Shown piece by piece: positions 1 to 64,000 of a DNA stretch of 64,000 nucleotides; positions within the stretch are counted from its first letter, which is position 1; every line of letters starts with the position of its first letter. Origin of the DNA: Methylocapsa acidiphila B2 (lineage in GTDB: Bacteria; Pseudomonadota; Alphaproteobacteria; Rhizobiales; Beijerinckiaceae); contig NZ_KE386496.1 in assembly GCF_000427445.1 (NCBI RefSeq), positions 434,001 to 498,000 of the forward strand, written 5' to 3'. The notes below the pieces were generated by a model. That model saw only the letters and a program-made list of their open reading frames with translations, had not been told where the DNA came from and made no database searches. The translations under genes and the position numbers were made by a program.

Positions 1-353
1 AGTTTTTGTGCGAGCATCGGCGAGGTTGGCGGACCAAGGTGCGATCACCAAAGTATCTCGATAATATAATTGAACAGGACCACAGATCCGTCAAGCTTCG
101 TTTGGGTCCCATGCTCGGGTTCAAGCGATTTCGGCGCGCGTCGATCACGATCGCTGGCGTCGACCTCATGCATCGGATTAGGAAAGGTCGATTCGCATAG
201 AGCCTGCGAGGCGACTGTTTGCGCCAATACCCCTGCGATATTTCGCGGCGTCGCCTGCGGCCGCCGCGATTGGCGTCAACTATGTCGTGGACAGGTCGGA
301 GCTATTCAGGCGACCGTGGAAACCATAAATAGCTAATTTATCAGGGACGTAAG
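1..353. other. No gene seen at left edge
   Basis: Short overlapping open frames on both strands, none with a convincing ribosome binding site or a recognisable product. It may hold the end of an upstream transcription unit. I see no RNA gene or repeat in it. Confidence 0.5.
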
Positions 354-427
354 TGGCTGGGGGACCTGGATTCGAACCAAGATTGACGGAGTCAGAGTCC
401 GCTGTTCTACCGTTGAACTATCCCCCA
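354..427 (-). tRNA. tRNA-Gln (anticodon CTG)
   Basis: Read on the minus strand this folds as a complete 74-nt cloverleaf. The acceptor stem TGGGGGA pairs with TCCCCCA, the D loop carries AACGGTAGAAC, the 7-base anticodon loop is CTCTGAC with anticodon CTG (reads CAG, glutamine), and the T arm has GGTTCGAATCC. The 3' CCA is encoded (complement of 354-356). The T1-A72 pair is typical of bacterial tRNA-Gln. It stands alone, with no other tRNA nearby. Confidence 0.97.
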
Positions 428-514
428 AACGAGCCCTGCGGCCAGTCCGCGGCGCGCCTTCTCGATCGGCGCGGATGGACGCGTGGTCTAGTTCGTCGCT
501 CGGCCGCTGTCAAC

Positions 515-539
515 GCCGGCCGAGGATTTCTCGGCCGGC
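515..539 (-). terminator. Hairpin after cydB
   Basis: A perfect 10-bp inverted repeat (GCCGGCCGAG / CTCGGCCGGC) with a 5-nt loop lies 12 nt past the cydB stop. It lacks a clear T tract, so it is either a weak intrinsic terminator or an RNA 3'-end stabiliser for the cydAB transcript. Confidence 0.6.
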
Positions 540-551
540 CCGCCGAAAGCC

Positions 552-1568
552 CTAGTGATAGCCTTCTCCCTCGCGCAATTTGCCGCGGAACGTCCAATAA
601 ACGAAGGCGGTGTAGCCGAGAATCACGGGCAGCATGATCGCGACGCCGAAGAGCATGATCTTCAAAGAGGCGGAGGCTGCTGCAGCCTGCCAAAGATCGA
701 CTGAAGGCGGGACGAGATACGGATAAGAGGAAATAGCCAAGCCCAGGAAGCATAAAAGGAAAATGCCGATCGTCCCGAAGAAGGGCTTGAGCTCGTCCCC
801 GCGCGCCAGCCAGCGCCACACGAGAAAAAACAGGACGGCGGTCGCGAGGGGCAGGGGCCAAAGAAAGTAAATATTCGGAGTAGCGAACCAGCGCGCCCCG
901 ATATGTGCATAGCGTAAAGGCGTCCAAAGGCTGACCAGCGCGGCGAATATCGCAACCGTCACAAGAAATGGGGGCGCGACCCGGCGGGCGTGGGCCTGAA
1001 CGTCGCCGCCCGTCTTCATGATGACCCAGCATGAGCCGAGCAGCCCGTAGCCGGCGACGAGTCCGAATCCGGCCATGATCGAGAAAATCGAGAACCAGTC
1101 GAACGGTCCGCCGGCGAACTCGTCGTTGCGAACCGTGATTCCCTTGAGCAGGCCGCCGAGGATGAGGCCTTGTGCAAAGGCGGCGGTGATCGATCCGCCG
1201 CAAAAGGCCAGCGTCCAAAGCCGTTTCGGCTTAGCCGTTGCGCGGAACTCGAAAGCGACTCCGCGCAGGATCAGCGCCAGAAGCATCAAGATCACGGGAA
1301 TGTAAAGCGCCGGCATGATGATCGAATAGGCCAACGGAAAGGCTGCAAGCAGGCCGCCTCCGCCGAGCACCAGCCATGTCTCATTGCCGTCCCAGAACGG
1401 CGCGACCGAAGACATCATCGTGTCGCGATATCTGTCGTTTCCCGTAGTCAGATAAAGGACCCCGATTCCGAGATCGAAACCATCCAGAATCACATACATT
1501 GCGACGCCGGTCGCGATGATGCCGGTCCAGATGACAGGCAAATACCATTCAAAACTCATCATCGCCAA
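552..1568 (-). CDS. cydB: Cytochrome bd ubiquinol oxidase subunit II
   Basis: Subunit II of the cytochrome bd quinol oxidase, the integral membrane partner of CydA, which reduces O2 to water without pumping protons. The 338-residue product opens with the typical first helix (WTGIIATGVAMYVILDGFD) and shows about eight or nine hydrophobic segments. It lies 30 nt downstream of cydA in the same direction, so the two form an operon. The first methionines are clustered (MAMMSFEW), and initiation at the third (1559) is possible. I see no small cydX gene between its stop and the tRNA, and no cydDC assembly transporter nearby. Confidence 0.95.
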   Translation of the reverse strand: MAMMSFEWYLPVIWTGIIATGVAMYVILDGFDLGIGVLYLTTGNDRYRDTMMSSVAPFWDGNETWLVLGGGGLLAAFPLAYSIIMPALYIPVILMLLALILRGVAFEFRATAKPKRLWTLAFCGGSITAAFAQGLILGGLLKGITVRNDEFAGGPFDWFSIFSIMAGFGLVAGYGLLGSCWVIMKTGGDVQAHARRVAPPFLVTVAIFAALVSLWTPLRYAHIGARWFATPNIYFLWPLPLATAVLFFLVWRWLARGDELKPFFGTIGIFLLCFLGLAISSYPYLVPPSVDLWQAAAASASLKIMLFGVAIMLPVILGYTAFVYWTFRGKLREGEGYH

Positions 1569-1598
1569 TCTCCTTGGCTGATCTCCGCGGCGGGCTAA

Positions 1599-2975
1599 TT
1601 AGATGTCGTCGCTGGTCGCGGCCGAGAGCGGACGAGAGGGCATGGCGATCGGAGCAGCCAGAACATCGGGCGTCGGGCCCTTGTTGATCAGCCGGTTGAT
1701 TGCATAAATGCCGGTAGAAAAGACAACGCCATAGACGAGCACGAAAAGCGCGAGCGAAATCTGCACGGCCTGGACGTCGACCGGCGACGCCGCCTCGTCG
1801 GTGCGCAGGACCCCGGTCGCGAGCCAGGGCTGGCGTCCGATTTCCGTCACCATCCATCCGGCGATGATCGCGATGAACCCAGCAGGCCAGGACGCGGCCG
1901 CGACTTTCAAGAAAAGGCGGTTCGTTTCAAGCTTGCCGAAAATCCACAGAGCGCCGCCCCAAATGACGAAACCCAGAAGAGCGAATCCGATCGCGACCAT
2001 TAGGCGAAAAGAGAAGAAAACTGGGACGACGGGAGGCCGTTCATTTGGCGCGTATTGCGACAGGCCAGGGAATTTGCCGTTCCAATCATGCCGGATGATC
2101 AGGCCGCCGAGATGCGGGATGGCGAGTTGGAAGAGATTGGTCTCGGCCTTCTCGTCGGGCCAACCGAATAGCACCAGAGGCGCAATCTCATTGCTGTCCC
2201 AATGCCCTTCGATCGCGGCGAGCTTTGCGGGCTGATATTCCGCCGTGTCGAGGCCGTGTTGATCGCCGATGAAGATTTGCAGCGGAACGAGGATCAGAGC
2301 TAGCCCGAGCCCCATGCGCAGCATGGTGCGGGCATGGGTCTCGAAACGTCCCGCGAGAGCGAAGCGCGCGCCGACCGAAAGCACGACGAGCGCGGTGGTG
2401 AGATAGGCGCCGGTCACCATATGCGCGAAGCGGTACGGAAAGGTCGGGTTGAAGACCACGTTCCACCAGTCGAGCGGGAAGGCGATCCCGTTGCGGATTT
2501 CAAATCCGCTTGGATATTGCATCCAGGAATTGGCGGACAGAATCCAGAACGCCGAGCCCGCAGTGCCGATCGCAACCATGATCGCCGAGGTCAGATGCAA
2601 CCACGGCGGGACGCGATTATGGCCGAACAACATGATGCCGAGAAAGCTCGCCTCGAGAAAGAAGGCGGTGAGCACCTCATAGGCGAGAAGCGGGCCGAGC
2701 ACGTTGCCCGTCACATGCGAGAACCGGCCCCAATTGGTGCCAAACTCATAGGACAGGACCAAGCCGGAAACGACGCCCATGGCGAAGGATATGGCGAATA
2801 TCTTCGTCCAGAACCGGGCGAGGTCGCGATATCTGTCTTCCCCGGTCCAGCGCCAGCGCGCGAGCAGGACCGCGACGAAGGCCGAAAGGCCGATTGTGAA
2901 GGCCGGAAAAATGATATGAAACGTGACAGTGAAGCCGAACTGTATGCGGCTCAGCATCGTGTGATCGAAATCCAT
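1599..2975 (-). CDS. cydA: Cytochrome bd ubiquinol oxidase subunit I
   Basis: Subunit I carries hemes b558, b595 and d and the quinol site. At 458 residues it lacks the C-terminal insertion of the long Q-loop form, so it belongs to the short Q-loop class that includes cyanide-insensitive oxidases (CioA). Visible motifs are an N-terminal His in TVTFHIIFPAFTIG, the Q-loop motif GDQHGLDTAEYQPAKLAAIE and several transmembrane helices. It is first in the cydAB operon. The region upstream (2976-3185) has one TTGAT half-site near 3079 that could belong to an FNR-type box, but the partner half is not convincing. Confidence 0.95.
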   Translation of the reverse strand: MDFDHTMLSRIQFGFTVTFHIIFPAFTIGLSAFVAVLLARWRWTGEDRYRDLARFWTKIFAISFAMGVVSGLVLSYEFGTNWGRFSHVTGNVLGPLLAYEVLTAFFLEASFLGIMLFGHNRVPPWLHLTSAIMVAIGTAGSAFWILSANSWMQYPSGFEIRNGIAFPLDWWNVVFNPTFPYRFAHMVTGAYLTTALVVLSVGARFALAGRFETHARTMLRMGLGLALILVPLQIFIGDQHGLDTAEYQPAKLAAIEGHWDSNEIAPLVLFGWPDEKAETNLFQLAIPHLGGLIIRHDWNGKFPGLSQYAPNERPPVVPVFFSFRLMVAIGFALLGFVIWGGALWIFGKLETNRLFLKVAAASWPAGFIAIIAGWMVTEIGRQPWLATGVLRTDEAASPVDVQAVQISLALFVLVYGVVFSTGIYAINRLINKGPTPDVLAAPIAMPSRPLSAATSDDI

Positions 2976-3185
2976 CTCGAGCCTTTCGAAAGCGGTGGCG
3001 AACAGGCCCGGGGCCGCAGACCGGTCGGGGAGAAAGCTGCAACGCCGGCAAGCCTATTATGCCACTGATAAATGAACTTATTTGATCTGCCGCAGTTCCG
3101 GCTCGAAGAAATGACGCTCTTAAGGGGCGCATGCGATCAGGGCAGTCACGTGTCGACAGCCGCCCTTCCAATCGCCAAGATCGTG

Positions 3186-3341
3186 CTATTGTGCAATGCG
3201 GCATGACGCCGCCGTCTCCGCGCCGTTCGGGCGGTTCGCGGGGTTCCGACTGCGCTGCCGCGTCTCGAAAGACTGCCGAGCGCTTCGAGGAGCAACCCGG
3301 CCGAAGACGATGATCGCGAGGGCCGTCTCGAGCGCCGTCAT
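3186..3341 (-). CDS. Possible 51-aa ORF coupled to moeB
   Basis: A 51-codon frame starts at an ATG that overlaps the moeB stop by ATGA. Its first residues (MTALETALAIIVFG) resemble an internal part of MoeB (MMALETIREIVGFG), and the DNA shows the same similarity. It is therefore probably a degenerate partial duplication of the moeB 3' part rather than an independent gene. The rest is Arg-rich and low in complexity. Expression is possible through translational coupling, but no function can be proposed. Confidence 0.25.
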   Translation of the reverse strand: MTALETALAIIVFGRVAPRSARQSFETRQRSRNPANRPNGAETAASCRIAQ

Positions 3342-3348
3342 GGCGCCG
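3299..3348. repeat. Degenerate duplication of moeB 3' segment
   Basis: Bases 3299-3348 align without gaps to 3452-3501 inside moeB. Roughly three quarters of positions match, including one stretch of about 24 nt with a single mismatch (CGTCTCGAGCGCC, one change, then TCATGGCGCCG). The copies are 153 nt apart, a multiple of three, so the copied frame keeps the moeB reading frame with respect to the codon pattern. Confidence 0.6.
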
Positions 3349-4117
3349 CTACCGCGCCATTCAACGGATTCTCCGGATCCCAGCCATAGCGCAGAGTCTC
3401 GAACCGCATGGCGAGCGCGTCTATGAGGACGAGCCGTCCGACTAGCCCTTCGCCAAAACCGACGATCTCGCGGATCGTCTCGAGCGCCATCATGGCGCCG
3501 AGAACGCCCGTCAGGGCGCCGAGGACTCCGGCTTGGGCGCATGTCGGCACGGCTCCCTCGGGCGGCGGCTCGGGAAATAGGCAGCGATAGGTCGGATTTG
3601 GCTGGCCGTCCGGGCCCTGCTCAAAGGGCCGCAGCACGGTCAGCGAGCCGTCGAACGCGCCGACCGCCGCAGTGACAAGCGGGCGCTTCTCGTGAAAGCA
3701 GGCGTCGGAGACGATATAGCGCGTTGCAAAATTGTCCGATCCGTCCGCAACGACGTCAAAGGCGCGAATCAATTCCCGCGCATTGGCTTCCGTGAGCCGC
3801 GCCTTGAGCGGCGTGACGCGGACATTCGGATTCAATCTTTTGACGGCGTCGGCCGCGCTTTCTACCTTGGCGCGACCTGCGTCCGGCGTGCCGTGCAGAA
3901 CCTGCCGTTGCAGGTTGGACAGCGAGACCTCGTCATCGTCGACGATGCCGATCTCGCCGACCCCCGCCGCCGCCAAATAGAGGATGAGCGGCGAGCCGAG
4001 GCCGCCGGCGCCGATGACGAGGACGTGGGCGCTCTTGAGCTTCTGCTGACCGGGCCCGCCGACGCCCGCGAGCACGATATGACGCGCGTAGCGCTCGATT
4101 TCCTCAGGCGAGAACAT
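3338..4117 (-). CDS. moeB: HesA/MoeB/ThiF-family adenylyltransferase
   Basis: An E1-like enzyme that adenylates the C-terminal Gly-Gly of a small sulfur-carrier protein (MoaD for molybdopterin or ThiS for thiazole) in the cytoplasm. The 259-residue product has the nucleotide-binding GAGGLGSP near residue 37, the acidic IVDDDEVSLSNLQRQVLH segment, the catalytic-type Asp in DGSDNF, and PTCAQAGVLG near the adenylation Cys. The zinc-binding CxxC pairs of classical MoeB are not obvious, which is common in this group. It is divergent from the P450 gene with 145 nt between them. A ThiF-like role cannot be excluded. Confidence 0.88.
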   Translation of the reverse strand: MFSPEEIERYARHIVLAGVGGPGQQKLKSAHVLVIGAGGLGSPLILYLAAAGVGEIGIVDDDEVSLSNLQRQVLHGTPDAGRAKVESAADAVKRLNPNVRVTPLKARLTEANARELIRAFDVVADGSDNFATRYIVSDACFHEKRPLVTAAVGAFDGSLTVLRPFEQGPDGQPNPTYRCLFPEPPPEGAVPTCAQAGVLGALTGVLGAMMALETIREIVGFGEGLVGRLVLIDALAMRFETLRYGWDPENPLNGAVAAP

Positions 4118-4262
4118 GGGCCGAGCATATAATGTGACGCGCCCGACGCGGCGCAGTGGCGGAAGCGCAAAGAAAGGTTATCTTCGCGCATTTGTGAGAA
4201 ACCGTCGCTTCAGCTGTTCGAGAACACCGCTTAATCTGCGCCGAAGGAGTACGGAGAGGTAA

Positions 4263-5621
4263 ATGACTCAAAGCGATTCCCCTGTCGCGAAGACGCCTGC
4301 CGAGGATGTCTATCTCGCGCCTCGTTTCGGCTTGATCGAATTCATCCGCCGTCTGCGGGAAGACCGGCTTTCAGTGATCGCGCCGGAATCCTATCGCCGC
4401 AATCTGATCCGCAATCGCATATTTTTCCTCGACTCTTTCGTCGTCAATAAGCCGGAATATATCGAGCATGTGCTGCTGTCCAATCACCGGAATTATGTCA
4501 AGAGCCAACTTGCCCGCACCTTGCTCGGTCCGCTGCTCGGCAATGGACTCTTGCTGAGCGAAGGCGCGTTCTGGCGGCGGCAGCGGGCAATCGCCGCGCC
4601 CGCCTTCCAACCGAAGCGGGTCGGCGGATTTGTCGACGTCATGGCCGCGGAAGCGCAAGCCATGGCGGAAGATTGGAGCGGCAGGCGCGAGCCTTTCGAC
4701 GTCGCGGCCGAAATGATGGCGCTCACATTGACCATCATCGCGCGGACTATGTTCTCGACCGCCATTGCCGGCGAGATCGAAACCGTGAGGCAGCTCATGG
4801 ACCAGGTCGTCGCACAGCCGCCCAATCTCCTCGATCTCTTCGGGTTGCCTCGCTGGTTGCCGAGAAGCCAACCCAAAAACTATCGAGCGGCCGTCCGCGC
4901 CTTTGACGCGCTGGTCAGCCGCATTATCGCCGAGCGTCGCGCTCAGGGAGTCGATCACGGGGATCTTCTTTCAATGCTGCTCTCTGCGCGAGATCCCGAG
5001 AGCGGCGAGGGGATGAGCGACAAGCAGTTGCGCGACGAGATTCTGACTTTCTTCGTCGCCGGCCATGAAACGACCGCCAATGCTCTGAGCTGGACTTGGC
5101 ACCTTTTGGCGCAATATCCTGACGTCGAGGCGAAGCTTCGCGCTGAACTCGCGCGCGTTCTCGGCGGCCGCGCGCCGAATTTCGCCGATCTCGCCGAGCT
5201 CCAATATACGCGCATGGTTATCGAAGAGGCGATGCGCCTCTATCCGCCCGCCCACACGATCTCGCGGACGGCGCTGCGCGAGGATTGGATCGGCGGCGTG
5301 CGCATTCCGGCTGGCGCGGTGATCTTCATCAATGTCTATGTCACCCACAGAAATCCGAATCTCTGGCCGGAGCCCGAGCGTTTCGATCCGGAGCGCTTTG
5401 CTCCGGAAGCGGTCGCCAAGCGCCATCGCTTCGCTTATCTGCCCTTCGGCGGCGGGCCGCGCGTCTGCATCGGCAATGGATTCGCCATGGCGGAGGCACA
5501 GACGATTTTGGCGACGCTCGCGCAGCGCTGCCGCTTGCGCCCTGCGCCCGACCACGAGGTCAAGCCCATCGGCCTCGTGACGCTGCGTCCCAAGGACGGC
5601 GTTTGGATGAAGATCGCTTGA
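4263..5621 (+). CDS. Cytochrome P450
   Basis: A heme-thiolate monooxygenase of 452 residues, full length for a soluble bacterial P450. The I-helix oxygen-activation motif is FFVAGHETTANALSW (about residue 265), the K-helix ExxR is EEAMRLYPP, and the heme loop is FGGGPRVCIGNGFA with the ligand Cys. No membrane anchor is visible. The start has a good ribosome site (AAGGAG, then GAGAGG just before the ATG). No ferredoxin or reductase gene is adjacent, so redox partners must be encoded elsewhere. The substrate is unknown; the family oxidises fatty acids, terpenoids and xenobiotics. Confidence 0.95.
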   Translation: MTQSDSPVAKTPAEDVYLAPRFGLIEFIRRLREDRLSVIAPESYRRNLIRNRIFFLDSFVVNKPEYIEHVLLSNHRNYVKSQLARTLLGPLLGNGLLLSEGAFWRRQRAIAAPAFQPKRVGGFVDVMAAEAQAMAEDWSGRREPFDVAAEMMALTLTIIARTMFSTAIAGEIETVRQLMDQVVAQPPNLLDLFGLPRWLPRSQPKNYRAAVRAFDALVSRIIAERRAQGVDHGDLLSMLLSARDPESGEGMSDKQLRDEILTFFVAGHETTANALSWTWHLLAQYPDVEAKLRAELARVLGGRAPNFADLAELQYTRMVIEEAMRLYPPAHTISRTALREDWIGGVRIPAGAVIFINVYVTHRNPNLWPEPERFDPERFAPEAVAKRHRFAYLPFGGGPRVCIGNGFAMAEAQTILATLAQRCRLRPAPDHEVKPIGLVTLRPKDGVWMKIA

Positions 5622-5630
5622 GCGCCCTCG

Positions 5631-8600
5631 TCACTCTGCGGCGTTGACGGGCGCGATCGTCGCATCCTTCGACTTCCCGCGCTCCTGCAATCGTTGAAGA
5701 ACCACGAAAAACGACGGCACGAAAAGCACGGCGAGGCAGGTCGAGGCGATCATGCCGCTGAACACGCTGATGCCAAGGGAGCGGCGGGCGTTGGCGCCGG
5801 CGCCGGTCGCTACGACTAAGGGCACGACGCCGAGGATGAAGGCGAAGGAGGTCATCAGAATGGGCCGGAACCGCATGCGCGCCGCGTCGACCGCGGCCTC
5901 GATGATCGGCTTGCCGTCGACCAGTCGGCGCTCGCGTGCGACCTCCACGATCAGGATGCCGTTCTTGGCCGATAGGGCGATCAGCAGCATGAGGCCGATC
6001 TGCGTGTAGAGATTGTTGGCGACGCCGAGGCTCGTCAAGGCGATGACCGGTCCCAGCAGCGCCAAAGGCACGGCGGAAAGCACGGCAAGCGGTAAGATCC
6101 AGCTCTCATATTGGCCGGCGAGGCAGAGATAGACGAGCATGAGTGAAATCGCGAAGACGTAGACGAGCTGGTTGCCGACGATCTTCTGCTGATAGGACAT
6201 CGCGCTCCATTCATAGGACACGTCATTCGGCAGGGTCTTCCTGGCGATCGCCTCCATCGTTTCCATGGATTGTCCGGAGCTAAATCCGGGCGCGGGTCCG
6301 CCGATGATCGTCGAGGACGGATAGAGGTTGTAGAGCGTGATCAGCGGAGGGGCGACGAGCGGGCTGATTTGCGCGATGGCGCCGATGGGGATCATTTGCT
6401 GATCCTTGTTGCGCACATAGAGGTCGAGGAGGTCCTCGGGGTGCCGACGAAACTTCGAATCCGCCTGCACATAGACCTGGTAGGACTGGCCGAATTTATT
6501 GAACTGATTGACATAGGTCGAGCCGAGATAGGCCGTGAGCGTCGAAAACACGTCGCCGACGGAGACTTTCATGGTCTCCGCTCGCGCGCGGTCCACGTTG
6601 ACGCCGACGTGGGGCGCATCTGGTCGGAATGTCGTGAGAACATGTTGAAGCTGAGGATCTTTGTCGGCGGCGCCGATCATGTTGCGAGTCAGCTCATATA
6701 GTTTGCGATAGTCGAAACTGCCGCCGAGCAGCTCGACCTGCATTTGAAAGCCTCCGGCGTTTCCGATTCCTTGAATCGGCGGCGGCACCAGGACGAAGGC
6801 TTTGCCATCGGTGATCGCCGCGAGCTCACCCTGAAGCCGCTTGTAGATAGAGACCAGATCTTGATCCTTGGCCTTCTCGCGCAGGCTCCAGTCTTTGAAG
6901 ATCACATAGGCGACGCCGCCATTGGCGAGCGTCGCGCTATTGTCGAGCACGGACTGGCCCGCGATGGCGATCACATTTTCAATTCCCGGAGTCGCGCGCG
7001 CGATCTCGCTGGCCTTTGCAAGCGTGGCCTGGGTGCGCTCCAGCGAGGCGCCGTCCGGCAGCTGCACGGCGATCATCGCATAGCCTTGATCCTCGTTCGG
7101 GATAAAGGCGGTCGGCAAGCGGGCGATGCCGAAGACGCCCAGCGCCGAGAGCCCGAGGCCGATCGCGACCATCAGGCCGCTTCTGCGCGCCATGGCCCCG
7201 ATCAAGCCGGCATAGGCGTCCTCCATGCGTTGATAGACGACATTGAAGCCGCGATAGAACCAGTTGCGCTGTTCCGGAGGAGTAGGCTCGCGCAACCAGA
7301 GGGCGCATTGCGTCGGCTTCAGCGTCGCGGCGTTGACCGCGCTGATCAGAGCGGTGGCGGCGATCACCAGAGCGAATTGCGCGAACATGCGGCCGGTCAA
7401 GCCCGGCATGAAGGCCGCGGGAAGAAACACGGACATGAGCACGAGCGTGATGCCGATGATCGGCCCGAATAATTCGCCCATTGCGCGGATCGCGGAATCA
7501 TGCCCCGACATGCCGCGCTCGATATATTTCGACACGCCTTCGACGATGACGATCGCGTCGTCGACCACGATGCCGATCGCCAGGACGATGCCGAACAAAG
7601 TCGAGAGATTGATGGTGAAGCCGAGCGCGGCCATTCCCGCGAAGGCGCCGATGATCGTTACCGGGACCGTCGTCGCGGGCACCAGGGTCGCGCGGAAATT
7701 CTGCAAAAAGACCAGGATCACGATCAGAACCAGGACGCCCGCCTCGTAGAGGGTCGTGTAGACTTCGTCGATCGAGGCCTGAACGAAAACCGTCGTGTCG
7801 AAAGGAACCGAGTAGGCGAGGCCTTGTGGAAAGCGGCCCGCCAATTGCGTCATTTTTTTCCTGACTTCCTTCGCGACGGTCAGAGAATTGGCGTCGGGCG
7901 TTTGATAGATGGCGACTCCCGCGCCCGGTCGGTTGTTGAGCTTGAAATCCTGCGAATAGGTCTGGGCGCCGAGCTCCACGCGCGCCACATCCCTCAAGCG
8001 GACGAGGCGGCCACCTTGAGCGGTCTGATCCTTGACGATAATGTCGGCGAATCCGGATGGGTCGGCCATGCGCGACTGGATGTCGACCGTATATTGAAAA
8101 TCCTGATCCTTCGGCGCCGGCGGCATGCCGATCTGACCCGCCGCCACCTCCTGGCTCTGTTGCCTGATGGCGTCGATCACCTCTTTCGGCTGCAGCCCGA
8201 AGGAATAAAGCTTCTCGGGGTCCATCCAGATGCGCATGGCGTAGTCACCGGCGCCGATGACCTTGACGCTTCCGACACCGGGCAGGCGCGCGAGCTCGTT
8301 CACGAGATTGATGCTCGCGTAATTGCTCATGAACAGGCTGTCGAAGCGTCCATCCGGAGAGTTGAGGGTGACGATCTGAAGAATGGCGGTGTTTTTCTTC
8401 TGGATCGTCACGCCCTGCGATTGCACCGACAAAGGCAGCGAGGCGAGCGCGACGGCGACGCGATTCTGGACCAGGACTTGCGCCGTGTCCGGATCCGTGC
8501 CGATCTCGAAGGTCACCGTCAGCGTGTAGGTGCCGTCGGCGGCGCTGGTCGATTCCATGTAGAGCATGCGGTCGACGCCATTGACCTGCAGCTCGATCGG

Positions 8601-8792
8601 GAGCGCGACGGTGTCGATCACGGTTTGTGGGCTCGCTCCGGGATAGCTCGTGGTGACCTGCACCGTCGGCGGAACGACATTTGGATATTGTGATACCGGC
8701 AACCGGACCAAGGCGACGGCGCCGAGCAAGACGAGAACGATCGCCAGAACGTTGGCGAGAACGGGCCGCTCGATGAAGAATTTCGACATCAT
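5631..8792 (-). CDS. RND efflux pump, inner-membrane subunit (HAE1 family)
   Basis: The proton-driven drug exporter of a tripartite efflux system. The 1053 residues match AcrB/MexB length. Seen are the N-terminal helix after FFIERPVLANVLAIVL, the TM4 proton-relay pair in GIVLAIGIVVDDAIVIVEG, large periplasmic loops and the C-terminal RPILMTSFAFILGVVPLV repeat. The same frame stays open far upstream into the adaptor gene, but the start at 8792 is set by the ATGA overlap with the adaptor stop and by the family's MSKFFIERP-type beginning. It is last in the outer-membrane factor - adaptor - pump operon and converges with the P450 gene, 9 nt away. Confidence 0.95.
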   Translation of the reverse strand: MMSKFFIERPVLANVLAIVLVLLGAVALVRLPVSQYPNVVPPTVQVTTSYPGASPQTVIDTVALPIELQVNGVDRMLYMESTSAADGTYTLTVTFEIGTDPDTAQVLVQNRVAVALASLPLSVQSQGVTIQKKNTAILQIVTLNSPDGRFDSLFMSNYASINLVNELARLPGVGSVKVIGAGDYAMRIWMDPEKLYSFGLQPKEVIDAIRQQSQEVAAGQIGMPPAPKDQDFQYTVDIQSRMADPSGFADIIVKDQTAQGGRLVRLRDVARVELGAQTYSQDFKLNNRPGAGVAIYQTPDANSLTVAKEVRKKMTQLAGRFPQGLAYSVPFDTTVFVQASIDEVYTTLYEAGVLVLIVILVFLQNFRATLVPATTVPVTIIGAFAGMAALGFTINLSTLFGIVLAIGIVVDDAIVIVEGVSKYIERGMSGHDSAIRAMGELFGPIIGITLVLMSVFLPAAFMPGLTGRMFAQFALVIAATALISAVNAATLKPTQCALWLREPTPPEQRNWFYRGFNVVYQRMEDAYAGLIGAMARRSGLMVAIGLGLSALGVFGIARLPTAFIPNEDQGYAMIAVQLPDGASLERTQATLAKASEIARATPGIENVIAIAGQSVLDNSATLANGGVAYVIFKDWSLREKAKDQDLVSIYKRLQGELAAITDGKAFVLVPPPIQGIGNAGGFQMQVELLGGSFDYRKLYELTRNMIGAADKDPQLQHVLTTFRPDAPHVGVNVDRARAETMKVSVGDVFSTLTAYLGSTYVNQFNKFGQSYQVYVQADSKFRRHPEDLLDLYVRNKDQQMIPIGAIAQISPLVAPPLITLYNLYPSSTIIGGPAPGFSSGQSMETMEAIARKTLPNDVSYEWSAMSYQQKIVGNQLVYVFAISLMLVYLCLAGQYESWILPLAVLSAVPLALLGPVIALTSLGVANNLYTQIGLMLLIALSAKNGILIVEVARERRLVDGKPIIEAAVDAARMRFRPILMTSFAFILGVVPLVVATGAGANARRSLGISVFSGMIASTCLAVLFVPSFFVVLQRLQERGKSKDATIAPVNAAE

Positions 8793-10141
8793 GGCCGGGC
8801 ATTCCGATCCGCGTCGTCGGGGGCGCTCGAGGACGAGTCGGCGTCGTTCGGTTTCGGCGTCACCTTGGTCCCCGGCGCCGCGCGCCAGAGTTCGCCGACG
8901 ACGATTCGGTCGTCGGGCTCGATACCAGCGGTCACGACGCGCAGCGTGCCGTATAATTCGCCGAGCTGAACATAGCGCTGCTCGACAATGTCGTCCTTGT
9001 TCACGATCAGCAGATAGCGGCCGCCTTGATCCTCGCCCAGGGCGCGATTGGGCACGAGCAGGGCCTGCTGCGCCTTCAGCCGGCGCGGCAGCCGAATGCG
9101 AACGAACATGCCCGGCAGCAGGGTCCGGTTGGGGTTGCGCAGAATGCCGCGCACGAGCAAGGTTCCCGTCGAAGGATCGATCCCCGGCGCCACATATTCG
9201 ATCGTCCCGCGATAAGGAAATCCGTTCCCGTTTTCGAGGCCGACGTCCACCGGGATTTTGGTGAGCTCCGCGAGGCTCAACCGACGTTGATCGAGATTCG
9301 CCCGGATTTGAAGCGCCTCCTGCTCGCTCAAATTGGCGACGACGTAAATCGGGTCGAGCTGGAGGATCTCCGCGACCGCCGCTTGCTGGCCGACGCCGCC
9401 GATGACATTGCCTGGATCGATCAGATGCTTGCCCATCAGGCCATCGAAGGGCGCCCTGACCTCGGTATAGCTCATGTTCAATTGCGCGATCACGACCTGC
9501 GCCTGCGCCGAGCGCAAATCGCCCTCGGCCTTCGCCTGCTCGAAATGCCAATGATCGAGCTCGATTTGCGTCGCCGCGTCCTTTTTCACCAGGGCGCCGT
9601 AGCGCGCGACCTCGGTCTTCGCGTAGGCGAGCGCGGCCTGTTGCACAAAAAGCTGCGCCTGAGCCTGCTGCAGCTGTGCTTTATATTGGTCCTGCTGAAC
9701 AGTGAAAAGAAGGTCATCCTTCTTCGCGACGGCGCCGTCGGCGAAATGCAGTTTCTCCAGATAGCCTTCGACGCGGGCGATCAGTTTGACGGTGTTGACG
9801 GAGGCCGCATTGCCGGTGACCTCGACATAGTCCGTAACTGCTTGAAGCTTCGGAAGCACGACCGGAATGACAGGCGAGGATTGCGGGTTCGGCGACGGCT
9901 GCGGCGAAGGCGTTTGCTGCGACTTTGCCGGCGGCGAGCTTTCAAACAGCTTTTCCCACCAACTCGCCGCTTGGGATTCGTCGGCGCCGCCGCCAATGAG
10001 CGCGACGAAGCCGAAAGCCGAGGCCATCATGACGCGGCGCCCGATTTGGCGCGCGGCGTGGTAGGCGCGCGCGCTTGGCGAGCGGTTCTTTCTGCGCGCC
10101 CGAGGCGCAGATCCGGTATCCATTGCGGAAAGCCTTTCCAT
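8789..10141 (-). CDS. RND efflux periplasmic adaptor (membrane fusion protein)
   Basis: Bridges the RND pump and the outer-membrane channel in the periplasm. An N-terminal hydrophobic segment (MMASAFGFVALIGGG) is followed by a Pro/Ser-rich linker, a lipoyl/barrel-sandwich half (ARVEGYLEKLHFADGAVAKK), a coiled-coil hairpin rich in Gln and Ala, the second half (VRAPFDGLMGKHLIDPG) and beta-barrel domains, as in AcrA/MexA. The start is uncertain: ATG 10141 follows GGTGAG, ATG 10123 follows GGAAAGG with good spacing. The stop overlaps the pump start by 4 nt and the outer-membrane gene ends 9 nt upstream, so the three are co-translated. Confidence 0.92.
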   Translation of the reverse strand: MERLSAMDTGSAPRARRKNRSPSARAYHAARQIGRRVMMASAFGFVALIGGGADESQAASWWEKLFESSPPAKSQQTPSPQPSPNPQSSPVIPVVLPKLQAVTDYVEVTGNAASVNTVKLIARVEGYLEKLHFADGAVAKKDDLLFTVQQDQYKAQLQQAQAQLFVQQAALAYAKTEVARYGALVKKDAATQIELDHWHFEQAKAEGDLRSAQAQVVIAQLNMSYTEVRAPFDGLMGKHLIDPGNVIGGVGQQAAVAEILQLDPIYVVANLSEQEALQIRANLDQRRLSLAELTKIPVDVGLENGNGFPYRGTIEYVAPGIDPSTGTLLVRGILRNPNRTLLPGMFVRIRLPRRLKAQQALLVPNRALGEDQGGRYLLIVNKDDIVEQRYVQLGELYGTLRVVTAGIEPDDRIVVGELWRAAPGTKVTPKPNDADSSSSAPDDADRNARP

Positions 10142-10150
10142 TAGCAAAGC

Positions 10151-11788
10151 TCACCATTCAGGCGCGCGAACCGTCGGGCCGCGATCTTCCGGTCCGGGCA
10201 GGCCAGGGGCAGCGGGCTGCGGCGCGCCCGCCGGCGGAAGGACGTCGCCCCAGTCGGTGCGAGAACGCATCTCGGCGTTGATCGCGGGCGGCACGAATTC
10301 ATTGGCGCCGCGGATCTGCCAGCCGCCACCGAGCGCGCGATAGACCATGGTCAGGCCTAGCGGCACATTGCCCTGGGCGACGGCGAGATTGGTCTCGGCT
10401 TGAAGGAGATTCTGCTCGGCGGTCAAAACAGTGGTGAAGTCCCGCGTCCCGAGATTATATTGCTCGAGCGCGATCGTAAGCGCGCCATTCGCGGCTGCGA
10501 CGCTCCGGCGCAGAAATTCGGCTTGAATGCGGGATTGGAGGAAGACGGAAAGCCCGTTCTCGACCTCTTGCTGCGCCTTCAGCACGCTGTTTTGATAGTC
10601 GACCAGATATTGTTGCAACGTGGCGTCCTGCAGACGCACGTTGTTGGTGATCTGTCCATAATTGAGTAGATTCCATTGAAAGGACGGCCCGACGGAAAAG
10701 GCTCGTCCGATTGGATGCAGCATCTGCCCGAGATTATGGCCATACGCGTTGCTCGCGAGGCCGCCGAAAGAACCGGTTATGCTGATGGCCGGATAAAGGT
10801 CCGCCACGGCGACGCCGATTTGGGCGCTTTGCGTCGCCGCGCGCAGTTCCGCCGCGCGAATGTCCGGTCGGCGGCGCAGCAGATCGGCGGGGATGCCGAC
10901 CGCCACTTTGGGAGGAGCGACCGGAATTTTGCCGGTCGAGCGGCCGAGCAGAAAGCCGAGCGGCTCCGGCGCGAGGCCGAGAAGAACGCGGAGCGCGTTC
11001 AGACCTTGCTGCAGCTGAATGGTGAGCTGCGGGATGCTCGCCTCGGTGGCGCCCAGCACATTTTCGGCCTGGTAGACGTCGAGCTTGGTCGCCGTTCCGC
11101 CGTGGAACTTGTCGGTAGCGATGGCGAGCGCCTTGCGTTGTCGCTGAACGTTCACGCGGGCGATCGCAATCTGCTTCTCGATCGTGCGGATGCCGATATA
11201 GGTTTTTGCGACGTCGCCCAAAAGTTCGACCAAAACGTCGTCATAGGTCGCTATGGACTGGAGATAGGCCGCGTCCGCGGATTCGACGCCGCGGCGGAAT
11301 TTGCCCCAGAAATCGAGCTCCCATGCGGCTCTCGCTCCGAGCGAATCGCGCCAGTAGTTGATCAAGGGGTTGCTTGGATTGGCGGCGGGGTCGGCCTGGC
11401 TCTGAAGATTGTAGCTTGCCGCGCCGAGCGCCGCTTGCTGCTGCGGATAGAATTCTCCGATCGCGACGCCGAGCTCCGCGCGGGCTTGTAGCACGCGGGT
11501 TCCCGCGCTCAGCAAAGTCAGATTTTGCTCGTAGGCGATCTCGATCAGGCGCTCCAATATCGGGTCATGGAAGCTTTTCCACCAGCTTCGGTAGTTTTGC
11601 TTATCTGTCTGAACCGACGGAATCTTCGACTCGAGCCATTGAGCCGCGACAGGCGGCGGCGGCGGCGTGAAATCCGGTCCGACCGCGCAGCCGGCGACCG
11701 CCAGCGACGCGACCATGCAGCAGAATCGTCCCGCGCGTTTGCCCGCGCATCGAAAGAAATTGGTCCCCCGATTCGAGCCGGGACTCAT
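10151..11788 (-). CDS. Outer-membrane efflux lipoprotein (NodT/OprM family)
   Basis: The TolC-like channel of the efflux system, 545 residues. A signal peptide ends in a lipobox (LAVAGC, Cys near residue 34), followed by GPDFTPPPPP typical of NodT-family lipoproteins. Two outer membrane efflux repeats follow, with typical segments GVAIGEFYPQQ, TKLDVYQAEN and LRRRPDIRAAE, then GVAVADLYPAISITGSFG. The C-terminal tail after about residue 510 is Pro/Ala-rich. It is the first gene of the operon, so the operon promoter should lie in 11789-12300. Confidence 0.95.
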   Translation of the reverse strand: MSPGSNRGTNFFRCAGKRAGRFCCMVASLAVAGCAVGPDFTPPPPPVAAQWLESKIPSVQTDKQNYRSWWKSFHDPILERLIEIAYEQNLTLLSAGTRVLQARAELGVAIGEFYPQQQAALGAASYNLQSQADPAANPSNPLINYWRDSLGARAAWELDFWGKFRRGVESADAAYLQSIATYDDVLVELLGDVAKTYIGIRTIEKQIAIARVNVQRQRKALAIATDKFHGGTATKLDVYQAENVLGATEASIPQLTIQLQQGLNALRVLLGLAPEPLGFLLGRSTGKIPVAPPKVAVGIPADLLRRRPDIRAAELRAATQSAQIGVAVADLYPAISITGSFGGLASNAYGHNLGQMLHPIGRAFSVGPSFQWNLLNYGQITNNVRLQDATLQQYLVDYQNSVLKAQQEVENGLSVFLQSRIQAEFLRRSVAAANGALTIALEQYNLGTRDFTTVLTAEQNLLQAETNLAVAQGNVPLGLTMVYRALGGGWQIRGANEFVPPAINAEMRSRTDWGDVLPPAGAPQPAAPGLPGPEDRGPTVRAPEW

Positions 11789-12466
11789 TGATTATGTTCC
11801 AACTCGAAAACGCCTGGCCCGACTCCTGCCGCTCGCTGGGCGAATGCGATGCATGAGCGGAGCCCAGTAGGGACGCTCGGGCGGCGTCGATGGGCGAGGG
11901 AGTTTGCTGTCGACATGAATGGGCAAGGCCGAAATGAGTCGGGGGCGCTGGCTGAGCCGGAGCGGATAGTCAATCGCCGCTCTATTGCGGCCGAGGAGGG
12001 ACAACCGCGCGGCGCAGGTCTGTTTGCTGAAGTTTACATGAGTGAAAATAGCAGATCGACCGCGCGGCGATATAATCTGCATCTAAGGACGCGTCGAAAA
12101 AGAAGACCTGTGGCTGCGTGGCAACAAAAGCTGAGAAAGACGAGGTCCGGCTCGTAATTGCAACCGACGCGCGATGTTCGCCGCTAAGGATGAGACATCG
12201 GCTTTCCGCTCGCCGATGCGAAAGGCATGATCCTTCGCGTGCGAAAGGAATGCGCCGGCGACGATTGGCTCCCGACAGGGCTCGAGATCCTTGACGCCAG
12301 CCATGGCTATTGAGCTAAAATATATAGCATGATAGGCACCATTGTCCCGGGTTGTTCTCGGCAGGTCTCTTCGTCAGCTTGCAGCGAGAGGATCTTCAGT
12401 CTTCCGACCTGGCTTTTTCTAGGTTGTCGTCTCATGATATTTGTCGATGCATTGCGCCGGGGCGGT
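11789..12466. other. Intergenic region between two divergent units
   Basis: About 680 bases between the divergent efflux operon and the ABC importer. It must hold both promoters. An AT-rich stretch (AAAATATATAGC near 12316) could be the core promoter of the importer. I looked for a cobalamin riboswitch and saw no B12-box-like segment. A small inverted repeat (CATCGGC / GCCGATG) lies near 12188-12212. No gene is supported. Confidence 0.4.
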
Positions 12467-13600
12467 ATGGCGCGAATTTTCCGCGCTGCGGTTGGCCTGA
12501 GGGCTTGCGGCACAACGTCCGATGATCCGTTTCGCTCTTCTTTGTTGGTCAGCATCTTCGCCGCGAGGCGAACGGCTTTTGTTCTTCTCATGATAGCCGT
12601 CGGCGCACAAAGCTTTGCGTCGGAAGCGCAATCGCGCGAGATTATCGACATGGTCGGCCGCCATGTCGTTCTACCTAATAAGATCGGAAGGATCTTCTCC
12701 GCCGCGCCGCCGACGACCCTGGTCGTTTACGCGATGAAGCCGGACACGCTCATTGGATGGAATTTCGCTCCCGAACCGCCGAAGGAAGATCTGGCCAAGT
12801 TTCTCGATCAGCGCACGATCGGTCTTCCCGTGCTCGGCAATATGATGGGGCATGGCCAGCAGGCGAATCTCGAGGAGGTTCTCGCGGCCTCGCCGGATCT
12901 CGTCGTCGCCTGGGCCAATTCCTTCCTCGATACGGCGCCGATCGCGCAGCGCTTCGAAAAGGCTGGCGTTCCGGTGATTTTCCTCAAGCTGGAGGAGCTT
13001 CCTGATTACGTGGCGGCTTTCGCGCTCATGGGGGAGGTTCTCGATCTTGCTCCGCGCGGACGCGAGCTCGGGGCCTATGTGGCGAGCGCGCTCGCGCGCG
13101 TGGAAGCCGCGCTCGCGCAGGTTCCATCCGATCAACGTGTGCGCGTCTATTATGCGGAAACGCCGGATGGGCTCGCCACGGATTGCGACCGCTCAATTCA
13201 TGCCGAAGCGATCCGCCGCGCGGGCGGGATTAATGTCTACCAATGCGCGCAGGGAGAGCTCGTCGGCATGGAGAGGATCAGCCTCGAGCAGGTCGTGCGC
13301 TTCGCGCCTGACATGATCGTCGCCCAGGATCGGTCTTTCGCGCGCATGGTCAGCGAGGATGCGCGCTGGCGCAATGTAAAGGCCGTCGCGTCGGGGCAGG
13401 TGCGCGTCGTTCCCCGCATTCCGTTCAATTGGATTGATCGTCCGCCAGGCTATATGGAGGCGCTCGGCGTCCAATGGCTGGCCAATTGGTTCTATCCGAA
13501 CGCATATCCGCTTGATCTGCAAGCCGAGGTCAAGAAATTCTACAATCTCTTCTTCAATGTTGATCTCGGCGACGGCGATGTCGTTCGTCTTCTCCATTGA
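12467..13600 (+). CDS. ABC importer substrate-binding protein, metal-chelate type
   Basis: Periplasmic ligand-binding protein of a FecCD-type importer (COG0614-like). The mature part begins around EIIDMVGRHVVLP, has the two-lobe pattern with PDLVVAWANS and PDMIVAQDRS, and ends with a WIDRPPGYMEALGVQWLANW segment like that of MolA-type and siderophore-binding proteins. The start is doubtful: from ATG 12467 the hydrophobic signal-like stretch begins only near residue 37. A TTG at 12542 or 12545 would give an ideal signal peptide (FAARRTAFVLLMIAVGAQSFA) but has no clear ribosome site. It overlaps the permease start by 23 nt. Ligand unknown: iron chelate, cobalamin, or molybdate/tungstate are the options. 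Confidence 0.85.
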   Translation: MARIFRAAVGLRACGTTSDDPFRSSLLVSIFAARRTAFVLLMIAVGAQSFASEAQSREIIDMVGRHVVLPNKIGRIFSAAPPTTLVVYAMKPDTLIGWNFAPEPPKEDLAKFLDQRTIGLPVLGNMMGHGQQANLEEVLAASPDLVVAWANSFLDTAPIAQRFEKAGVPVIFLKLEELPDYVAAFALMGEVLDLAPRGRELGAYVASALARVEAALAQVPSDQRVRVYYAETPDGLATDCDRSIHAEAIRRAGGINVYQCAQGELVGMERISLEQVVRFAPDMIVAQDRSFARMVSEDARWRNVKAVASGQVRVVPRIPFNWIDRPPGYMEALGVQWLANWFYPNAYPLDLQAEVKKFYNLFFNVDLGDGDVVRLLH

Positions 13601-14624
13601 GTCGAGATCGACCGCGAGCCATCTGGTCCGAGGCTTGGCGCTTGCGGCCTTAGTCGCGGCGGCTATGCTCGCAGCTCTGAGTTTAGGCCGGTACCCGCTG
13701 GGGCTTGGGGATATTGCGCAATTTCTTTTGGCGTCCCTCGGCTTCGTCGATCTGGCGAAGCCGCGATATGATCTTCTTTTTAATGTGATCGTAGAGATCC
13801 GGCTGCCCCGCGTGCTCGCCGCGACCCTTATCGGCGCGGCGCTCGCCGTTTCGGGCGCAGCCTATCAGGCGGTTTTCCGCAATCCGCTTGTTTCGCCGGA
13901 TATTCTCGGCGTGCTCAGCGGCGCCGCCTTTGGCGCAGCGACCGGCTTTCTCCTCGGCGGCGATCAAACCGTAGTCGAGATCCTCGCCTTTGTCATGGGG
14001 CTTGCCGCGGCAGGCGTCGGCGTCTTCATCGCCAGATTATTCGGCGGGGCCGCGATCATCATGTTGGTTCTCGGCGGCATGATCAGCGGCGCGTTCTTCG
14101 CGGCCTTGTTGTCGCTCGTGAAATTCGTCGCGGACCCTTATAATCAATTGCCCGTGATAGTCTATTGGCTGATGGGCAGCTTGGCCAATGTAACCCTGTC
14201 TCAACTTGGCTGGGCGGCGGCGCCGATCTGCTTCGGCATTGTCGCAATTGCGGGCCTTGGGCGCGGACTCGACGCCTTGGCGATGGGCGACGACGAGGCG
14301 CGCGCGCTCGGCGTTCCTGTGGCCTCCTTGCGATTTGGCGTGATCGCCGCCGCCACCCTGATGTCGGCGCTCACCGTGTCGCTTGCAGGCGTGATCGGTT
14401 GGGTCGGTCTTTTCATTCCGCATGTCGCGCGGCTCGTCGTCGGTCCGTCCAATTCGACATTGACGCCGGCGAGCGCGGCTTTGGGCGCGGTCTTTATGCT
14501 CGCCGCGGACGCTCTGGCGCGCAGCATTGGCAAGGTCGAGCTTCCCATCGGCGTCGTCACGCAATTGCTCGGCATTCCGGCGTTCTTGTTGGTTCTCTCC
14601 CGCGCGAGGCGCAATTGGATCTAA
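13578..14624 (+). CDS. FecCD-family ABC importer permease
   Basis: Membrane channel subunit of the importer, 348 residues with about ten hydrophobic helices. Family signatures are EIRLPRVLAATLIGAALAVS, GAAYQAVFRNPLVSPDILG, and the coupling region ARALGVPV followed by GVIGWVGLFIPHVARLVVG. The start ATG at 13578 lies inside the end of the binding-protein gene, and the stop is 10 nt past the likely TTG start of the ATPase. The three genes are thus tightly coupled. Confidence 0.93.
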   Translation: MSFVFSIESRSTASHLVRGLALAALVAAAMLAALSLGRYPLGLGDIAQFLLASLGFVDLAKPRYDLLFNVIVEIRLPRVLAATLIGAALAVSGAAYQAVFRNPLVSPDILGVLSGAAFGAATGFLLGGDQTVVEILAFVMGLAAAGVGVFIARLFGGAAIIMLVLGGMISGAFFAALLSLVKFVADPYNQLPVIVYWLMGSLANVTLSQLGWAAAPICFGIVAIAGLGRGLDALAMGDDEARALGVPVASLRFGVIAAATLMSALTVSLAGVIGWVGLFIPHVARLVVGPSNSTLTPASAALGAVFMLAADALARSIGKVELPIGVVTQLLGIPAFLLVLSRARRNWI

Positions 14625-15487
14625 CCGGTGCTTCGGCCTTGCAGCTTTGCGACCTGCGCTTCGCCTATCGCGGCCGCGATGTGTTGCGCGGGGTGAGCGT
14701 TTCTCTCGGATACGGAGAAGTCGTCTCGCTCCTCGGCGCCAATGGCGCCGGAAAGAGCACGTTGCTGCGCTTGGCGCTCGGTTTGATAGGGCCTTCATCG
14801 GGGAAGGTGCTGCTGGACGGCCAGCCGATTGAACGCATGTCGCGCAGAGAGGTCGCGCGGCATATTGCCTACGTGCCGCAAACTCACGTCCCGCCTTTTC
14901 CGTTCAAGGTGTTCGACGTCGTCATGTTGGGGCGGCTTGCAGAACGAGGGTTGTTCAGGCCGCCAGGTCCCGCCGATCGGGCTGTAGCCGCCGAATGTCT
15001 AGAGCGGCTCGGCGTCGCGCATCTGGCGCGGCGCGCCTACACCGAAATTTCCGGCGGAGAGCGGCAATTGACGCTTATAGCGCGCGCGCTCGCCCAGGGC
15101 GCGCGGATCTTGATCATGGACGAACCCGCCACAGGCCTCGACTTCGGCCATCAGATCCGCCTGTTGAAGCGGCTGCGCGATCTCGCTGCGGACAATTACG
15201 GAATCTTGATGTCGACGCATCATCCAGATCACGCGGCGGCCGTTTCGACGCATGTGGTCTTGCTGAAGGACGGCGTGGTCTTGAGCGAGGGGCCGCCATC
15301 CCTGACCATCACGTCCGAAGCAATCCTTCGCCTCTACGGAGTTCGGGCGAATGTCGCGCCGAACGCAATCCGTGACGCAATGGCGGCTGGTTTCGAAGAC
15401 GACGCGCCGCTTGCGACGGCCCCTGCAGGCCTTTGCCTCGACTCGGGCGGCGTCTCGAGGTTCTCGGGTTCGACCGGCGAGAATTGA
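14615..15487 (+). CDS. FecE/BtuD-like ABC importer ATPase
   Basis: The ATPase that powers the importer. It shows Walker A GANGAGKST, Q-loop AYVPQTH, signature SGGERQ, Walker B ILIMDEPATGLDFGH and the H-loop STHHPDH. No ATG lies upstream of the conserved domain within a sensible distance; the best start is TTG 14615, inside the permease end and about six bases after an AGG. The same frame is open far upstream only as a shadow of the permease gene. About 40 residues beyond the usual end (after LRLYGVRANV) have no recognised domain. Confidence 0.92.
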   Translation: MDLTGASALQLCDLRFAYRGRDVLRGVSVSLGYGEVVSLLGANGAGKSTLLRLALGLIGPSSGKVLLDGQPIERMSRREVARHIAYVPQTHVPPFPFKVFDVVMLGRLAERGLFRPPGPADRAVAAECLERLGVAHLARRAYTEISGGERQLTLIARALAQGARILIMDEPATGLDFGHQIRLLKRLRDLAADNYGILMSTHHPDHAAAVSTHVVLLKDGVVLSEGPPSLTITSEAILRLYGVRANVAPNAIRDAMAAGFEDDAPLATAPAGLCLDSGGVSRFSGSTGEN

Positions 15488-15513
15488 CGAGGCCGCCTTG
15501 CGCCTTGCAAGCG

Positions 15514-16779
15514 CTATTTATCCTCTCGTCGGGCGATCGCCTCCTCTGGATCTATCGCGACGACCCGCATTCCGTCGGCGACATTTGCGGGCGGGCTCAA
15601 GATCACGCGATCGCCGGGATTCAACCCGGTGCGCACCTCGACATTCGCTCCATTGTCGACTTCGAGATCGAGCTTACGCAACTCGACTTTGCCGTCTTCG
15701 ACGACCGCGGCGGCGAGGCCGTCCTTGTTGAAGATGACTGCTTGCGACGGGATCGTGATGACGGGGATTGGCCGATGGACTTGCAGATGCAAAATGCCGT
15801 AGAGGCCGGCCGCCAACACGCCGTCCTTATTGTCGACGTCCACCTCCGTCAGCAGGGTGCGGCTACCCGAGGCGAGCGCGCGCGCATTGCGCGCCACCTT
15901 GCCCTCAAAGACGCGGTTTGGGAGTTCCGGCACTGTCACTTTTGCCGAATCGCCGTCCCGCACGCCGAGATAGACGGACTGGGGCACGAAAACCTGCACG
16001 CGCAGCACGTCCGTTCGCGCGATAGAGAATAAAGGCGTGCCATTGGTGGGGTCCGCGGTGACAAGACTTCCGACATCGATCAAGCGGCTGGTGACCACGC
16101 CGTCGAAAGGGGCGGTGATCTGCTCGAAGGCGGTCAGCTGCGCCAGCCTGTTCACGGCGGCCTGTTGCGCGACCACATTGGCGCGAGCGACCGCGAGGCC
16201 AGCCGTGCGCGAGGCGAGAGTCAAGCGGTCCTGGTCGCCTTGCTGGGCGCTCGACCATCCTTGAGCGAGGAGCCGCGCCGTTCGCTGGTTCGTCACATGG
16301 CTGAGATCGACGTCGGCCTGCGATTGCTGAACCGCCGCTTCGAGTTGAACGAGCTGGGCTTTCGCCTGGGCGAGCTGTTGATCGAGATCAGGCGCCGCGA
16401 TCACGGCGAGCACGTCGCCTGTGCGCACCTTGGTGCCGATGTCGACGTTGCGCGTCGAAATATATCCGGTGGCGCGGGCGGAGATCGTCGCATTCTCAAA
16501 TGGCGCCATATTGCCGGGCAGCTCGATTGTGCGCGGCGTCGGGTCATTTTGCGCGATCATTACATTGACATGCGGAACGGCGTTCTTGCTCGCATTGAGC
16601 ACGGCGAGCGTCTCAGCTTGGCGGCTGGCATAGTTCCAGGCGCCAAAGCCGATGAGGGCCGCCAAGGCGGCGCCCGTTGAAATTCCGAGAGCGCGCGCGA
16701 CGCGCCGTCGCTGCTGGGAGTCGGTAGGCTCCGGCGGCGAGCTCGATCGGAACGTATGTCCGGATGGCGCTTGGTTCAT
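15514..16779 (-). CDS. RND/HlyD-family periplasmic adaptor
   Basis: A membrane-fusion protein of 421 residues. There is one N-terminal helix (ISTGAALAALIGFGAW), then the barrel-sandwich halves around ISARATGYISTRNVDIG and ITAPFDGVVTSRLIDVGS flanking a Gln/Ala-rich alpha-hairpin, then beta-barrel (VFVPQSVYLGVRDGDS) and membrane-proximal domains. It begins with an ATGA overlap on the upstream pump gene, so the order is pump first, adaptor second. No outer-membrane factor follows, and the system may borrow the channel encoded at 10.1-11.8 kb or another TolC. It converges with the ABC ATPase gene. Confidence 0.92.
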   Translation of the reverse strand: MNQAPSGHTFRSSSPPEPTDSQQRRRVARALGISTGAALAALIGFGAWNYASRQAETLAVLNASKNAVPHVNVMIAQNDPTPRTIELPGNMAPFENATISARATGYISTRNVDIGTKVRTGDVLAVIAAPDLDQQLAQAKAQLVQLEAAVQQSQADVDLSHVTNQRTARLLAQGWSSAQQGDQDRLTLASRTAGLAVARANVVAQQAAVNRLAQLTAFEQITAPFDGVVTSRLIDVGSLVTADPTNGTPLFSIARTDVLRVQVFVPQSVYLGVRDGDSAKVTVPELPNRVFEGKVARNARALASGSRTLLTEVDVDNKDGVLAAGLYGILHLQVHRPIPVITIPSQAVIFNKDGLAAAVVEDGKVELRKLDLEVDNGANVEVRTGLNPGDRVILSPPANVADGMRVVAIDPEEAIARREDK

Positions 16780-19700
16780 TGCGAATGTCCTTTGCCGGCC
16801 GCTTGCGCTGGCGCTCGGGCCCCTTGCCCCTCGAAGCGGCCGAAAACTGAATAAAGGTAGGGAACGAAAAGAAGCGTCGTGAAGGTGCCGACGGCGACGC
16901 CGCCGATGACCGCGCGCGCGAGAACCGCATTTTGCTCCTCCCCCGGCCCACCAATTGCCATTGGAATCATGCCCACGATCATCGCCGCGGCGGTCATCAG
17001 CACGGGGCGCAATCGCGTCGTCCCAGCAGACAAAGCGGCGTCGAAAGCGCTCAGTCCGGCCTGCCGTTGCTCCCGGGCGAAAGTGACGAGCAGGATCGAG
17101 TTTGCCGAGGCGACGCCGACGGCCATGATTGAACCCATGAGCGAGGGAACGCTCAAAGTGGTGCCGGTAACGAACAACATGAGCAAAATGCCGGCCCCGG
17201 CTCCGGGCAGAGCCAAAATGACGGCGAGGGGATCGACGAAACTTTGATAGTTGACCACCATGAGCATGTAGACGAAAACCGCGGCGAAGAGGAGGCCGAG
17301 CCTCAGGTCGGAGAAAGCCGCTTGCATGCTTTCGATCTGGCCGCGTATCACGATGCGGTTGCCAGGCTTGAGCTCTGCCTGCGCGGCGTCGACCACCTTT
17401 TGGATCTCCGCCGCGACGCCGCCGAGATCGCGGCTCTGGACGCTGCCATAAACGTCATACACGCTCTGAATGTTAGACTGGTTGAAGACCGATTGGACTC
17501 CGATCCGCTTCGCGCTGGCGATGCTGCCGAGCATTGTGGGAATCGGCGTCCCAGCTACGTCGACGTTGCTCGCCAGCGGCGTATTGTCGAGCTGGTTCTT
17601 GTCGGCGATCCTATACTCTGGTGTTTGCACGGCGAAATAATAGGGGATGCCGTTCTTGGGGTCGGTCCAGAAATTGGGAGACACTTGTTGGGATGAGGAA
17701 AGGCTGATGTTCAGGTTATTCGCCGCTTCCTGCATGTTCAGGCCAAGTTGCTGCGCCAGCGTGCGGTCGATCGTGTAGTATAACTCTGGTGCATCGAGCT
17801 CCTGTTGGACATGTGCGTCGACGAGGCCTGGAATATTGGCGAGCTTTTGTCGCAGCTCCCCTGCGATCCGCTTGTTCGTCTCGCGATCGCGACCTTGCAG
17901 CTGGACGTCGATCTGCGTCGGCACGCCGAAGTTAAGCACTTGCGTGACGAGATCGGCGGGCTGGAAGTAAAACAGCAAATCGGGAAAGGCGATCGGCAGC
18001 TCCGCGCGCAGCTTCTTGACGATCTCCGCGGTTGGCGCATGGCCCTCGGCGAGCTCGATCTGGATGACGCCGTCATTGACGCCGATCGCCGAGCCGTCGG
18101 TGAAGGCGAGATTGTAGACGCGCGCTGGTAGGCCGATATTGTCGAGGATCAGCTTCAAATCCTTGGCTGGGACCATCGCCCGGACATTTTCCTCGATCGC
18201 TTGAAAAATCTGCTCGGTGCGCTCAATTCTGGTGCGCGCCGGCGCGCGGACATGCAGTTGGATGAGGCCGGAGTCCACGTTCGGAAAGAAATCGGAGCCG
18301 ACATATAATGAAAGAACCCCAGCGCTTGCGACGACGAGGCTTGCGACCGCCGGCGTGATGATTCTGCGCCGCAAAATTCCCGCGAGCAGCCAGCCGTAGA
18401 ACGTCCGGAAGCGGTCGAATCGCGCGTTGAACCCCGCATGAAAGCGCTCGAGCCATCCGCTCGCTTGGCCCCGCCGTTCATGCTCCTTGCGCAGGAGGAG
18501 GCCGATCATGATCGGGGTCAAGGTCCGGGAAATTCCGTAGGAGGCGAGCATGGCGAACACGACCGCCAAGGCGAGCGGCGTGAAGAGGTAGCGCGCAGCG
18601 CCCTGCAGGAAGAAGACCGAGACGAAGACGCAGCAGATGGCGAGAGTCGAGATCAAGGTCGGCACCGCGATCCCCGCTGCGCCTTCGAGGACGGCCTGGT
18701 CGAAAGGCTCGTCCTCCTCCAACAGCCGATGGGTGTTCTCGATCGTCACCGTGCTGTCGTCGACCAGAATGCCGACGGCCAGCGCGAGGCCGCCGAGCGT
18801 CATTGTGTTGATGGTGTGTCCGAGCGCCGCGAGCACGGCGATCGATGTGAGGATGGAGAGCGGAATCGAGACCATCACGATCAGCGTGGAGCGCCAGGAG
18901 CCGAGAAAGATTAAGATCATCAATGCCGTGAGGCCAGCCGCGATCGCGCCCTCGTGGAGCACGCCGGTAATGGCGTTTTGCACGAACACGGACTGATCGA
19001 ACAGCATACTGATGTTCATGCCGGGAGGGGCGGCCCTCTGAATTTCGGGCAACGCGGCCTTGACGCGATTGACCACGTCGAGCGTCGAGGCGTTGCCGTT
19101 CTTTATGATGGTCAAAAGGACGGAGCGCTTGCCCTCGGCGCGCACGATATTCTGCTGCACGGCCCAGCCGTCGCGCACATGCGCGACGTCGGACAAATAA
19201 ATGGTCGCGCCGCCCGTTTGGCGGATGGGAAGGCGGTTCAAGGCCTCAATCGATGGCGCGGCGTTGTTGACTTTCACGATGAACTGCTTATCGCCCAGTT
19301 TGGCGTCGCCGGACGGCAAGGTCAGGCTCTGGGCGTTGACCGCGGTGACGAGTTCAGAGGGCGACAGGCCACGCGCCTTGAGCGCGTCCGGGTCTATGTC
19401 GACCATGATCTGCCGATATTTGCCGCCATAGGGCGTCGGCAGGGTGATGCCCTGGATCGGCGCCAGCGCCTGGCGCATTTGATAGATGCCGTAATCGTAA
19501 AGCTGCTGCTCGTTCAGTCGATCCGAGCTCAGGCTCAATTGAAGCACGGGCACGGAGGATGCGTTGAACTGGACGATGACTGGCGGCTGGATGCCGACCG
19601 GCATGAGAGCGCGAATGGCGTTGGACGCCGAGACGATCTGGCTGATGGCCAGATCGACGTTCACATTGGGCTGAAAATAGATCCGCTCGACCGCGATGCC

Positions 19701-19961
19701 AGATAGGGTTTGGCTTTCGATGTTGCGTATGTCGCTGACGTTGGAGCTGATGGAATATTCACTATAGGTGGTGACGCGCTGCTCCATCTCCTCCGGCGTC
19801 AGGCCGGTATATTGCCAGATCACCGAGACGACAGGGATATTGATGTTCGGGAAAATGTCCTTGGGCGTCGTCAGGATCGCGCTGCCGCCGAGAAACATCA
19901 TCATGAACGCCAGCACGTAAAATGTGTGGCGGTAGCGAAGCGCGTATCCGACTATGCCCAT
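16776..19961 (-). CDS. RND efflux pump, inner-membrane subunit (second system)
   Basis: A second RND exporter of about 1061 residues. The start at 19961 is supported by CTGGAG nine bases upstream; the frame is open for 21 more codons. Seen are the first helix followed by TTPKDIFPNINIPVVSVIW, the TM4 acidic pair in LAVGILVDDSTVTIENTHRL, and a C-terminal half with RLRPVLMTAAAMIVGMIPMA. It differs from the AcrB-like pump at 5.6 kb and resembles pumps paired with HlyD-type adaptors. It is transcribed divergently from the TetR gene across a palindromic operator and is probably repressed by it. Confidence 0.94.
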   Translation of the reverse strand: MGIVGYALRYRHTFYVLAFMMMFLGGSAILTTPKDIFPNINIPVVSVIWQYTGLTPEEMEQRVTTYSEYSISSNVSDIRNIESQTLSGIAVERIYFQPNVNVDLAISQIVSASNAIRALMPVGIQPPVIVQFNASSVPVLQLSLSSDRLNEQQLYDYGIYQMRQALAPIQGITLPTPYGGKYRQIMVDIDPDALKARGLSPSELVTAVNAQSLTLPSGDAKLGDKQFIVKVNNAAPSIEALNRLPIRQTGGATIYLSDVAHVRDGWAVQQNIVRAEGKRSVLLTIIKNGNASTLDVVNRVKAALPEIQRAAPPGMNISMLFDQSVFVQNAITGVLHEGAIAAGLTALMILIFLGSWRSTLIVMVSIPLSILTSIAVLAALGHTINTMTLGGLALAVGILVDDSTVTIENTHRLLEEDEPFDQAVLEGAAGIAVPTLISTLAICCVFVSVFFLQGAARYLFTPLALAVVFAMLASYGISRTLTPIMIGLLLRKEHERRGQASGWLERFHAGFNARFDRFRTFYGWLLAGILRRRIITPAVASLVVASAGVLSLYVGSDFFPNVDSGLIQLHVRAPARTRIERTEQIFQAIEENVRAMVPAKDLKLILDNIGLPARVYNLAFTDGSAIGVNDGVIQIELAEGHAPTAEIVKKLRAELPIAFPDLLFYFQPADLVTQVLNFGVPTQIDVQLQGRDRETNKRIAGELRQKLANIPGLVDAHVQQELDAPELYYTIDRTLAQQLGLNMQEAANNLNISLSSSQQVSPNFWTDPKNGIPYYFAVQTPEYRIADKNQLDNTPLASNVDVAGTPIPTMLGSIASAKRIGVQSVFNQSNIQSVYDVYGSVQSRDLGGVAAEIQKVVDAAQAELKPGNRIVIRGQIESMQAAFSDLRLGLLFAAVFVYMLMVVNYQSFVDPLAVILALPGAGAGILLMLFVTGTTLSVPSLMGSIMAVGVASANSILLVTFAREQRQAGLSAFDAALSAGTTRLRPVLMTAAAMIVGMIPMAIGGPGEEQNAVLARAVIGGVAVGTFTTLLFVPYLYSVFGRFEGQGARAPAQAAGKGHSQ

Positions 19962-19982
19962 GATCAACTCCAGGGATCGGAT

Positions 19983-20015
19983 CTTGACGTATTGTATGGT
20001 ACAGTACATATCAAG
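19983..20015. promoter_or_regulatory. Putative TetR operator and promoter between pump and regulator
   Basis: The 83-nt gap between the divergent pump and tetR genes holds a palindrome, TATGGTAC-A-GTACATA (19995-20010), imperfect by one base. It lies inside outer arms CTTGA (19983-19987) and TCAAG (20011-20015). A TTGACG -35-like hexamer (19984-19989) sits at the left edge. This is the arrangement expected for an autoregulating TetR repressor that also controls the pump. Seen in sequence; binding is inferred. Confidence 0.6.
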
Positions 20016-20044
20016 TTCTCGCAACGCAGCTCACTAGGATGTGA

Positions 20045-20716
20045 ATGGGCGAAATTTCATCAGACGAGGGCGTCGCTGTTTCGACGAAGCCGCCGAGCAA
20101 GCGTCTGTCCGCGCGCCGGGACGCGTTTCTGGCGGCGGCGCGGGAGGTGTTTCAAGATAAGGGCTATGCCGAAGCCACGCTTGACGACGTGATCGCGCGC
20201 TCCGGCGGCTCGCGCCAGACGCTTTACGCTCTATTCGGCGGTAAGCAGGGGCTGTTCGAGGCCATTATCAGCGACGCCTGCGAGACGATTTTTCGCGGCC
20301 TGACGCCTGAGCAACTGGCGCCTCGCGCACCCGACCGCGTGCTCAAGGAAGTCGGCGTCCGCTATCTCGCCATCGTGACTGGCCCGGATTGCGTCAGCCT
20401 GAACCGCCTCATCGTCGCGGAGGCCCCGCGAATCCCGGGGCTCGCCGGTCAATATTGGAAATTCGGCCCCGGCCGGAGCCGCGCTTTTCTCGCCGAGTTT
20501 TTCGAGCGCCAGACGAAGCGCGGCGTCCTGAACTTGCCGAATTGCGCGGCTGCGGCGGATCATTTTCTGGAGATGCTCGGCGGAACCGTGCGACTCCAGT
20601 GTTTGATCGGGCTACGCCCGCCGCCAACCAATGCTGAAATAGAGCAAATCGTTCAAGCCGCTGTCGTTCAGTTTTTGAACGGGTGCTTGGCCGACCCGAA
20701 AAAAGGTTCCGATTAG
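20045..20716 (+). CDS. TetR/AcrR-family transcriptional regulator
   Basis: A 223-residue one-component repressor. The N-terminal helix-turn-helix is clear: RRDAFLAAAREVFQDKGYAE, then TLDDVIARSGGSRQTLYALF with the recognition helix, then GGKQGLFEAII. The C-terminal part resembles the AefR-like TetR_C ligand-binding domain (RLIVAEAPRIPGLAGQYW). It is divergent from the second RND pump and likely represses it and itself from the palindrome at 19983-20015; the ligand is unknown. Its stop overlaps the stop of the convergent protease-inhibitor gene by 4 nt. Confidence 0.92.
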   Translation: MGEISSDEGVAVSTKPPSKRLSARRDAFLAAAREVFQDKGYAEATLDDVIARSGGSRQTLYALFGGKQGLFEAIISDACETIFRGLTPEQLAPRAPDRVLKEVGVRYLAIVTGPDCVSLNRLIVAEAPRIPGLAGQYWKFGPGRSRAFLAEFFERQTKRGVLNLPNCAAAADHFLEMLGGTVRLQCLIGLRPPPTNAEIEQIVQAAVVQFLNGCLADPKKGSD

Positions 20717-21078
20717 GGAATCTCGACGACGACATTTTCGCGCTTCGCCGGCTCTGGCTCCCAGGGGCGCTGATAGACGAAGGCGATGCGGGCGCGTCCC
20801 CCGGATAGCGCCATGACGCTCCACCGATGAAGGCCAGGCGCTCCGACGAGAGGCCGATCCGGATCGGCTCCGGGAGGCGCGTAGCCGCCGTCTTCCATGC
20901 GCAAGAGATTGAGATTCGCGCTGGCGCTTGGATCGATGCGCCAAGAATATCCGGTCGTGCGATTTTCGGCGAGTGCGATCGAGCCGCGCTCGCCAACAGC
21001 GAGCCGCAAGGTCCGGTCTCCGGCTTGCGCCGCGCAGCAGGCCGCGCCGGCGACGATCAGCAAGGCGCTACGCAACAT
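20713..21078 (-). CDS. Secreted chagasin-family (I42) protease inhibitor
   Basis: A 121-residue protein with a signal peptide (MLRSALLIVAGAACCAAQAG) and the chagasin fold signatures: the NRTTGYSW loop (family NPTTGY-W), the GAPGLHRWSVMALSGG segment and the RPWE motif near the C-terminus. Members of MEROPS I42 inhibit papain-like cysteine proteases. In bacteria the role is uncertain: protection against host or predator proteases is one proposal. It stands alone and converges with tetR. Confidence 0.85.
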   Translation of the reverse strand: MLRSALLIVAGAACCAAQAGDRTLRLAVGERGSIALAENRTTGYSWRIDPSASANLNLLRMEDGGYAPPGADPDRPLVGAPGLHRWSVMALSGGRARIAFVYQRPWEPEPAKRENVVVEIP

Positions 21079-21473
21079 TTTCCTAATTCTCCTCTGCGGT
21101 CTTGTGGTTTCAAGGTTTCGGCGCAGCGGTTCGTATCGGACCTCGCCAGGTCATTTGAGCGCAGGCAATGTACCTCGGTTGAGATCACGCTGGAAACATT
21201 TAGCGACGCATGCCGCCTCCCTGGCTGGCCGCTTCCCGGACCGGCCCAAATATTCTATTGTCGACGGGCAAATCGGCGGCGCGGAACGAATTTTTCGGCT
21301 CGAATCGCATTCGCACTTGCGTCGCATTCTGGCGCAGGCGCCAATCGATGCGCAAGGCGCGTCCTTGACCTTCGGCCGGAGTGGGAAGGGAAGCGTCTGT
21401 CTCGTCTACGGATCGGAGCGGCGGGCGTTCCGAGCGGCTTTCAATCGCCTCGAGGGTCAGGATAGGATTGCAA
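21079..21473. other. Intergenic region, no certain gene
   Basis: About 395 bases. Both strands have long open frames, one on the minus strand (21200-21529, with GGGMRR at its end) and one on the plus strand running into the next gene, but neither has a good start and ribosome site or a recognisable product. The promoter for the membrane protein at 21474 should lie here. Confidence 0.35.
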
Positions 21474-22043
21474 ATGAGCGACTTTGAATCAGTGGAACAT
21501 GGGGTGGAGACGCCCGGCCATTCACGCAAAGCGACGCTTTTTCTGAAGGAGCTGCCCTATATCATCGTTCTGGTGCTCACGATCCTGGGCGTGGCGCTCA
21601 CCAGCGTTTGGCATCAGCCCTTCATCGGCTATTGGGAATTCATGGCTGTGGCGGTCGGCATCGTTTGCATCACCACGGGTTGGCTCCATATCGAAGATCG
21701 GCAGGCGCGCCTTCGCATGATCTGGACCCAGGCTCTGCATTGGGTGGCCTTCTTGGTCGCGATGAACATTCTGCTCTTGCCGGGCGTCCAGCGCATGCTG
21801 AATGCGCCGGCGACAGGGCTCGCCCTGCTGATGCTGCTGGCTCTCGGAACTTTCGTGGCCGGGGTCCATGTCTCCTGGCAAATCTGCGCACTCGGCGTCG
21901 CGATGGCGCTTTTCGTGCCGGCGATCGCCTGGCTTCAACAGTCCGCGCTCTTTCTGGTCCTCGCTGGCGCAGCGCTCGCTGGAGTCGTCATGACCTTCTG
22001 GTGGCGGCAGGGCGATCGCCCGTCGGGGAAACTGGCGTCTTAG
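21474..22043 (+). CDS. Integral membrane protein, function unknown
   Basis: A 189-residue protein with about six hydrophobic segments (for example LPYIIVLVLTILGVALTS and FMAVAVGIVCITTGWLHIE). A short soluble N-terminus (MSDFESVEHG) precedes the first helix. The frame is open 31 codons further upstream, but ATG 21474 has a GGATAGG nearby and begins just before the hydrophobic part. I do not recognise the family. It faces mtnA convergently (26 nt between stops), so the two are not co-transcribed. Confidence 0.75.
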   Translation: MSDFESVEHGVETPGHSRKATLFLKELPYIIVLVLTILGVALTSVWHQPFIGYWEFMAVAVGIVCITTGWLHIEDRQARLRMIWTQALHWVAFLVAMNILLLPGVQRMLNAPATGLALLMLLALGTFVAGVHVSWQICALGVAMALFVPAIAWLQQSALFLVLAGAALAGVVMTFWWRQGDRPSGKLAS

Positions 22044-22069
22044 CCGGATCATCGCCCAAGCTCGAGGGT

Positions 22070-23191
22070 TTAGCTCGCCCCTAACGGCTCGGCGGTCTCG
22101 CCGAGGCGATCCGGAAAAGCCTTGGCGAGCGCCTCGCGTCGTGCGGCGATGACCCCGCGTTCAGTGATCAGGCCTGTCACGAGGCGGGCTGGGGTCACGT
22201 CGAAAGCGGGATTAAGCGCCGGGCTGCCTTGCGGGATAACGCAGACCGTCTCGATGCGGCCATCGGCCATGCGGCCGGAAATATGGCTGATTTCCTCGGG
22301 CGATCGCGTCTCGATCGGAGTCGCTGCGACGCCGTCCTCGATCGTAAAATCGATCGAGGGCGAGGGAGCCGCCACGTAAAACGGCACGCCATTGTCCATT
22401 GCCGCCAGCGCTTTGAGATATGTCCCGATCTTGTTGCAAACGTCGCCGGCCGCGGTCGTGCGATCGGTGCCGACTATGACGAGATCGACCGCGCCATGCT
22501 GCATCAAATGGCCGCCGGCATTATCGACGATGATCGTATGCGCGATCCCGTGTTGATTGAGCTCCCAGGCGGTCAGCGAGGCGCCTTGGTTGCGAGGGCG
22601 CGTCTCATCGACCCAGACATGCAGCGGAACGCCTTTCTCGTGGGCCTTGTAGATTGGGGCCGTCGCCGTGCCCCAATCGACGGTCGCGAGCCAACCCGCG
22701 TTGCAATGGGTGAGAATATTGACCGGCTCGCCTGCCTTGCGCGCGGCGGCGGCCTCGATGAGCGGGAGGCCATGCTCGCCGATCGCCTCGCAGATCGCGA
22801 CATCCTCTTCCGCGAGTCTCGCCGCGTGAGCGAAAGCCGCCTCCGCGCGCGCGGCTGGCGGGAGGGATGAAAGCGCCCGACTCGCCGATGCGAGGGCCCA
22901 CTGGAGATTGACGGCCGTCGGTCGCGTCGCGGCGAGCAGGGCGCAAGTGGTCTCGAGGCTGGCGTCCGAGGCGTCGGCGCGCATCGCGAGTGCGATCCCA
23001 TAAGCCGCGGTCACGCCGATCAGTGGCGCGCCGCGCACCTGCATTTGCTTGATCGCGCGAGCGGCTTCCTCGACCGTCGCAATCGAGACGGTTTCAAAGC
23101 GATGCGGCAGGCGCGTCTGGTCGATAATGTGGATCGCGGCCGAGTCAGGGCTAGCCCAAATCGTCCTGAACGCCTTGCCGTCAATCCGCAT
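22070..23191 (-). CDS. mtnA: S-methyl-5-thioribose-1-phosphate isomerase
   Basis: Converts methylthioribose-1-phosphate to methylthioribulose-1-phosphate in methionine salvage. The 373 residues are full length for the eIF2B-related MtnA family. Signatures are [16 protein letters not shown] near residue 50, the catalytic Cys in [11 protein letters not shown], the catalytic Asp in [18 protein letters not shown], and GVPFYVAAP. No other salvage gene (mtnK, mtnB, mtnP) is adjacent here, so the pathway is scattered or the enzyme acts in a shunt. It is preceded by a GGAGGGAGC ribosome site. Confidence 0.95.
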
Positions 23192-23315
23192 CTTGCTGCT
23201 CCCTCCATCAAGCCTCGGTTTTGACCGGGATCGGGGAAGGCGGCAACCAGTTTCGCGAGCAGAATTTCCGGCGGCGCCGTTCGCCAGGCGAACTCAGCGC
23301 CTCAGGCCCAAGGAC

Positions 23316-23594
23316 CTATTTGGCGGTGCGCCCACAGTTCGAGCAGATGCTGTCGTCGATCTTGTTGTTTTGATTGTCCAAGGAACGTTCGAGCGGCGTC
23401 ACGCCTCCGCTTTGGGATTCGCCGGGATGCGGGACCGTCTCGCCGGTCGGGGTCAAATATTTTTCGTTCAATAAGCCCGTCTCGGTCGACGCCGGGGGCA
23501 TGCCGTTCCGATCGAATCCGCCGGTCTGAGCTTGCGCCTTCGTCGCCCCCAAGGCGGCTAGGAAAATAAATCCGATCCAAAATCCCTTGGTCAT
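23316..23594 (-). CDS. Small secreted protein, function unknown
   Basis: A 92-residue product with a clean signal peptide (FWIGFIFLAALGATKAQA) and a short polar mature part ending in SICSNCGRTAK. The CxxC near the end could bind metal or form a disulfide. GGAGGCGGCC precedes the start. I do not recognise the family; it sits alone between mtnA and a divergent coiled-coil gene. Confidence 0.65.
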   Translation of the reverse strand: MTKGFWIGFIFLAALGATKAQAQTGGFDRNGMPPASTETGLLNEKYLTPTGETVPHPGESQSGGVTPLERSLDNQNNKIDDSICSNCGRTAK

Positions 23595-23757
23595 GGCCGC
23601 CTCCTTACATTTGTGTTCAAAAACGCTTGATTGACGGAGAAGTTGCCGTCGCGCGCGTAGAGGTGAGTGTCGCAGATGGGCATGAGCCGTTAAGGGCGCA
23701 TTAATGAGAGGAGACGAAAAAAGATAGAAGTGTCTCTATTACCTCAGGAGGGCCAGC

Positions 23758-24768
23758 ATGGATCGTTCCTCTGACGACCTGGATCCGCATGGCGAGCCGG
23801 CTGGCGACGGCGCCGATCCGCGGGGAAATTCCGACGCGCTCGGTTCGCGCGGCCCCGGCCGACGGGAAAAGATGATCGCGGCAGGCGGGGAGGCGAGGGA
23901 TCTGCGCCGGTCGACTGACTCCTTCTCTGATCTCGAGCCTTTTTTCGAGCGCGCCGACGCAGGCGCCGGACGAGGCTTTCGTCCCGGCTTTGACTTCGTC
24001 ATGTCTCACGGCTCGCACGCGGCCCTGGCGTTCTGCGTGATGGGCTTCGCTTGGGCCGCGGGCTCGCATTTCCTTGGATCGCCGCCGCAGGACGAGGCGC
24101 CCAAGGCGGCGATGCAGGAGGCCGCGCGGCGAGAGGCGTCCGAGACCGCAGAGCTGCGCCGCGCCACGCAAAAAATGAGCGAGGACATGCGCGCTCTGAA
24201 ATCGAATTTCGAGTCTTTGCGCGCCTCAATCGCGCAAGGCCAGAACTCTAAGGATCAGCACGCCCTCGAGAAAAGTCTCGACGGATTGAAGACGAGGCTC
24301 GACGCCGTGAAAAGCGAGACGAGTTCGGCGATCGGCGAACTTTCGGCCAAGGTCGACCATTTGCAGCGCGAGCCGGCGACGAAGCTCCAGCAAGTTGTCG
24401 ACCGTCTTGATCGCATCGAGCGGCAGACGGCGGCGCCTCCTGCGCCCAGCGCTCCTCCTCCAGTCGCGGCTGGGCAGGGGAAGACGGCGGGGTTCGCTCG
24501 CGCGCAAAACCCCATTGGTTCGGCAAGGTTCGACGGCTCCGGGGAAGCGCCGCCGAAGAGACCGCAATTGATCACGAGCTGGGTGGTCCGCGCGGTCTAT
24601 GACGGCGTCGCCTTGGTGGAGAACGCGACCGGCTCGCTCGAGGTCGCGCCAGGGGAGACGATCCCGGGCGCGGGGACGGTCAAATCAATCGAGCGGCGCG
24701 GCGGAGGCTGGATCGTCATCACGAGCCGCGGCCTTGTCGACTCCGCGCATGACGTCTACCTCCCGTGA
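23758..24768 (+). CDS. Membrane-anchored coiled-coil protein
   Basis: A 336-residue protein of unknown function with a clear architecture. The first ~80 residues are polar and presumably cytoplasmic, one transmembrane helix follows (ALAFCVMGFAWAAGSHFLG, about residues 88-106), then a long coiled coil (about 120-230, heptad-like RRATQKMSEDMRALKSNFES), a Pro/Ala linker, and a compact C-terminal domain (about 265-336: SWVVRAVYDGVALVENATG, then APGETIPGAGTVKSIERRGG). The end resembles the small C-terminal domain seen in alphaproteobacterial tol-pal or gas-vesicle-like surface proteins only loosely. GGAGGGCC is ideally spaced before the ATG. It converges with the MFS gene, 2 nt apart. Confidence 0.8.
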   Translation: MDRSSDDLDPHGEPAGDGADPRGNSDALGSRGPGRREKMIAAGGEARDLRRSTDSFSDLEPFFERADAGAGRGFRPGFDFVMSHGSHAALAFCVMGFAWAAGSHFLGSPPQDEAPKAAMQEAARREASETAELRRATQKMSEDMRALKSNFESLRASIAQGQNSKDQHALEKSLDGLKTRLDAVKSETSSAIGELSAKVDHLQREPATKLQQVVDRLDRIERQTAAPPAPSAPPPVAAGQGKTAGFARAQNPIGSARFDGSGEAPPKRPQLITSWVVRAVYDGVALVENATGSLEVAPGETIPGAGTVKSIERRGGGWIVITSRGLVDSAHDVYLP

Positions 24769-24770
24769 GA

Positions 24771-26012
24771 TCAAGGCCCGGCTCGCCGCGGCAGGAAGTA
24801 AGCGAGCAGGCCGAGCGCCGGAAGCATCGAGCAGAGCCGGTAGACAAAGCCGATGCTGGTGACGTCGACGAGATGGCCGAGCGCCGCGGCGCCGAGCGCG
24901 CTCGTCCCGAAGGCTAAGCCGAAGAAAAGCCCTGCGACTGTTCCAACTCGGTCCGGCGTCAGCTCGGTCGCATAGACGAGGATCGCGGCGAAGGCCGAGG
25001 ACAGGATCAGGCCGATCGCAATGCTCAAAACAACGGTGAAAAAGAGATTCGCGTAGGGCATGGCCAAAGTGAAGGGCAGCGCCCCGACGATCGAGAAGAG
25101 GATGACGGCGCGACGGCCGAACCGGTCCCCGATCGGGCCGCCGAGAAATGTGCCACAAGCCGATGCGCCGAGAAAGACGAAGAGCAAGATCTGCGCAGTC
25201 TGGACTGGAATCTGAAACTTATCGATCAGATAGAACGTGTAGTAATTGCTCAGAACCGCCAGATAGAAATATTTTGAAAAGATCAGCGCCAGCAGGATCA
25301 GCATTGGCCCGGCGACAGATCGTCGGGCCGTTTGATTTGGTTTGGTCTTCTGGTTGGGTATGGCCTGCGCCGCGATCCGGCCCTTATGCCATTGGCCGAT
25401 CAAGGTTAGGATCACGAGCGAGCAGAGCGGCGCAATGGCGAACCAGGCGAGGCTTCCGCGTCCGAACGGCGCGACGATAAGGGCGGCGGTGAGCGGTCCG
25501 ATCGCGGCTCCGCCGGCGCCGCCGACCTGGAAGAGCGATTGCGCGAAGCCATGCCTTCCGCCCGACGCGACCCGCGCAACGCGCGAGGCTTCAGGATGAA
25601 AGACCGACGATCCCATCCCGATGAGTGAAGCGGCGGCGACAAGCGCCATGAAACTCGGCGCCGCCGAAAGCAGCAAGAGTCCGCATAAGGTGAAGCCCAT
25701 GCCGACGGGAAGAAAATAGGGAGACGGCTTGCGGTCGGTATAAAGGCCAACCAGGGGTTGGAGTAGCGACGCGGTGAGCTGGGCCGCGAGCGTAATCAGG
25801 CCGATCTGGCCGAAATCGAGCGCGAAAGACGTCTTCAGAAGCGGGTAGACCGCCGTCACCAAGGACGCGATCAGGTCGTGGAGCCCGTGCGAAATGCTCA
25901 GCCAGACCAGGATGACGATGCGCGTCGAATCCTGCGCGACGCCGCTCCGGCTCGAAAATGAGACCGCTCGATGTCCGATCCCGTCGCCGCCGAACTCCGG
26001 TTCCGCCTTCAT
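24771..26012 (-). CDS. MFS exporter, fosmidomycin-resistance (Fsr) type
   Basis: A 413-residue major facilitator with twelve predicted helices. The beginning of the domain, SISHGLHDLIASLVTAVYPL, is characteristic of the Fsr group, followed by QPLVGLYTDRKPSPY in the loop between helices 2 and 3 and GMGSSVFHPEASRVAR near helix 4. Members export fosmidomycin and other small molecules. The start has GGAGATC upstream. A short charged N-terminus of about 30 residues precedes the first helix. The substrate is not predictable from sequence. Confidence 0.9.
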   Translation of the reverse strand: MKAEPEFGGDGIGHRAVSFSSRSGVAQDSTRIVILVWLSISHGLHDLIASLVTAVYPLLKTSFALDFGQIGLITLAAQLTASLLQPLVGLYTDRKPSPYFLPVGMGFTLCGLLLLSAAPSFMALVAAASLIGMGSSVFHPEASRVARVASGGRHGFAQSLFQVGGAGGAAIGPLTAALIVAPFGRGSLAWFAIAPLCSLVILTLIGQWHKGRIAAQAIPNQKTKPNQTARRSVAGPMLILLALIFSKYFYLAVLSNYYTFYLIDKFQIPVQTAQILLFVFLGASACGTFLGGPIGDRFGRRAVILFSIVGALPFTLAMPYANLFFTVVLSIAIGLILSSAFAAILVYATELTPDRVGTVAGLFFGLAFGTSALGAAALGHLVDVTSIGFVYRLCSMLPALGLLAYFLPRRAGP

Positions 26013-26169
26013 ATTTCAATTGATCTCCGCCGCGCTGAATCGGCGCAGCGATCATATTAGCAAAATCTTGTCCATATCTCCTTCGCCGGTCTATCGGCGG
26101 CCAAATGCACGGCGCCGCCGTTCTTTGATTGTGGACCGTCCGGAAGGACGACACGCGCCTATTGCCGTC

Positions 26170-26397
26170 TCAAGCGAGCTTGTCGGCGACGGCGGCTCTC
26201 TGGGACTCTGGAGCGACGCGCGATTCGGATGGAAGGGCCGCGAGTTCCTGATTCATGGCCTGGATCCTGTTTTCACAGGTGAGCCATTTGCCATTGGCGC
26301 ATTGTGCGACGCGGCAGCCAAATTCGCATTGGACGAGCTCCGGGGGCACGTCGTCTATGATGCGCCCCCTCATCATGCGCCTTAACCAATCGAACAT
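26170..26397 (-). CDS. Small Cys-containing hypothetical protein
   Basis: A 75-residue product starting MFDWLRRMMRGR at ATG 26397, preceded by AGGGAG at good spacing. The frame is open further upstream, but the ribosome site favours this start. Four cysteines are arranged as QCEFGCRVAQC followed by WLTCENR, suggesting a metal site or disulfides. Family not recognised. Confidence 0.65.
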   Translation of the reverse strand: MFDWLRRMMRGRIIDDVPPELVQCEFGCRVAQCANGKWLTCENRIQAMNQELAALPSESRVAPESQRAAVADKLA

Positions 26398-26952
26398 TAG
26401 AGACTCCCTCTCGCGGCATTGGCGCCGGCGCGGCGATAGGCTCGTCCTTCTCGCCGCTGCGACTTTAACCTGGGCGTGTGGTTCTGGCTCGCTCGCGCGA
26501 GGGATTGACGATAGGAAAAGGCGCCGATACGCGCCTTGCTCTGGATCAAATTCCGAATTCGGACCTATCTCGATTTGGTTTCGCGGGTCTTTTGGCGTGG
26601 TCGGACCAAACCTCAAGCAGCGCCTCCGCCTTACACGACGGACACCGATTGAATGGGTGGCCCAGTCTCAGCATGGGCGAAACATTTCGCGAAACGTCTA
26701 CATGTGTAGGCGCCCTTTGGAACGCAGGGGACCTTTCGCATACGCGCTAATGTGCGCTTTCGCCGAGCAAACTCAGAGCAGATTTGAGCTGAGCAATTTT
26801 GGTTTGATCCGCGTTTGTTCTAAAATTGGCGTGTGTTGTTCTTAACGTTGTAACAATTTCCAGGCTTGATTGTTATCCTCAAGCCCGCATCGCGGCCCAG
26901 TCCGCGCGCGGACTGGAGGCAACGCTTAAAAAAATGTGGGAGGAATCTAATC
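26398..26952. other. Intergenic region with one doubtful zinc-ribbon-like ORF
   Basis: About 555 bases, less GC-rich toward the right. On the minus strand a 42-codon frame (26546-26674) reads LGHPFNRCPSCKAEALLEVW, a CxxC knuckle-like fragment. It has no clear ribosome site, and may be a remnant. The right part (26820-26900) is AT-rich and probably holds the promoter of the small membrane protein gene. Confidence 0.35.
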
Positions 26953-27111
26953 ATGGGCATTGTTATTCTTCTTGTCATCTTGGCTCTCTTTGCCGGGGCT
27001 GCCTATTTCGGCCACAGCTTTTATGGCTCTCAGGGCCTGGGCGGCGTCGTCGCTTTGTTTGCCGCGATTTTCATCGCGCTCTGGGCGCTCGGCGGACTGC
27101 AATTCAGCTGA
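26953..27111 (+). CDS. Small membrane protein (52 aa)
   Basis: Starts at ATG 26953 after a strong GGGAGGAATCTAATC ribosome site; an upstream in-frame ATG (26866) would add an unlikely polar stretch. The peptide has two hydrophobic helices (GIVILLVILALFAGAAYFG and a second, GVVALFAAIFIALWALGG) with a short SFYGSQGL turn. Small two-helix proteins of this kind are common in this order and unassigned. A perfect 24-bp palindrome follows 14 nt after the stop. Confidence 0.72.
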   Translation: MGIVILLVILALFAGAAYFGHSFYGSQGLGGVVALFAAIFIALWALGGLQFS

Positions 27112-27125
27112 GCCGAAAGCATTCT

Positions 27126-27149
27126 GGCATGGCGCGATCGCGCCATGCC
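27126..27149. repeat. Perfect 24-bp palindrome
   Basis: GGCATGGCGCGA followed by its exact complement TCGCGCCATGCC, with no spacer, 14 nt after the stop of the small membrane protein gene. There is no T tract. It can serve as a hairpin at an RNA 3' end or as a binding site for a dimeric protein. Confidence 0.7.
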
Positions 27150-29868
<2,719 letters not shown>

Positions 29869-29930
29869 TTTTGGCTCGGGGGCTTTAAGGGCGTCCAAAG
29901 CCGAGGCGCTTCCCCAGAGCGCTTCGGGCC

Positions 29931-29966
29931 ACGCCCCGCTGGACAAACTCGGGCCAGACGGGGCGT
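29931..29966. terminator. Bidirectional hairpin between katG and a convergent gene
   Basis: ACGCCCCGCTGG (29931-29942) pairs with CCAGACGGGGCGT (29954-29966) around an 11-nt loop, with one bulged base. It lies 63 nt after the katG stop and ends two bases before the stop of the convergent gene, followed by TTT on the plus strand. Confidence 0.65.
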
Positions 29967-29967
29967 T

Positions 29968-30270
29968 TCAATCGTCTTCCGGGTCTGGATCGATCAAGGC
30001 CTTCGCGGCGATGAGCCCCGGCGTGCTCAAGCCGATATGCCCCATGCGCGCGCGCTCTGCCACGAGGCCTTGCGTCAAGATATAATTATGAACCGCCCGG
30101 ATTTCGTCTCGCGTGAGGCCGAGTTCCGCCTCGATCTTCGCCGCCGGGACCGAATGGTCGGGTGGCGCGCCGGTTTTGAAGAGATATTGCAGCAGCTCTG
30201 CCCGCAGAGCTTCGAGCCGCTCGGGCGACAGCTGCGGAATCGCCGACGCGACTATTTTGCCTTCCGCCAT
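29968..30270 (-). CDS. Small winged-helix-like hypothetical protein
   Basis: A 100-residue soluble protein. The middle (PAAKIEAELGLTRDEIRAVH, then NYILTQGLVAERARMGHIGL) reads like a winged-helix DNA-binding fold, with a helix pair followed by a beta-wing-like GHIGLSTPG. The C-terminus is acidic (DPDPEDD). It is transcribed in the same direction as bolA, downstream of it by about 120 nt. No family name can be given with confidence. Confidence 0.6.
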   Translation of the reverse strand: MAEGKIVASAIPQLSPERLEALRAELLQYLFKTGAPPDHSVPAAKIEAELGLTRDEIRAVHNYILTQGLVAERARMGHIGLSTPGLIAAKALIDPDPEDD

Positions 30271-30392
30271 TGTCGGTCCATCCTCTCTCTGGCGCGCTCG
30301 AGCGCCTCGCCGGTCGAGCGAGGACGCCTCGTCGTGCGCTAAGCAGTTTTTGGACCAAAGCTCGACCGAAGAACGTTGGAATAACGGTTCGC

Positions 30393-30698
30393 TTACTCGC
30401 CAGGCGCCCGCGCGTCGATCGAGAGGGCGTGGACTCCGGCCGCGAGTTCCTGCTGGAGCAGGGTGTTGATGGTTCGATGGCGATCGACGCGGCTCTTGCC
30501 CTTGAAAGCCTCCGACACCACTTTCACTTGAAAATGCGTTCCGCCGGATCCCGTCGCCGTGCCGGGACGCATCACCGCATGGGCGTGGCCGGCGTGCTTA
30601 TGCGACTCGTCGATGACCTCGATCGAAAGGGGCGCCAAAGCCGCTTCGAGCTTGGCCTTAATCTGGTCCCCGACGACGCCGTCGCTGTATTCGCTCAT
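30393..30698 (-). CDS. bolA: BolA-family protein
   Basis: A 101-residue member of the BolA/IbaG family. These proteins bind [2Fe-2S] glutaredoxins and take part in iron-sulfur trafficking and stress morphology. The conserved His pair region is ESHKHAGHAH, and the helix-turn-helix-like FKGKSRVDRHR is followed by INTLLQQEL. It is divergent from the DnaJ-domain gene that precedes cobS; this neighbourhood recurs in Hyphomicrobiales. Confidence 0.93.
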   Translation of the reverse strand: MSEYSDGVVGDQIKAKLEAALAPLSIEVIDESHKHAGHAHAVMRPGTATGSGGTHFQVKVVSEAFKGKSRVDRHRTINTLLQQELAAGVHALSIDARAPGE

Positions 30699-30908
30699 GT
30701 CACTTTCCTCCGATTGTCGCCTGCGCGACCCGATTGGATCGCGGATGGAGATCCTGCAAGACGGCCGGGACCTCCGCGCCTGCTAAAACTTTCATTCTAT
30801 CACGATGGATTATGTCTTCCGGCTAAAGCCGCTGGCTGAAGCGGATATATTTTTTTGCGGCTTCGATGCGCTTGCGGCGGCGGCAAAGAAATCCATAATG
30901 TCGCCGTC

Positions 30909-31514
30909 ATGAATTTGAACTCTCGCATCTTCGATCGCATCCGGGTCAAGCCCGAACAGAAGCAAGCTTCGCGCCCCCAGCAAGCGCGCTGTGACCACCC
31001 GGCCTGCACCGAGCCGGGTGAGTTTCGCGCCCCTATGGGCCGGTTGCGGGAGGGGCAATATTTTTGCTTTTGCCTCGACCATGTCCGCGAATACAATGCG
31101 TCTTATAATTATTTCAATGGGATGACGCCCGAGGCGGTGGCGCTTTATCAGCGCGACGCCGTCATTGGGCATCGTCCGACATGGTCAATGGGCGTCAAGC
31201 GCGGCGACAAGAATTTCCGCGAGGAAGGCGACGAGGGGGCGGTCTCCGGCGACGCCTTCGGGACGGTCCGCGCGAAATCTCGGCGCAATTCTTGCGTTGA
31301 GCCGAAGAAACCCCGTTATGGCCTCGCCGCCTTGAAGGCCCTAGACCAGCTCGGGCTCGACGACACGGCGGATGCGGCTGCGATCAAGGCTCGTTTCAAG
31401 GACCTCGTGAAGCGCCTCCATCCGGACGCCAATAGCGGCGATCGGACGAACGAGGACAGGCTGCGCGAGATCATCCGCGCCTATAATTTTCTCAAATCGG
31501 TCAAGCCCGTCTGA
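30909..31514 (+). CDS. DnaJ-domain protein (J-domain co-chaperone-like)
   Basis: A 201-residue protein with a Cys/His-containing N-terminal part ([17 protein letters not shown], then [12 protein letters not shown]) that may bind zinc, and a C-terminal J domain (about 137-200) with [20 protein letters not shown] and the HPD motif in RLHPDAN. ATG 30909 is chosen because the upstream in-frame codons read as non-conserved sequence. It is followed by cobS after 70 nt in the same direction. The family is a frequent upstream neighbour of cobST; the role is unknown. Confidence 0.9.
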
Positions 31515-31584
31515 GGCTCGTCGCCGATTTCACTCCCGGTCCGCTGATGACCCCCTGAACCGAGCCTACGGGCGCGGAGGATGT

Positions 31585-32586
31585 ATGCAAAGTGTAGCGA
31601 TCGATGAAAGCGCCGCCAAGGCAGGCTTGCCCGATATGAAGATTTCGGTGCGCCAGGTCTTCGGCATAGACACCGACATGGAGGCGCCGGCCTATTCCAC
31701 AACCGACCCTCATGTGCCTGATCTCGATCCGGATTATCTTTTCGATCGCGACACCACGCTCGCCATTCTCGCCGGCTTCGCCAAGAATCGCCGGGTGATG
31801 GTCACCGGCTATCACGGCACCGGCAAATCGACTCATATCGAGCAGGTGGCCGCCCGCCTTAACTGGCCTTGCGTGCGGATCAATCTCGACAGCCATGTCT
31901 CGCGGGTCGATCTCGTCGGCAAGGACGCCATCGTCCTCAAGGACGGCAAGCAGGTCACTGAGTTCCGCGATGGCATCTTGCCCTGGGCCTTGCAAAACAA
32001 CATTGCGCTCTGCTTCGACGAATATGACGCCGGCCGGCCGGACGTGATGTTCGTGATCCAGCGCGTCCTCGAAGTGTCGGGCCGCCTCACGCTGCTCGAC
32101 CAAAGCCGGGTGATCCGGCCGCATCCCGCCTTCCGCTTGTTCTCGACCACCAATACGATCGGTCTCGGCGACACCTCCGGGCTTTATCATGGCACCCAGC
32201 AGATCAATCAGGGTCAGATGGACCGCTGGTCGATCGTCGCCACCCTGAATTATCTGCCGCATGACAAGGAAGTCGAGATCGTGCTGGCGAAGGTGAAGCG
32301 CTTCAAGGAGAGCAAGGAAGGGCGCGACACGATCAACAAGATGGTTCGGGTCGCCGACCTCACGCGAAACGCCTTCGTCGCCGGCGATCTTTCGACCGTC
32401 ATGAGCCCGCGCACGGTGATCACCTGGGCCGAGAACGCCGAGATCTTCAGCGACGTCGGCTTCGCCTTCCGGCTGACCTTCCTCAATAAATGCGATGAGC
32501 TGGAGCGCACTTTGGTCGCCGAATTCTATCAACGCTGCTTTGGCAAGGAGCTGCCGGAGAGCGCGGTCAATGTCGTGATGAGCTGA
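31585..32586 (+). CDS. cobS: Cobaltochelatase subunit CobS
   Basis: The AAA+ ATPase subunit of the aerobic CobNST cobaltochelatase, which inserts cobalt into hydrogenobyrinic acid a,c-diamide. The 333 residues match the family. Walker A is [10 protein letters not shown], Walker [10 protein letters not shown], and the sensor region [17 protein letters not shown]. It is 27 nt upstream of cobT, in one operon. The large CobN subunit is not in the window. Confidence 0.97.
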
Positions 32587-32613
32587 GGGCGCCGACCCTC
32601 TATTGGAGTCGCC

Positions 32614-34566
32614 GTGTCGAGCTCGAACCAGAAGCCGCCCTCGAAAGCCGATGCGCCGCAGGAGCCGTTCAAGCGCGCGGTCGCCGGGTGCATGCGGGCG
32701 CTCGCGCGCATGCCTCAGCTCGAAGTCGCCTACGCCGCGGAAAAGCCGAGCCTCGTCCAGTCGGCCGCGGGCGCTAAGGCGCGCCTGCCGGAGCCTGCCC
32801 GCAAGCTCGATGCGCGCGAAGCGGCCATCTTGCGCGGTCACGCCGATTCGATGGCGCTCCGCCTGACCTGTCACAATGTCGATGTCCACCGCCGGCTCAC
32901 GCCGCCCGCCGCCTCCGCGCGGGCGGTCTTCGACACGGTCGAGCAGGCGCGGGTCGAGGCGATCGGTTCGCTCCGGATGCAAGGCGTGGCCGCCAATCTC
33001 GACGCCATGCTGGACGACCGATTTCAGCGCGCCCGCTATGCGGACGTCGCGGCTCGCGCCGACGCGCCGCTCGAGGATGCGCTCGCGATGATCGTGCGCG
33101 AGCGGTTGACGGGGCTGAAGCCGCCCAAGAATGCGCAGAGGATCGTCGATCTCTGGCGTCCTTGGGTCGAGGAGAGGGCCGGCGCCGATCTCGATCGCCT
33201 CGGCGCGTCGATCGAGGATCAGCGCGGCTTCGCTTTGGCGCTGCACAAGGTCTTGACCGCGCTCGAAGTGATCGAGGAGGGAAGTCTCGAAAGCCAGCCG
33301 GACGAAGAGGAAAGCAGCACCGACGCGCCCGACGAGGGCGATGCCGACGTCTCGGAGGAGGGATCCGACGAGGACGGTGGCGAGGCGCGGCAGGTTGAGG
33401 CGTCGGACGCCGCGACAGAGGCGATGGAGGATCATGAAGCCGACGCGGAGGATGCGCCTACGGGCGAATTCGACGACGAGGCGGATTTCTCCGATTCCGA
33501 ACAGGCGGGCGATCCGCGCCGGCCTCCGGCCTCCGGCCGAGTTGAGACTCGCGGCTCCGAATATAAGGCTTTCACCAAGAAATTCGACGAGATCATTGCG
33601 GCCGAGGATCTGTGCGACGCCGAAGAACTCGAGCGGCTGCGCGCCTATCTCGACAAGCAGTTGAATAATCTTTCCTCGATCGTTTCGCGGCTCGCCAATC
33701 GACTTCAGCGTCGGCTGATGGCGCAGCAGAGCCGTTCCTGGGAATTCGATCTTGAGGAGGGGATGCTCGACCCCGCGCGATTGCCGCGCGTCGTCGTCGA
33801 TCCGCAACAGCCGCTCTCCTTCAAGCGCGAGAAGGATACGGATTTTCGCGATACGGTCGTGACTCTGCTCATCGATAATTCCGGCTCGATGCGCGGGCGT
33901 CCGATCACTGTCGCCGCCACCTGCGCCGATATTCTCGCGCGGACGCTCGAGCGCTGCGGCGTTAAGGTGGAGATCCTGGGCTTCACGACCCGGGCCTGGA
34001 AAGGCGGCCAGTCGCGGGAGGCTTGGCTGCAGGCGAACAAGCCTGCGAGCCCGGGCCGCCTCAACGATCTACGCCATATTATTTACAAGTCGGCGGACGC
34101 GCCTTGGCGGCGGGCGCGCAAGCATCTTGGGCTGATGATGCGTGAAGGCCTGCTCAAGGAAAACATCGATGGCGAAGCGCTCGAATGGGCGCATCGGCGC
34201 CTGCTCGCGCGGCCTGAGCAGAGGCGCATTTTGATGATGATCTCCGACGGCGCGCCGGTCGACGATTCGACGCTCTCGGTCAATCCCGGCAATTATCTCG
34301 AGAAGCATTTGCGTTTCATGATCGAGGAGATCGAGACGCGTTCCCCGGTTGAGCTGATCGCCATCGGGATCGGCCATGACGTGACGCGTTATTACCGCCG
34401 CGCGGTGACCATCGTCGACGCCGAGGAACTCGGCGGCGTAATGACCGAAAAGCTCGCCGAATTGTTCAGCGAGACATCGGCGCCGGAGCGCACGGCGCCG
34501 CAACGGCGGGCCGCCGGCCAAATGCGCCAAGGCCCCACGTCATTTGAGCGGCCCTCGCTGCATTGA
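32614..34566 (+). CDS. cobT: Cobaltochelatase subunit CobT
   Basis: The MoxR-linked VWA subunit that pairs with CobS in cobaltochelatase; 650 residues. It starts at GTG 32614. The order is an N-terminal helical domain, an acidic low-complexity stretch (about residues 225-300, rich in Asp/Glu), then a VWA domain with the MIDAS motif [10 protein letters not shown] and a later [18 protein letters not shown] region. It follows cobS by 27 nt. Long open frames on the opposite strand here are shadows of its GC-rich codons. Confidence 0.97.
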
Positions 34567-34905
34567 TGGGTCGATCGACGAGCGCCGCAGCTTGCCTTCA
34601 AGCTTGGTTTCGCTATTGTTGGGGCGCTATCGGAAGGCATTTGATGGCGCGTTAAAGGGCCTACCTGGCTCAGTCCGGTTGAATCTCTTGACTACGACGC
34701 GGCGCGGCGGGCGTCTGGCCCGATAGAAACCATTCTTTTTGCGCTGCGTTAGTTACGCGAATCGAGACCGCACCTGGCTCTGGGCTGCTGCGGTTATCGG
34801 GCGTTTGTCGGCGCGCTTTGGGTTTTAGACCTTAGGCGCGCATGCCTGCCCGGCTTCTTTCGAGTTGGGCATTTTTCATACGATTTAGATTTGAAGGAGT
34901 TTGGC
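34567..34905. other. Intergenic region, no gene seen
   Basis: About 340 bases between cobT and the DUF937 gene. There is no recognisable hairpin terminator. AT-richer sequence near 34870-34890 (TTTTTCATACGATTTAGAT) is probably part of the promoter for the next gene. Confidence 0.4.
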
Positions 34906-35235
34906 ATGGGTCTTCTGGATGGACTTCTCGGAGGAACGGTCGGCGCCGCTTTAGTGACGGCCGCGAATGAGCTCATTGAAAAGCAAGGTGGAATAGAGGG
35001 CCTGGTCAAGCAGTTCCAGGAAAAGGGCCTGGCCGGGACGATCCAATCTTGGATCTCAACCGGCGACAACTTGCCGATCGCGCCGGAGCAATTGCAAAGT
35101 GTTCTGGGTTCAGACCTGGTCAAGAATCTCGCCGCGAAAGTCGGCATTCCGCCTGAGGAATTGGCGAAGAAATTATCGGAACTGCTTCCGACCGCGGTCG
35201 ATAAACTGACCCCGGAGGGAAAACTGCCTTCCTGA
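34906..35235 (+). CDS. DUF937/YidB-family protein
   Basis: A 109-residue soluble protein. It begins with the Gly/Leu-rich GLLDGLLGGTVGAALV and continues with FQEKGLAGTIQSWISTGDN and LPIAPEQLQSVLGSDLV, the pattern of the YidB-like family (bacterial DUF937). Function unknown. Ribosome site TTGAAGGAG is 7 nt before ATG 34906. It ends 86 nt before a strong hairpin that also faces the polysaccharide kinase gene. Confidence 0.85.
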   Translation: MGLLDGLLGGTVGAALVTAANELIEKQGGIEGLVKQFQEKGLAGTIQSWISTGDNLPIAPEQLQSVLGSDLVKNLAAKVGIPPEELAKKLSELLPTAVDKLTPEGKLPS

Positions 35236-35320
35236 AGGGCCATAGTCGAGCGTTTGCGCGCGTGAGCGGTATCTAATATCGACCGTAAAGAATTCGGCGG
35301 TCGGAAAGCTCGACATCACG

Positions 35321-35350
35321 ATGGTTTTGGATGGAGACATCCAAAACCAT
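35321..35350. terminator. Bidirectional hairpin, ATGGTTTTGGATG type
   Basis: Perfect 13-bp stem: ATGGTTTTGGATG, loop GAGA, CATCCAAAACCAT. It lies between the convergent DUF937 and polysaccharide-kinase genes. There is no long T tract. Its sequence is closely related to the hairpin at 47762-47792, so it may be a repeated element used as a terminator. Confidence 0.65.
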
Positions 35351-35478
35351 GAATTGTGATCGAGATTTGAAAGCGAGAGCGGGATTTTCCGTGAAAAGCC
35401 GGAGCCCATTCTGCTCCGTACGGCCGCTTTAGCGGGCCGATCGGGGGGCTGCGCCGATCAAGCTTTAGGCCGGCGCGC

Positions 35479-37884
35479 CTATTCGACATAGCCGTATTTG
35501 GAATAGTATTTCCGGTGATAATGATTGCCGTGATAGCTCTCATAGCGGTTTTGCGCCGCCGTATCGACCTTGTTCAAGACGACGCCGAGCAAACGATCAT
35601 AGATCGGCTGAACATCCGATAGGCCGCGCTCGACGACGTCGATTTTCGTCTGCCCCCATTCGATCACATAGACATAGGTGTCGATGATATGGCCGGTCGT
35701 GCGCACGTCCACGATCGGCGCGACCGGGGACAAATCGACAATGATGTAATCATAGGCCGAGCGCAGCGCGTCGATGACGGATTTCATTGCGGCGGACGCC
35801 AAAATCTCATTGGTGTGAGGAAGCTTCGCGGTCGCGCCGGCAGGCAGGAAATGCAATCGGCTTTCTGGAAGAGTCGTGATCGCCCCGGTGAGCGGCACAT
35901 TGCCGATGACGACATCGATCAAGCCTTGCGCATTGGGCGCCAGCCAATGCGAAAGCGACGGGCTGCGGAGATCGGCGTCGACCAAGATCGCCTTGCCGCC
36001 GGCGTCGGCGATCAAATGCGCCAGATTGGCGGCGATGGTGGACTTGCCTTCGTTTGGCAAAGTCGAGGTCAAGCCGATGACCTTATGCGATTTCAGGACG
36101 CCGCTGAGGTCGGCGGCGATCTTCACGGAGCGAATAGCCTCGGCGTAGCGTGAAAACGGCGCGGCGACGACATAGTGAAGGAAATCGCGGCTTCCAGCCG
36201 GCTTTTGATTATGGACTGTCGACTCGCCTTGACCTGAGCCTTGATCGGCCCGATCTGATCCGTCTTTGGCGGCGCGCTGCCTGTCTTGGCGTTGTGCGAC
36301 AGGAGGCTCGCCGGCGCCGCGCCGGAGCGGGGCCGGAATGGAAGAGCCCGCTTGAGATCCGCTCGAGTCCGGAGACTGCGGAGGCGTAGCGAGCTTCAGC
36401 AAGGGGACCATCGCCAAGCAATTGACGTGAAGGATGTCCTCGACTTGGTCGGTCGTGCGCAGCACGCCGTCCGAGGCTTCGCGGAAATAGGCGACGGCGA
36501 AGCTGAGCGCGCCGCCGCCGAAGAGCGCCAGGATCAAGGTGATGAGGCCCTTAGGCGAGCTTTTCTTCAGCGGGCGGATCGCCGGGCTGATCAGACGGGT
36601 TTCGCTGATCGGGATCGCGTCCTGCTGCTGAACCGCCTCCATGTAGCGCTGAAGAAAATTATCATAGAGCGTGCGCGCGCTGTCGGCGTTGCTTTTCAGC
36701 TCGCGCAGCTGAACTTGCGCCTGACCAGAGGTCTGCGTTTCCATGACCGCATTGGCCAAACTTTCCTTGAGCGCGCGTTCCCTCGTGCGCGCGATTTCGT
36801 AATCGCTCTCGTAGCTGCCGGCGATTTTGCGCATTTCATCGTCGATGCTGCGCTTGAGTTCTTGCAGCTGCGTGCGCAAGCCGATCACCGCAAGGTGGTT
36901 CGCGCCATATTTCTGGGACAAAATGGCTTCGCGCTGCGAGAAGTCGAGAAATTGCTGGCGCAGCTTGGTGATGACTTCGCTATGCAAGGCGTCCGTCACC
37001 GAAGCGTCGGGGACATCTTGCTTCATGACCGCCTTGATCCGGTCGACGCGCGCCTTGGCTTCGGCGGCGGCGGCTGTGGCGAGTATGAGCTGGCTGTTGA
37101 CCTCGGTGAGCTGCTGTTCGTTCACCAGCTTGCCGCCGACGCCGCCCGTGTCAACGATATTGTTCTTGTCCTTGAAATCGGCGACGGCGCGCTCGGCCGC
37201 CGTCGCCTGGGCGCGAAGCTCCTTGATGCGCTCCATCAGCCAGACGCCGGCGCGTTTGGCGGCCTGATATTTGGCGTCGAGCTGTTCCTCGATATAGGCG
37301 TCGACGATCGAGTTGGCGATATTGGCGGATTTCTCAGGATCGAGCGACGTGAAGCCGACGTCGATCACATAGGTCAAGCCCTGTCGGCTGACCGTGCGGG
37401 AGTCATTGAAGTGGAGCAGGGCCGTCTGCTCGAGCTCGAATTCCGATTTTGGCTCTTCAGGGCCGGAAAGTCCGGGAATCAAACGCATGAGCGTGCTGAT
37501 CAGCCCCTTGCCGGGGCCGACGAATTCCGGATCCTGGGTCAAGTGGAGCTTACGAATGACCGCCAGGCCGATATTGTCGGATTTCAGCACCTCGACTTGG
37601 GTTTGCACCGTCGAGGCGTCAATCTGAACTTCGCCCAAGACCGATTGCTGCTGCAGCACCTGCACCTTGCGCGTATCGATGATCATCGTCCCGATCGCGG
37701 TGAATTTCGGCGGCGTCGTAAAGAGATAAAGCAGAGCGAGCGCCAGACTGCAGACCATGATCACGGCGATGATCGGAAGCTGCCGACGAACGACTCGGAC
37801 GGCGCCGTGAAGGGCCTTGACGACCGGCGAGCCTGAATCCGACTCGCGGTCGGAGGCCGGAGGTCGCTTGTTGATCTGCAGCAT
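35479..37884 (-). CDS. Polysaccharide co-polymerase / BY-kinase (Wzc/ExoP type)
   Basis: Inner-membrane protein that controls exopolysaccharide chain length and export and autophosphorylates on tyrosine. From ATG 37884 it has 801 residues (ATG 37944 would add 20). An N-terminal Wzz domain with helix IIAVIMVCSLALALLYLF is followed by a long periplasmic coiled-coil (about 200-450), a second helix near IRPLKKSSPKGLITLILALF, and a C-terminal kinase with Walker A LTSTLPNEGKST, Walker A' KAILVDADLRSPSL and Walker B YDYIIVDLSPV. The tail holds a Tyr cluster (YHGNHYHRKYYSKYGYVE), the usual autophosphorylation site. No glycosyltransferase or wza gene is adjacent. Confidence 0.94.
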   Translation of the reverse strand: MLQINKRPPASDRESDSGSPVVKALHGAVRVVRRQLPIIAVIMVCSLALALLYLFTTPPKFTAIGTMIIDTRKVQVLQQQSVLGEVQIDASTVQTQVEVLKSDNIGLAVIRKLHLTQDPEFVGPGKGLISTLMRLIPGLSGPEEPKSEFELEQTALLHFNDSRTVSRQGLTYVIDVGFTSLDPEKSANIANSIVDAYIEEQLDAKYQAAKRAGVWLMERIKELRAQATAAERAVADFKDKNNIVDTGGVGGKLVNEQQLTEVNSQLILATAAAAEAKARVDRIKAVMKQDVPDASVTDALHSEVITKLRQQFLDFSQREAILSQKYGANHLAVIGLRTQLQELKRSIDDEMRKIAGSYESDYEIARTRERALKESLANAVMETQTSGQAQVQLRELKSNADSARTLYDNFLQRYMEAVQQQDAIPISETRLISPAIRPLKKSSPKGLITLILALFGGGALSFAVAYFREASDGVLRTTDQVEDILHVNCLAMVPLLKLATPPQSPDSSGSQAGSSIPAPLRRGAGEPPVAQRQDRQRAAKDGSDRADQGSGQGESTVHNQKPAGSRDFLHYVVAAPFSRYAEAIRSVKIAADLSGVLKSHKVIGLTSTLPNEGKSTIAANLAHLIADAGGKAILVDADLRSPSLSHWLAPNAQGLIDVVIGNVPLTGAITTLPESRLHFLPAGATAKLPHTNEILASAAMKSVIDALRSAYDYIIVDLSPVAPIVDVRTTGHIIDTYVYVIEWGQTKIDVVERGLSDVQPIYDRLLGVVLNKVDTAAQNRYESYHGNHYHRKYYSKYGYVE

Positions 37885-37944
37885 CTTGGTCAACTCACTG
37901 TCTTCCGACGGAAAATCTCGTTTCGAATACCATGTGCGCCCCAA

Positions 37945-38694
37945 CGCGTATACGCCTTTGGCGACAACTCGATTTCACTTGCGCGCCGGAGCGACGGAAG
38001 CGCGCAAAAACTTTGGCCTTGGGGCCCGGGGCGCAATATATAGGTTAGATCGCAGAGATTACTACGTCTAATATATTTATCGCGCGGATCAACCAATGCG
38101 GCGTGACAAACGGCACGAAGGAGGCGCAAATATAGTTACGCTTCGCTGAGTTACATTCATAATTGCCTGCCTCATAGGGCAAAAATTTGTCCTGACATAG
38201 CGGGCCTTTCGAAGGATCGGCGCCACTCCGCGTCGTATCTTCCAGCCGATTCGGGTCCTAAATCCTGAAGAATGCCGATCGATTTTTTGGGACCGCGCGT
38301 CATCCGGTCGAAAGGAGTCGTTCCGCCAAATGGAGCCGCGCCGCCGCTCATGGATCGCTCCAATCAACTTGGCGCAGGCTTGCGGCGCTAATCCATGCGA
38401 GAGGGACGCAGCGTCGCGCGCAAACAACGGCCTCCGCCTGATCCCGCGATTGCGAGATCAGTCCGGCGACATTCCTTGTTCGTTGCTTCCCGATTGGCCG
38501 CATAGCAAATTTTTTGCCGACACGCAGCAGCCGGCGGCCAGCTATGCTTAAGCCATTCAACTTAATCTGTTTAAACTTTATCCGTCAACGCGGTCGGGGC
38601 AGGACTGCCTCCAGCCCGAGCGTCATTCGCCTCAAATCCAGGCAAGCCGGACATCCCGCGCCCAGCTAAAAATATGCTCTGAAAATCTCGCGGC
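37945..38694. other. Long upstream region of the polysaccharide kinase gene
   Basis: About 750 bases with only shadow frames. An AT-rich patch (GCAATATATAGGTTAG near 38032 and CTAATATATTTATCG near 38068) is likely the kinase promoter area and a possible regulator site. I saw no RNA gene and no hairpin terminator. Confidence 0.4.
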
Positions 38695-38961
38695 TCAGTA
38701 TCGCGCCGAGACGGGTTGATCGCAAATCCAAGTTTCCTGGATCATCGGCCCGTAAGGCGTCTCGACCTGCCGGATGTCGTAGCACTCGATCGGCGGGCGA
38801 TGATAAACATAGCCATAGGGATAGGGGTGGCCCCAGAAAGGCATGCCGTCCACGGTTCCCAACGAATTGGCGCTCGCGACGCCCGGCGCGGCTCCGCCGC
38901 CGAGGGCGGCGATGAAAAGGGCCGCAAGGAAGGGGCGACGGATCGCCTTGCTGGGGGTCAT
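38695..38961 (-). CDS. Small secreted protein, function unknown
   Basis: An 88-residue product with a signal peptide (FLAALFIAALGGGAAPGVASA) and a mature part rich in Tyr/Pro (FWGHPYPYGYVYHRPP). Two cysteines (IECYDIRQ and WICDQPVS) could form a disulfide. It stands alone, and I do not recognise the family. Confidence 0.65.
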   Translation of the reverse strand: MTPSKAIRRPFLAALFIAALGGGAAPGVASANSLGTVDGMPFWGHPYPYGYVYHRPPIECYDIRQVETPYGPMIQETWICDQPVSARY

Positions 38962-39146
38962 CTTGGGCCTCTGCCGCTCAGAATGAAGAGTTCTGCTTTT
39001 ATGCCATGTTCATGCGCGCCGAGCAAGGGAAATGCCGCGCCTCGATGATCGGTCAGCGCCCCGCGCGGCGGCCGTTTCTCCCTTAAATTCAAAGCTATGC
39101 GGTTATTGCGCGGACAGCGCGGGTGTGGCTTGGAGGCCACGCTGGC

Positions 39147-39830
39147 TCAGGATCTGCCGGCGACCAAGAGCTCGGCGCCGGTGACGCCCGAAGCCTCGTC
39201 GGACAAAAGAAAAAGAATCGATTGCGCGATTTGATCCGGCGTCACCCATTTGCTGAAATCCGCCTTCGGCATGTCGCTGCGATTGCGCGGCGTGTCGATG
39301 ATCGTGGGCAATATGGCGTTCACCCGCACGCCGGCCTCCTTCAATTCGTCCGCGGCGCCTTCGGTCAGGCGCAGCACGCCGGCCTTGGAGGCGGCATAAG
39401 GCGCCATCCCCGCCTTGGCGTTCTTTGCCGGGGCAGCGGCGACATTGACGATCGCGCCGCGCGTTTCTCGCAGATAGGGCAGGGCCGCCGCCGTCGCCGT
39501 CGCGGCGGTCAGGAGGTTCATGCGAAACATCTCGGTCCAAATGCCGAGGTCGCCGCCCTCGAGCGTCTGCCAACGAAAGCCGCCGGCGATATTGGCGAGC
39601 CCATCGATATGGCCGAAGCGCGCGGAAACGGCGTCCAAAGCCTGCCGTGTCTGCGCCAGATCGGCGAGATCGACCCCGCCGATTTGCAACAGGCGATCAT
39701 GCTCGAGGGCCGAGTTCGCCTCGCCATGGCCGATGAGCGCGACGGAGGCCCCGGCGGCGAGGGCTGCGTCTCCCACGGCGCGCCCGAGCACGCCGAACCC
39801 ACCCGTCACGACAATGACCTTATCCTGCAT
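39147..39830 (-). CDS. SDR-family NAD(P)-dependent oxidoreductase
   Basis: A 227-residue short-chain dehydrogenase. The nucleotide-binding glycine motif is TGGFGVLG near residue 9, the NAG-like motif is NIAGG, and the active-site YxxxK is YAASK with upstream VNVAAAPAK in place of the usual catalytic Ser (the Ser position reads Ala). It also keeps the VRVNAILPTIIDTPRNR segment. The missing Ser may mean altered catalysis. Substrate unknown; single-gene unit. Confidence 0.9.
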   Translation of the reverse strand: MQDKVIVVTGGFGVLGRAVGDAALAAGASVALIGHGEANSALEHDRLLQIGGVDLADLAQTRQALDAVSARFGHIDGLANIAGGFRWQTLEGGDLGIWTEMFRMNLLTAATATAAALPYLRETRGAIVNVAAAPAKNAKAGMAPYAASKAGVLRLTEGAADELKEAGVRVNAILPTIIDTPRNRSDMPKADFSKWVTPDQIAQSILFLLSDEASGVTGAELLVAGRS

Positions 39831-40072
39831 CGGAGCTTACTCCCATCAAGAGCCATGGCGACAGCCGCCCCTTTCCGGGAAACGCGCAAATCTCAAAAGT
39901 GGACCATGGCGAAGGGAAAGCCCGCGCGTTTTTTTTGAAAGCCTCCCCGCGGGAAAGCGCCATTGCCAAACGCTCTTGAAAGCAGCAAGCTCGGCGCGAG
40001 CATTGAACGATACCAGTAGTCAATTGGCGCCGGTCCGCGCGGCCGCCTCCAAGGGAAGATCGAGGAGGGGAC

Positions 40073-40243
40073 GTGACCAATAGACATCATCATGGCGACG
40101 CGCCGACGCCGGCGGACCGGTCTGAGCGGCGCGTGCATCATTCGCCTTTGTTTTGGTTTGGAGCGGCGATGTTTCTGACCGCGATCTCAATCTATCTCTG
40201 GTCCGAGGACCTGTCCTGGCGCCCGCGCATCGAGGCGCGGTAA
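40073..40243 (+). CDS. Tiny membrane protein (56 aa), GTG start
   Basis: A GTG start at 40073 follows GAGGAGGGG at ideal spacing. The frame reads through 56 codons to TAA. The product has a His-rich N-terminus (TNRHHHGDAP), one hydrophobic helix (LFWFGAAMFLTAISIYLW) and a short tail (SEDLSWRPRIEAR). It is a plausible single-pass protein with the N-terminus in the cytoplasm. I do not recognise a named family. Confidence 0.6.
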   Translation: MTNRHHHGDAPTPADRSERRVHHSPLFWFGAAMFLTAISIYLWSEDLSWRPRIEAR

Positions 40244-40287
40244 GGCAAAGCCCAGAAACAAACCTCGCCCTAGAAGACGGATCCTGC

Positions 40288-40382
40288 GGACGCTCCTCAG
40301 GGCAAGGGGCTGGAGCTGGAAGCAAGGCGGCTCATGCGCCGTCTGATCCGCTGCCCAAAGCCCTTCTGCTGAGGAGGGCGCG
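40288..40382. repeat. Long imperfect hairpin A
   Basis: Left arm CTCCTCAGGGCAAGGGGCTGG (40293-) pairs imperfectly with CCCAAAGCCCTTCTGCTGAG (40354-) and following bases, around a loop of about 40 nt. The ends (CTCCTCAG / CTGAGGAG) match exactly. It lies 50 nt after the tiny membrane protein gene. Confidence 0.45.
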
Positions 40383-40480
40383 AAGCGCCCGTGTCGAAGC
40401 GCGAGAGCTTGCCTTGCAAGGCGCCGTCGCCGGCGCGGCGCGCGCGCATAAAAATTCGTTCATCGCATGGCGGCGGAAAA

Positions 40481-40567
40481 GCGCGTCTGGATTTTGAACT
40501 CAAGGATCATAGACCGCCTACGGCGGCGGCCCCTTGGGCCGTCCTTGACTTCAAAATCCAGACGCGC
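40481..40567. repeat. Long inverted repeat B (26 bp arms)
   Basis: Arm 40481-40506 (GCGCGTCTGGATTTTGAA then CTCAAGGA) and arm 40542-40567 are inverted copies with a single mismatch in 26, around a 35-nt loop. Weaker complementarity continues outward (GCGATGAA / TTCATCGC near 40460 and 40585). A hairpin this long is stronger than a usual terminator; it could be a MITE-like element, a structured RNA or a transcription end. Confidence 0.7.
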
Positions 40568-40785
40568 TCGGGTCAGCCGTGCGATGAATGGTGTGGTGTG
40601 GCCGGGGCGGCTCGCTCTGTTGCTGAGAAGTCAATCATTCTGCAACGTCATCACCAGATCCGGAAGTTGATCCCGACGAGAGCTTGATATGAAACCAGAC
40701 AGAAATCGAAAGGGCCGAGCAACTGACCACGTTGCTAACCTGTAAGTTTTAGTAAGGCGTCATTGGGGACATCGCGGATAGTGGT

Positions 40786-40998
40786 CTACTCTGAAGGATG
40801 CTCTTTGCACCATCGCTCGATTTCTTCGAGCGTCATTTTTTGTCCGCAATCGCTTTCGATGCGTAGGACGCGCTCTCGGTTGCGGATGTAGTCGCAGGCC
40901 AAGCGAAGTGCGTTCTCTTGAGTATCAAGTGCTCTCGAGTGTTGCTCTCGGCTAGTGCCCCATTCACCCGTAATCACGCGCCATGTTGCAGCTGCCAA
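40786..40998 (-). CDS. Small hypothetical protein (70 aa)
   Basis: Reads like a real acidic/basic helical protein (CDYIRNRERVLRIESDCG, then MTLEEIERWCKEHPSE). The only start in the frame is TTG 40998; upstream codons stay open to 41074 with coding-like residues (PYERGPLAEIEERE), so the true start could be non-standard or the gene could be joined by a frameshift to the frame ending at 41033. The base composition is visibly lower in GC than its surroundings. Function unknown. Confidence 0.45.
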   Translation of the reverse strand: MAAATWRVITGEWGTSREQHSRALDTQENALRLACDYIRNRERVLRIESDCGQKMTLEEIERWCKEHPSE

Positions 40999-41032
40999 TT
41001 CGCGTTCCTCAATCTCAGCTAGGGGACCACGC

Positions 41033-41329
41033 TCATATGGGCCAGCGGGCTTTCTCGAAGTCGTGCAGCAAAATTAGCGCGGCGAAATCATCGTCGAAGA
41101 AGGCGCATGAGTTTGTTCTTGGCTTCGTTCTTTCGCCATCGGGCGGTAGTTGCATTGCGCCACTTTCACCTGTAGCAGGGGCGTCTTTGCTTGCGCAGTC
41201 AAACATGAGGTTGACCGGTTCGATTGCGGTCAAGGACTTTCCTACGGCGCCGCAGATTGTCTCGTACGTAAAGAAGGTCTTCGATGGCGTTCTTGTGGTT
41301 TGGAAACGGCTCGGTCGCAATTCGTTCAA
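41033..41329 (-). CDS. Possible small protein, overlapping its upstream neighbour
   Basis: A 98-codon frame (or a shorter one starting further in) whose second half reads like protein (CAFFDDDFAALILLHDFEKA). The first ~40 codons overlap the next ORF in another frame, so the true start is unknown. It may be a separate small gene or the frameshifted middle of a decayed gene made of the three ORFs between 40786 and 41474. Function unknown. Confidence 0.35.
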   Translation of the reverse strand: MNELRPSRFQTTRTPSKTFFTYETICGAVGKSLTAIEPVNLMFDCASKDAPATGESGAMQLPPDGERTKPRTNSCAFFDDDFAALILLHDFEKARWPI

Positions 41330-41474
41330 TGTCGACTAACGCGTGTTTAGCGGCATCGTCACCATCTCTTGCTTGCTTCGTAAGCAAGCCGATCGCTTCG
41401 TCTAGACTTGCACGCAGTTGGGCGTTTTCCTGCCGAAGATCGAGTTCGTCGCTTGTTTCCGCAAGTATTTCCAT
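41199..41474 (-). CDS. Small coiled-coil hypothetical protein (91 aa)
   Basis: Starts ATG 41474 after AGAGGAAG. The first half is a heptad-like coiled coil (LDLRQENAQLRASLDEAIGL), the second is basic (LRRRRKVLDRNRTGQ). No family recognised. It leads a patch of overlapping minus-strand ORFs in lower-GC DNA. Confidence 0.5.
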   Translation of the reverse strand: MEILAETSDELDLRQENAQLRASLDEAIGLLTKQARDGDDAAKHALVDIERIATEPFPNHKNAIEDLLYVRDNLRRRRKVLDRNRTGQPHV

Positions 41475-41696
41475 CGGGAAACTTCCTCTGTGTTGTTACC
41501 CGCTCCCGTTGATCGCGCGTCACGTGCCGCGCTGCGGCAACGAAGCATCAATTGTCAGATATTACTGATATAGGACGCAGTCTCACTCATCCCAAGTCAA
41601 TTAGTGTATGTAGCTTTGTAAGCTTCCTGCCCACAGTCGGACAAAAATGCTTCACTTGAAGCAGTTCTATCCGATTAGGGAACTGCCGATCTAATC

Positions 41697-44600
41697 TCAA
41701 CTACACCCCGTAGTGCCGCCACACGTGTCACACTTCAAGCACGTCCCGTTGCGCACGAGCGTGAAATTCCCGCACTCCCCACAGGCCTCGCCGGTGTAGC
41801 CTTTCATCCGCGCTTGGCTGCGCTTTTCGGCGATGGCCGAGCGTTCGGCGGGCGTCGCCCAATCGAGTTGGCCGAGCTCGGCCTCGACTTCCATTTCCAG
41901 ATCATTCTTCAAGGCCGTGGCCGCTTGCGCCCCCGCCTGCGCGCCGCCTTGCACCAGCATCAGCTTGTCGGCCTTGTTGCGCACGAAGCCGCGCGAGACA
42001 AATTTGGCCGGACCGGTCGGCGCGCCCTGCGGCGGACGGCTTTGGTCCTCGCCCTTGCCGAGCACGTCATGGCCGATGTCGGACGGATCGATATGGGCGA
42101 GATCGTTGCGGCCGAGATAGGAGATCGCCAGCTCGCGGAACACATAGTCGAGGATCGAGGTCGCGTTCTTGATCGCGTCATTGCCTTGCACGAGACCAGC
42201 GGGCTCGAAGCGGGTGAAGGTGAAGGCGTCGACATATTCTTCGAGCGGCACGCCATATTGCAGGCCGACCGAGATCGCGATGGCGAAATTATTCATCAAG
42301 GAGCGGAAGGCCGCGCCTTCCTTGTGCATGTCGATGAAGATCTCGCCGAGGCGGCCGTCGACATATTCGCCGGTGCGCAAATAGACCTTGTGGCCGCCGA
42401 CAACAGCCTTTTGCGTGTAGCCCTTGCGACGATCGGGCAGGCGCTCGCGCTCGCGCGTGCGCTCAATCCGCTCGACGATGCGCTCGACGATTTTTTCGGC
42501 GACGGCGGCGGCGCGCGCCGGGGCGTTGGAGGCGACGAGCACCTCGACCGCTTCCTCGGCCTCCTCGTCGTCGTCCTGAATGAGCTGGCTCTGCAAGGGC
42601 TGCGAGAGCTTCGAGCCGTCGCGGTAGAGCGCATTGGCCTTGAGCCCGAGCCGCCAGGACAACAGATAGGCCGATTTGCAATCCTCGATCGAGGCGTCGT
42701 TGGGCATGTTGATCGTTTTGGAGATCGCGCCCGAGATGAAGGGCTGCGCCGCCGCCATCATGCGAATATGGCTCTCGACCGAAAGATAGCGCTTGCCCGT
42801 GCGCCCGCAGGGGCTCGCGCAATCGAACACAGCCTCATGCTCGGGCTTCAAGTAAGGCGCGCCTTCGAGCGTCATCGCGCCGCAGACGTGGATATTGGCC
42901 GCCTCGATCTCGGCGCGGGTGAAGCCCAGGAAGGCCAACAGATCGAAAGTCGGATCCTCCAGCTTGTCCGCCGGAACCTTCAACGCGTTGGTCAGAAATT
43001 CCGCGCCGAGCGTCCATTTGTTGAAGACGAATTTAATGTCGAAGGCGGTCTCGAGCTTATCCTCCAATTCGGCGAGCTTTTCCGGCGTGAAGCCCTTGCC
43101 GAGAAGGCTCGCGTGATTGACGAAAGGCGCCTGGCGCAGCGAGGCCGAGCCCACGGCATAGGTGATCATTTCGCCGATTTCGGCCTCGGGATAGCCCAGC
43201 GCGCGCAAGGCGTCGGGGACGGCGCGGTTGATGATCTTGAAATAGCCGCCGCCGGCGAGCTTCTTGAATTTCACCAGAGCGAAATCCGGCTCGATGCCGG
43301 TCGTGTCGCAATCCATGACGAGGCCGATCGTGCCGGTCGGCGCGACGACGCTCACTTGCGCATTGCGATAGCCGTGGCGCTCGCCCTCGTCCACCGCCCG
43401 CTCCCAGGCGGTTTTGGCGTGATCGCCGAGCGCCGCGAAAAGCGGAACATGTTGCAAGGAGGCGTGGTCGAGCGGGACAGGCGCGGTCGCGAGCGCCTCA
43501 TAGCCGAAGGCCTCGCCGAGCGCGGCGCGGCGATGGTTGCGCATCACGCGCAACATGGCGTCCGCATTGTCCTTATAGCAGTCGAAGGGGCCGAGCTCGC
43601 GCGCCATCTCGGCCGAGGTCGCATAGGCGACGCCGGTGAGGATCGCCGAAAAGGCGCCGCAAATCGCGCGGCCCGCGTCGCTGTCATAGGCGATGCCGGA
43701 GGACATCAGGAGCCCGCCCACATTGGCGTAGCCGAGCCCGAGCGTGCGGTAGTCGTAGGAGAGGCGCGCGATTTCCTTGGCCGGAAATTGCGCCATCATC
43801 ACAGAGATCTCGAGCACGACGGTCCATAGCCGCACGGCGTGCTCATAGGAGTCGACGTCGATCGCGCCTGTCGCAGGGTCGCGGAACTGAAGCAGGTTGA
43901 GCGAGGCTAAATTGCAGGCCGTGTCGTCCAAGAACATATATTCGGAGCAGGGGTTCGAGGCGACGATCGGCCCGGCGGCCGGGCAGGTGTGCCAATCGTT
44001 GATCGTCGTGTGATATTGCAGGCCGGGATCGGCCGAGGCCCAGGCGGCGTGGGCGATCTTCTCCCAGAGCTCGCGGGCCTTCATGACCTTATGCGCCTTG
44101 CCGTCGAGGCGGCGCGTCAGGGTCCAATCGGCGTCCTCTTCAACGGCGCGCAAAAAGGCGTCGTCGAGGCGCACGGTATTGTTCGAGTTCTGGCCCGAGA
44201 CAGTGAGATAGGCCTCCGAATCCCAATCGGTGGTGAAGGTCTCGAACTCGATATTCACATGGCCCTGGCGCGCGAGCTGGATGATCTTCTTGATCGTGGC
44301 GTCGGGAACGAAGGCGCGGCGCGCGAGCTTGATCTCCTTCTTCAGCGCTGGGTTCTTCTCCGGGTTGAAGCAATCATCGCCCGGCCCGTCGCAATTGACG
44401 CAGGCGCGGAGAATCGCCTTCATCGCCTTTTTCAGGGCCTTGGAGCCGGCGACGAGGGCGGCGACCTTCTGCTCCTCCCGCACCTTCCAATCGATGAAAT
44501 CCTCGACGTCCGGGTGGTCGGCGTCGACGATCACCATCTTGGCGGCGCGGCGCGTGGTGCCGCCGGATTTGATCGCGCCGGCGGCGCGATCGCCGATCTT

Positions 44601-45374
44601 CAGGAAGGACATGAGGCCGGAGGATTTGCCGCCGCCCGAAAGCTTCTCGTTCTCGCCGCGCAGCTTCGAGAAATTCGAGCCCGTGCCCGAGCCATATTTG
44701 AAGAGCCGGGCCTCGCGCACCCAAAGGTCCATGATCCCGCCGTCGTTCACGAGATCGTCGGCGACAGATTGGATGAAGCAGGCGTGCGGCTGGGGATGCT
44801 CATAGGCGGTCTTCGACTTCACGAGCTTCTTGGTCTCGTGGTCGACGTAATAATGGCCCTGGCTTGGGCCATCGATGCCATAGGCCCAATGCAGCCCGGT
44901 GTTGAACCATTGCGGCGAATTGGGCGCGGCGATCTGGCGCGCGAGCATGTAGCGCAATTCGTCAAAAAAGGCCTGGGCGTCGGCCTCGGCGTCGAAATAT
45001 TTGCCCTTCCAGCCCCAATAGGTCCAGGCGCCGGCGAGGCGATCGAAGACCTGTTTGGCCGAGGTCTCGCCCTTCTCGCGCTCGGCGCGCGGCAGAAGCG
45101 CGAGCGCCGCCTCGTCGGGCGCGCCGCGCCAGAGGAACGAGGGGGTAGCGTTTTCCTCGATTCGCTTGAGCCGGGCGGGGACCCCGGCCTTGCGGAAATA
45201 TTTTTGGGCGAGGACATCGGTCGCGACCTGGCTCCAGGCGGCCGGCACCTCGACGCCCTCCAGCGAGAAGACGATCGAGCCGTCCGGGTTGCGGATCTCG
45301 CTCTTGCCCAGGCGGAACTCGATCTCGGCATAGGGGGACTGATTGGGTTTGGTGTAGCGCCGCTCGATCCGCAT
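41697..45374 (-). CDS. nrdJ: Vitamin B12-dependent ribonucleotide reductase
   Basis: Class II ribonucleotide reductase; it uses adenosylcobalamin instead of an oxygen-made radical to reduce ribonucleotides. The 1225 residues match long NrdJ. Seen are [32 protein letters not shown], and the active-site [20 protein letters not shown]. The C-terminal zinc ribbon with the reducing cysteines is [19 protein letters not shown], and the last residues are TCGGTTGCS. It depends on cobalamin made through cobS/cobT, about 7 kb away. The start has GGGGACACGACC upstream, a weak site. It is divergent from the DUF429 gene. Confidence 0.97.
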
Positions 45375-45529
45375 GGTCGTGTCCCCTGGAAATAATGCGA
45401 TCCGGCTCCGGCTCGGGCCGCGATCGCTGTTTCGAGTTGCACTTTGACTCGTAAGCGAGGTCCTCGGCTATCGTCGGAACGAAAATTGGGGCTCCGCCGG
45501 ACCTCTTGTCCACATCATAATCTAGCCTG

Positions 45530-45563
45530 TTGATAACTAGAGTCATCTATATATAGTGGCATA
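45530..45563 (+). promoter_or_regulatory. Putative leaderless promoter with NrdR-like box
   Basis: TTGATA (45530-45535), a 16-nt spacer and TATAGT (45552-45557) are a near-consensus sigma70-type promoter. The transcription start would fall six or seven bases later, on the ATG of the DUF429 gene (45564), giving a leaderless mRNA. The palindromic CATCTATATATAGTGG (45544-45559) overlaps the -10 and resembles an NrdR box, which could regulate the divergent nrdJ. Seen in sequence; both functions are inferred. Confidence 0.5.
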
Positions 45564-46331
45564 ATGGTAAATAATCTGGAAATTGCCGGTGATGGCGGAG
45601 CTGGTTCCATCATTGGCGTGGACGGCTGCAAAGGCGGCTGGATCGCAGTTTCTTTTGCGGCCGGAGATCTCGGCGCGGCGCAGGCCAAGGTTTTTAAATA
45701 TTTCAAGTGCTTGCTGAAAACCTTCGCGCCGGGGGCGACCATCGCCGTCGATATGCCGATCGGCTTGCCCGAGCGAACTGGGCGCGGCGGTCGGGCGGCA
45801 GACCGGGAGGCCAAGGTTTTTCTGATGAGCCGTGGCGCCTCGGTCTTTTCGGTTCCGTCGCGGCGGGCGGTTTTTACACAGGCTTATCCACAAGCTTGCG
45901 AAGTCGCGCGCGAGACGTCGGAAGGGCAGAAAGCGTTCTCAATACAGGCGTTTTCGATTTTTCCCCGGATTCGAGAGATCGACGGCCTGCTCCAGCAGGA
46001 CCACGCCCTGCGGGGTCAGGTGTTCGAGACTCATCCGGAGGTCTCCTTCGCCCTGATGAATGGCGGGACCCCGCTCGCGCCAAAAAAGATCAAGGGCCGC
46101 ATCAACAAAAGCGGCATGGAGCAGCGCAAGGCGCTTTTGGCGCGGCAGGGCTTCGCCCTGGATTTTCTGAAGGAAAAGCCCCCACGCAGCGCCGCGGAGG
46201 ACGATTTTTACGACGCCTGTGCTTGCGCCTGGAGCGGGGCGCGCATCTTGCGCGAGGGGGCGCGCGCTTTCCCGCCAGAGCCGGAGGCCGAGGTCGATGC
46301 GACGGGGCTCCGCGTGGCCATCTGGGGTTGA
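45564..46331 (+). CDS. DUF429-family predicted RNase H-like nuclease
   Basis: A 255-residue protein of the DUF429 family, which has an RNase H-like fold. The first strand GVDGCKGGWIAV carries the acidic residue, then AVDMPIGLPE a second, and DDFYDACACAWSGARIL a third near the C-terminus, consistent with a metal site. A function has not been proved for the family. The ATG has no ribosome site but follows a promoter directly. It is divergent from nrdJ and upstream of the NDUFA12 gene in the same direction. Confidence 0.88.
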   Translation: MVNNLEIAGDGGAGSIIGVDGCKGGWIAVSFAAGDLGAAQAKVFKYFKCLLKTFAPGATIAVDMPIGLPERTGRGGRAADREAKVFLMSRGASVFSVPSRRAVFTQAYPQACEVARETSEGQKAFSIQAFSIFPRIREIDGLLQQDHALRGQVFETHPEVSFALMNGGTPLAPKKIKGRINKSGMEQRKALLARQGFALDFLKEKPPRSAAEDDFYDACACAWSGARILREGARAFPPEPEAEVDATGLRVAIWG

Positions 46332-46476
46332 CCGGACCGCATGGGCGCAGTTGCTATTTCCGGCTGCAAATGCCAGACGAGACGAGATGCGCGCCAAGGC
46401 GCGCCGCGCGCGCCAAGAGCCGAATTACGCTTCGGGTTTCGCGCCTCGGGATCATCGGGAATTGGGTCGAAAGCGC

Positions 46477-46887
46477 ATGAAGCTCCTGAAACGGATTTTT
46501 TGGATTTTCACCTGGTGGAACAGCCAGACGCTGAACACCTGGGTCCATACAAGGCTCTATGGCAAGTTCGTCGGCAAGGACCAGTTCGGCAATCGCTATT
46601 ATCGCACGCGCAAGCCCGACGCCGCCCTCGGCTTCGAGCGGCGCTGGGTGATTTATGCGGGCGAGAGCGAAGGCTCCTTGACGCCGCCCGGCTGGTACGG
46701 TTGGCTCCATCATACGGTCGATGTTCCGCCGACGCAGGAAACTTACGCCCCGCGCGCCTGGGAATTGCCGCATCTGCCCAATTTGACCGGCACGCCCGAG
46801 GCTTGGCGGCCGCCGGGCTCGACCCTTCGCGCCAGCGCGCGGCCGAAGGCGACCGGCGATTACGACGCCTGGACGCCGGAGGGCTGA
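46477..46887 (+). CDS. NADH:ubiquinone oxidoreductase subunit NDUFA12-like
   Basis: A 136-residue accessory subunit of complex I, homologous to mitochondrial NDUFA12 (B17.2) and found in alphaproteobacteria. Signatures are TWWNSQTLNTWVHTRLYGK, VGKDQFGNRYYRTRK, FERRWVIYAGE and GWLHHTVDVPPT. The start ATG 46477 follows the DUF429 gene after 145 nt. The frame is open upstream, but the family begins at MKLLKRIFWIF. It is followed by DUF2155, an order seen in many alphaproteobacteria. Confidence 0.95.
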   Translation: MKLLKRIFWIFTWWNSQTLNTWVHTRLYGKFVGKDQFGNRYYRTRKPDAALGFERRWVIYAGESEGSLTPPGWYGWLHHTVDVPPTQETYAPRAWELPHLPNLTGTPEAWRPPGSTLRASARPKATGDYDAWTPEG

Positions 46888-47065
46888 TCTCGAGCGACGC
46901 CGGGGTTAGGGCGCCGCGCGGCGCAGCCCTATTCCGGGAGGCGGACGAGGGAGCCGCATTCCGGCCGGACTTTCATGCGCCTTATGGGAAGCGGCTCGGC
47001 GGGGGCGGGCCCGGCCGCAGAGGGTCCTCACCGATTCGAGGCTCAGATTGGCGGCTGGATTTGCC

Positions 47066-47755
47066 ATGACGGAATGTGCGATGCGAGGCTCTTTGGCGCG
47101 GTTGATCTATGCAGGCGGCGTCGCGCTTTCGATTTCGCTCGTCTCGAACGCGGCGCTGGCCGATAAGATCAAACATCCGATCGCGGTCTTCACCGGCCTC
47201 GACAAGATTACCGGTCGCATCATCGCCTTCGAGGTTGCGACCGACGAGACCGTGCAATTCGGCTCCCTGCAGATCACGGAGCGCGTCTGCTACACGCGGC
47301 CGGCGACCGAGACCCCTCAGACGACGACCTTCATCGAGGTCGACGAGGTCGACGCGGCCAACCAATATAAGCGGATCTTTTCCGGCTGGATGTTCGCCTC
47401 GAGCCCCGGCCTGCACGGCATCGAGCATCCGATCTATGACATTTGGCTGACCGGCTGCAAAGGCGGCGGCGAAACCGTGACTTCGCCGGAGACGAGCGAG
47501 GCGGAGCCCGCCGCGCCGCCTCCGCCGCCCGAAAACGCCAAGCCCCCGGCGCAGAAGCCGCAGCGGCAGCGTCGGGCGCAACCCGTCGACGATCAAGGGG
47601 CCGGCGCGCCGGGGCTCGACCGCGCCGCATCGACGCCGAGGCAAAATCGCGGACCGATCGAGGTCGGCCCGCCGCCGGGCCTCATTCCGCCGCCCGCGCG
47701 GGCCCAGCCGCAGGACCGCTCCTATCCGCCGGCGCCCGGAAACGGCGGGTTCTAG
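47066..47755 (+). CDS. DUF2155-family secreted protein
   Basis: A secreted protein of about 229 residues. The signal peptide is IYAGGVALSISLVSNAALA; the DUF2155 domain follows with HPIAVFTGLDKITGRIIAF, VQFGSLQITERVCYTRP, and FSGWMFASSPGLHGIEHP with YDIWLTGCK. The last ~100 residues are Pro-rich and low in complexity. Other starts are TTG 47048 and ATG 47081. It probably belongs with the NDUFA12 gene; the function is unproven. A hairpin follows 6 nt after the stop. Confidence 0.88.
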   Translation: MTECAMRGSLARLIYAGGVALSISLVSNAALADKIKHPIAVFTGLDKITGRIIAFEVATDETVQFGSLQITERVCYTRPATETPQTTTFIEVDEVDAANQYKRIFSGWMFASSPGLHGIEHPIYDIWLTGCKGGGETVTSPETSEAEPAAPPPPPENAKPPAQKPQRQRRAQPVDDQGAGAPGLDRAASTPRQNRGPIEVGPPPGLIPPPARAQPQDRSYPPAPGNGGF

Positions 47756-47761
47756 ATCGCG

Positions 47762-47792
47762 ATGATTTCGGATCGCAGCGATCCGAAATCAT
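47762..47792 (+). terminator. Hairpin, ATGATTTCGGATCGC type
   Basis: A 15-bp perfect inverted repeat: ATGATTTCGGATCGC, one base, GCGATCCGAAATCAT. The real loop will use a few stem bases. It follows the DUF2155 stop by 6 nt. It is related to the hairpin at 35321-35350 (shared ATG-TTT-GGAT pattern in both arms). Confidence 0.65.
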
Positions 47793-48065
47793 GAACGTGG
47801 TCGGCGCTCCTCGGGCGGGTTCTCATCATTGAGCGCCGAATTGGCTGGAGCTCTCTCTAACAGAAGCTCGCTCCAAAAGCCCTGACGCCGTTCAGAATGG
47901 CGCGCGCCGATCCGCGCGGGTCCATTTCGGCGCGCCGATTCTTACCGAAGTTTCATCCCGCCGAAATGGCGAAGTAAGCTCTGCTCCCCCATCTTAGGAC
48001 GGTCAGCGCGGCGTCGCCGCCGCAGCTTTGCCAGCGCAGGACTTACTTCAAGGAGATTGCAAGCA

Positions 48066-49574
48066 ATGGGTAATGTCTCGTTTCATCGGTCTGAGAAGAA
48101 GCGCAATCTTCGGGCCGCGCTCTTGGGCGCCGCGGCGACCGTCGCCTTGACGGCCGGCCTCGTTAATGGGATCGCGCCGACCGCCGCTTTCGCCGCGACG
48201 ACGGGCGATGTCGCAGCCAATCCGGCCTCCTTCGCCGATGTCGTCGACCGCGTGCGCGGCGCCGTCGTCTCGGTCAAGGTGAAGATCACGGAGACCGCGG
48301 ACGCAGAGGAAGAGCAGGAAATGCCGCAATTCGCGCCGGGCGATCCGCTCGAGCGCTTCTTCAAAAGGTTCGGCGGCGAGGAAGGCTCGCCCTTTGGACG
48401 TCATAACAATAAGCCGCATGTCTCGCAGGCCCAGGGCTCGGGATTCATCATCTCCTCGGACGGCTATGTGGTGACGAACAACCATGTCGTCGACCACGCG
48501 ACCGAGGTGTCCTTGACCATGGACGACGGCAAGACGGTGCCGGCCACGGTCGTCGGCACCGACAAGAAGACCGATCTCGCGCTCTTGAAGATCAAGGATG
48601 GCGCAGCCTATCCGCATGTCGATTTCGCCACGGCGACGCCTCGCGTCGGGGAGTGGGTGATCGCAGTCGGCAACCCCTTCGGCCTCGGCGGCACCGTGAC
48701 GGCGGGCATCGTCTCAGCGCGCGGACGCGACATCGGCGCTGGGCCTTATGACGACTTCCTTCAGATCGACGCCCCGGTCAATCGCGGCAATTCCGGCGGC
48801 CCGACCTTCAACGGCTTGGGCCAAGTGGTCGGCGTCAACACCGCGATCTTCTCGCCTTCGGGCGGAAGCGTCGGCATTGGCTTCGCCATTCCGGCCGACA
48901 CGGTGCAAAGCGTCGTGACCGCCTTGAAGGACAAGGGCGCGGTCGATCGCGGTTGGATCGGCGTGAAAATTCAGCCTGTCACCCCGGAAATCGCCGATAG
49001 CCTCGGTCTTAAGTCGAACAAAGGCGCCTTGGTCGCGGAAGCCCAGTCCAATTCGCCGGCGACGGCGGCGGGCATCAAATCGGGCGACGTTATCCTCGGC
49101 GTCGATGGCGAGCGGATCGACGGACCGCGCGATCTCGCACGCAAGATCGCGGCGCTTGGTCCGGGCAAGAAGGCCGATCTGATGTATTGGCACAATGGGT
49201 CGGAGAAGACCGTCGCGGTCAAGCTCGGCTCTTTGCCGGAGGAAAAGGAAGCGCGCGCCAACGGCGCCGCTGGCGCGGAAAATAGCTCTCTCGCCAGCCT
49301 TGGCCTCAAGCTCGCTCCGGCCGCTTCCGTCCAGGGCGCGGGCGGCGAGGGCGTGGTGGTCGCCGACATCGATCCCGAGGGCGCGGCCGCTCAGAAAGGC
49401 CTGCGCGTCGGCGACGTGATCCTCGAGGCCGGCGGACATGCGGTGAACCAGCCGGCGGAGGTCAAATCCATCCTGGCCGACGCCAAGAAGGACGGCCGCA
49501 AGGCGGTTCTGCTGCGCGTCAAGAATGGCGAGGGCACGCGCTTCGTCGCGATCGCCATCAACCCAGCTTCCTGA
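48066..49574 (+). CDS. degP: DegP/HtrA periplasmic serine protease
   Basis: A 502-residue envelope protease-chaperone. The signal peptide (LLGAAATVALTAGLVNG then TAAFAA) leads to a trypsin-like domain with His in VVTNNHVVDH, Asp in TDLALLKI, and Ser in NRGNSGGPTFNG. Two PDZ domains follow (about 295-385 with GWIGVKIQPVTPEIADSLG, and about 405-495 with VVVADIDPEGAAAQKGLRVG). Ribosome site AAGGAG is before ATG 48066. A terminator follows, then the two-component pair; this order is common in rhizobia and relatives. Confidence 0.97.
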   Translation: MGNVSFHRSEKKRNLRAALLGAAATVALTAGLVNGIAPTAAFAATTGDVAANPASFADVVDRVRGAVVSVKVKITETADAEEEQEMPQFAPGDPLERFFKRFGGEEGSPFGRHNNKPHVSQAQGSGFIISSDGYVVTNNHVVDHATEVSLTMDDGKTVPATVVGTDKKTDLALLKIKDGAAYPHVDFATATPRVGEWVIAVGNPFGLGGTVTAGIVSARGRDIGAGPYDDFLQIDAPVNRGNSGGPTFNGLGQVVGVNTAIFSPSGGSVGIGFAIPADTVQSVVTALKDKGAVDRGWIGVKIQPVTPEIADSLGLKSNKGALVAEAQSNSPATAAGIKSGDVILGVDGERIDGPRDLARKIAALGPGKKADLMYWHNGSEKTVAVKLGSLPEEKEARANGAAGAENSSLASLGLKLAPAASVQGAGGEGVVVADIDPEGAAAQKGLRVGDVILEAGGHAVNQPAEVKSILADAKKDGRKAVLLRVKNGEGTRFVAIAINPAS

Positions 49575-49643
49575 AGCCTCTCGCCCCGAGGCTTTCGCGG
49601 GCCGGTGTCGGATCCCCCGAACGGCGCCGGCTCCAGGATGCGA

Positions 49644-49678
49644 CAGGCCGGGAGCTATCTCCCGGCCTGCTGTTTTTT
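49644..49678 (+). terminator. Rho-independent terminator after degP
   Basis: A perfect 11-bp stem CAGGCCGGGAG, loop CTAT, CTCCCGGCCTG, followed by CTGTTTTTT. It sits 70 nt after the degP stop and 15 nt before the response regulator start, so it partly separates the two units. Confidence 0.92.
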
Positions 49679-49692
49679 ATGAGATTTGCTAT

Positions 49693-50385
49693 ATGTCTTT
49701 CATGCGCATTCTCGTTGTCGAAGACGATTCGGAAGCGGCGAATTACATGGTCAAGGCCTTTCGGGAGGCCGGCCATGTCGCCGATCATGTCGGCGACGGC
49801 CTCGAAGGCTATGCGCGGGCGCGCGACGAATCCTATGACGTGCTCGTGGTCGACCGGATGCTGCCCAAGCTCGACGGCCTCTCGCTGATCGGCGGCCTGC
49901 GGGCGCAAAAGATCGAGACCCCGACCTTGATCCTCTCGGCGCTCGGCCAGGTCGACGACCGAGTCAAGGGATTGCGCGCCGGCGGCGACGATTATCTCGC
50001 CAAGCCCTACGCCTTTTCCGAGCTCCTGGCGCGCGTGGAGGCCTTGGCGCGGCGCAAGCAGCCGGGTTCGGGAGAGGAGACGGTCTATCGCGTGAACGGT
50101 CTCGAGCTCGACCGTCTGGCGCATAAGCTCACCCGCGACGGCAAGGAGATCCAGCTGCAGCCGCGCGAGTTCCGCCTGCTTGAATACTTAATGAAACATG
50201 CTGGACAGGTCGTCACGCGGACCATGCTTCTCGAAAATGTCTGGGACTATCATTTCGATCCGCAGACGAATGTCATCGACGTCCACATTTCTCGGCTGCG
50301 AAGCAAGATCGACAAGGGTTTCGACCCGCCGCTCCTGCAGACGATCCGCGGCGCGGGATATATGATCCGTGATGGCTCTCGGTAA
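49693..50385 (+). CDS. OmpR/PhoB-family response regulator
   Basis: A 230-residue regulator. The receiver domain begins MRILVVEDDSEAANYMV with phospho-Asp in VLVVDRMLPKLDG and Lys in DYLAKPYAF; the C-terminal winged-helix domain has LQPREFRLLEYLMKHAGQ and VIDVHISRLRSKID. ATG 49693 or 49702 are both possible starts. It overlaps the kinase gene by 14 nt. The pair is placed between degP and glnE, so it may sense envelope conditions. The signal is unknown. Confidence 0.95.
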   Translation: MSFMRILVVEDDSEAANYMVKAFREAGHVADHVGDGLEGYARARDESYDVLVVDRMLPKLDGLSLIGGLRAQKIETPTLILSALGQVDDRVKGLRAGGDDYLAKPYAFSELLARVEALARRKQPGSGEETVYRVNGLELDRLAHKLTRDGKEIQLQPREFRLLEYLMKHAGQVVTRTMLLENVWDYHFDPQTNVIDVHISRLRSKIDKGFDPPLLQTIRGAGYMIRDGSR

Positions 50386-51898
50386 GTTCTTTCGCACCAC
50401 TGTCTTCAAAATATCGCTCGCCTATCTGGCGATCTCCGCGATCGGGGCCGGCCTCGTCCTCGCCAATATCGGCGACAACATCAGAGCGCTGCAGGAAGAA
50501 AAAATCGGCAAGGCGCTCGACTCTGAATTCGCCGAGTTGCGCGATCAATTCGATCATGGCGGCATTCGTCGATTGTATGAGACCGTCGAGCGCCGGACGC
50601 GGCGGCCGGGCGCCGGGCTTTATCTCATCACGACTTTCGCAGGCCAGCCGATCGCTGGAAATATCGCCGCTCTGCCGCCGGAATTGCTCAACCATCCCGG
50701 CATGTTCGAGACGATCTACCAGGCTTCGGGGGGCGGCTCTGAAAAGAAGCGGCGCGCGCTCGCGCGGATTGAAGCCCTGCCGGGCGGCTTTCGGCTTCTT
50801 GTCGGCCAGGACCTCGAGGAGGGCGACAGCCTCCGTCATATCCTCAAGAGTGCGCTTCTAACCTCGCTGTCTTGGCTCGTCGTGATCGGGATGTTCGGCG
50901 GGCTTTGGGTTGCGCGGCGCGTCCTCAACCGCGTCGATGCGATCAACGCCAAGGCCCGCAAGATCGTCGCCGGCGATCTCGCCGGCCGCCTGCCTCTCGC
51001 CGGAACTGGCGACGAGCTCGATCGCCTGGTCGAGAATTTCAACGCGATGCTCGAGCGGATCGCCGAGCTCATGGCCGGCTTGAAGGAAGTTTCCGACAAT
51101 ATCGCGCATGATCTGAAAACGCCGCTGACGCGCCTGCGCGGCCGCGCCGAGCAGGCTTTGCGCCTCGCCAAGAGCCCTGAGGAATATCGCGGCGCGCTGG
51201 AAAAAGTGCTGGAGGAATCTGATCGTCTGATCCAAATTTTCGACGGGCTCTTGATGATCGCGCGGGCCGAGGCCGGAGCGGGGCGCGAGGGGATGAGCGA
51301 CTTCGACGCGGCGGCCGTCGCGCGCGACGTCGGCGAGCTCTATGAGCCGCTGGCGGAGGAGCGCGGCGTCGCGCTGGAGGTCGCCGCCGAGCCCGGCCTC
51401 ATCCTATACGGCAGTCGCGAGCTCGTCGGCCAAGCCGTCGCCAATCTCCTCGACAACGCCTTGAAATATGGCGTTCTGGAAAATGGGCTGGACGCGGCGC
51501 CGCCGACGGCCGCGCAAGGGGAGCGGTTCGCGATGAACGAAAAGCGCGTGCGGATTGTCGCCGGGCGCAATCGCGACAAGATCGAGATCAGCGTCGGCGA
51601 CAAAGGGCCGGGCGTTCCCGAAAAGGATCGCGTGCGCGTCCTCGACCGCTTTGTGCGGCTCGAGAATTCGCGGTCGCGTCCCGGCTCCGGCCTCGGCCTG
51701 TCGCTCGCCGCCGCCGTGGCGCGGTTGCATCGGGGAGATTTGCGTATCGAGGATAATGAGCCGGGCCTTCGCGCGGTCCTCTCCTTTCCGGCGGCGCGCA
51801 TTGTCCGCCGGCCGACTCTGGAACGCGCGCCGGCTGAAGATCCGCGCGGAGGCGCCGGTGAAGGGCCGGCTCCGCCGCGCCCGGACGCTGCGGCGTGA
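50372..51898 (+). CDS. HAMP-domain sensor histidine kinase
   Basis: A 508-residue membrane kinase, partner of the regulator just upstream. Two helices (SLAYLAISAIGAGLVLANIG, and LTSLSWLVVIGMFGGLWVA near 160) bracket a periplasmic sensor domain. HAMP follows, then the H box DNIAHDLKTPLTRLR, N box VANLLDNALKYG, G1 GDKGPGVPEKDR, and G2 GSGLGLSLAAAVARLH. The Ala/Pro-rich tail overlaps the glnE start by 4 nt (GTGA). ATG 50372 has a preceding GTG (50369) as alternative. Confidence 0.95.
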   Translation: MALGKFFRTTVFKISLAYLAISAIGAGLVLANIGDNIRALQEEKIGKALDSEFAELRDQFDHGGIRRLYETVERRTRRPGAGLYLITTFAGQPIAGNIAALPPELLNHPGMFETIYQASGGGSEKKRRALARIEALPGGFRLLVGQDLEEGDSLRHILKSALLTSLSWLVVIGMFGGLWVARRVLNRVDAINAKARKIVAGDLAGRLPLAGTGDELDRLVENFNAMLERIAELMAGLKEVSDNIAHDLKTPLTRLRGRAEQALRLAKSPEEYRGALEKVLEESDRLIQIFDGLLMIARAEAGAGREGMSDFDAAAVARDVGELYEPLAEERGVALEVAAEPGLILYGSRELVGQAVANLLDNALKYGVLENGLDAAPPTAAQGERFAMNEKRVRIVAGRNRDKIEISVGDKGPGVPEKDRVRVLDRFVRLENSRSRPGSGLGLSLAAAVARLHRGDLRIEDNEPGLRAVLSFPAARIVRRPTLERAPAEDPRGGAGEGPAPPRPDAAA

Positions 51899-54855
51899 GT
51901 CGTCCAAGCGACGGACTTGGCGACGCTCTTGGCGGGCTCCCTTTGTGGCGGCGCCTGCGCGCGGCGCCGCGGCTCGCCGACCCGCGTCGCGCCAAGGCGC
52001 GCCTTGCTGAATTTCTCGCGACGCCGGACGCCGAGGAGCTGCGCGCGCTTGCTTCGGAGGCTCGCGTTGGGGCCTTGCTTGAGGCGCTCGCGGATCACTC
52101 CCCCTTTCTTTGGCGGCTGGCGACCGCCGATCCCGCACGCGTCACGCGTTGTTTCCGCGAGCCGCCCGAAGAGCGCCTCGCGGCCTGTCTCGCCGCGCTG
52201 GATCAGGCTTGCGACGAGGCCGCCGACGAAGCCTGCGTCATGCGCGCGCTGCGCCGGGCCAAGCAGGAAAGCGCTTTGCTCATTGCGCTCGCCGATCTCG
52301 GCGGCGTTTTCGACGTCGACGCCGCGACGCGGGCTTTGTCGCGCGCGGCCGAGGCATTTATCTCGGCGGCGCTGCGCTTTCTTCTCAGTGAGGCGCATCA
52401 CGCGGGGGCCTTGCGCCTTCCAGATCTCGCGGCCCCCGAGACCGGTTGCGGCCTCGTCATTCTGGGGCTAGGCAAGCTCGGCGCGCATGAGCTCAATTAT
52501 TCGAGCGACGTCGATCTCGTCGTCCTGTTCGATCCGCAAAGCGCCGTGGTCGCGGGCGCGGCCGATCCTGCCACGAGCTTCGTCCGGCTCACCAAAAAGC
52601 TGGTTAAGTTGCTGCAGGAGCGGACCGCCGACAGCTATGTGCTGCGCGTCGATTTGAGGCTGCGGCCGGACCCCGGCTCGACGGCGGTCGCCGTCGCGGT
52701 GCCGGCGGCTTGCGCCTATTACGAGATCGTTGGCCAGAATTGGGAGCGCGCGGCCTTCATCAAGGCCCGGCCGATCGCCGGCGACATGGCGCTCGGCGAG
52801 AGCTTTATCGCCACTCTCTCCCCGTTCATCTGGCGCAAATATTTCGATTATGCCGCAATCGCCGACATTCACGCGATGAAGCGCCAGATCCATGCGGTTC
52901 GCGGCCACGCCGAGATCAAGGTCGCGGGGCATGACGTGAAGCTCGGGCGCGGCGGCATTCGCGAGATCGAGTTCTTTGTCCAGACTCAGCAATTGATCTT
53001 CGGCGGCAAGCGGCCGCGGCTTCGCGGCGGCCGCACGCTCGACATGCTTGCGGAGCTCGGCTGCGACGGATGGGTGACTCAAGAGGCCGTCGCCGATCTC
53101 AGCGCGGCCTATGTGTTCTTGCGCGAGGTCGAGCATCGGCTGCAGATGCGGGACGACGAGCAGACGCAGCGCCTGCCGGAGGGCGAGCCTTTAACCCGCT
53201 TCGCCCGTTTTTGCGGCTTCGCGCGGGAGCAGGGCTTTCACGACGCGCTCCTCAACCATCTCGATCGCGTGTCGCATCATTACGCGCTCCTGTTCGAGAA
53301 CGCGCCGGGCCTTGACGCCTCCGTCGGCAGCCTCGTCTTCACCGGCGCAGGCGACGATCCGGAAACGCTGCGCACCCTGACGCGGCTCGGCTTCAAGAAA
53401 CCGGCGCTGGCGGCCGAGACCGTGCGGGGCTGGCATTTCGGGCGTCGTCCAGCCGTGCAATCGCCCCGCGCGCGCGAGGTCATCACCGAACTGGTGCCGG
53501 GGCTGCTTCAGGCTTTCTCGCGTTCGGGCGATCCCGACACCGCGCTCGCCGGCTTCGATTCCGCGCTTGCGCGCATGCCCGCCGCGATCGAGCTGTTCTC
53601 GATGCTGAAGTCCGATCCGCGCATGCTTCAGCTCTTCGGCGATCTCCTGGGCGCCGCGCCGCGCCTGGCGCGCATGGCGATCAGCCGCCCGCATCTGCTC
53701 GACGCCACGATCGCGCCGGGTTTTCTCGACGCGCCAACGGACGAGGAGGCGTTCGACGCCCGCGCCGCGCCGCTCCTCGAGGCGCAGTTCGGCATGGAGG
53801 AGTTTCTCGACGCCGCGCGCGATTTTGCGCAGGAGGAGCATTTTCTCATCGGCTTGCGTCTGCTCTCGGGCGCGATCGCGCCCGAGACTGCGGCGCGGGC
53901 CTATTCCGCCCTGGCGGCGGCCGTCGTGCGCGTCTGCCTGTTTTATGTGGAGCGCGCCTTTGTCGCGGAGCATGGACGCGCGCCGGGTGGCCGCTGCGTC
54001 GTCTTGGGCCTCGGCAAGCTCGGCTCGCGCGAGATGACGGCGGCCTCGGATCTCGATCTCATTCTCATCTATGATTTCGACCGCGCCCGGCCTGAAACCG
54101 ATGGGAAGCGGCCGGTCCATGCGGTGCAATATTACACGCGCCTGGCGCAACGGCTGATCTCCGCCCTGACCTCGGCGACGAAGCGCGGCCGGCTCTATGA
54201 GGTCGACATGCGGCTGCGTCCGTCCGGCCGCAAGGGGCCGGTCGCGACGCAGTTCGACAGTTTCGTCGACTATCAAAGCAAAGAGGCGGAGACCTGGGAG
54301 CATATGGCCTTGACCCGCGCCCGCGTCGTCGCCGGCGATCCCGGGCTCGGCGCCGAGGCCGCCGCCGCAATCCGCGCCGTCCTCATGCGCCCGCGCGGCG
54401 AGGCCTTGCCGCGCGAGGTCCGCGAGATGCGAAGCCTCGTTGCGCGGGTGAAGGGCGAGAGCGAGCCATGGGATTTGAAGCTCGCGGCGGGCGGCCTGAT
54501 GGACATAGAATTTTTGGCGCAATTTCTGTTGCTGCGCCATGCGTGCCGTACGCCGGAGCTCATCTGCGTCTCGACCTGCGGCGTGATCGAGGCGGCGGGC
54601 CAGTTCGGCTTTCTTGAAACGGGCGACGCGCAGGTTCTGACCGAGGCGCACCGGCTTTTGACCAATGTGACGCAAATGCTGCGGCTGACCCTGGACGAAG
54701 GCGCGGATCCACGCACGGCGAGCGAAGGCGTGAAACGCCGCCTCGCCGCGGCCGCGCAATTGCCGAGCCTCGACGCGCTCGAGGCCGAGCTCGGCGAGAC
54801 CCGCGCCGGCGTGCGCGCCATTTTCAACAGGGTTTTGGGCGGGGCGGGGGCGTGA
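51895..54855 (+). CDS. glnE: Bifunctional glutamine synthetase adenylyltransferase/removing enzyme
   Basis: Adds and removes AMP on glutamine synthetase to tune nitrogen assimilation. The 986 residues have two nucleotidyltransferase halves with GAHELNYSSDVDLVVLFD (about residue 196) and GSREMTAASDLDLILIYDFD (about 710), each followed by an alpha-helical PII-uridylyltransferase-like domain. The GTG start overlaps the kinase stop (GTGA), so it is translationally coupled to the two-component pair. This order recurs in Hyphomicrobiales. Confidence 0.97.
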   Translation: MSRPSDGLGDALGGLPLWRRLRAAPRLADPRRAKARLAEFLATPDAEELRALASEARVGALLEALADHSPFLWRLATADPARVTRCFREPPEERLAACLAALDQACDEAADEACVMRALRRAKQESALLIALADLGGVFDVDAATRALSRAAEAFISAALRFLLSEAHHAGALRLPDLAAPETGCGLVILGLGKLGAHELNYSSDVDLVVLFDPQSAVVAGAADPATSFVRLTKKLVKLLQERTADSYVLRVDLRLRPDPGSTAVAVAVPAACAYYEIVGQNWERAAFIKARPIAGDMALGESFIATLSPFIWRKYFDYAAIADIHAMKRQIHAVRGHAEIKVAGHDVKLGRGGIREIEFFVQTQQLIFGGKRPRLRGGRTLDMLAELGCDGWVTQEAVADLSAAYVFLREVEHRLQMRDDEQTQRLPEGEPLTRFARFCGFAREQGFHDALLNHLDRVSHHYALLFENAPGLDASVGSLVFTGAGDDPETLRTLTRLGFKKPALAAETVRGWHFGRRPAVQSPRAREVITELVPGLLQAFSRSGDPDTALAGFDSALARMPAAIELFSMLKSDPRMLQLFGDLLGAAPRLARMAISRPHLLDATIAPGFLDAPTDEEAFDARAAPLLEAQFGMEEFLDAARDFAQEEHFLIGLRLLSGAIAPETAARAYSALAAAVVRVCLFYVERAFVAEHGRAPGGRCVVLGLGKLGSREMTAASDLDLILIYDFDRARPETDGKRPVHAVQYYTRLAQRLISALTSATKRGRLYEVDMRLRPSGRKGPVATQFDSFVDYQSKEAETWEHMALTRARVVAGDPGLGAEAAAAIRAVLMRPRGEALPREVREMRSLVARVKGESEPWDLKLAAGGLMDIEFLAQFLLLRHACRTPELICVSTCGVIEAAGQFGFLETGDAQVLTEAHRLLTNVTQMLRLTLDEGADPRTASEGVKRRLAAAAQLPSLDALEAELGETRAGVRAIFNRVLGGAGA

Positions 54856-54992
54856 TGGATTTGCCTTGCACGCTTGGCGAAGTTCGTGTGGACGGGGTCG
54901 GATTTCTGGTTGTGGGTCAGCTCAAGGTCCGCGTTGCGCAAAGAACCGCCAACGTGTCACTTGAACGACGGGATCTGGCCGGAAGCGGATAG
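54855..54992 (+). CDS. Possible 45-aa ORF coupled to glnE
   Basis: Begins with a TGATG overlap on the glnE stop and reads 45 codons (MDLPCTLGEVRVDGVGFLVV at the start). The stop-start overlap favours re-initiation, but the peptide is not recognised and the region is lower in GC. It may be the edge of the imported segment that carries the HNH gene. Confidence 0.28.
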   Translation: MDLPCTLGEVRVDGVGFLVVGQLKVRVAQRTANVSLERRDLAGSG

Positions 54993-55077
54993 CGGTTTAG
55001 GGGTATTGCGTTACCATATTCTGCCATGCGATTTGGCTCTCACTACCTTCTAATAGAACCAAACGTTTTAGGTGACC

Positions 55078-55983
55078 ATGCCAGTTCCGGTCTTGTTTCG
55101 TGAGGTTGTCCCAAATTCTGACGCGCTAATGGGCGTCAAGGCGGTCTGGGGCAGGTCTGGGGAAAGCATTATGTGCTTCGGATCGCGCGGCGATCCTAAG
55201 TCAAAAGACCGAAAGCACTTTCAGCTCGCGCGAGTAGTGGCTGAATATTCACAGACTCGGCCCTACTTGGTTTCGATCGGAGGCGGCCAGTTGGTCACCG
55301 AAGATCTAAAAGGACGCGTTGTAGAGTTGCTCCGGATAACTGGAGCCTACGGCGAAACAACCGCCTTTGTAAGCAATGAGGACTTACGCAAAAGGCTTGA
55401 GCGATGGCCTGTGGCCGTTATCCCATCAGAGGTGTATGCAGTGATTGGCGAACCGCTCCTTGTAGAGGACTTGGGATTTCCTGATCGAAGGATTCTTGAG
55501 AACGCATATGATAGCGTGCGGCGAGATGGCGATCAGGTCGACAGGCTGTGGGATGCCTTAAAAGATCGGAATGTGATTCGTCGCTGGGATGTTGAGCTGC
55601 CGCCAGACTTCAAAGACCCAGGGAAGGTCCGACTGTGCTCAACGTCTATTCCGCGTGTCTCGGTATCTGAAGGCGAGAAGGCGTGGAAATTGTCATTGGT
55701 CGCCGAACGAGATCCTCGTCTGAGGGATCTCGCCAAGGCATACAATCGCTCGAGCAACGGTGGAAAGATCGTTTGTGAAGCGTGTGGGTTCACAGATGAT
55801 CTAGACGCGATGTTTGATGCACATCATCTCCGGCCGATTTCGGCGGGTGAACGGCAGAGCCGGGTAGATGATTTGGCTATCCTTTGTCCAACCTGTCATC
55901 GCATGGCGCATCACAAATCGGCAGAAAAGGTCTCACCGCTTCCGATAAGCAAGATCAAGAATCTGCAATTGGCGCGGTTTTAG
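55078..55983 (+). CDS. HNH endonuclease with unassigned N-terminal domain
   Basis: A 301-residue protein. The C-terminal HNH domain (about 235-285) has the zinc and catalytic residues CEACGFTD, DAHHLRPIS and LCPTCHRMAHH. This arrangement is found in McrA-like and other restriction HNH enzymes. The first ~200 residues (for example VKAVWGRSGESIMCFGSRG and SIPRVSVSEGEKAW) are unassigned and may be a modified-base or DNA-end recognition module. The start is ATG 55078 (GTG 55072 possible). Codons are more AT-rich than in glnE and the kinase beside it, which suggests transfer. No methyltransferase is adjacent. Confidence 0.85.
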   Translation: MPVPVLFREVVPNSDALMGVKAVWGRSGESIMCFGSRGDPKSKDRKHFQLARVVAEYSQTRPYLVSIGGGQLVTEDLKGRVVELLRITGAYGETTAFVSNEDLRKRLERWPVAVIPSEVYAVIGEPLLVEDLGFPDRRILENAYDSVRRDGDQVDRLWDALKDRNVIRRWDVELPPDFKDPGKVRLCSTSIPRVSVSEGEKAWKLSLVAERDPRLRDLAKAYNRSSNGGKIVCEACGFTDDLDAMFDAHHLRPISAGERQSRVDDLAILCPTCHRMAHHKSAEKVSPLPISKIKNLQLARF

Positions 55984-56398
55984 TCTTCCTGAGCCTATGC
56001 AGTACGCCACAATGGAGTTAGCGAGGTCAATAGCTGGATAAGCCGTGGCCTGACGAATGTCCGCGTTTATAATCTCAGAGCTTGGCACTGCGCAGCCTAG
56101 ATGGATGAAACAGAAGCCGCTGGCAGAAACTGAAACGGCCACTTCAAAAAGCGACAAGCGTCCATGTTTGTCGCCTGCTGACGGCGGATTGCGATCTGGG
56201 GCGGGATCGAAGTCTCTTCCCCAACGCAGACCTATATCTCTCTTGTTTTCGATATTTCCCGGCCAAAAGTTATGTCTGATTTCCAGACATCGTCTGCGGC
56301 CCCTGGATGGCCGGGACGGCCGCAAAGCGGTCATCGGTCGCACGCAGCTGAATCTCATCGTCGGGTCAAACCAAGGCGCCACCGCTTTGGCGTAGGCT
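55984..56398. other. Intergenic region after the HNH gene
   Basis: About 415 bases with shadow frames only. No direct or inverted repeats marking an insertion edge were seen by eye. A small part may be the end of the imported segment. Confidence 0.4.
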
Positions 56399-58780
56399 CT
56401 ACCCCCGGCCCACAGCCCTCATCTTCAAAGGCGGCGGCGGCCGGCGCGTCGTCGTCGCCGCATGAAGAAGCTTTTGCCTCGGCGCGTCGCGCGATCCGGG
56501 AATATGGACGAGGACGATCGTGCCGGCGCCGACCGATGAGCGGATGCGCATCGAGCCGCCGTGCAGCGCGATGAGGGACCTTGCAATGGCGAGCCCGAGC
56601 CCCGAGCCCTTCATGCCATTGTCGAGCGCGCGCTCGAACTGCTCGAAGGGCCGTCCGAGCCGGGCCAAGGGACCCGGCGCGATGCCGATCCCATTGTCCT
56701 CGACGTAAATATTGAGGGCGCCCTGAATGATGCGCGTGCGGACGCTGACGCGGCCCTGGTTCGGCGTGAACTTGACCGCGTTGCGCAAGAGAATGGTCAG
56801 GATCTTTTCGAGCGCGGCGCGGTCGGCGTGAACATGCTTGCTGGGCAAGGATTCGGCGACGACCGTGATGTCCTTTTCCTTGGCGATGGCGTCGATCGCC
56901 GCGACCGCGCCGCTGACTGCGGCGTCGATCTCGACATCCGCCTTTTGCAGGCGCACGCGGCCGGCCTCAAGGCGGGACATGTCGAGAATATCGGAGATCA
57001 CGCCGAGCAGATGCTGGCCGCTTTGACTGATGTCGCTGCAATAATCGATATATTTCTGCGAGCCGAGGGCGCCGAAAGTCTGCTGCAGCATCAGGTCCGA
57101 GAAGCCGATGATGGCGTTGAGCGGCGTGCGCAATTCATGGCTCATATTGGCCAGGAATTCGGACTTGGCGCGGTTCGCGGTCTCCGCCTCGGCCTTCTGC
57201 TCGAGATATTTTTCGGCGAGGTCGGCGAGCTGCTGCGCCTGCGTCTCGAGCGTTTGCCGCGACTTGCGCAGATCGGCGACGGTCGCCATGAGGCGGCGCT
57301 CGCTGTCCATCAATTGCTCTTCATGGCGTTTCAGTGCGGTGATGTCCGTGCCGACCGAGACATAGCCACCATCCTTGGTGCGGCGCTCGTTGATCTGGAG
57401 CCAGCGGCCGTCGCCGAGCCGCGCCTCATAGGTGCGCGCGCCGGAGAGCGGCCGCTCGCCGAGCGCGATCTCGGCCTGGATCTGAGGCGGCGTCCCTTCG
57501 GCCATCACATGGGCGTAAGGCGTCCCGGCGCGGACCGCCTCGCTGGAAAGATTGTGGAATTTCTGGAACTTTGAATTGCACATCACAAGCTGATTATGCG
57601 CGTCCCACAGAACGAAGGCCTCGGACACCGTCTCGATGGCGTCGCGCAGGCGCATGTCGGCGGTTGCGGTGCGCTCCGCGAGCGCCTTTTGCTCGGTGAT
57701 GTCGACCGCTATGCCGACGAGATGCGGCATTTCGCCGGGCCTGTCGCGCACCACTTCGGCCCGCGCGCGGAGCCAAATCCATTCGCCTTTGACGTTCTGC
57801 ATGCGAAAGGCATGGTCCATGGAATCAGCTTGCGAGGCCGTCAGCGCTTCGGCGATGGAGGCGAGGTCGCCGTCCTGGGGATGTACGAGCGCGTTAATGT
57901 CGCCGAAGGACAGGAATTGCCTGTCCGGCGTCATGCCGAGGATCTCATACATGGAATTCGACCAATAGATGCGGCCGCGGGCGAGATCCCAATCCCAAAG
58001 TCCGCAGCGGCCGCGGCTCAACGCGGTGTCGATGCGGTCGCGCACGCGCTCGCAAACCTTGTCGGATTCGCGCGCTCTCGACGCCTGCCAGAAATAGGCG
58101 ATCGCCATGGCGATGAGGACGAGCGCGGTGCAAAACAGGAGGACGGCGATGCGGAACACATTGCCGCGCCACTCGGCCAAGACCGCCGTCATGGGATGAA
58201 CCACGGCGATTTGGCTGAAGGGCGCATCCAGCGTGCGGACTGTCGCTAGGGCTTCCGAGCCGTCCGACAGGGTAATTCGAAGAACGCCGGCTTTTTCGGC
58301 GAAGATCGTCAACGGCTGTCCAGCCCCCAGATAGTCGGTGAGGGGCCCATGGAAGCCGCGCAAGGGAGGATAAGCCGCGACCACGTCGCCGGCGAGATTA
58401 GTGACGAGGATTTGCTGGCCCCGCGCAAGCGCCCGAGCGGGAACCGCTTGCGCGACTTGCGCTTCGGCTTCGGCGGGGCCCGGCGTCTTGAGCGATGCGC
58501 GCACATGGTCGCCGATGACGGCGCCGAATAATTCGAGATCGGAGAAGGCTTCGGAAATGGCGCGATCATGGGCGTCGCGCGTCATGATCGCGGTGATCGC
58601 GGCGAGCGTCATGACGAAGACAGCGACCATCAAGGGGACGCCGCGGCGCACCCATAGCTCCATCTTGGCCAAGTGAAGGAACGCTGGTTGCGTCGTCCTT
58701 GAGGCAAGTCCTTGCCGATCGGCAAGCCCCTGCAATGCCCCTGCTCGCGCAGCAGCATGAGCCGCGTTTGCACGCGCCAT
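56399..58780 (-). CDS. PAS-domain sensor histidine kinase (PleC/DivJ-like)
   Basis: A 793-residue membrane kinase. Helix LMVAVFVMTLAAITAIM (about 50-66) and another near IAVLLFCTALVLIAMAIAYF bracket an extracytoplasmic domain. PAS domains follow (WDLARGRIYWSNSMYEILG, then FVLWDAHNQLVMCNSKFQ). The H box FLANMSHELRTPLNAIIGFS is typical of the PleC/DivJ/PdhS group that controls cell-cycle regulator DivK. ATPase motifs are LRNAVKFTPNQG, DNGIGIAP and GSGLGLAIARSL. Start ATG 58780 has GAGGGGGCC upstream; TTG 58858 would add 26 residues. No receiver domain is attached. Confidence 0.9.
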   Translation of the reverse strand: MARANAAHAAARAGALQGLADRQGLASRTTQPAFLHLAKMELWVRRGVPLMVAVFVMTLAAITAIMTRDAHDRAISEAFSDLELFGAVIGDHVRASLKTPGPAEAEAQVAQAVPARALARGQQILVTNLAGDVVAAYPPLRGFHGPLTDYLGAGQPLTIFAEKAGVLRITLSDGSEALATVRTLDAPFSQIAVVHPMTAVLAEWRGNVFRIAVLLFCTALVLIAMAIAYFWQASRARESDKVCERVRDRIDTALSRGRCGLWDWDLARGRIYWSNSMYEILGMTPDRQFLSFGDINALVHPQDGDLASIAEALTASQADSMDHAFRMQNVKGEWIWLRARAEVVRDRPGEMPHLVGIAVDITEQKALAERTATADMRLRDAIETVSEAFVLWDAHNQLVMCNSKFQKFHNLSSEAVRAGTPYAHVMAEGTPPQIQAEIALGERPLSGARTYEARLGDGRWLQINERRTKDGGYVSVGTDITALKRHEEQLMDSERRLMATVADLRKSRQTLETQAQQLADLAEKYLEQKAEAETANRAKSEFLANMSHELRTPLNAIIGFSDLMLQQTFGALGSQKYIDYCSDISQSGQHLLGVISDILDMSRLEAGRVRLQKADVEIDAAVSGAVAAIDAIAKEKDITVVAESLPSKHVHADRAALEKILTILLRNAVKFTPNQGRVSVRTRIIQGALNIYVEDNGIGIAPGPLARLGRPFEQFERALDNGMKGSGLGLAIARSLIALHGGSMRIRSSVGAGTIVLVHIPGSRDAPRQKLLHAATTTRRPPPPLKMRAVGRG

Positions 58781-59360
58781 GTCAGGCCCCCTCGAAACTG
58801 ACCGGAGCGATGTGCCGCATCTCTCCGAATCGAGTTCATCTGAGTCTGAGTTGATCAATTTGTCCAGAGTTTAATGAACCGTGAACGCAAAATGTGATCT
58901 TGTCGAAATTATGAACAAGACGGAAACATGGCGCCCAGCGCCGCAGATGGACGGCAAAAACCGGAAATTGATTCGCAATTTAGCTCAAGAAGGTCAGACC
59001 GGCTGTGAAGGCTTGATCATGTTTTTGGACCATTTTCGACCACGCGCGCGGCGAACCCCGCGCCAAAAAGGCGTCTAGCTTTCGCGCCCTTCATCATCGG
59101 TCGCCGCGGAGAATGTGAGATCATTGAGGCGGGATTGCAGCCTTGAAGCACGAACCGTTCGTTCATGAACATGCGGAAGGCGTCGCGCCGTTCAAGAGAC
59201 CCCATCGCGATCATCAACTGCTGGTCGGTTACGACGGCCCGGCCAGAAGCCGGCTGCAGCAGGGAAATTATTTCGAAGCCGAGTTGTTCGCCATTTGACA
59301 GGCGATTTTTGGGGAATGCGCGTCTGCCTTCAGGCGAGACGACGCGCCTTGCAGCCGGCG
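58781..59360. other. Intergenic region with a doubtful small ORF
   Basis: About 580 bases. A frame at 59143-59298 (plus; TTG start, 51 codons) reads HRDHQLLVGYDGPARSRLQQ, which looks protein-like; GAGGCGGG precedes it. It is not recognised. The rest, with the start region of the kinase gene at its left, shows no gene. Confidence 0.35.
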
Positions 59361-60035
59361 CTATGCGTCGGCGGTGACGAGAACCAGCGCGAAGCCGTCA
59401 TGTCCCTTGCTGCCGACGGTTTGAATCTCCGTGGCGCTAACCCTTGGCTCGGCCGCAATCATTGTGTTGAACCGACGTACGCCTTGCACGTTGGGGTCAG
59501 GGCTGTCGGCGTCAATCACCGTACCGTTGCGAACGACGTTATCTACGATAATGAGGCCGCCGCGCCGCGAAAGCTGAAGCGCGAAAGTGAAATAGGCGGG
59601 AATATTCTGCTTGTCGGCGTCGATGAAAATCAAATCGAAGGGACCCGCCCCTTCCGCGACGAGCTGAGGCAAGACGTCGAGCGCGCGGCCGAGGCGCAGA
59701 TCGACTAGGTCGCCGAGGCCAGCGCGGGCGATATTGGCGCGCGCGACCTCGGCATGTTTTGGATCGGATTCGAGCGTGATCAGGCGGCCGTCCGGTGGCA
59801 ATGCCCGGCCGAGCCAGATGGCGCTATAGGCGCCGAGCGTCCCGATCTCAAGAATCTTCTTTGCGCCTTGAATGCGGGCGAGCAAATGCAGGAGCTTGCC
59901 CTGGTTCGGCGCCACCGCGATTTTGGGCAGGCCGGCGGCGTCGCTCGCTTTCAGCGCGGCGTCGAGGGCAGGGTCGGCCGGCACCAACAAGTCGGTGATA
60001 TATTGATCAATGCTTGTCCAAAGCTGCTCGGTCAT
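59361..60035 (-). CDS. Class I SAM-dependent O-methyltransferase
   Basis: A 224-residue enzyme of the caffeoyl-CoA/catechol O-methyltransferase family (methyltransf_3). Motifs are ILEIGTLGAYSAIWLGRAL for SAM binding, GRLITLESDPKHAEVARANI, the metal-binding FIDADKQNIPAYF, and GLIIVDNVVRNG. Start ATG 60035 matches the family start (MTEQLWTSID); the frame is open 21 codons upstream. It is downstream of pepN in the opposite sense of function. Substrate unknown. Confidence 0.93.
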   Translation of the reverse strand: MTEQLWTSIDQYITDLLVPADPALDAALKASDAAGLPKIAVAPNQGKLLHLLARIQGAKKILEIGTLGAYSAIWLGRALPPDGRLITLESDPKHAEVARANIARAGLGDLVDLRLGRALDVLPQLVAEGAGPFDLIFIDADKQNIPAYFTFALQLSRRGGLIIVDNVVRNGTVIDADSPDPNVQGVRRFNTMIAAEPRVSATEIQTVGSKGHDGFALVLVTADA

Positions 60036-60121
60036 GTCGGGTCTCGCAGGTGTGTTTCGTTCATGACGCGCGGGGGCTCGCGCGCCCCTTGCGTCCAAGT
60101 GGCAAGAGAGCCCGCCTTGCG

Positions 60122-62794
60122 TCAGGCCAAGGAGCGCCCGGCGATGTCCCTGACGTCGGGCGAAAGGCCTCCGGCTTCGGCGACCCGCCGCAGCGCGGCT
60201 TCTGCGAGGCGCCGCCGCGCAGGCTCGAGCGTGCGCCAGCTTTTGAACGCCGAAAGCAGCCTGGCGGCCACTTGGGGATTTTTGCGATCGAGCTCGACGA
60301 CGATCCCGGTCACGAAATCATAGCCCCCGCCATCCGCCGCATTGAACTGGGTCTGGTTGCCGGCGGCGAAGGCGCCGATGAGCGAACGCACGCGATTGGG
60401 GTTCGCGATCGAGAAGGCCGGATGCGCCATGAGGCTGCGCACGCGGTGCAGCGCGCCGGGCTCGGGGATCATCGCTTGCAGCGCGAACCATTTGTCGATG
60501 ACCAGCGCCTCCGAAGCATGGACGCGGTAGAAGGCGTCGAGCGCGGCTTCGCGCGCGTCCCCCGGCGTATGGGCGAGCACGTTCAGCGCGGCGATCTTAT
60601 TGGTCATGGTGTCGGCGGTCTCGAACTGGCGCAGGGCGAGTCGCTCGCCCTCGATCCGGTCGCCGGCGGCGAGGAGATCGAGCGCGACATTGCGCAGGGC
60701 GCGGCGTCCGGCGGCCGCGGCGTCCGGCGAATAAGGGGCGTTCTCCGCCAGCCGCGCGTAGGTCGCCGATAGAATGTCCTTCAAGTCCTGCCCGATCGCC
60801 CGGCGCAGCGCTTCATGAGCGGCGTGAATGGCGTCGGGATCGACGTCTTGGCCGATCTCTCTGGCGGTGTCGGCCTCGCTCGGCATCGAGACGATCTGCG
60901 CCGCAAAGGCCGGATCGGCCCCGTTCTCGATCACGCGGCGCAGCGCGACGCTGAATCTTTCGTCGCGAATGGGCTCGCCGCCGGCGCGGATCAGGCCGAC
61001 CGAGCGCAGCAGCAGCCGGGTAGCGTAGGTCTGCGCCGCTTGCCAGCGGTTGAAGCTGTCGCGGTCATGCGAAATGAGCCTGATCAGATCGCTCTCGCTC
61101 GCGGCATAGTCGAGCCGCACCGGCGCCGAGAAGCCCCTCAGCAGCGAGGGGACTGGTCGGCTCGGAATATTGCTGAACACGATCCGCCGTCGCGGGGTGG
61201 TCAGTTCGATGACGCCGCGCGATAACTCTGCGGCGCTGGCGCCGTCGCGATCGGAGGTCGTCAAGGGCAGATCGCCGCCGTCCTCGCCGACGAGCCCGAT
61301 CTCGATCGGGATGACGAAGGGCTGCTTTGCGTCCTGGCCCGGCGTCGGCTTGCAGGATTGCGCGAAATCTAGCGTGAAGGTCTTGGCGGCCGCGTCATAG
61401 GCGGCCGCGACGTCGACCAGGGGCGTCCCCGCCTGATTGTACCAGAGCGAGAATTGTGTGAGGTCCCGCTGCGCGGACTCGGCGAAGCAGGACACAAAAT
61501 CCTCGATCGTGGCGGCAGTTCCATCATAGCGCTCGAAATAGAGATCCATGCCCCGCCGGAAGGCCTCGTCGCCGATGAGAACTTTGAGCGCGCGGATAAT
61601 CTCCGCGCCTTTCTCATAGATGGTCGCCGTATAGAAATTGTTGATCTCGAGATAGGCGTCCGGCCGCACATTATGGGCGAGCGGTCCCGCGTCCTCGGGA
61701 AATTGCTGCGCCCGCAGGGCGCGCACGTCGGCGATGCGATGGACGGGCCGCGAGCGCATGTCCGAGGAAAACTCATGATCGCGGAAGACGGTCAGCCCTT
61801 CCTTGAGGCAGAGCTGGAACCAGTCGCGGCAGGTGATCCTGTTGCCGGTCCAATTGTGAAAATATTCATGCGCGATCACCGCCTCTATATTGGCGTAGTC
61901 CGTATCGGTGGCCGTCGAGGGCGAGGCGAGCACATATTTATCATTGAATATGTTGAGGCCTTTATTCTCCATCGCGCCCATGTTGAAGTCGGAGACGGCG
62001 ACGATGTTGAAAATGTCGAGATCATATTCGCGGCCGAAGGCCGTTTCGTCCCAGCCCATGGAGCGCTTCAGCGCATCCATCGCATAGCCGGCGAGAGGCT
62101 CCTTGCCGTGCTCGACATGAATGCCGAGGGCGACCTTGCGCCCGGACCTCGTGATAAATTCATCGTGAACGGAGCCGAGATCGCCGCCGACCAAGGCGAA
62201 TAAATAGGACGGCTTCGGGAACGGATCGCGCCACAGCGCGTAATGGCGCGTCGTTCCTTCGATCGCGCCTTCGGCGATCTTGTTGCCGTTGGAGAGAAGC
62301 AGCGGCGCTTCGGCGCGTTCCGCCTCCAATCTCACCGTATAGACGCTCAACACATCGGGGCGGTCGAGGAAATAAGTAATACGTCGAAATCCCTCCGCCT
62401 CGCACTGGGTGCAATAGGCGGCGCCGGAGCGATAAAGGCCCATGAGGCGCGTATTGGCCGAGGGATCGATCTTCGTCTCGACCTCGAGCTCGAAGGGCCG
62501 ACGCGGCGGCGCGGTTATCGTCAATTGATCGGGCGTGACGAGTCCGATCGCGGGATCGAGGTTCTGCACATCGAGTTCCACTCCATCGAGCGCCGCTCTT
62601 ATGGCTACGAGCCCGTCGCCGTCGAGCACCAGAGCGGCGCTCGCACGGCCGTTTGGATTCGGACGAAGGCTCAGGCGCGAAACGACGCGGGTCGCCGTGG
62701 GGTGAAGCTTGACATCGAGTTCGACCTTGTCGATCAGATAATCTGGAGTCCGGTAGTCTTTCAGGCGAATGGGCTCGGCGCTATCGGTACGCAT
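60122..62794 (-). CDS. pepN: Aminopeptidase N (M1 family)
   Basis: A zinc metallopeptidase of 890 residues. The exopeptidase motif GAMENKGLN (about residue 258) and the zinc site HEYFHNWTGNRIT (about 294) are intact. C-terminal domains follow the catalytic one as in the E. coli enzyme (residues 440-890). It removes N-terminal residues from peptides in the cytoplasm. It is the first gene of a possible unit with the O-methyltransferase, 87 nt downstream. Confidence 0.97.
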   Translation of the reverse strand: MRTDSAEPIRLKDYRTPDYLIDKVELDVKLHPTATRVVSRLSLRPNPNGRASAALVLDGDGLVAIRAALDGVELDVQNLDPAIGLVTPDQLTITAPPRRPFELEVETKIDPSANTRLMGLYRSGAAYCTQCEAEGFRRITYFLDRPDVLSVYTVRLEAERAEAPLLLSNGNKIAEGAIEGTTRHYALWRDPFPKPSYLFALVGGDLGSVHDEFITRSGRKVALGIHVEHGKEPLAGYAMDALKRSMGWDETAFGREYDLDIFNIVAVSDFNMGAMENKGLNIFNDKYVLASPSTATDTDYANIEAVIAHEYFHNWTGNRITCRDWFQLCLKEGLTVFRDHEFSSDMRSRPVHRIADVRALRAQQFPEDAGPLAHNVRPDAYLEINNFYTATIYEKGAEIIRALKVLIGDEAFRRGMDLYFERYDGTAATIEDFVSCFAESAQRDLTQFSLWYNQAGTPLVDVAAAYDAAAKTFTLDFAQSCKPTPGQDAKQPFVIPIEIGLVGEDGGDLPLTTSDRDGASAAELSRGVIELTTPRRRIVFSNIPSRPVPSLLRGFSAPVRLDYAASESDLIRLISHDRDSFNRWQAAQTYATRLLLRSVGLIRAGGEPIRDERFSVALRRVIENGADPAFAAQIVSMPSEADTAREIGQDVDPDAIHAAHEALRRAIGQDLKDILSATYARLAENAPYSPDAAAAGRRALRNVALDLLAAGDRIEGERLALRQFETADTMTNKIAALNVLAHTPGDAREAALDAFYRVHASEALVIDKWFALQAMIPEPGALHRVRSLMAHPAFSIANPNRVRSLIGAFAAGNQTQFNAADGGGYDFVTGIVVELDRKNPQVAARLLSAFKSWRTLEPARRRLAEAALRRVAEAGGLSPDVRDIAGRSLA

Positions 62795-63056
62795 AAAAAC
62801 CTCAATTCAGACGCGGCGCTGGCGTTTGCTCGCCTCGCAATTTGCTGCCGTGGATCATAGGCCGTCGGCGGACAGGGCGTAAAGTCCGGGCGCGCCGGCC
62901 GTCGGCCGTCCCCGGCTTTGAGCCTCGGGCTTTGGGCTCGAATTTTCACGCGGATTTCGCGATAAGGCGGGAATTCGCGCAAGGAGCCTCTGTTCGCCGA
63001 TCCTCGGCGACGACGGCTCGCGCTAACTGGGAAGCACAGGCATGGTTGGAAGCAGG

Positions 63057-63593
63057 ATGAAGTCTATTTGGATCGCCGTGGCTCTCGTCGCCTCGGCTTT
63101 GTCGAGCGGCGCTTGGGCCCATGGCCCTTCGCGGCAGAAGACGACCGAGAAGATCGAGATCAACGCACCGCCGGAGAAGGTTTGGGCGGCGATCGCCGAC
63201 TTCCATGACCTGAGCTGGCTTCCGGGCGTCGCCAAGACGCTCGGCTCTGGCGGCAATGAGCCGGATGTGGCCAAGCGACAGATCGTGCTCGATAATGGCG
63301 CCACGATCGACGAGAGCCTCTTCAAATATGACGCCGCCGAGAAGACCTATTCCTATCGCATAGACAATGTCGACGTGAAGGTGCTGCCGGTCAATAATTA
63401 CTCGTCGACAATCGCCGTTCTGCCGGCCGAGGGCGGCAAAAGCATTGTCGAATGGCGCGGCGCCTTCTATCGCGGCTATCCCAATAATGATCCGCCGCCG
63501 GAGTTGAACGACGACGCCGCGTTGGCGGCGGTCACCAAGATTTACAAGTCGGGGCTCGAGAGCCTGAAGAAAAAGGTCGAGGCCGCTAAGTGA
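63057..63593 (+). CDS. MxaD-like SRPBCC-family periplasmic protein
   Basis: A 178-residue protein with a signal peptide (IWIAVALVASALSSGAWAHG) and an SRPBCC/START-like fold: INAPPEKVWAAIADFHDLS, then LFKYDAAEKTYSYRIDN, and WRGAFYRGYPNND. MxaD of methylotrophs, which helps methanol dehydrogenase and cytochrome cL, is of this kind. The start ATG 63057 has GGAAGCAGG before it (63042 is an alternative). It overlaps the YVTN gene by 4 nt (GTGA). Confidence 0.85.
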   Translation: MKSIWIAVALVASALSSGAWAHGPSRQKTTEKIEINAPPEKVWAAIADFHDLSWLPGVAKTLGSGGNEPDVAKRQIVLDNGATIDESLFKYDAAEKTYSYRIDNVDVKVLPVNNYSSTIAVLPAEGGKSIVEWRGAFYRGYPNNDPPPELNDDAALAAVTKIYKSGLESLKKKVEAAK

Positions 63594-64000
63594 CGCTTCG
63601 GCCGAGGCGCTGGTCAGGTCGGGGCGGCTTGCGGCGCCCCGGCTTTGTGCGCATGGCCTTTGGCGCTGCTTGTCTTTTCGGGATCGGCGCCGCGCGCGCG
63701 GACGAGGCCTTCATCACCGAGCAGACCAGCGACGCGGTGAGCGTGCTCGATCTCGCCGCCAAGACCGTCGTCGCGCGGATCAAGATCGATGGGAAGCCCG
63801 CCGGAATCGCCATGTCGCGCGACGGCAAGAGCGCCTTCGTCACCAGTCCCGAGGGTAAATATGTCTCGGTGATTGACACGGCCGCGCGGAAGGTTCTGCG
63901 CCGCATCTCTCTGCCTGACGCGCCGCTCGGGATCGCCGCCGATCCGGCGGGGCGCTTCATCTGCGTCGCCGGATTCTATCAGCCGCGCCTCTATAAGATC
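63590..64000 (+). CDS. YVTN-family beta-propeller protein (partial)
   Basis: The gene runs off the right edge. The GTG start at 63590 overlaps the MxaD-like stop; an internal ATG at 63653 is an alternative. An Arg-rich start and hydrophobic stretch (MAFGAACLFGIGAARA) form a signal peptide. Propeller repeats follow: EQTSDAVSVLDLAAKTVVAR, GIAMSRDGKSAFVTSPEG and SVIDTAARKVLRRISLPD. Proteins of this kind accompany PQQ-dependent dehydrogenase gene sets. Confidence 0.85.
   Translation, partial: MTLRPRRWSGRGGLRRPGFVRMAFGAACLFGIGAARADEAFITEQTSDAVSVLDLAAKTVVARIKIDGKPAGIAMSRDGKSAFVTSPEGKYVSVIDTAARKVLRRISLPDAPLGIAADPAGRFICVAGFYQPRLYKI

Follow-up and report, generated by a model that had tools for sequence, protein, structure and literature searches.

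A predicted PUA-superfamily/HNH protein of Methylocapsa acidiphila B2 as a likely single-polypeptide modification-dependent restriction endonuclease

Background

The PUA-superfamily fold class holds the SRA, EVE and YTH readers of modified bases. Type IV restriction enzymes of EVE-HNH, EVE-PD(D/E)XK and YTH-McrB composition have been described or predicted (PMC7641849, PMC7897488), and YTH-HNH fusions were named as future work in 2024 (PMC11037411). In VcaM4I, an EVE-HNH enzyme (5mC/5hmC), the EVE domain (1-147) is followed by a helical linker (148-178) and an HNH domain (179-309), the modified cytosine is flipped into a pocket of Y130, W82 and P24, and the protomers dimerise via HNH (PMC7897488). 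PUA-like specificity modules of type IV systems are also found in the YTH-domain McrB of Thermococcus gammatolerans (6mA) and in the N-terminal domain of Staphylothermus marinus McrB, where the sensors are fused to NTPase McrB, and the HNH type IV enzymes ScoMcrA, EcoKMcrA and TagI have NEco, SBD and SRA sensors. Type IV enzymes are known to be paired with adjacent BREX systems; one of them is BrxU, a DUF262-DUF1524, NTP-dependent protein, and the host mark of BREX is N6mA (PMC8565348). A 2026 survey of BREX reports HNH genes, either standalone or fused to wHTH or SRA, as auxiliary effectors (PMC12839542).

PUA-HNH type IV enzymes are, in other words, already known, and the protein analysed here represents a new sequence family within an established type of bacterial anti-virus defence. 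Among the parts of the literature consulted, no paper was recognisable as describing this family, which may be included in the architecture screen of Lutz et al. 2019 or in REBASE.

Results and Discussion

The gene and its genomic setting

The gene lies in a window (the whole stretch of DNA that was analysed, 64,000 nucleotides) within an interval of distinct composition.

54856..56398, no strand: AT-rich interval from the glnE stop to the kinase stop (GC profile, congener loci)
55078..55983, plus strand: gene of the PUA-like/HNH protein, 301 aa, ATG start

The longest open reading frame opens at GTG 55072 (303-aa frame), however, ATG 55078 is the likelier start, since short relatives start at or near the equivalent place; an AGGT ribosome-binding-like stretch, seen by eye, stands directly 5' of this ATG. 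The original prediction had placed the gene between glnE and a PleC-like kinase, and a Pfam scan confirmed both flanks, with GlnE upstream (51895-54855) and, downstream, a PAS/HisKA/HATPase kinase encoded on the minus strand (56399-58858). The gene had also been described as more AT-rich than both neighbours, which is borne out by a GC3 of 0.54 as against 0.82 for glnE and 0.79 for the kinase. Overall GC is ~0.52-0.54 across the gene and 0.61-0.73 across most of the flanks, with further dips to 0.55-0.60 near 50.0-50.7 and 58.5-59.5 kb of the window. The claim that no methyltransferase adjoins the gene likewise agrees with the scan of five window neighbours, amongst which an O-methyltransferase (59361-60098) is the sole methyltransferase, the remaining flanking ORFs being judged by eye. 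A second HNH protein is encoded elsewhere in the genome by a 369-aa ORF (L004:1447-2553, near 568.7 kb of C2), and its likeness is limited to the HNH part.

The distribution of the gene is patchy. A protein search of 99 genomes (its own and 98 relatives, including 14 congeners) detected full-length likeness in its own genome only, two weaker matches in other genomes covering residues 183-283 and 247-285. Counting the own genome, 2 of 398 genomes of the phylum have a match to the N-terminal part alone, 5 of 397 genomes of the order match the family profile, and 14 of 15 genomes of the genus contain the kinase. The gene itself was found in none of the 14 congeners. Since the gap between the glnE and kinase matches measures only 0-123 bp in 11 of 13 congener loci (in one of the other two, G013, glnE falls outside the stretch examined), the gene is an insertion in this lineage that arrived within the genus. 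The comparison of this interval in relatives thus upholds the imported look that had been suggested for the patch, and the gene is not kept at this site in all relatives.

In one congener (G003), glnE and the kinase are separated by another insert, of about 1.9 kb. This insert (L042, about 602-2163, minus strand) holds ParE and HigB toxin genes, each beside a small ORF that has no Pfam match and is antitoxin-like by eye, and a second copy of the glnE 3' tail (43 aa, 53%) lies between the two toxin gene pairs. In view of this insert and the glnE tail copy, different accessory genes have entered the interval, which has the look of a site where accessory cassettes insert. A search around the window gene for traces of insertion, in the form of direct repeats or a duplicated glnE tail, gave nothing above noise.

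Domain architecture and conserved residues

The protein was divided into the following parts.

55105..55587, plus strand: predicted sensor domain, residues ~10-170, with a predicted PUA-superfamily (YTH/EVE/ASCH-like) fold (two AF2 models)
55588..55755, plus strand: linker with two helices, model residues 196-210 and 213-226 (AF2 model)
55756..55980, plus strand: HNH nuclease domain, residues 227-301 (Pfam, AF2 model, alignment)
55774..55911, plus strand: putative zinc cysteines C233, C236, C270 and C273, with H249, H250, H274 and H278 (Pfam, alignment; roles by analogy with HNH enzymes)

The only above-cut-off Pfam match of the protein is HNH (PF01844), at residues 235-282 of the 303-aa frame, with 37 bits against a cut-off of 21.4. 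The stretches CEACGFTD, DAHHLRPIS and CPTCHRMAHH, which had been read as an intact HNH motif, are indeed so, and the cysteines and histidines listed above (301-aa numbering) are invariant across the 17 intact members of the family. The roles that we give to the HNH residues are taken over from HNH enzymes, in part from PMC7897488. The canonical HNH Asn position is occupied by D265. VcaM4I has H224/N241/D250 with a serine before H224, whereas the window protein has H249-H250/D265/H274; the HNH Asn is structural, and moniker residues are not uncommonly swapped for equivalents (PMC7897488). The best PDB sequence match is EcoKMcrA (E 5e-5), which covers HNH only. The protein resembles the HNH type IV enzymes ScoMcrA, EcoKMcrA and TagI in its HNH nuclease part; of their sensor domains (NEco, SBD and SRA), SRA gave no match in the Pfam scan.

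The first ~200 residues had been described as an unassigned domain, and at the level of sequence this view stands. Over the first ~210 residues, no convincing match was obtained in Pfam, NCBIfam, PADLOC or PHROGs at E <= 1 (one PHROG match at E 0.48), nor in PDB sequence and profile searches (best E 0.076); noise-level matches aside, NCBIfam, PADLOC and PHROGs detect the HNH part alone. A Pfam scan at E <= 1 placed no EVE, YTH, ASCH or SRA model on the protein, and no sequence match to a housekeeping family arose for the N-terminal part in Pfam, NCBIfam, PADLOC or PHROGs. An hhalign comparison of the N-terminal domain with EVE domains from relatives (20 loci read, wrong-strand rows containing stops removed) was negative, a weak test with both alignments shallow, and an ASCH domain was found in 4 of the 60 relatives searched, too few for a profile. 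Judged from sequence, the putative PUA-like sensor family is covered by none of the models searched.

Predicted fold of the N-terminal domain

Comparison of the N-terminal residues with SRA and PUA/EVE folds had been proposed, and models from AF2 yielded matches to the PUA superfamily. The model of the window protein, built on 13 family sequences, has a mean pLDDT of 84.7 and a pTM of 0.82, the five models spanning 54.0 to 84.7. Its residues ~15-166 align with the YTH structure 5zuu at Z 8.3 (140 residues, 3.7 A), followed by ASCH 5y6b (Z 7.8), EVE 2hd9 (Z 7.4) and the N-terminal domain of S. marinus McrB, 6n0s (Z 6.5); by the guidance of the structural aligner, a best Z of 7-8 is typical of models without a clear match and can reflect a common arrangement. 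Judged from their titles, 48 of the 50 PDB matches listed are PUA-superfamily proteins, the EVE proteins PH1033 and MJECL36 among them, and the two non-PUA entries are DrmAB and HNH-Cascade. A second model, with the long form L018 as its lead sequence (40% identical to the window protein; pLDDT 78.5, pTM 0.50), gave a best Z of 8.9, with PUA-superfamily proteins in all 50 matches listed; the two models have most alignment rows in common and are not independent. In both, YTH entries top and fill most of the structure lists, EVE and ASCH being tied within about 1 Z. Foldseek returned no match at E <= 0.001 for the window model (top match ScoMcrA, E 0.013, probability 0.21), and neither did the BFVD fold search, whose top rows are mainly HNH or unnamed proteins. 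VcaM4I-like enzymes have an extra strand beside strand 1, downstream of the core; in the window model, a strand at residues 165-168 follows the core of the N-terminal domain. On the basis of these models, residues ~15-166 are predicted to adopt a PUA-superfamily (YTH/EVE/ASCH-like) fold.

If the fold prediction is right, the order of PUA domain, helical linker and HNH in the AF2 models is that of the published VcaM4I layout, in a protein of similar length (~300 aa). VcaM4I is listed in the structure searches of both models and aligns across both domains of the window model (residues 16-301, Z 7.7, 209 residues, rmsd 11.6). However, it gives no sequence match among the PDB matches at E <= 10, and its N-terminal domain is EVE, whereas that of the window protein is not reported as EVE by Pfam. 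The predicted PUA-like specificity module is shared with the T. gammatolerans and S. marinus systems, from which the window protein differs as a direct nuclease fusion with no recognised NTPase. Since no NTPase domain was found, the enzyme is probably NTP-independent. Neither of the BrxU domains, DUF262 and DUF1524, is reported in the protein by Pfam.

Relatives and long forms

The 18 relatives comprise 2 from viral contigs, 12 genome loci and 4 from genomes of the order to which the window belongs; 16 of them are intact and 39-62% identical to the window protein. Across the 17 intact members, the window protein included, 52 positions are invariant, 24 of which lie up to residue 170, and comparison with L009 gave a pN of 0.26 and a near-saturated pS of 0.80. 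The gene is under purifying selection and, by the invariant positions and the low pN relative to pS, is more than a chance ORF. Going by the record names, 11 of the 12 genome loci belong to Alphaproteobacteria; the twelfth, L018, is labelled Mycobacterium sp. KBS0706, which could reflect either long-range transfer or a mislabelled record. Two of the 19 members are broken. L020 is a fragment with an IS66 transposase after it, and L019 (L019:7992-8920) is frameshifted and split into 99- and 210-aa ORFs, either by sequencing error or by loss through conflict with the BREX mark.

The intact members fall into two architectures, with and without an N-terminal head. The long forms (L017, L018, L055, L056 and L058) have an extra ~100 residues or more at the N-terminus and together make up one side of a branch with full support. 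The head, predicted to be all-helical in the L018 model, has no Pfam match above cut-off in the proteins scanned (L008, which is the same protein as L058, L017 and L018), and that of L018 has no PDB sequence match; a guess that it might be the head domain of ScoMcrA found no support in the Pfam or PDB searches. In a search of 72,556 plasmid records, the head (L018:7674-7979) matched 1184, mostly partially, with 4 covering 80% of it; 875 of the 1184 records are typed conjugative, and 32 of the 40 matches listed are annotated DUF3883. In another HNH protein (P0001), a related head gives a match to PADLOC PDC-S36. From these matches, the head may be a portable module of defence-like proteins, without a Pfam match. 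Viral contigs sought for more long forms gave 103 pattern matches and no relatives.

Neighbourhoods and mobility

In 12 of the 18 relatives, a mobile-element signal or a named gene for defence, restriction or a toxin-antitoxin system lies within about 3 kb, a count from neighbours chosen by eye that stands without a background rate.

L006 (viral contig): gene opens in the stop codon of an Mrr_cat ORF
L005 (viral contig): near N6_N4_Mtase
L013: RES domain neighbour
L014: recombinase and AbiP2 reverse transcriptase nearby
L016 (Acetobacter fallax): between near-identical same-strand ORFs 7040-7900 and 9123-9983
L017 and L018: NsnB/OLD/AriA-like ATPases nearby
L019: PglZ and BrxL (BREX) directly upstream
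L020: AbiEi and AbiEii directly upstream
L056: Vsr, C5-methyltransferase, HNH and SNF2 helicase adjoining
L057: resolvase, phage integrase and PADLOC candidate PDC-S31 (weak, 35 bits)
L058: PADLOC candidate PDC-S06 and rve-domain transposase

The relatives left out of this count are L009 (3.7-kb contig), L010 (only another HNH gene), L011, L012, L015 and L055 (SLFN/AAA gene). On the L006 contig, which also holds a type I specificity-like ORF by eye, the Mrr_N part sits in another, overlapping frame, so the Mrr may itself be broken. One of the flanking ORFs in A. fallax was scanned and is a DDE transposase of IS4/5-type, an arrangement as in a composite transposon. The position of L019 directly after PglZ-BrxL resembles that of BrxU/GmrSD, type IV enzymes beside BREX. 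Methyltransferase genes were noticed beside 2 of the 18 relatives (L056 and L005) among the selected neighbours scanned, and their absence from the vicinity is therefore not universal in the family.

Phaeobacter (L010:3742-4912) and Jannaschia (L011:7860-9029) have 1171 bp in common at 98.3%, containing this gene alone, and the rest of the two stretches shows no mutual match at E 1e-5; such a block with unmatched flanks in two genera fits a one-gene unit. The Paracoccus locus (L012) matches these two over 982-1002 bp at 80-81%. The ends of the L010 block lie in two repeat copies (73% over 52 bp), and no such pair was found at the block ends in L011. The proposal of a one-gene defence system gains support from this block and from the relatives found beside restriction, BREX, Abi and mobile genes.

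Proposed function and alternative explanations

We consider it likely that the product of the gene is a type IV, modification-dependent restriction endonuclease in which a PUA-like sensor and the nuclease form a single polypeptide. A type IV enzyme was also the original prediction, and the predicted PUA-superfamily fold, the HNH domain and the defence and mobile neighbours of the relatives all speak for it. In the mechanism that we envisage, where base flipping, dimerisation, cleavage and phage restriction are carried over by analogy, the gene would have arrived by itself, as a cassette of one gene that entered between glnE and the kinase. As in the VcaM4I, SRA and YTH precedents, the N-terminal domain would flip a modified base of incoming DNA into a pocket, for which the invariant W110 and F34 are candidate residues, and the helical linker and HNH domain, probably dimeric, would then cut the DNA near the modified base with a single metal ion. 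By analogy, H250 would act as the general base, H249 and H274 as metal ligands, and the four cysteines would hold zinc. A partner methyltransferase would not be needed, since the target mark would be absent from host DNA.

In the genome itself, one match to a C5-methyltransferase and four to N6/N4-methyltransferases were found (of the four, three exceed the cut-off and two lie side by side). The closest of either kind to the gene is about 0.1 Mb away, and the target should, given these matches, not be one of the genome's own C5 or N6/N4 marks. A more specific proposal, tentative and on balance rather unlikely, is that the N-terminal domain belongs to a PUA-superfamily reader lineage of its own, which would recognise a base modification of phages distinct from ordinary 5mC or 6mA. 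It is suggested by these methyltransferases, by the location of L056 beside a C5-methyltransferase and by that of L019 after BREX genes, although the last argument is weakened as L019 is broken.

The same methyltransferase matches, together with the Vsr, HNH and SNF2 helicase genes that accompany the C5-methyltransferase at L056 and the N6/N4-methyltransferase near L005, could be accommodated by a type II-like or partner-dependent nuclease, in which the PUA-like domain reads sequence or structure and a methyltransferase elsewhere gives protection. We regard this as quite improbable, since DNA methyltransferases were noticed beside only those two of the 18 relatives (more may exist beyond the selected neighbours scanned), and since the near-identical block moved between two genera without its flanks, which would be harmful to an unprotected recipient. 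HNH effectors with ligand sensors exist, and the defence-rich neighbourhoods of the relatives would also suit an abortive-infection effector, in which the N-terminal domain would respond to some sign of infection that is not modified DNA and free the HNH domain to act on host or phage DNA. The Foldseek matches do include CBASS Cap5, although at no better than E 1.7-4; no signal-making partner gene was noticed by eye in the ORF listings, and the structural matches are mainly nucleic-acid readers, which makes such an effector very improbable.

The HNH domain, the one-gene mobility and a weak PADLOC homing-endonuclease match on the HNH part could instead point to a homing or otherwise selfish endonuclease promoting only its own spread. 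However, the gene lies between genes and not inside an intron, intein or target gene, and both glnE and the kinase are full length; the flanks of L010, L011 and L012 are unmatched and other neighbourhoods differ by eye, and the N-terminal domain is conserved, as seen from its share of the invariant positions. There is hence only a slender chance that the protein is of this kind. That the window copy is a decayed or inactive remnant, as the two broken relatives might suggest, is the least probable reading considered here, because it is full length, keeps the HNH residues of the other 16 intact members and has a pN well below pS in the comparison with L009.

Conclusions

Modified-base readers are phage defences as well as laboratory tools for mapping modifications. 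The family of this likely type IV endonuclease is compact, requiring one gene, and surveys with the curated models searched here, PADLOC included, would see an HNH endonuclease only. The 17 intact members in two architectures make the base specificity of the family directly testable.
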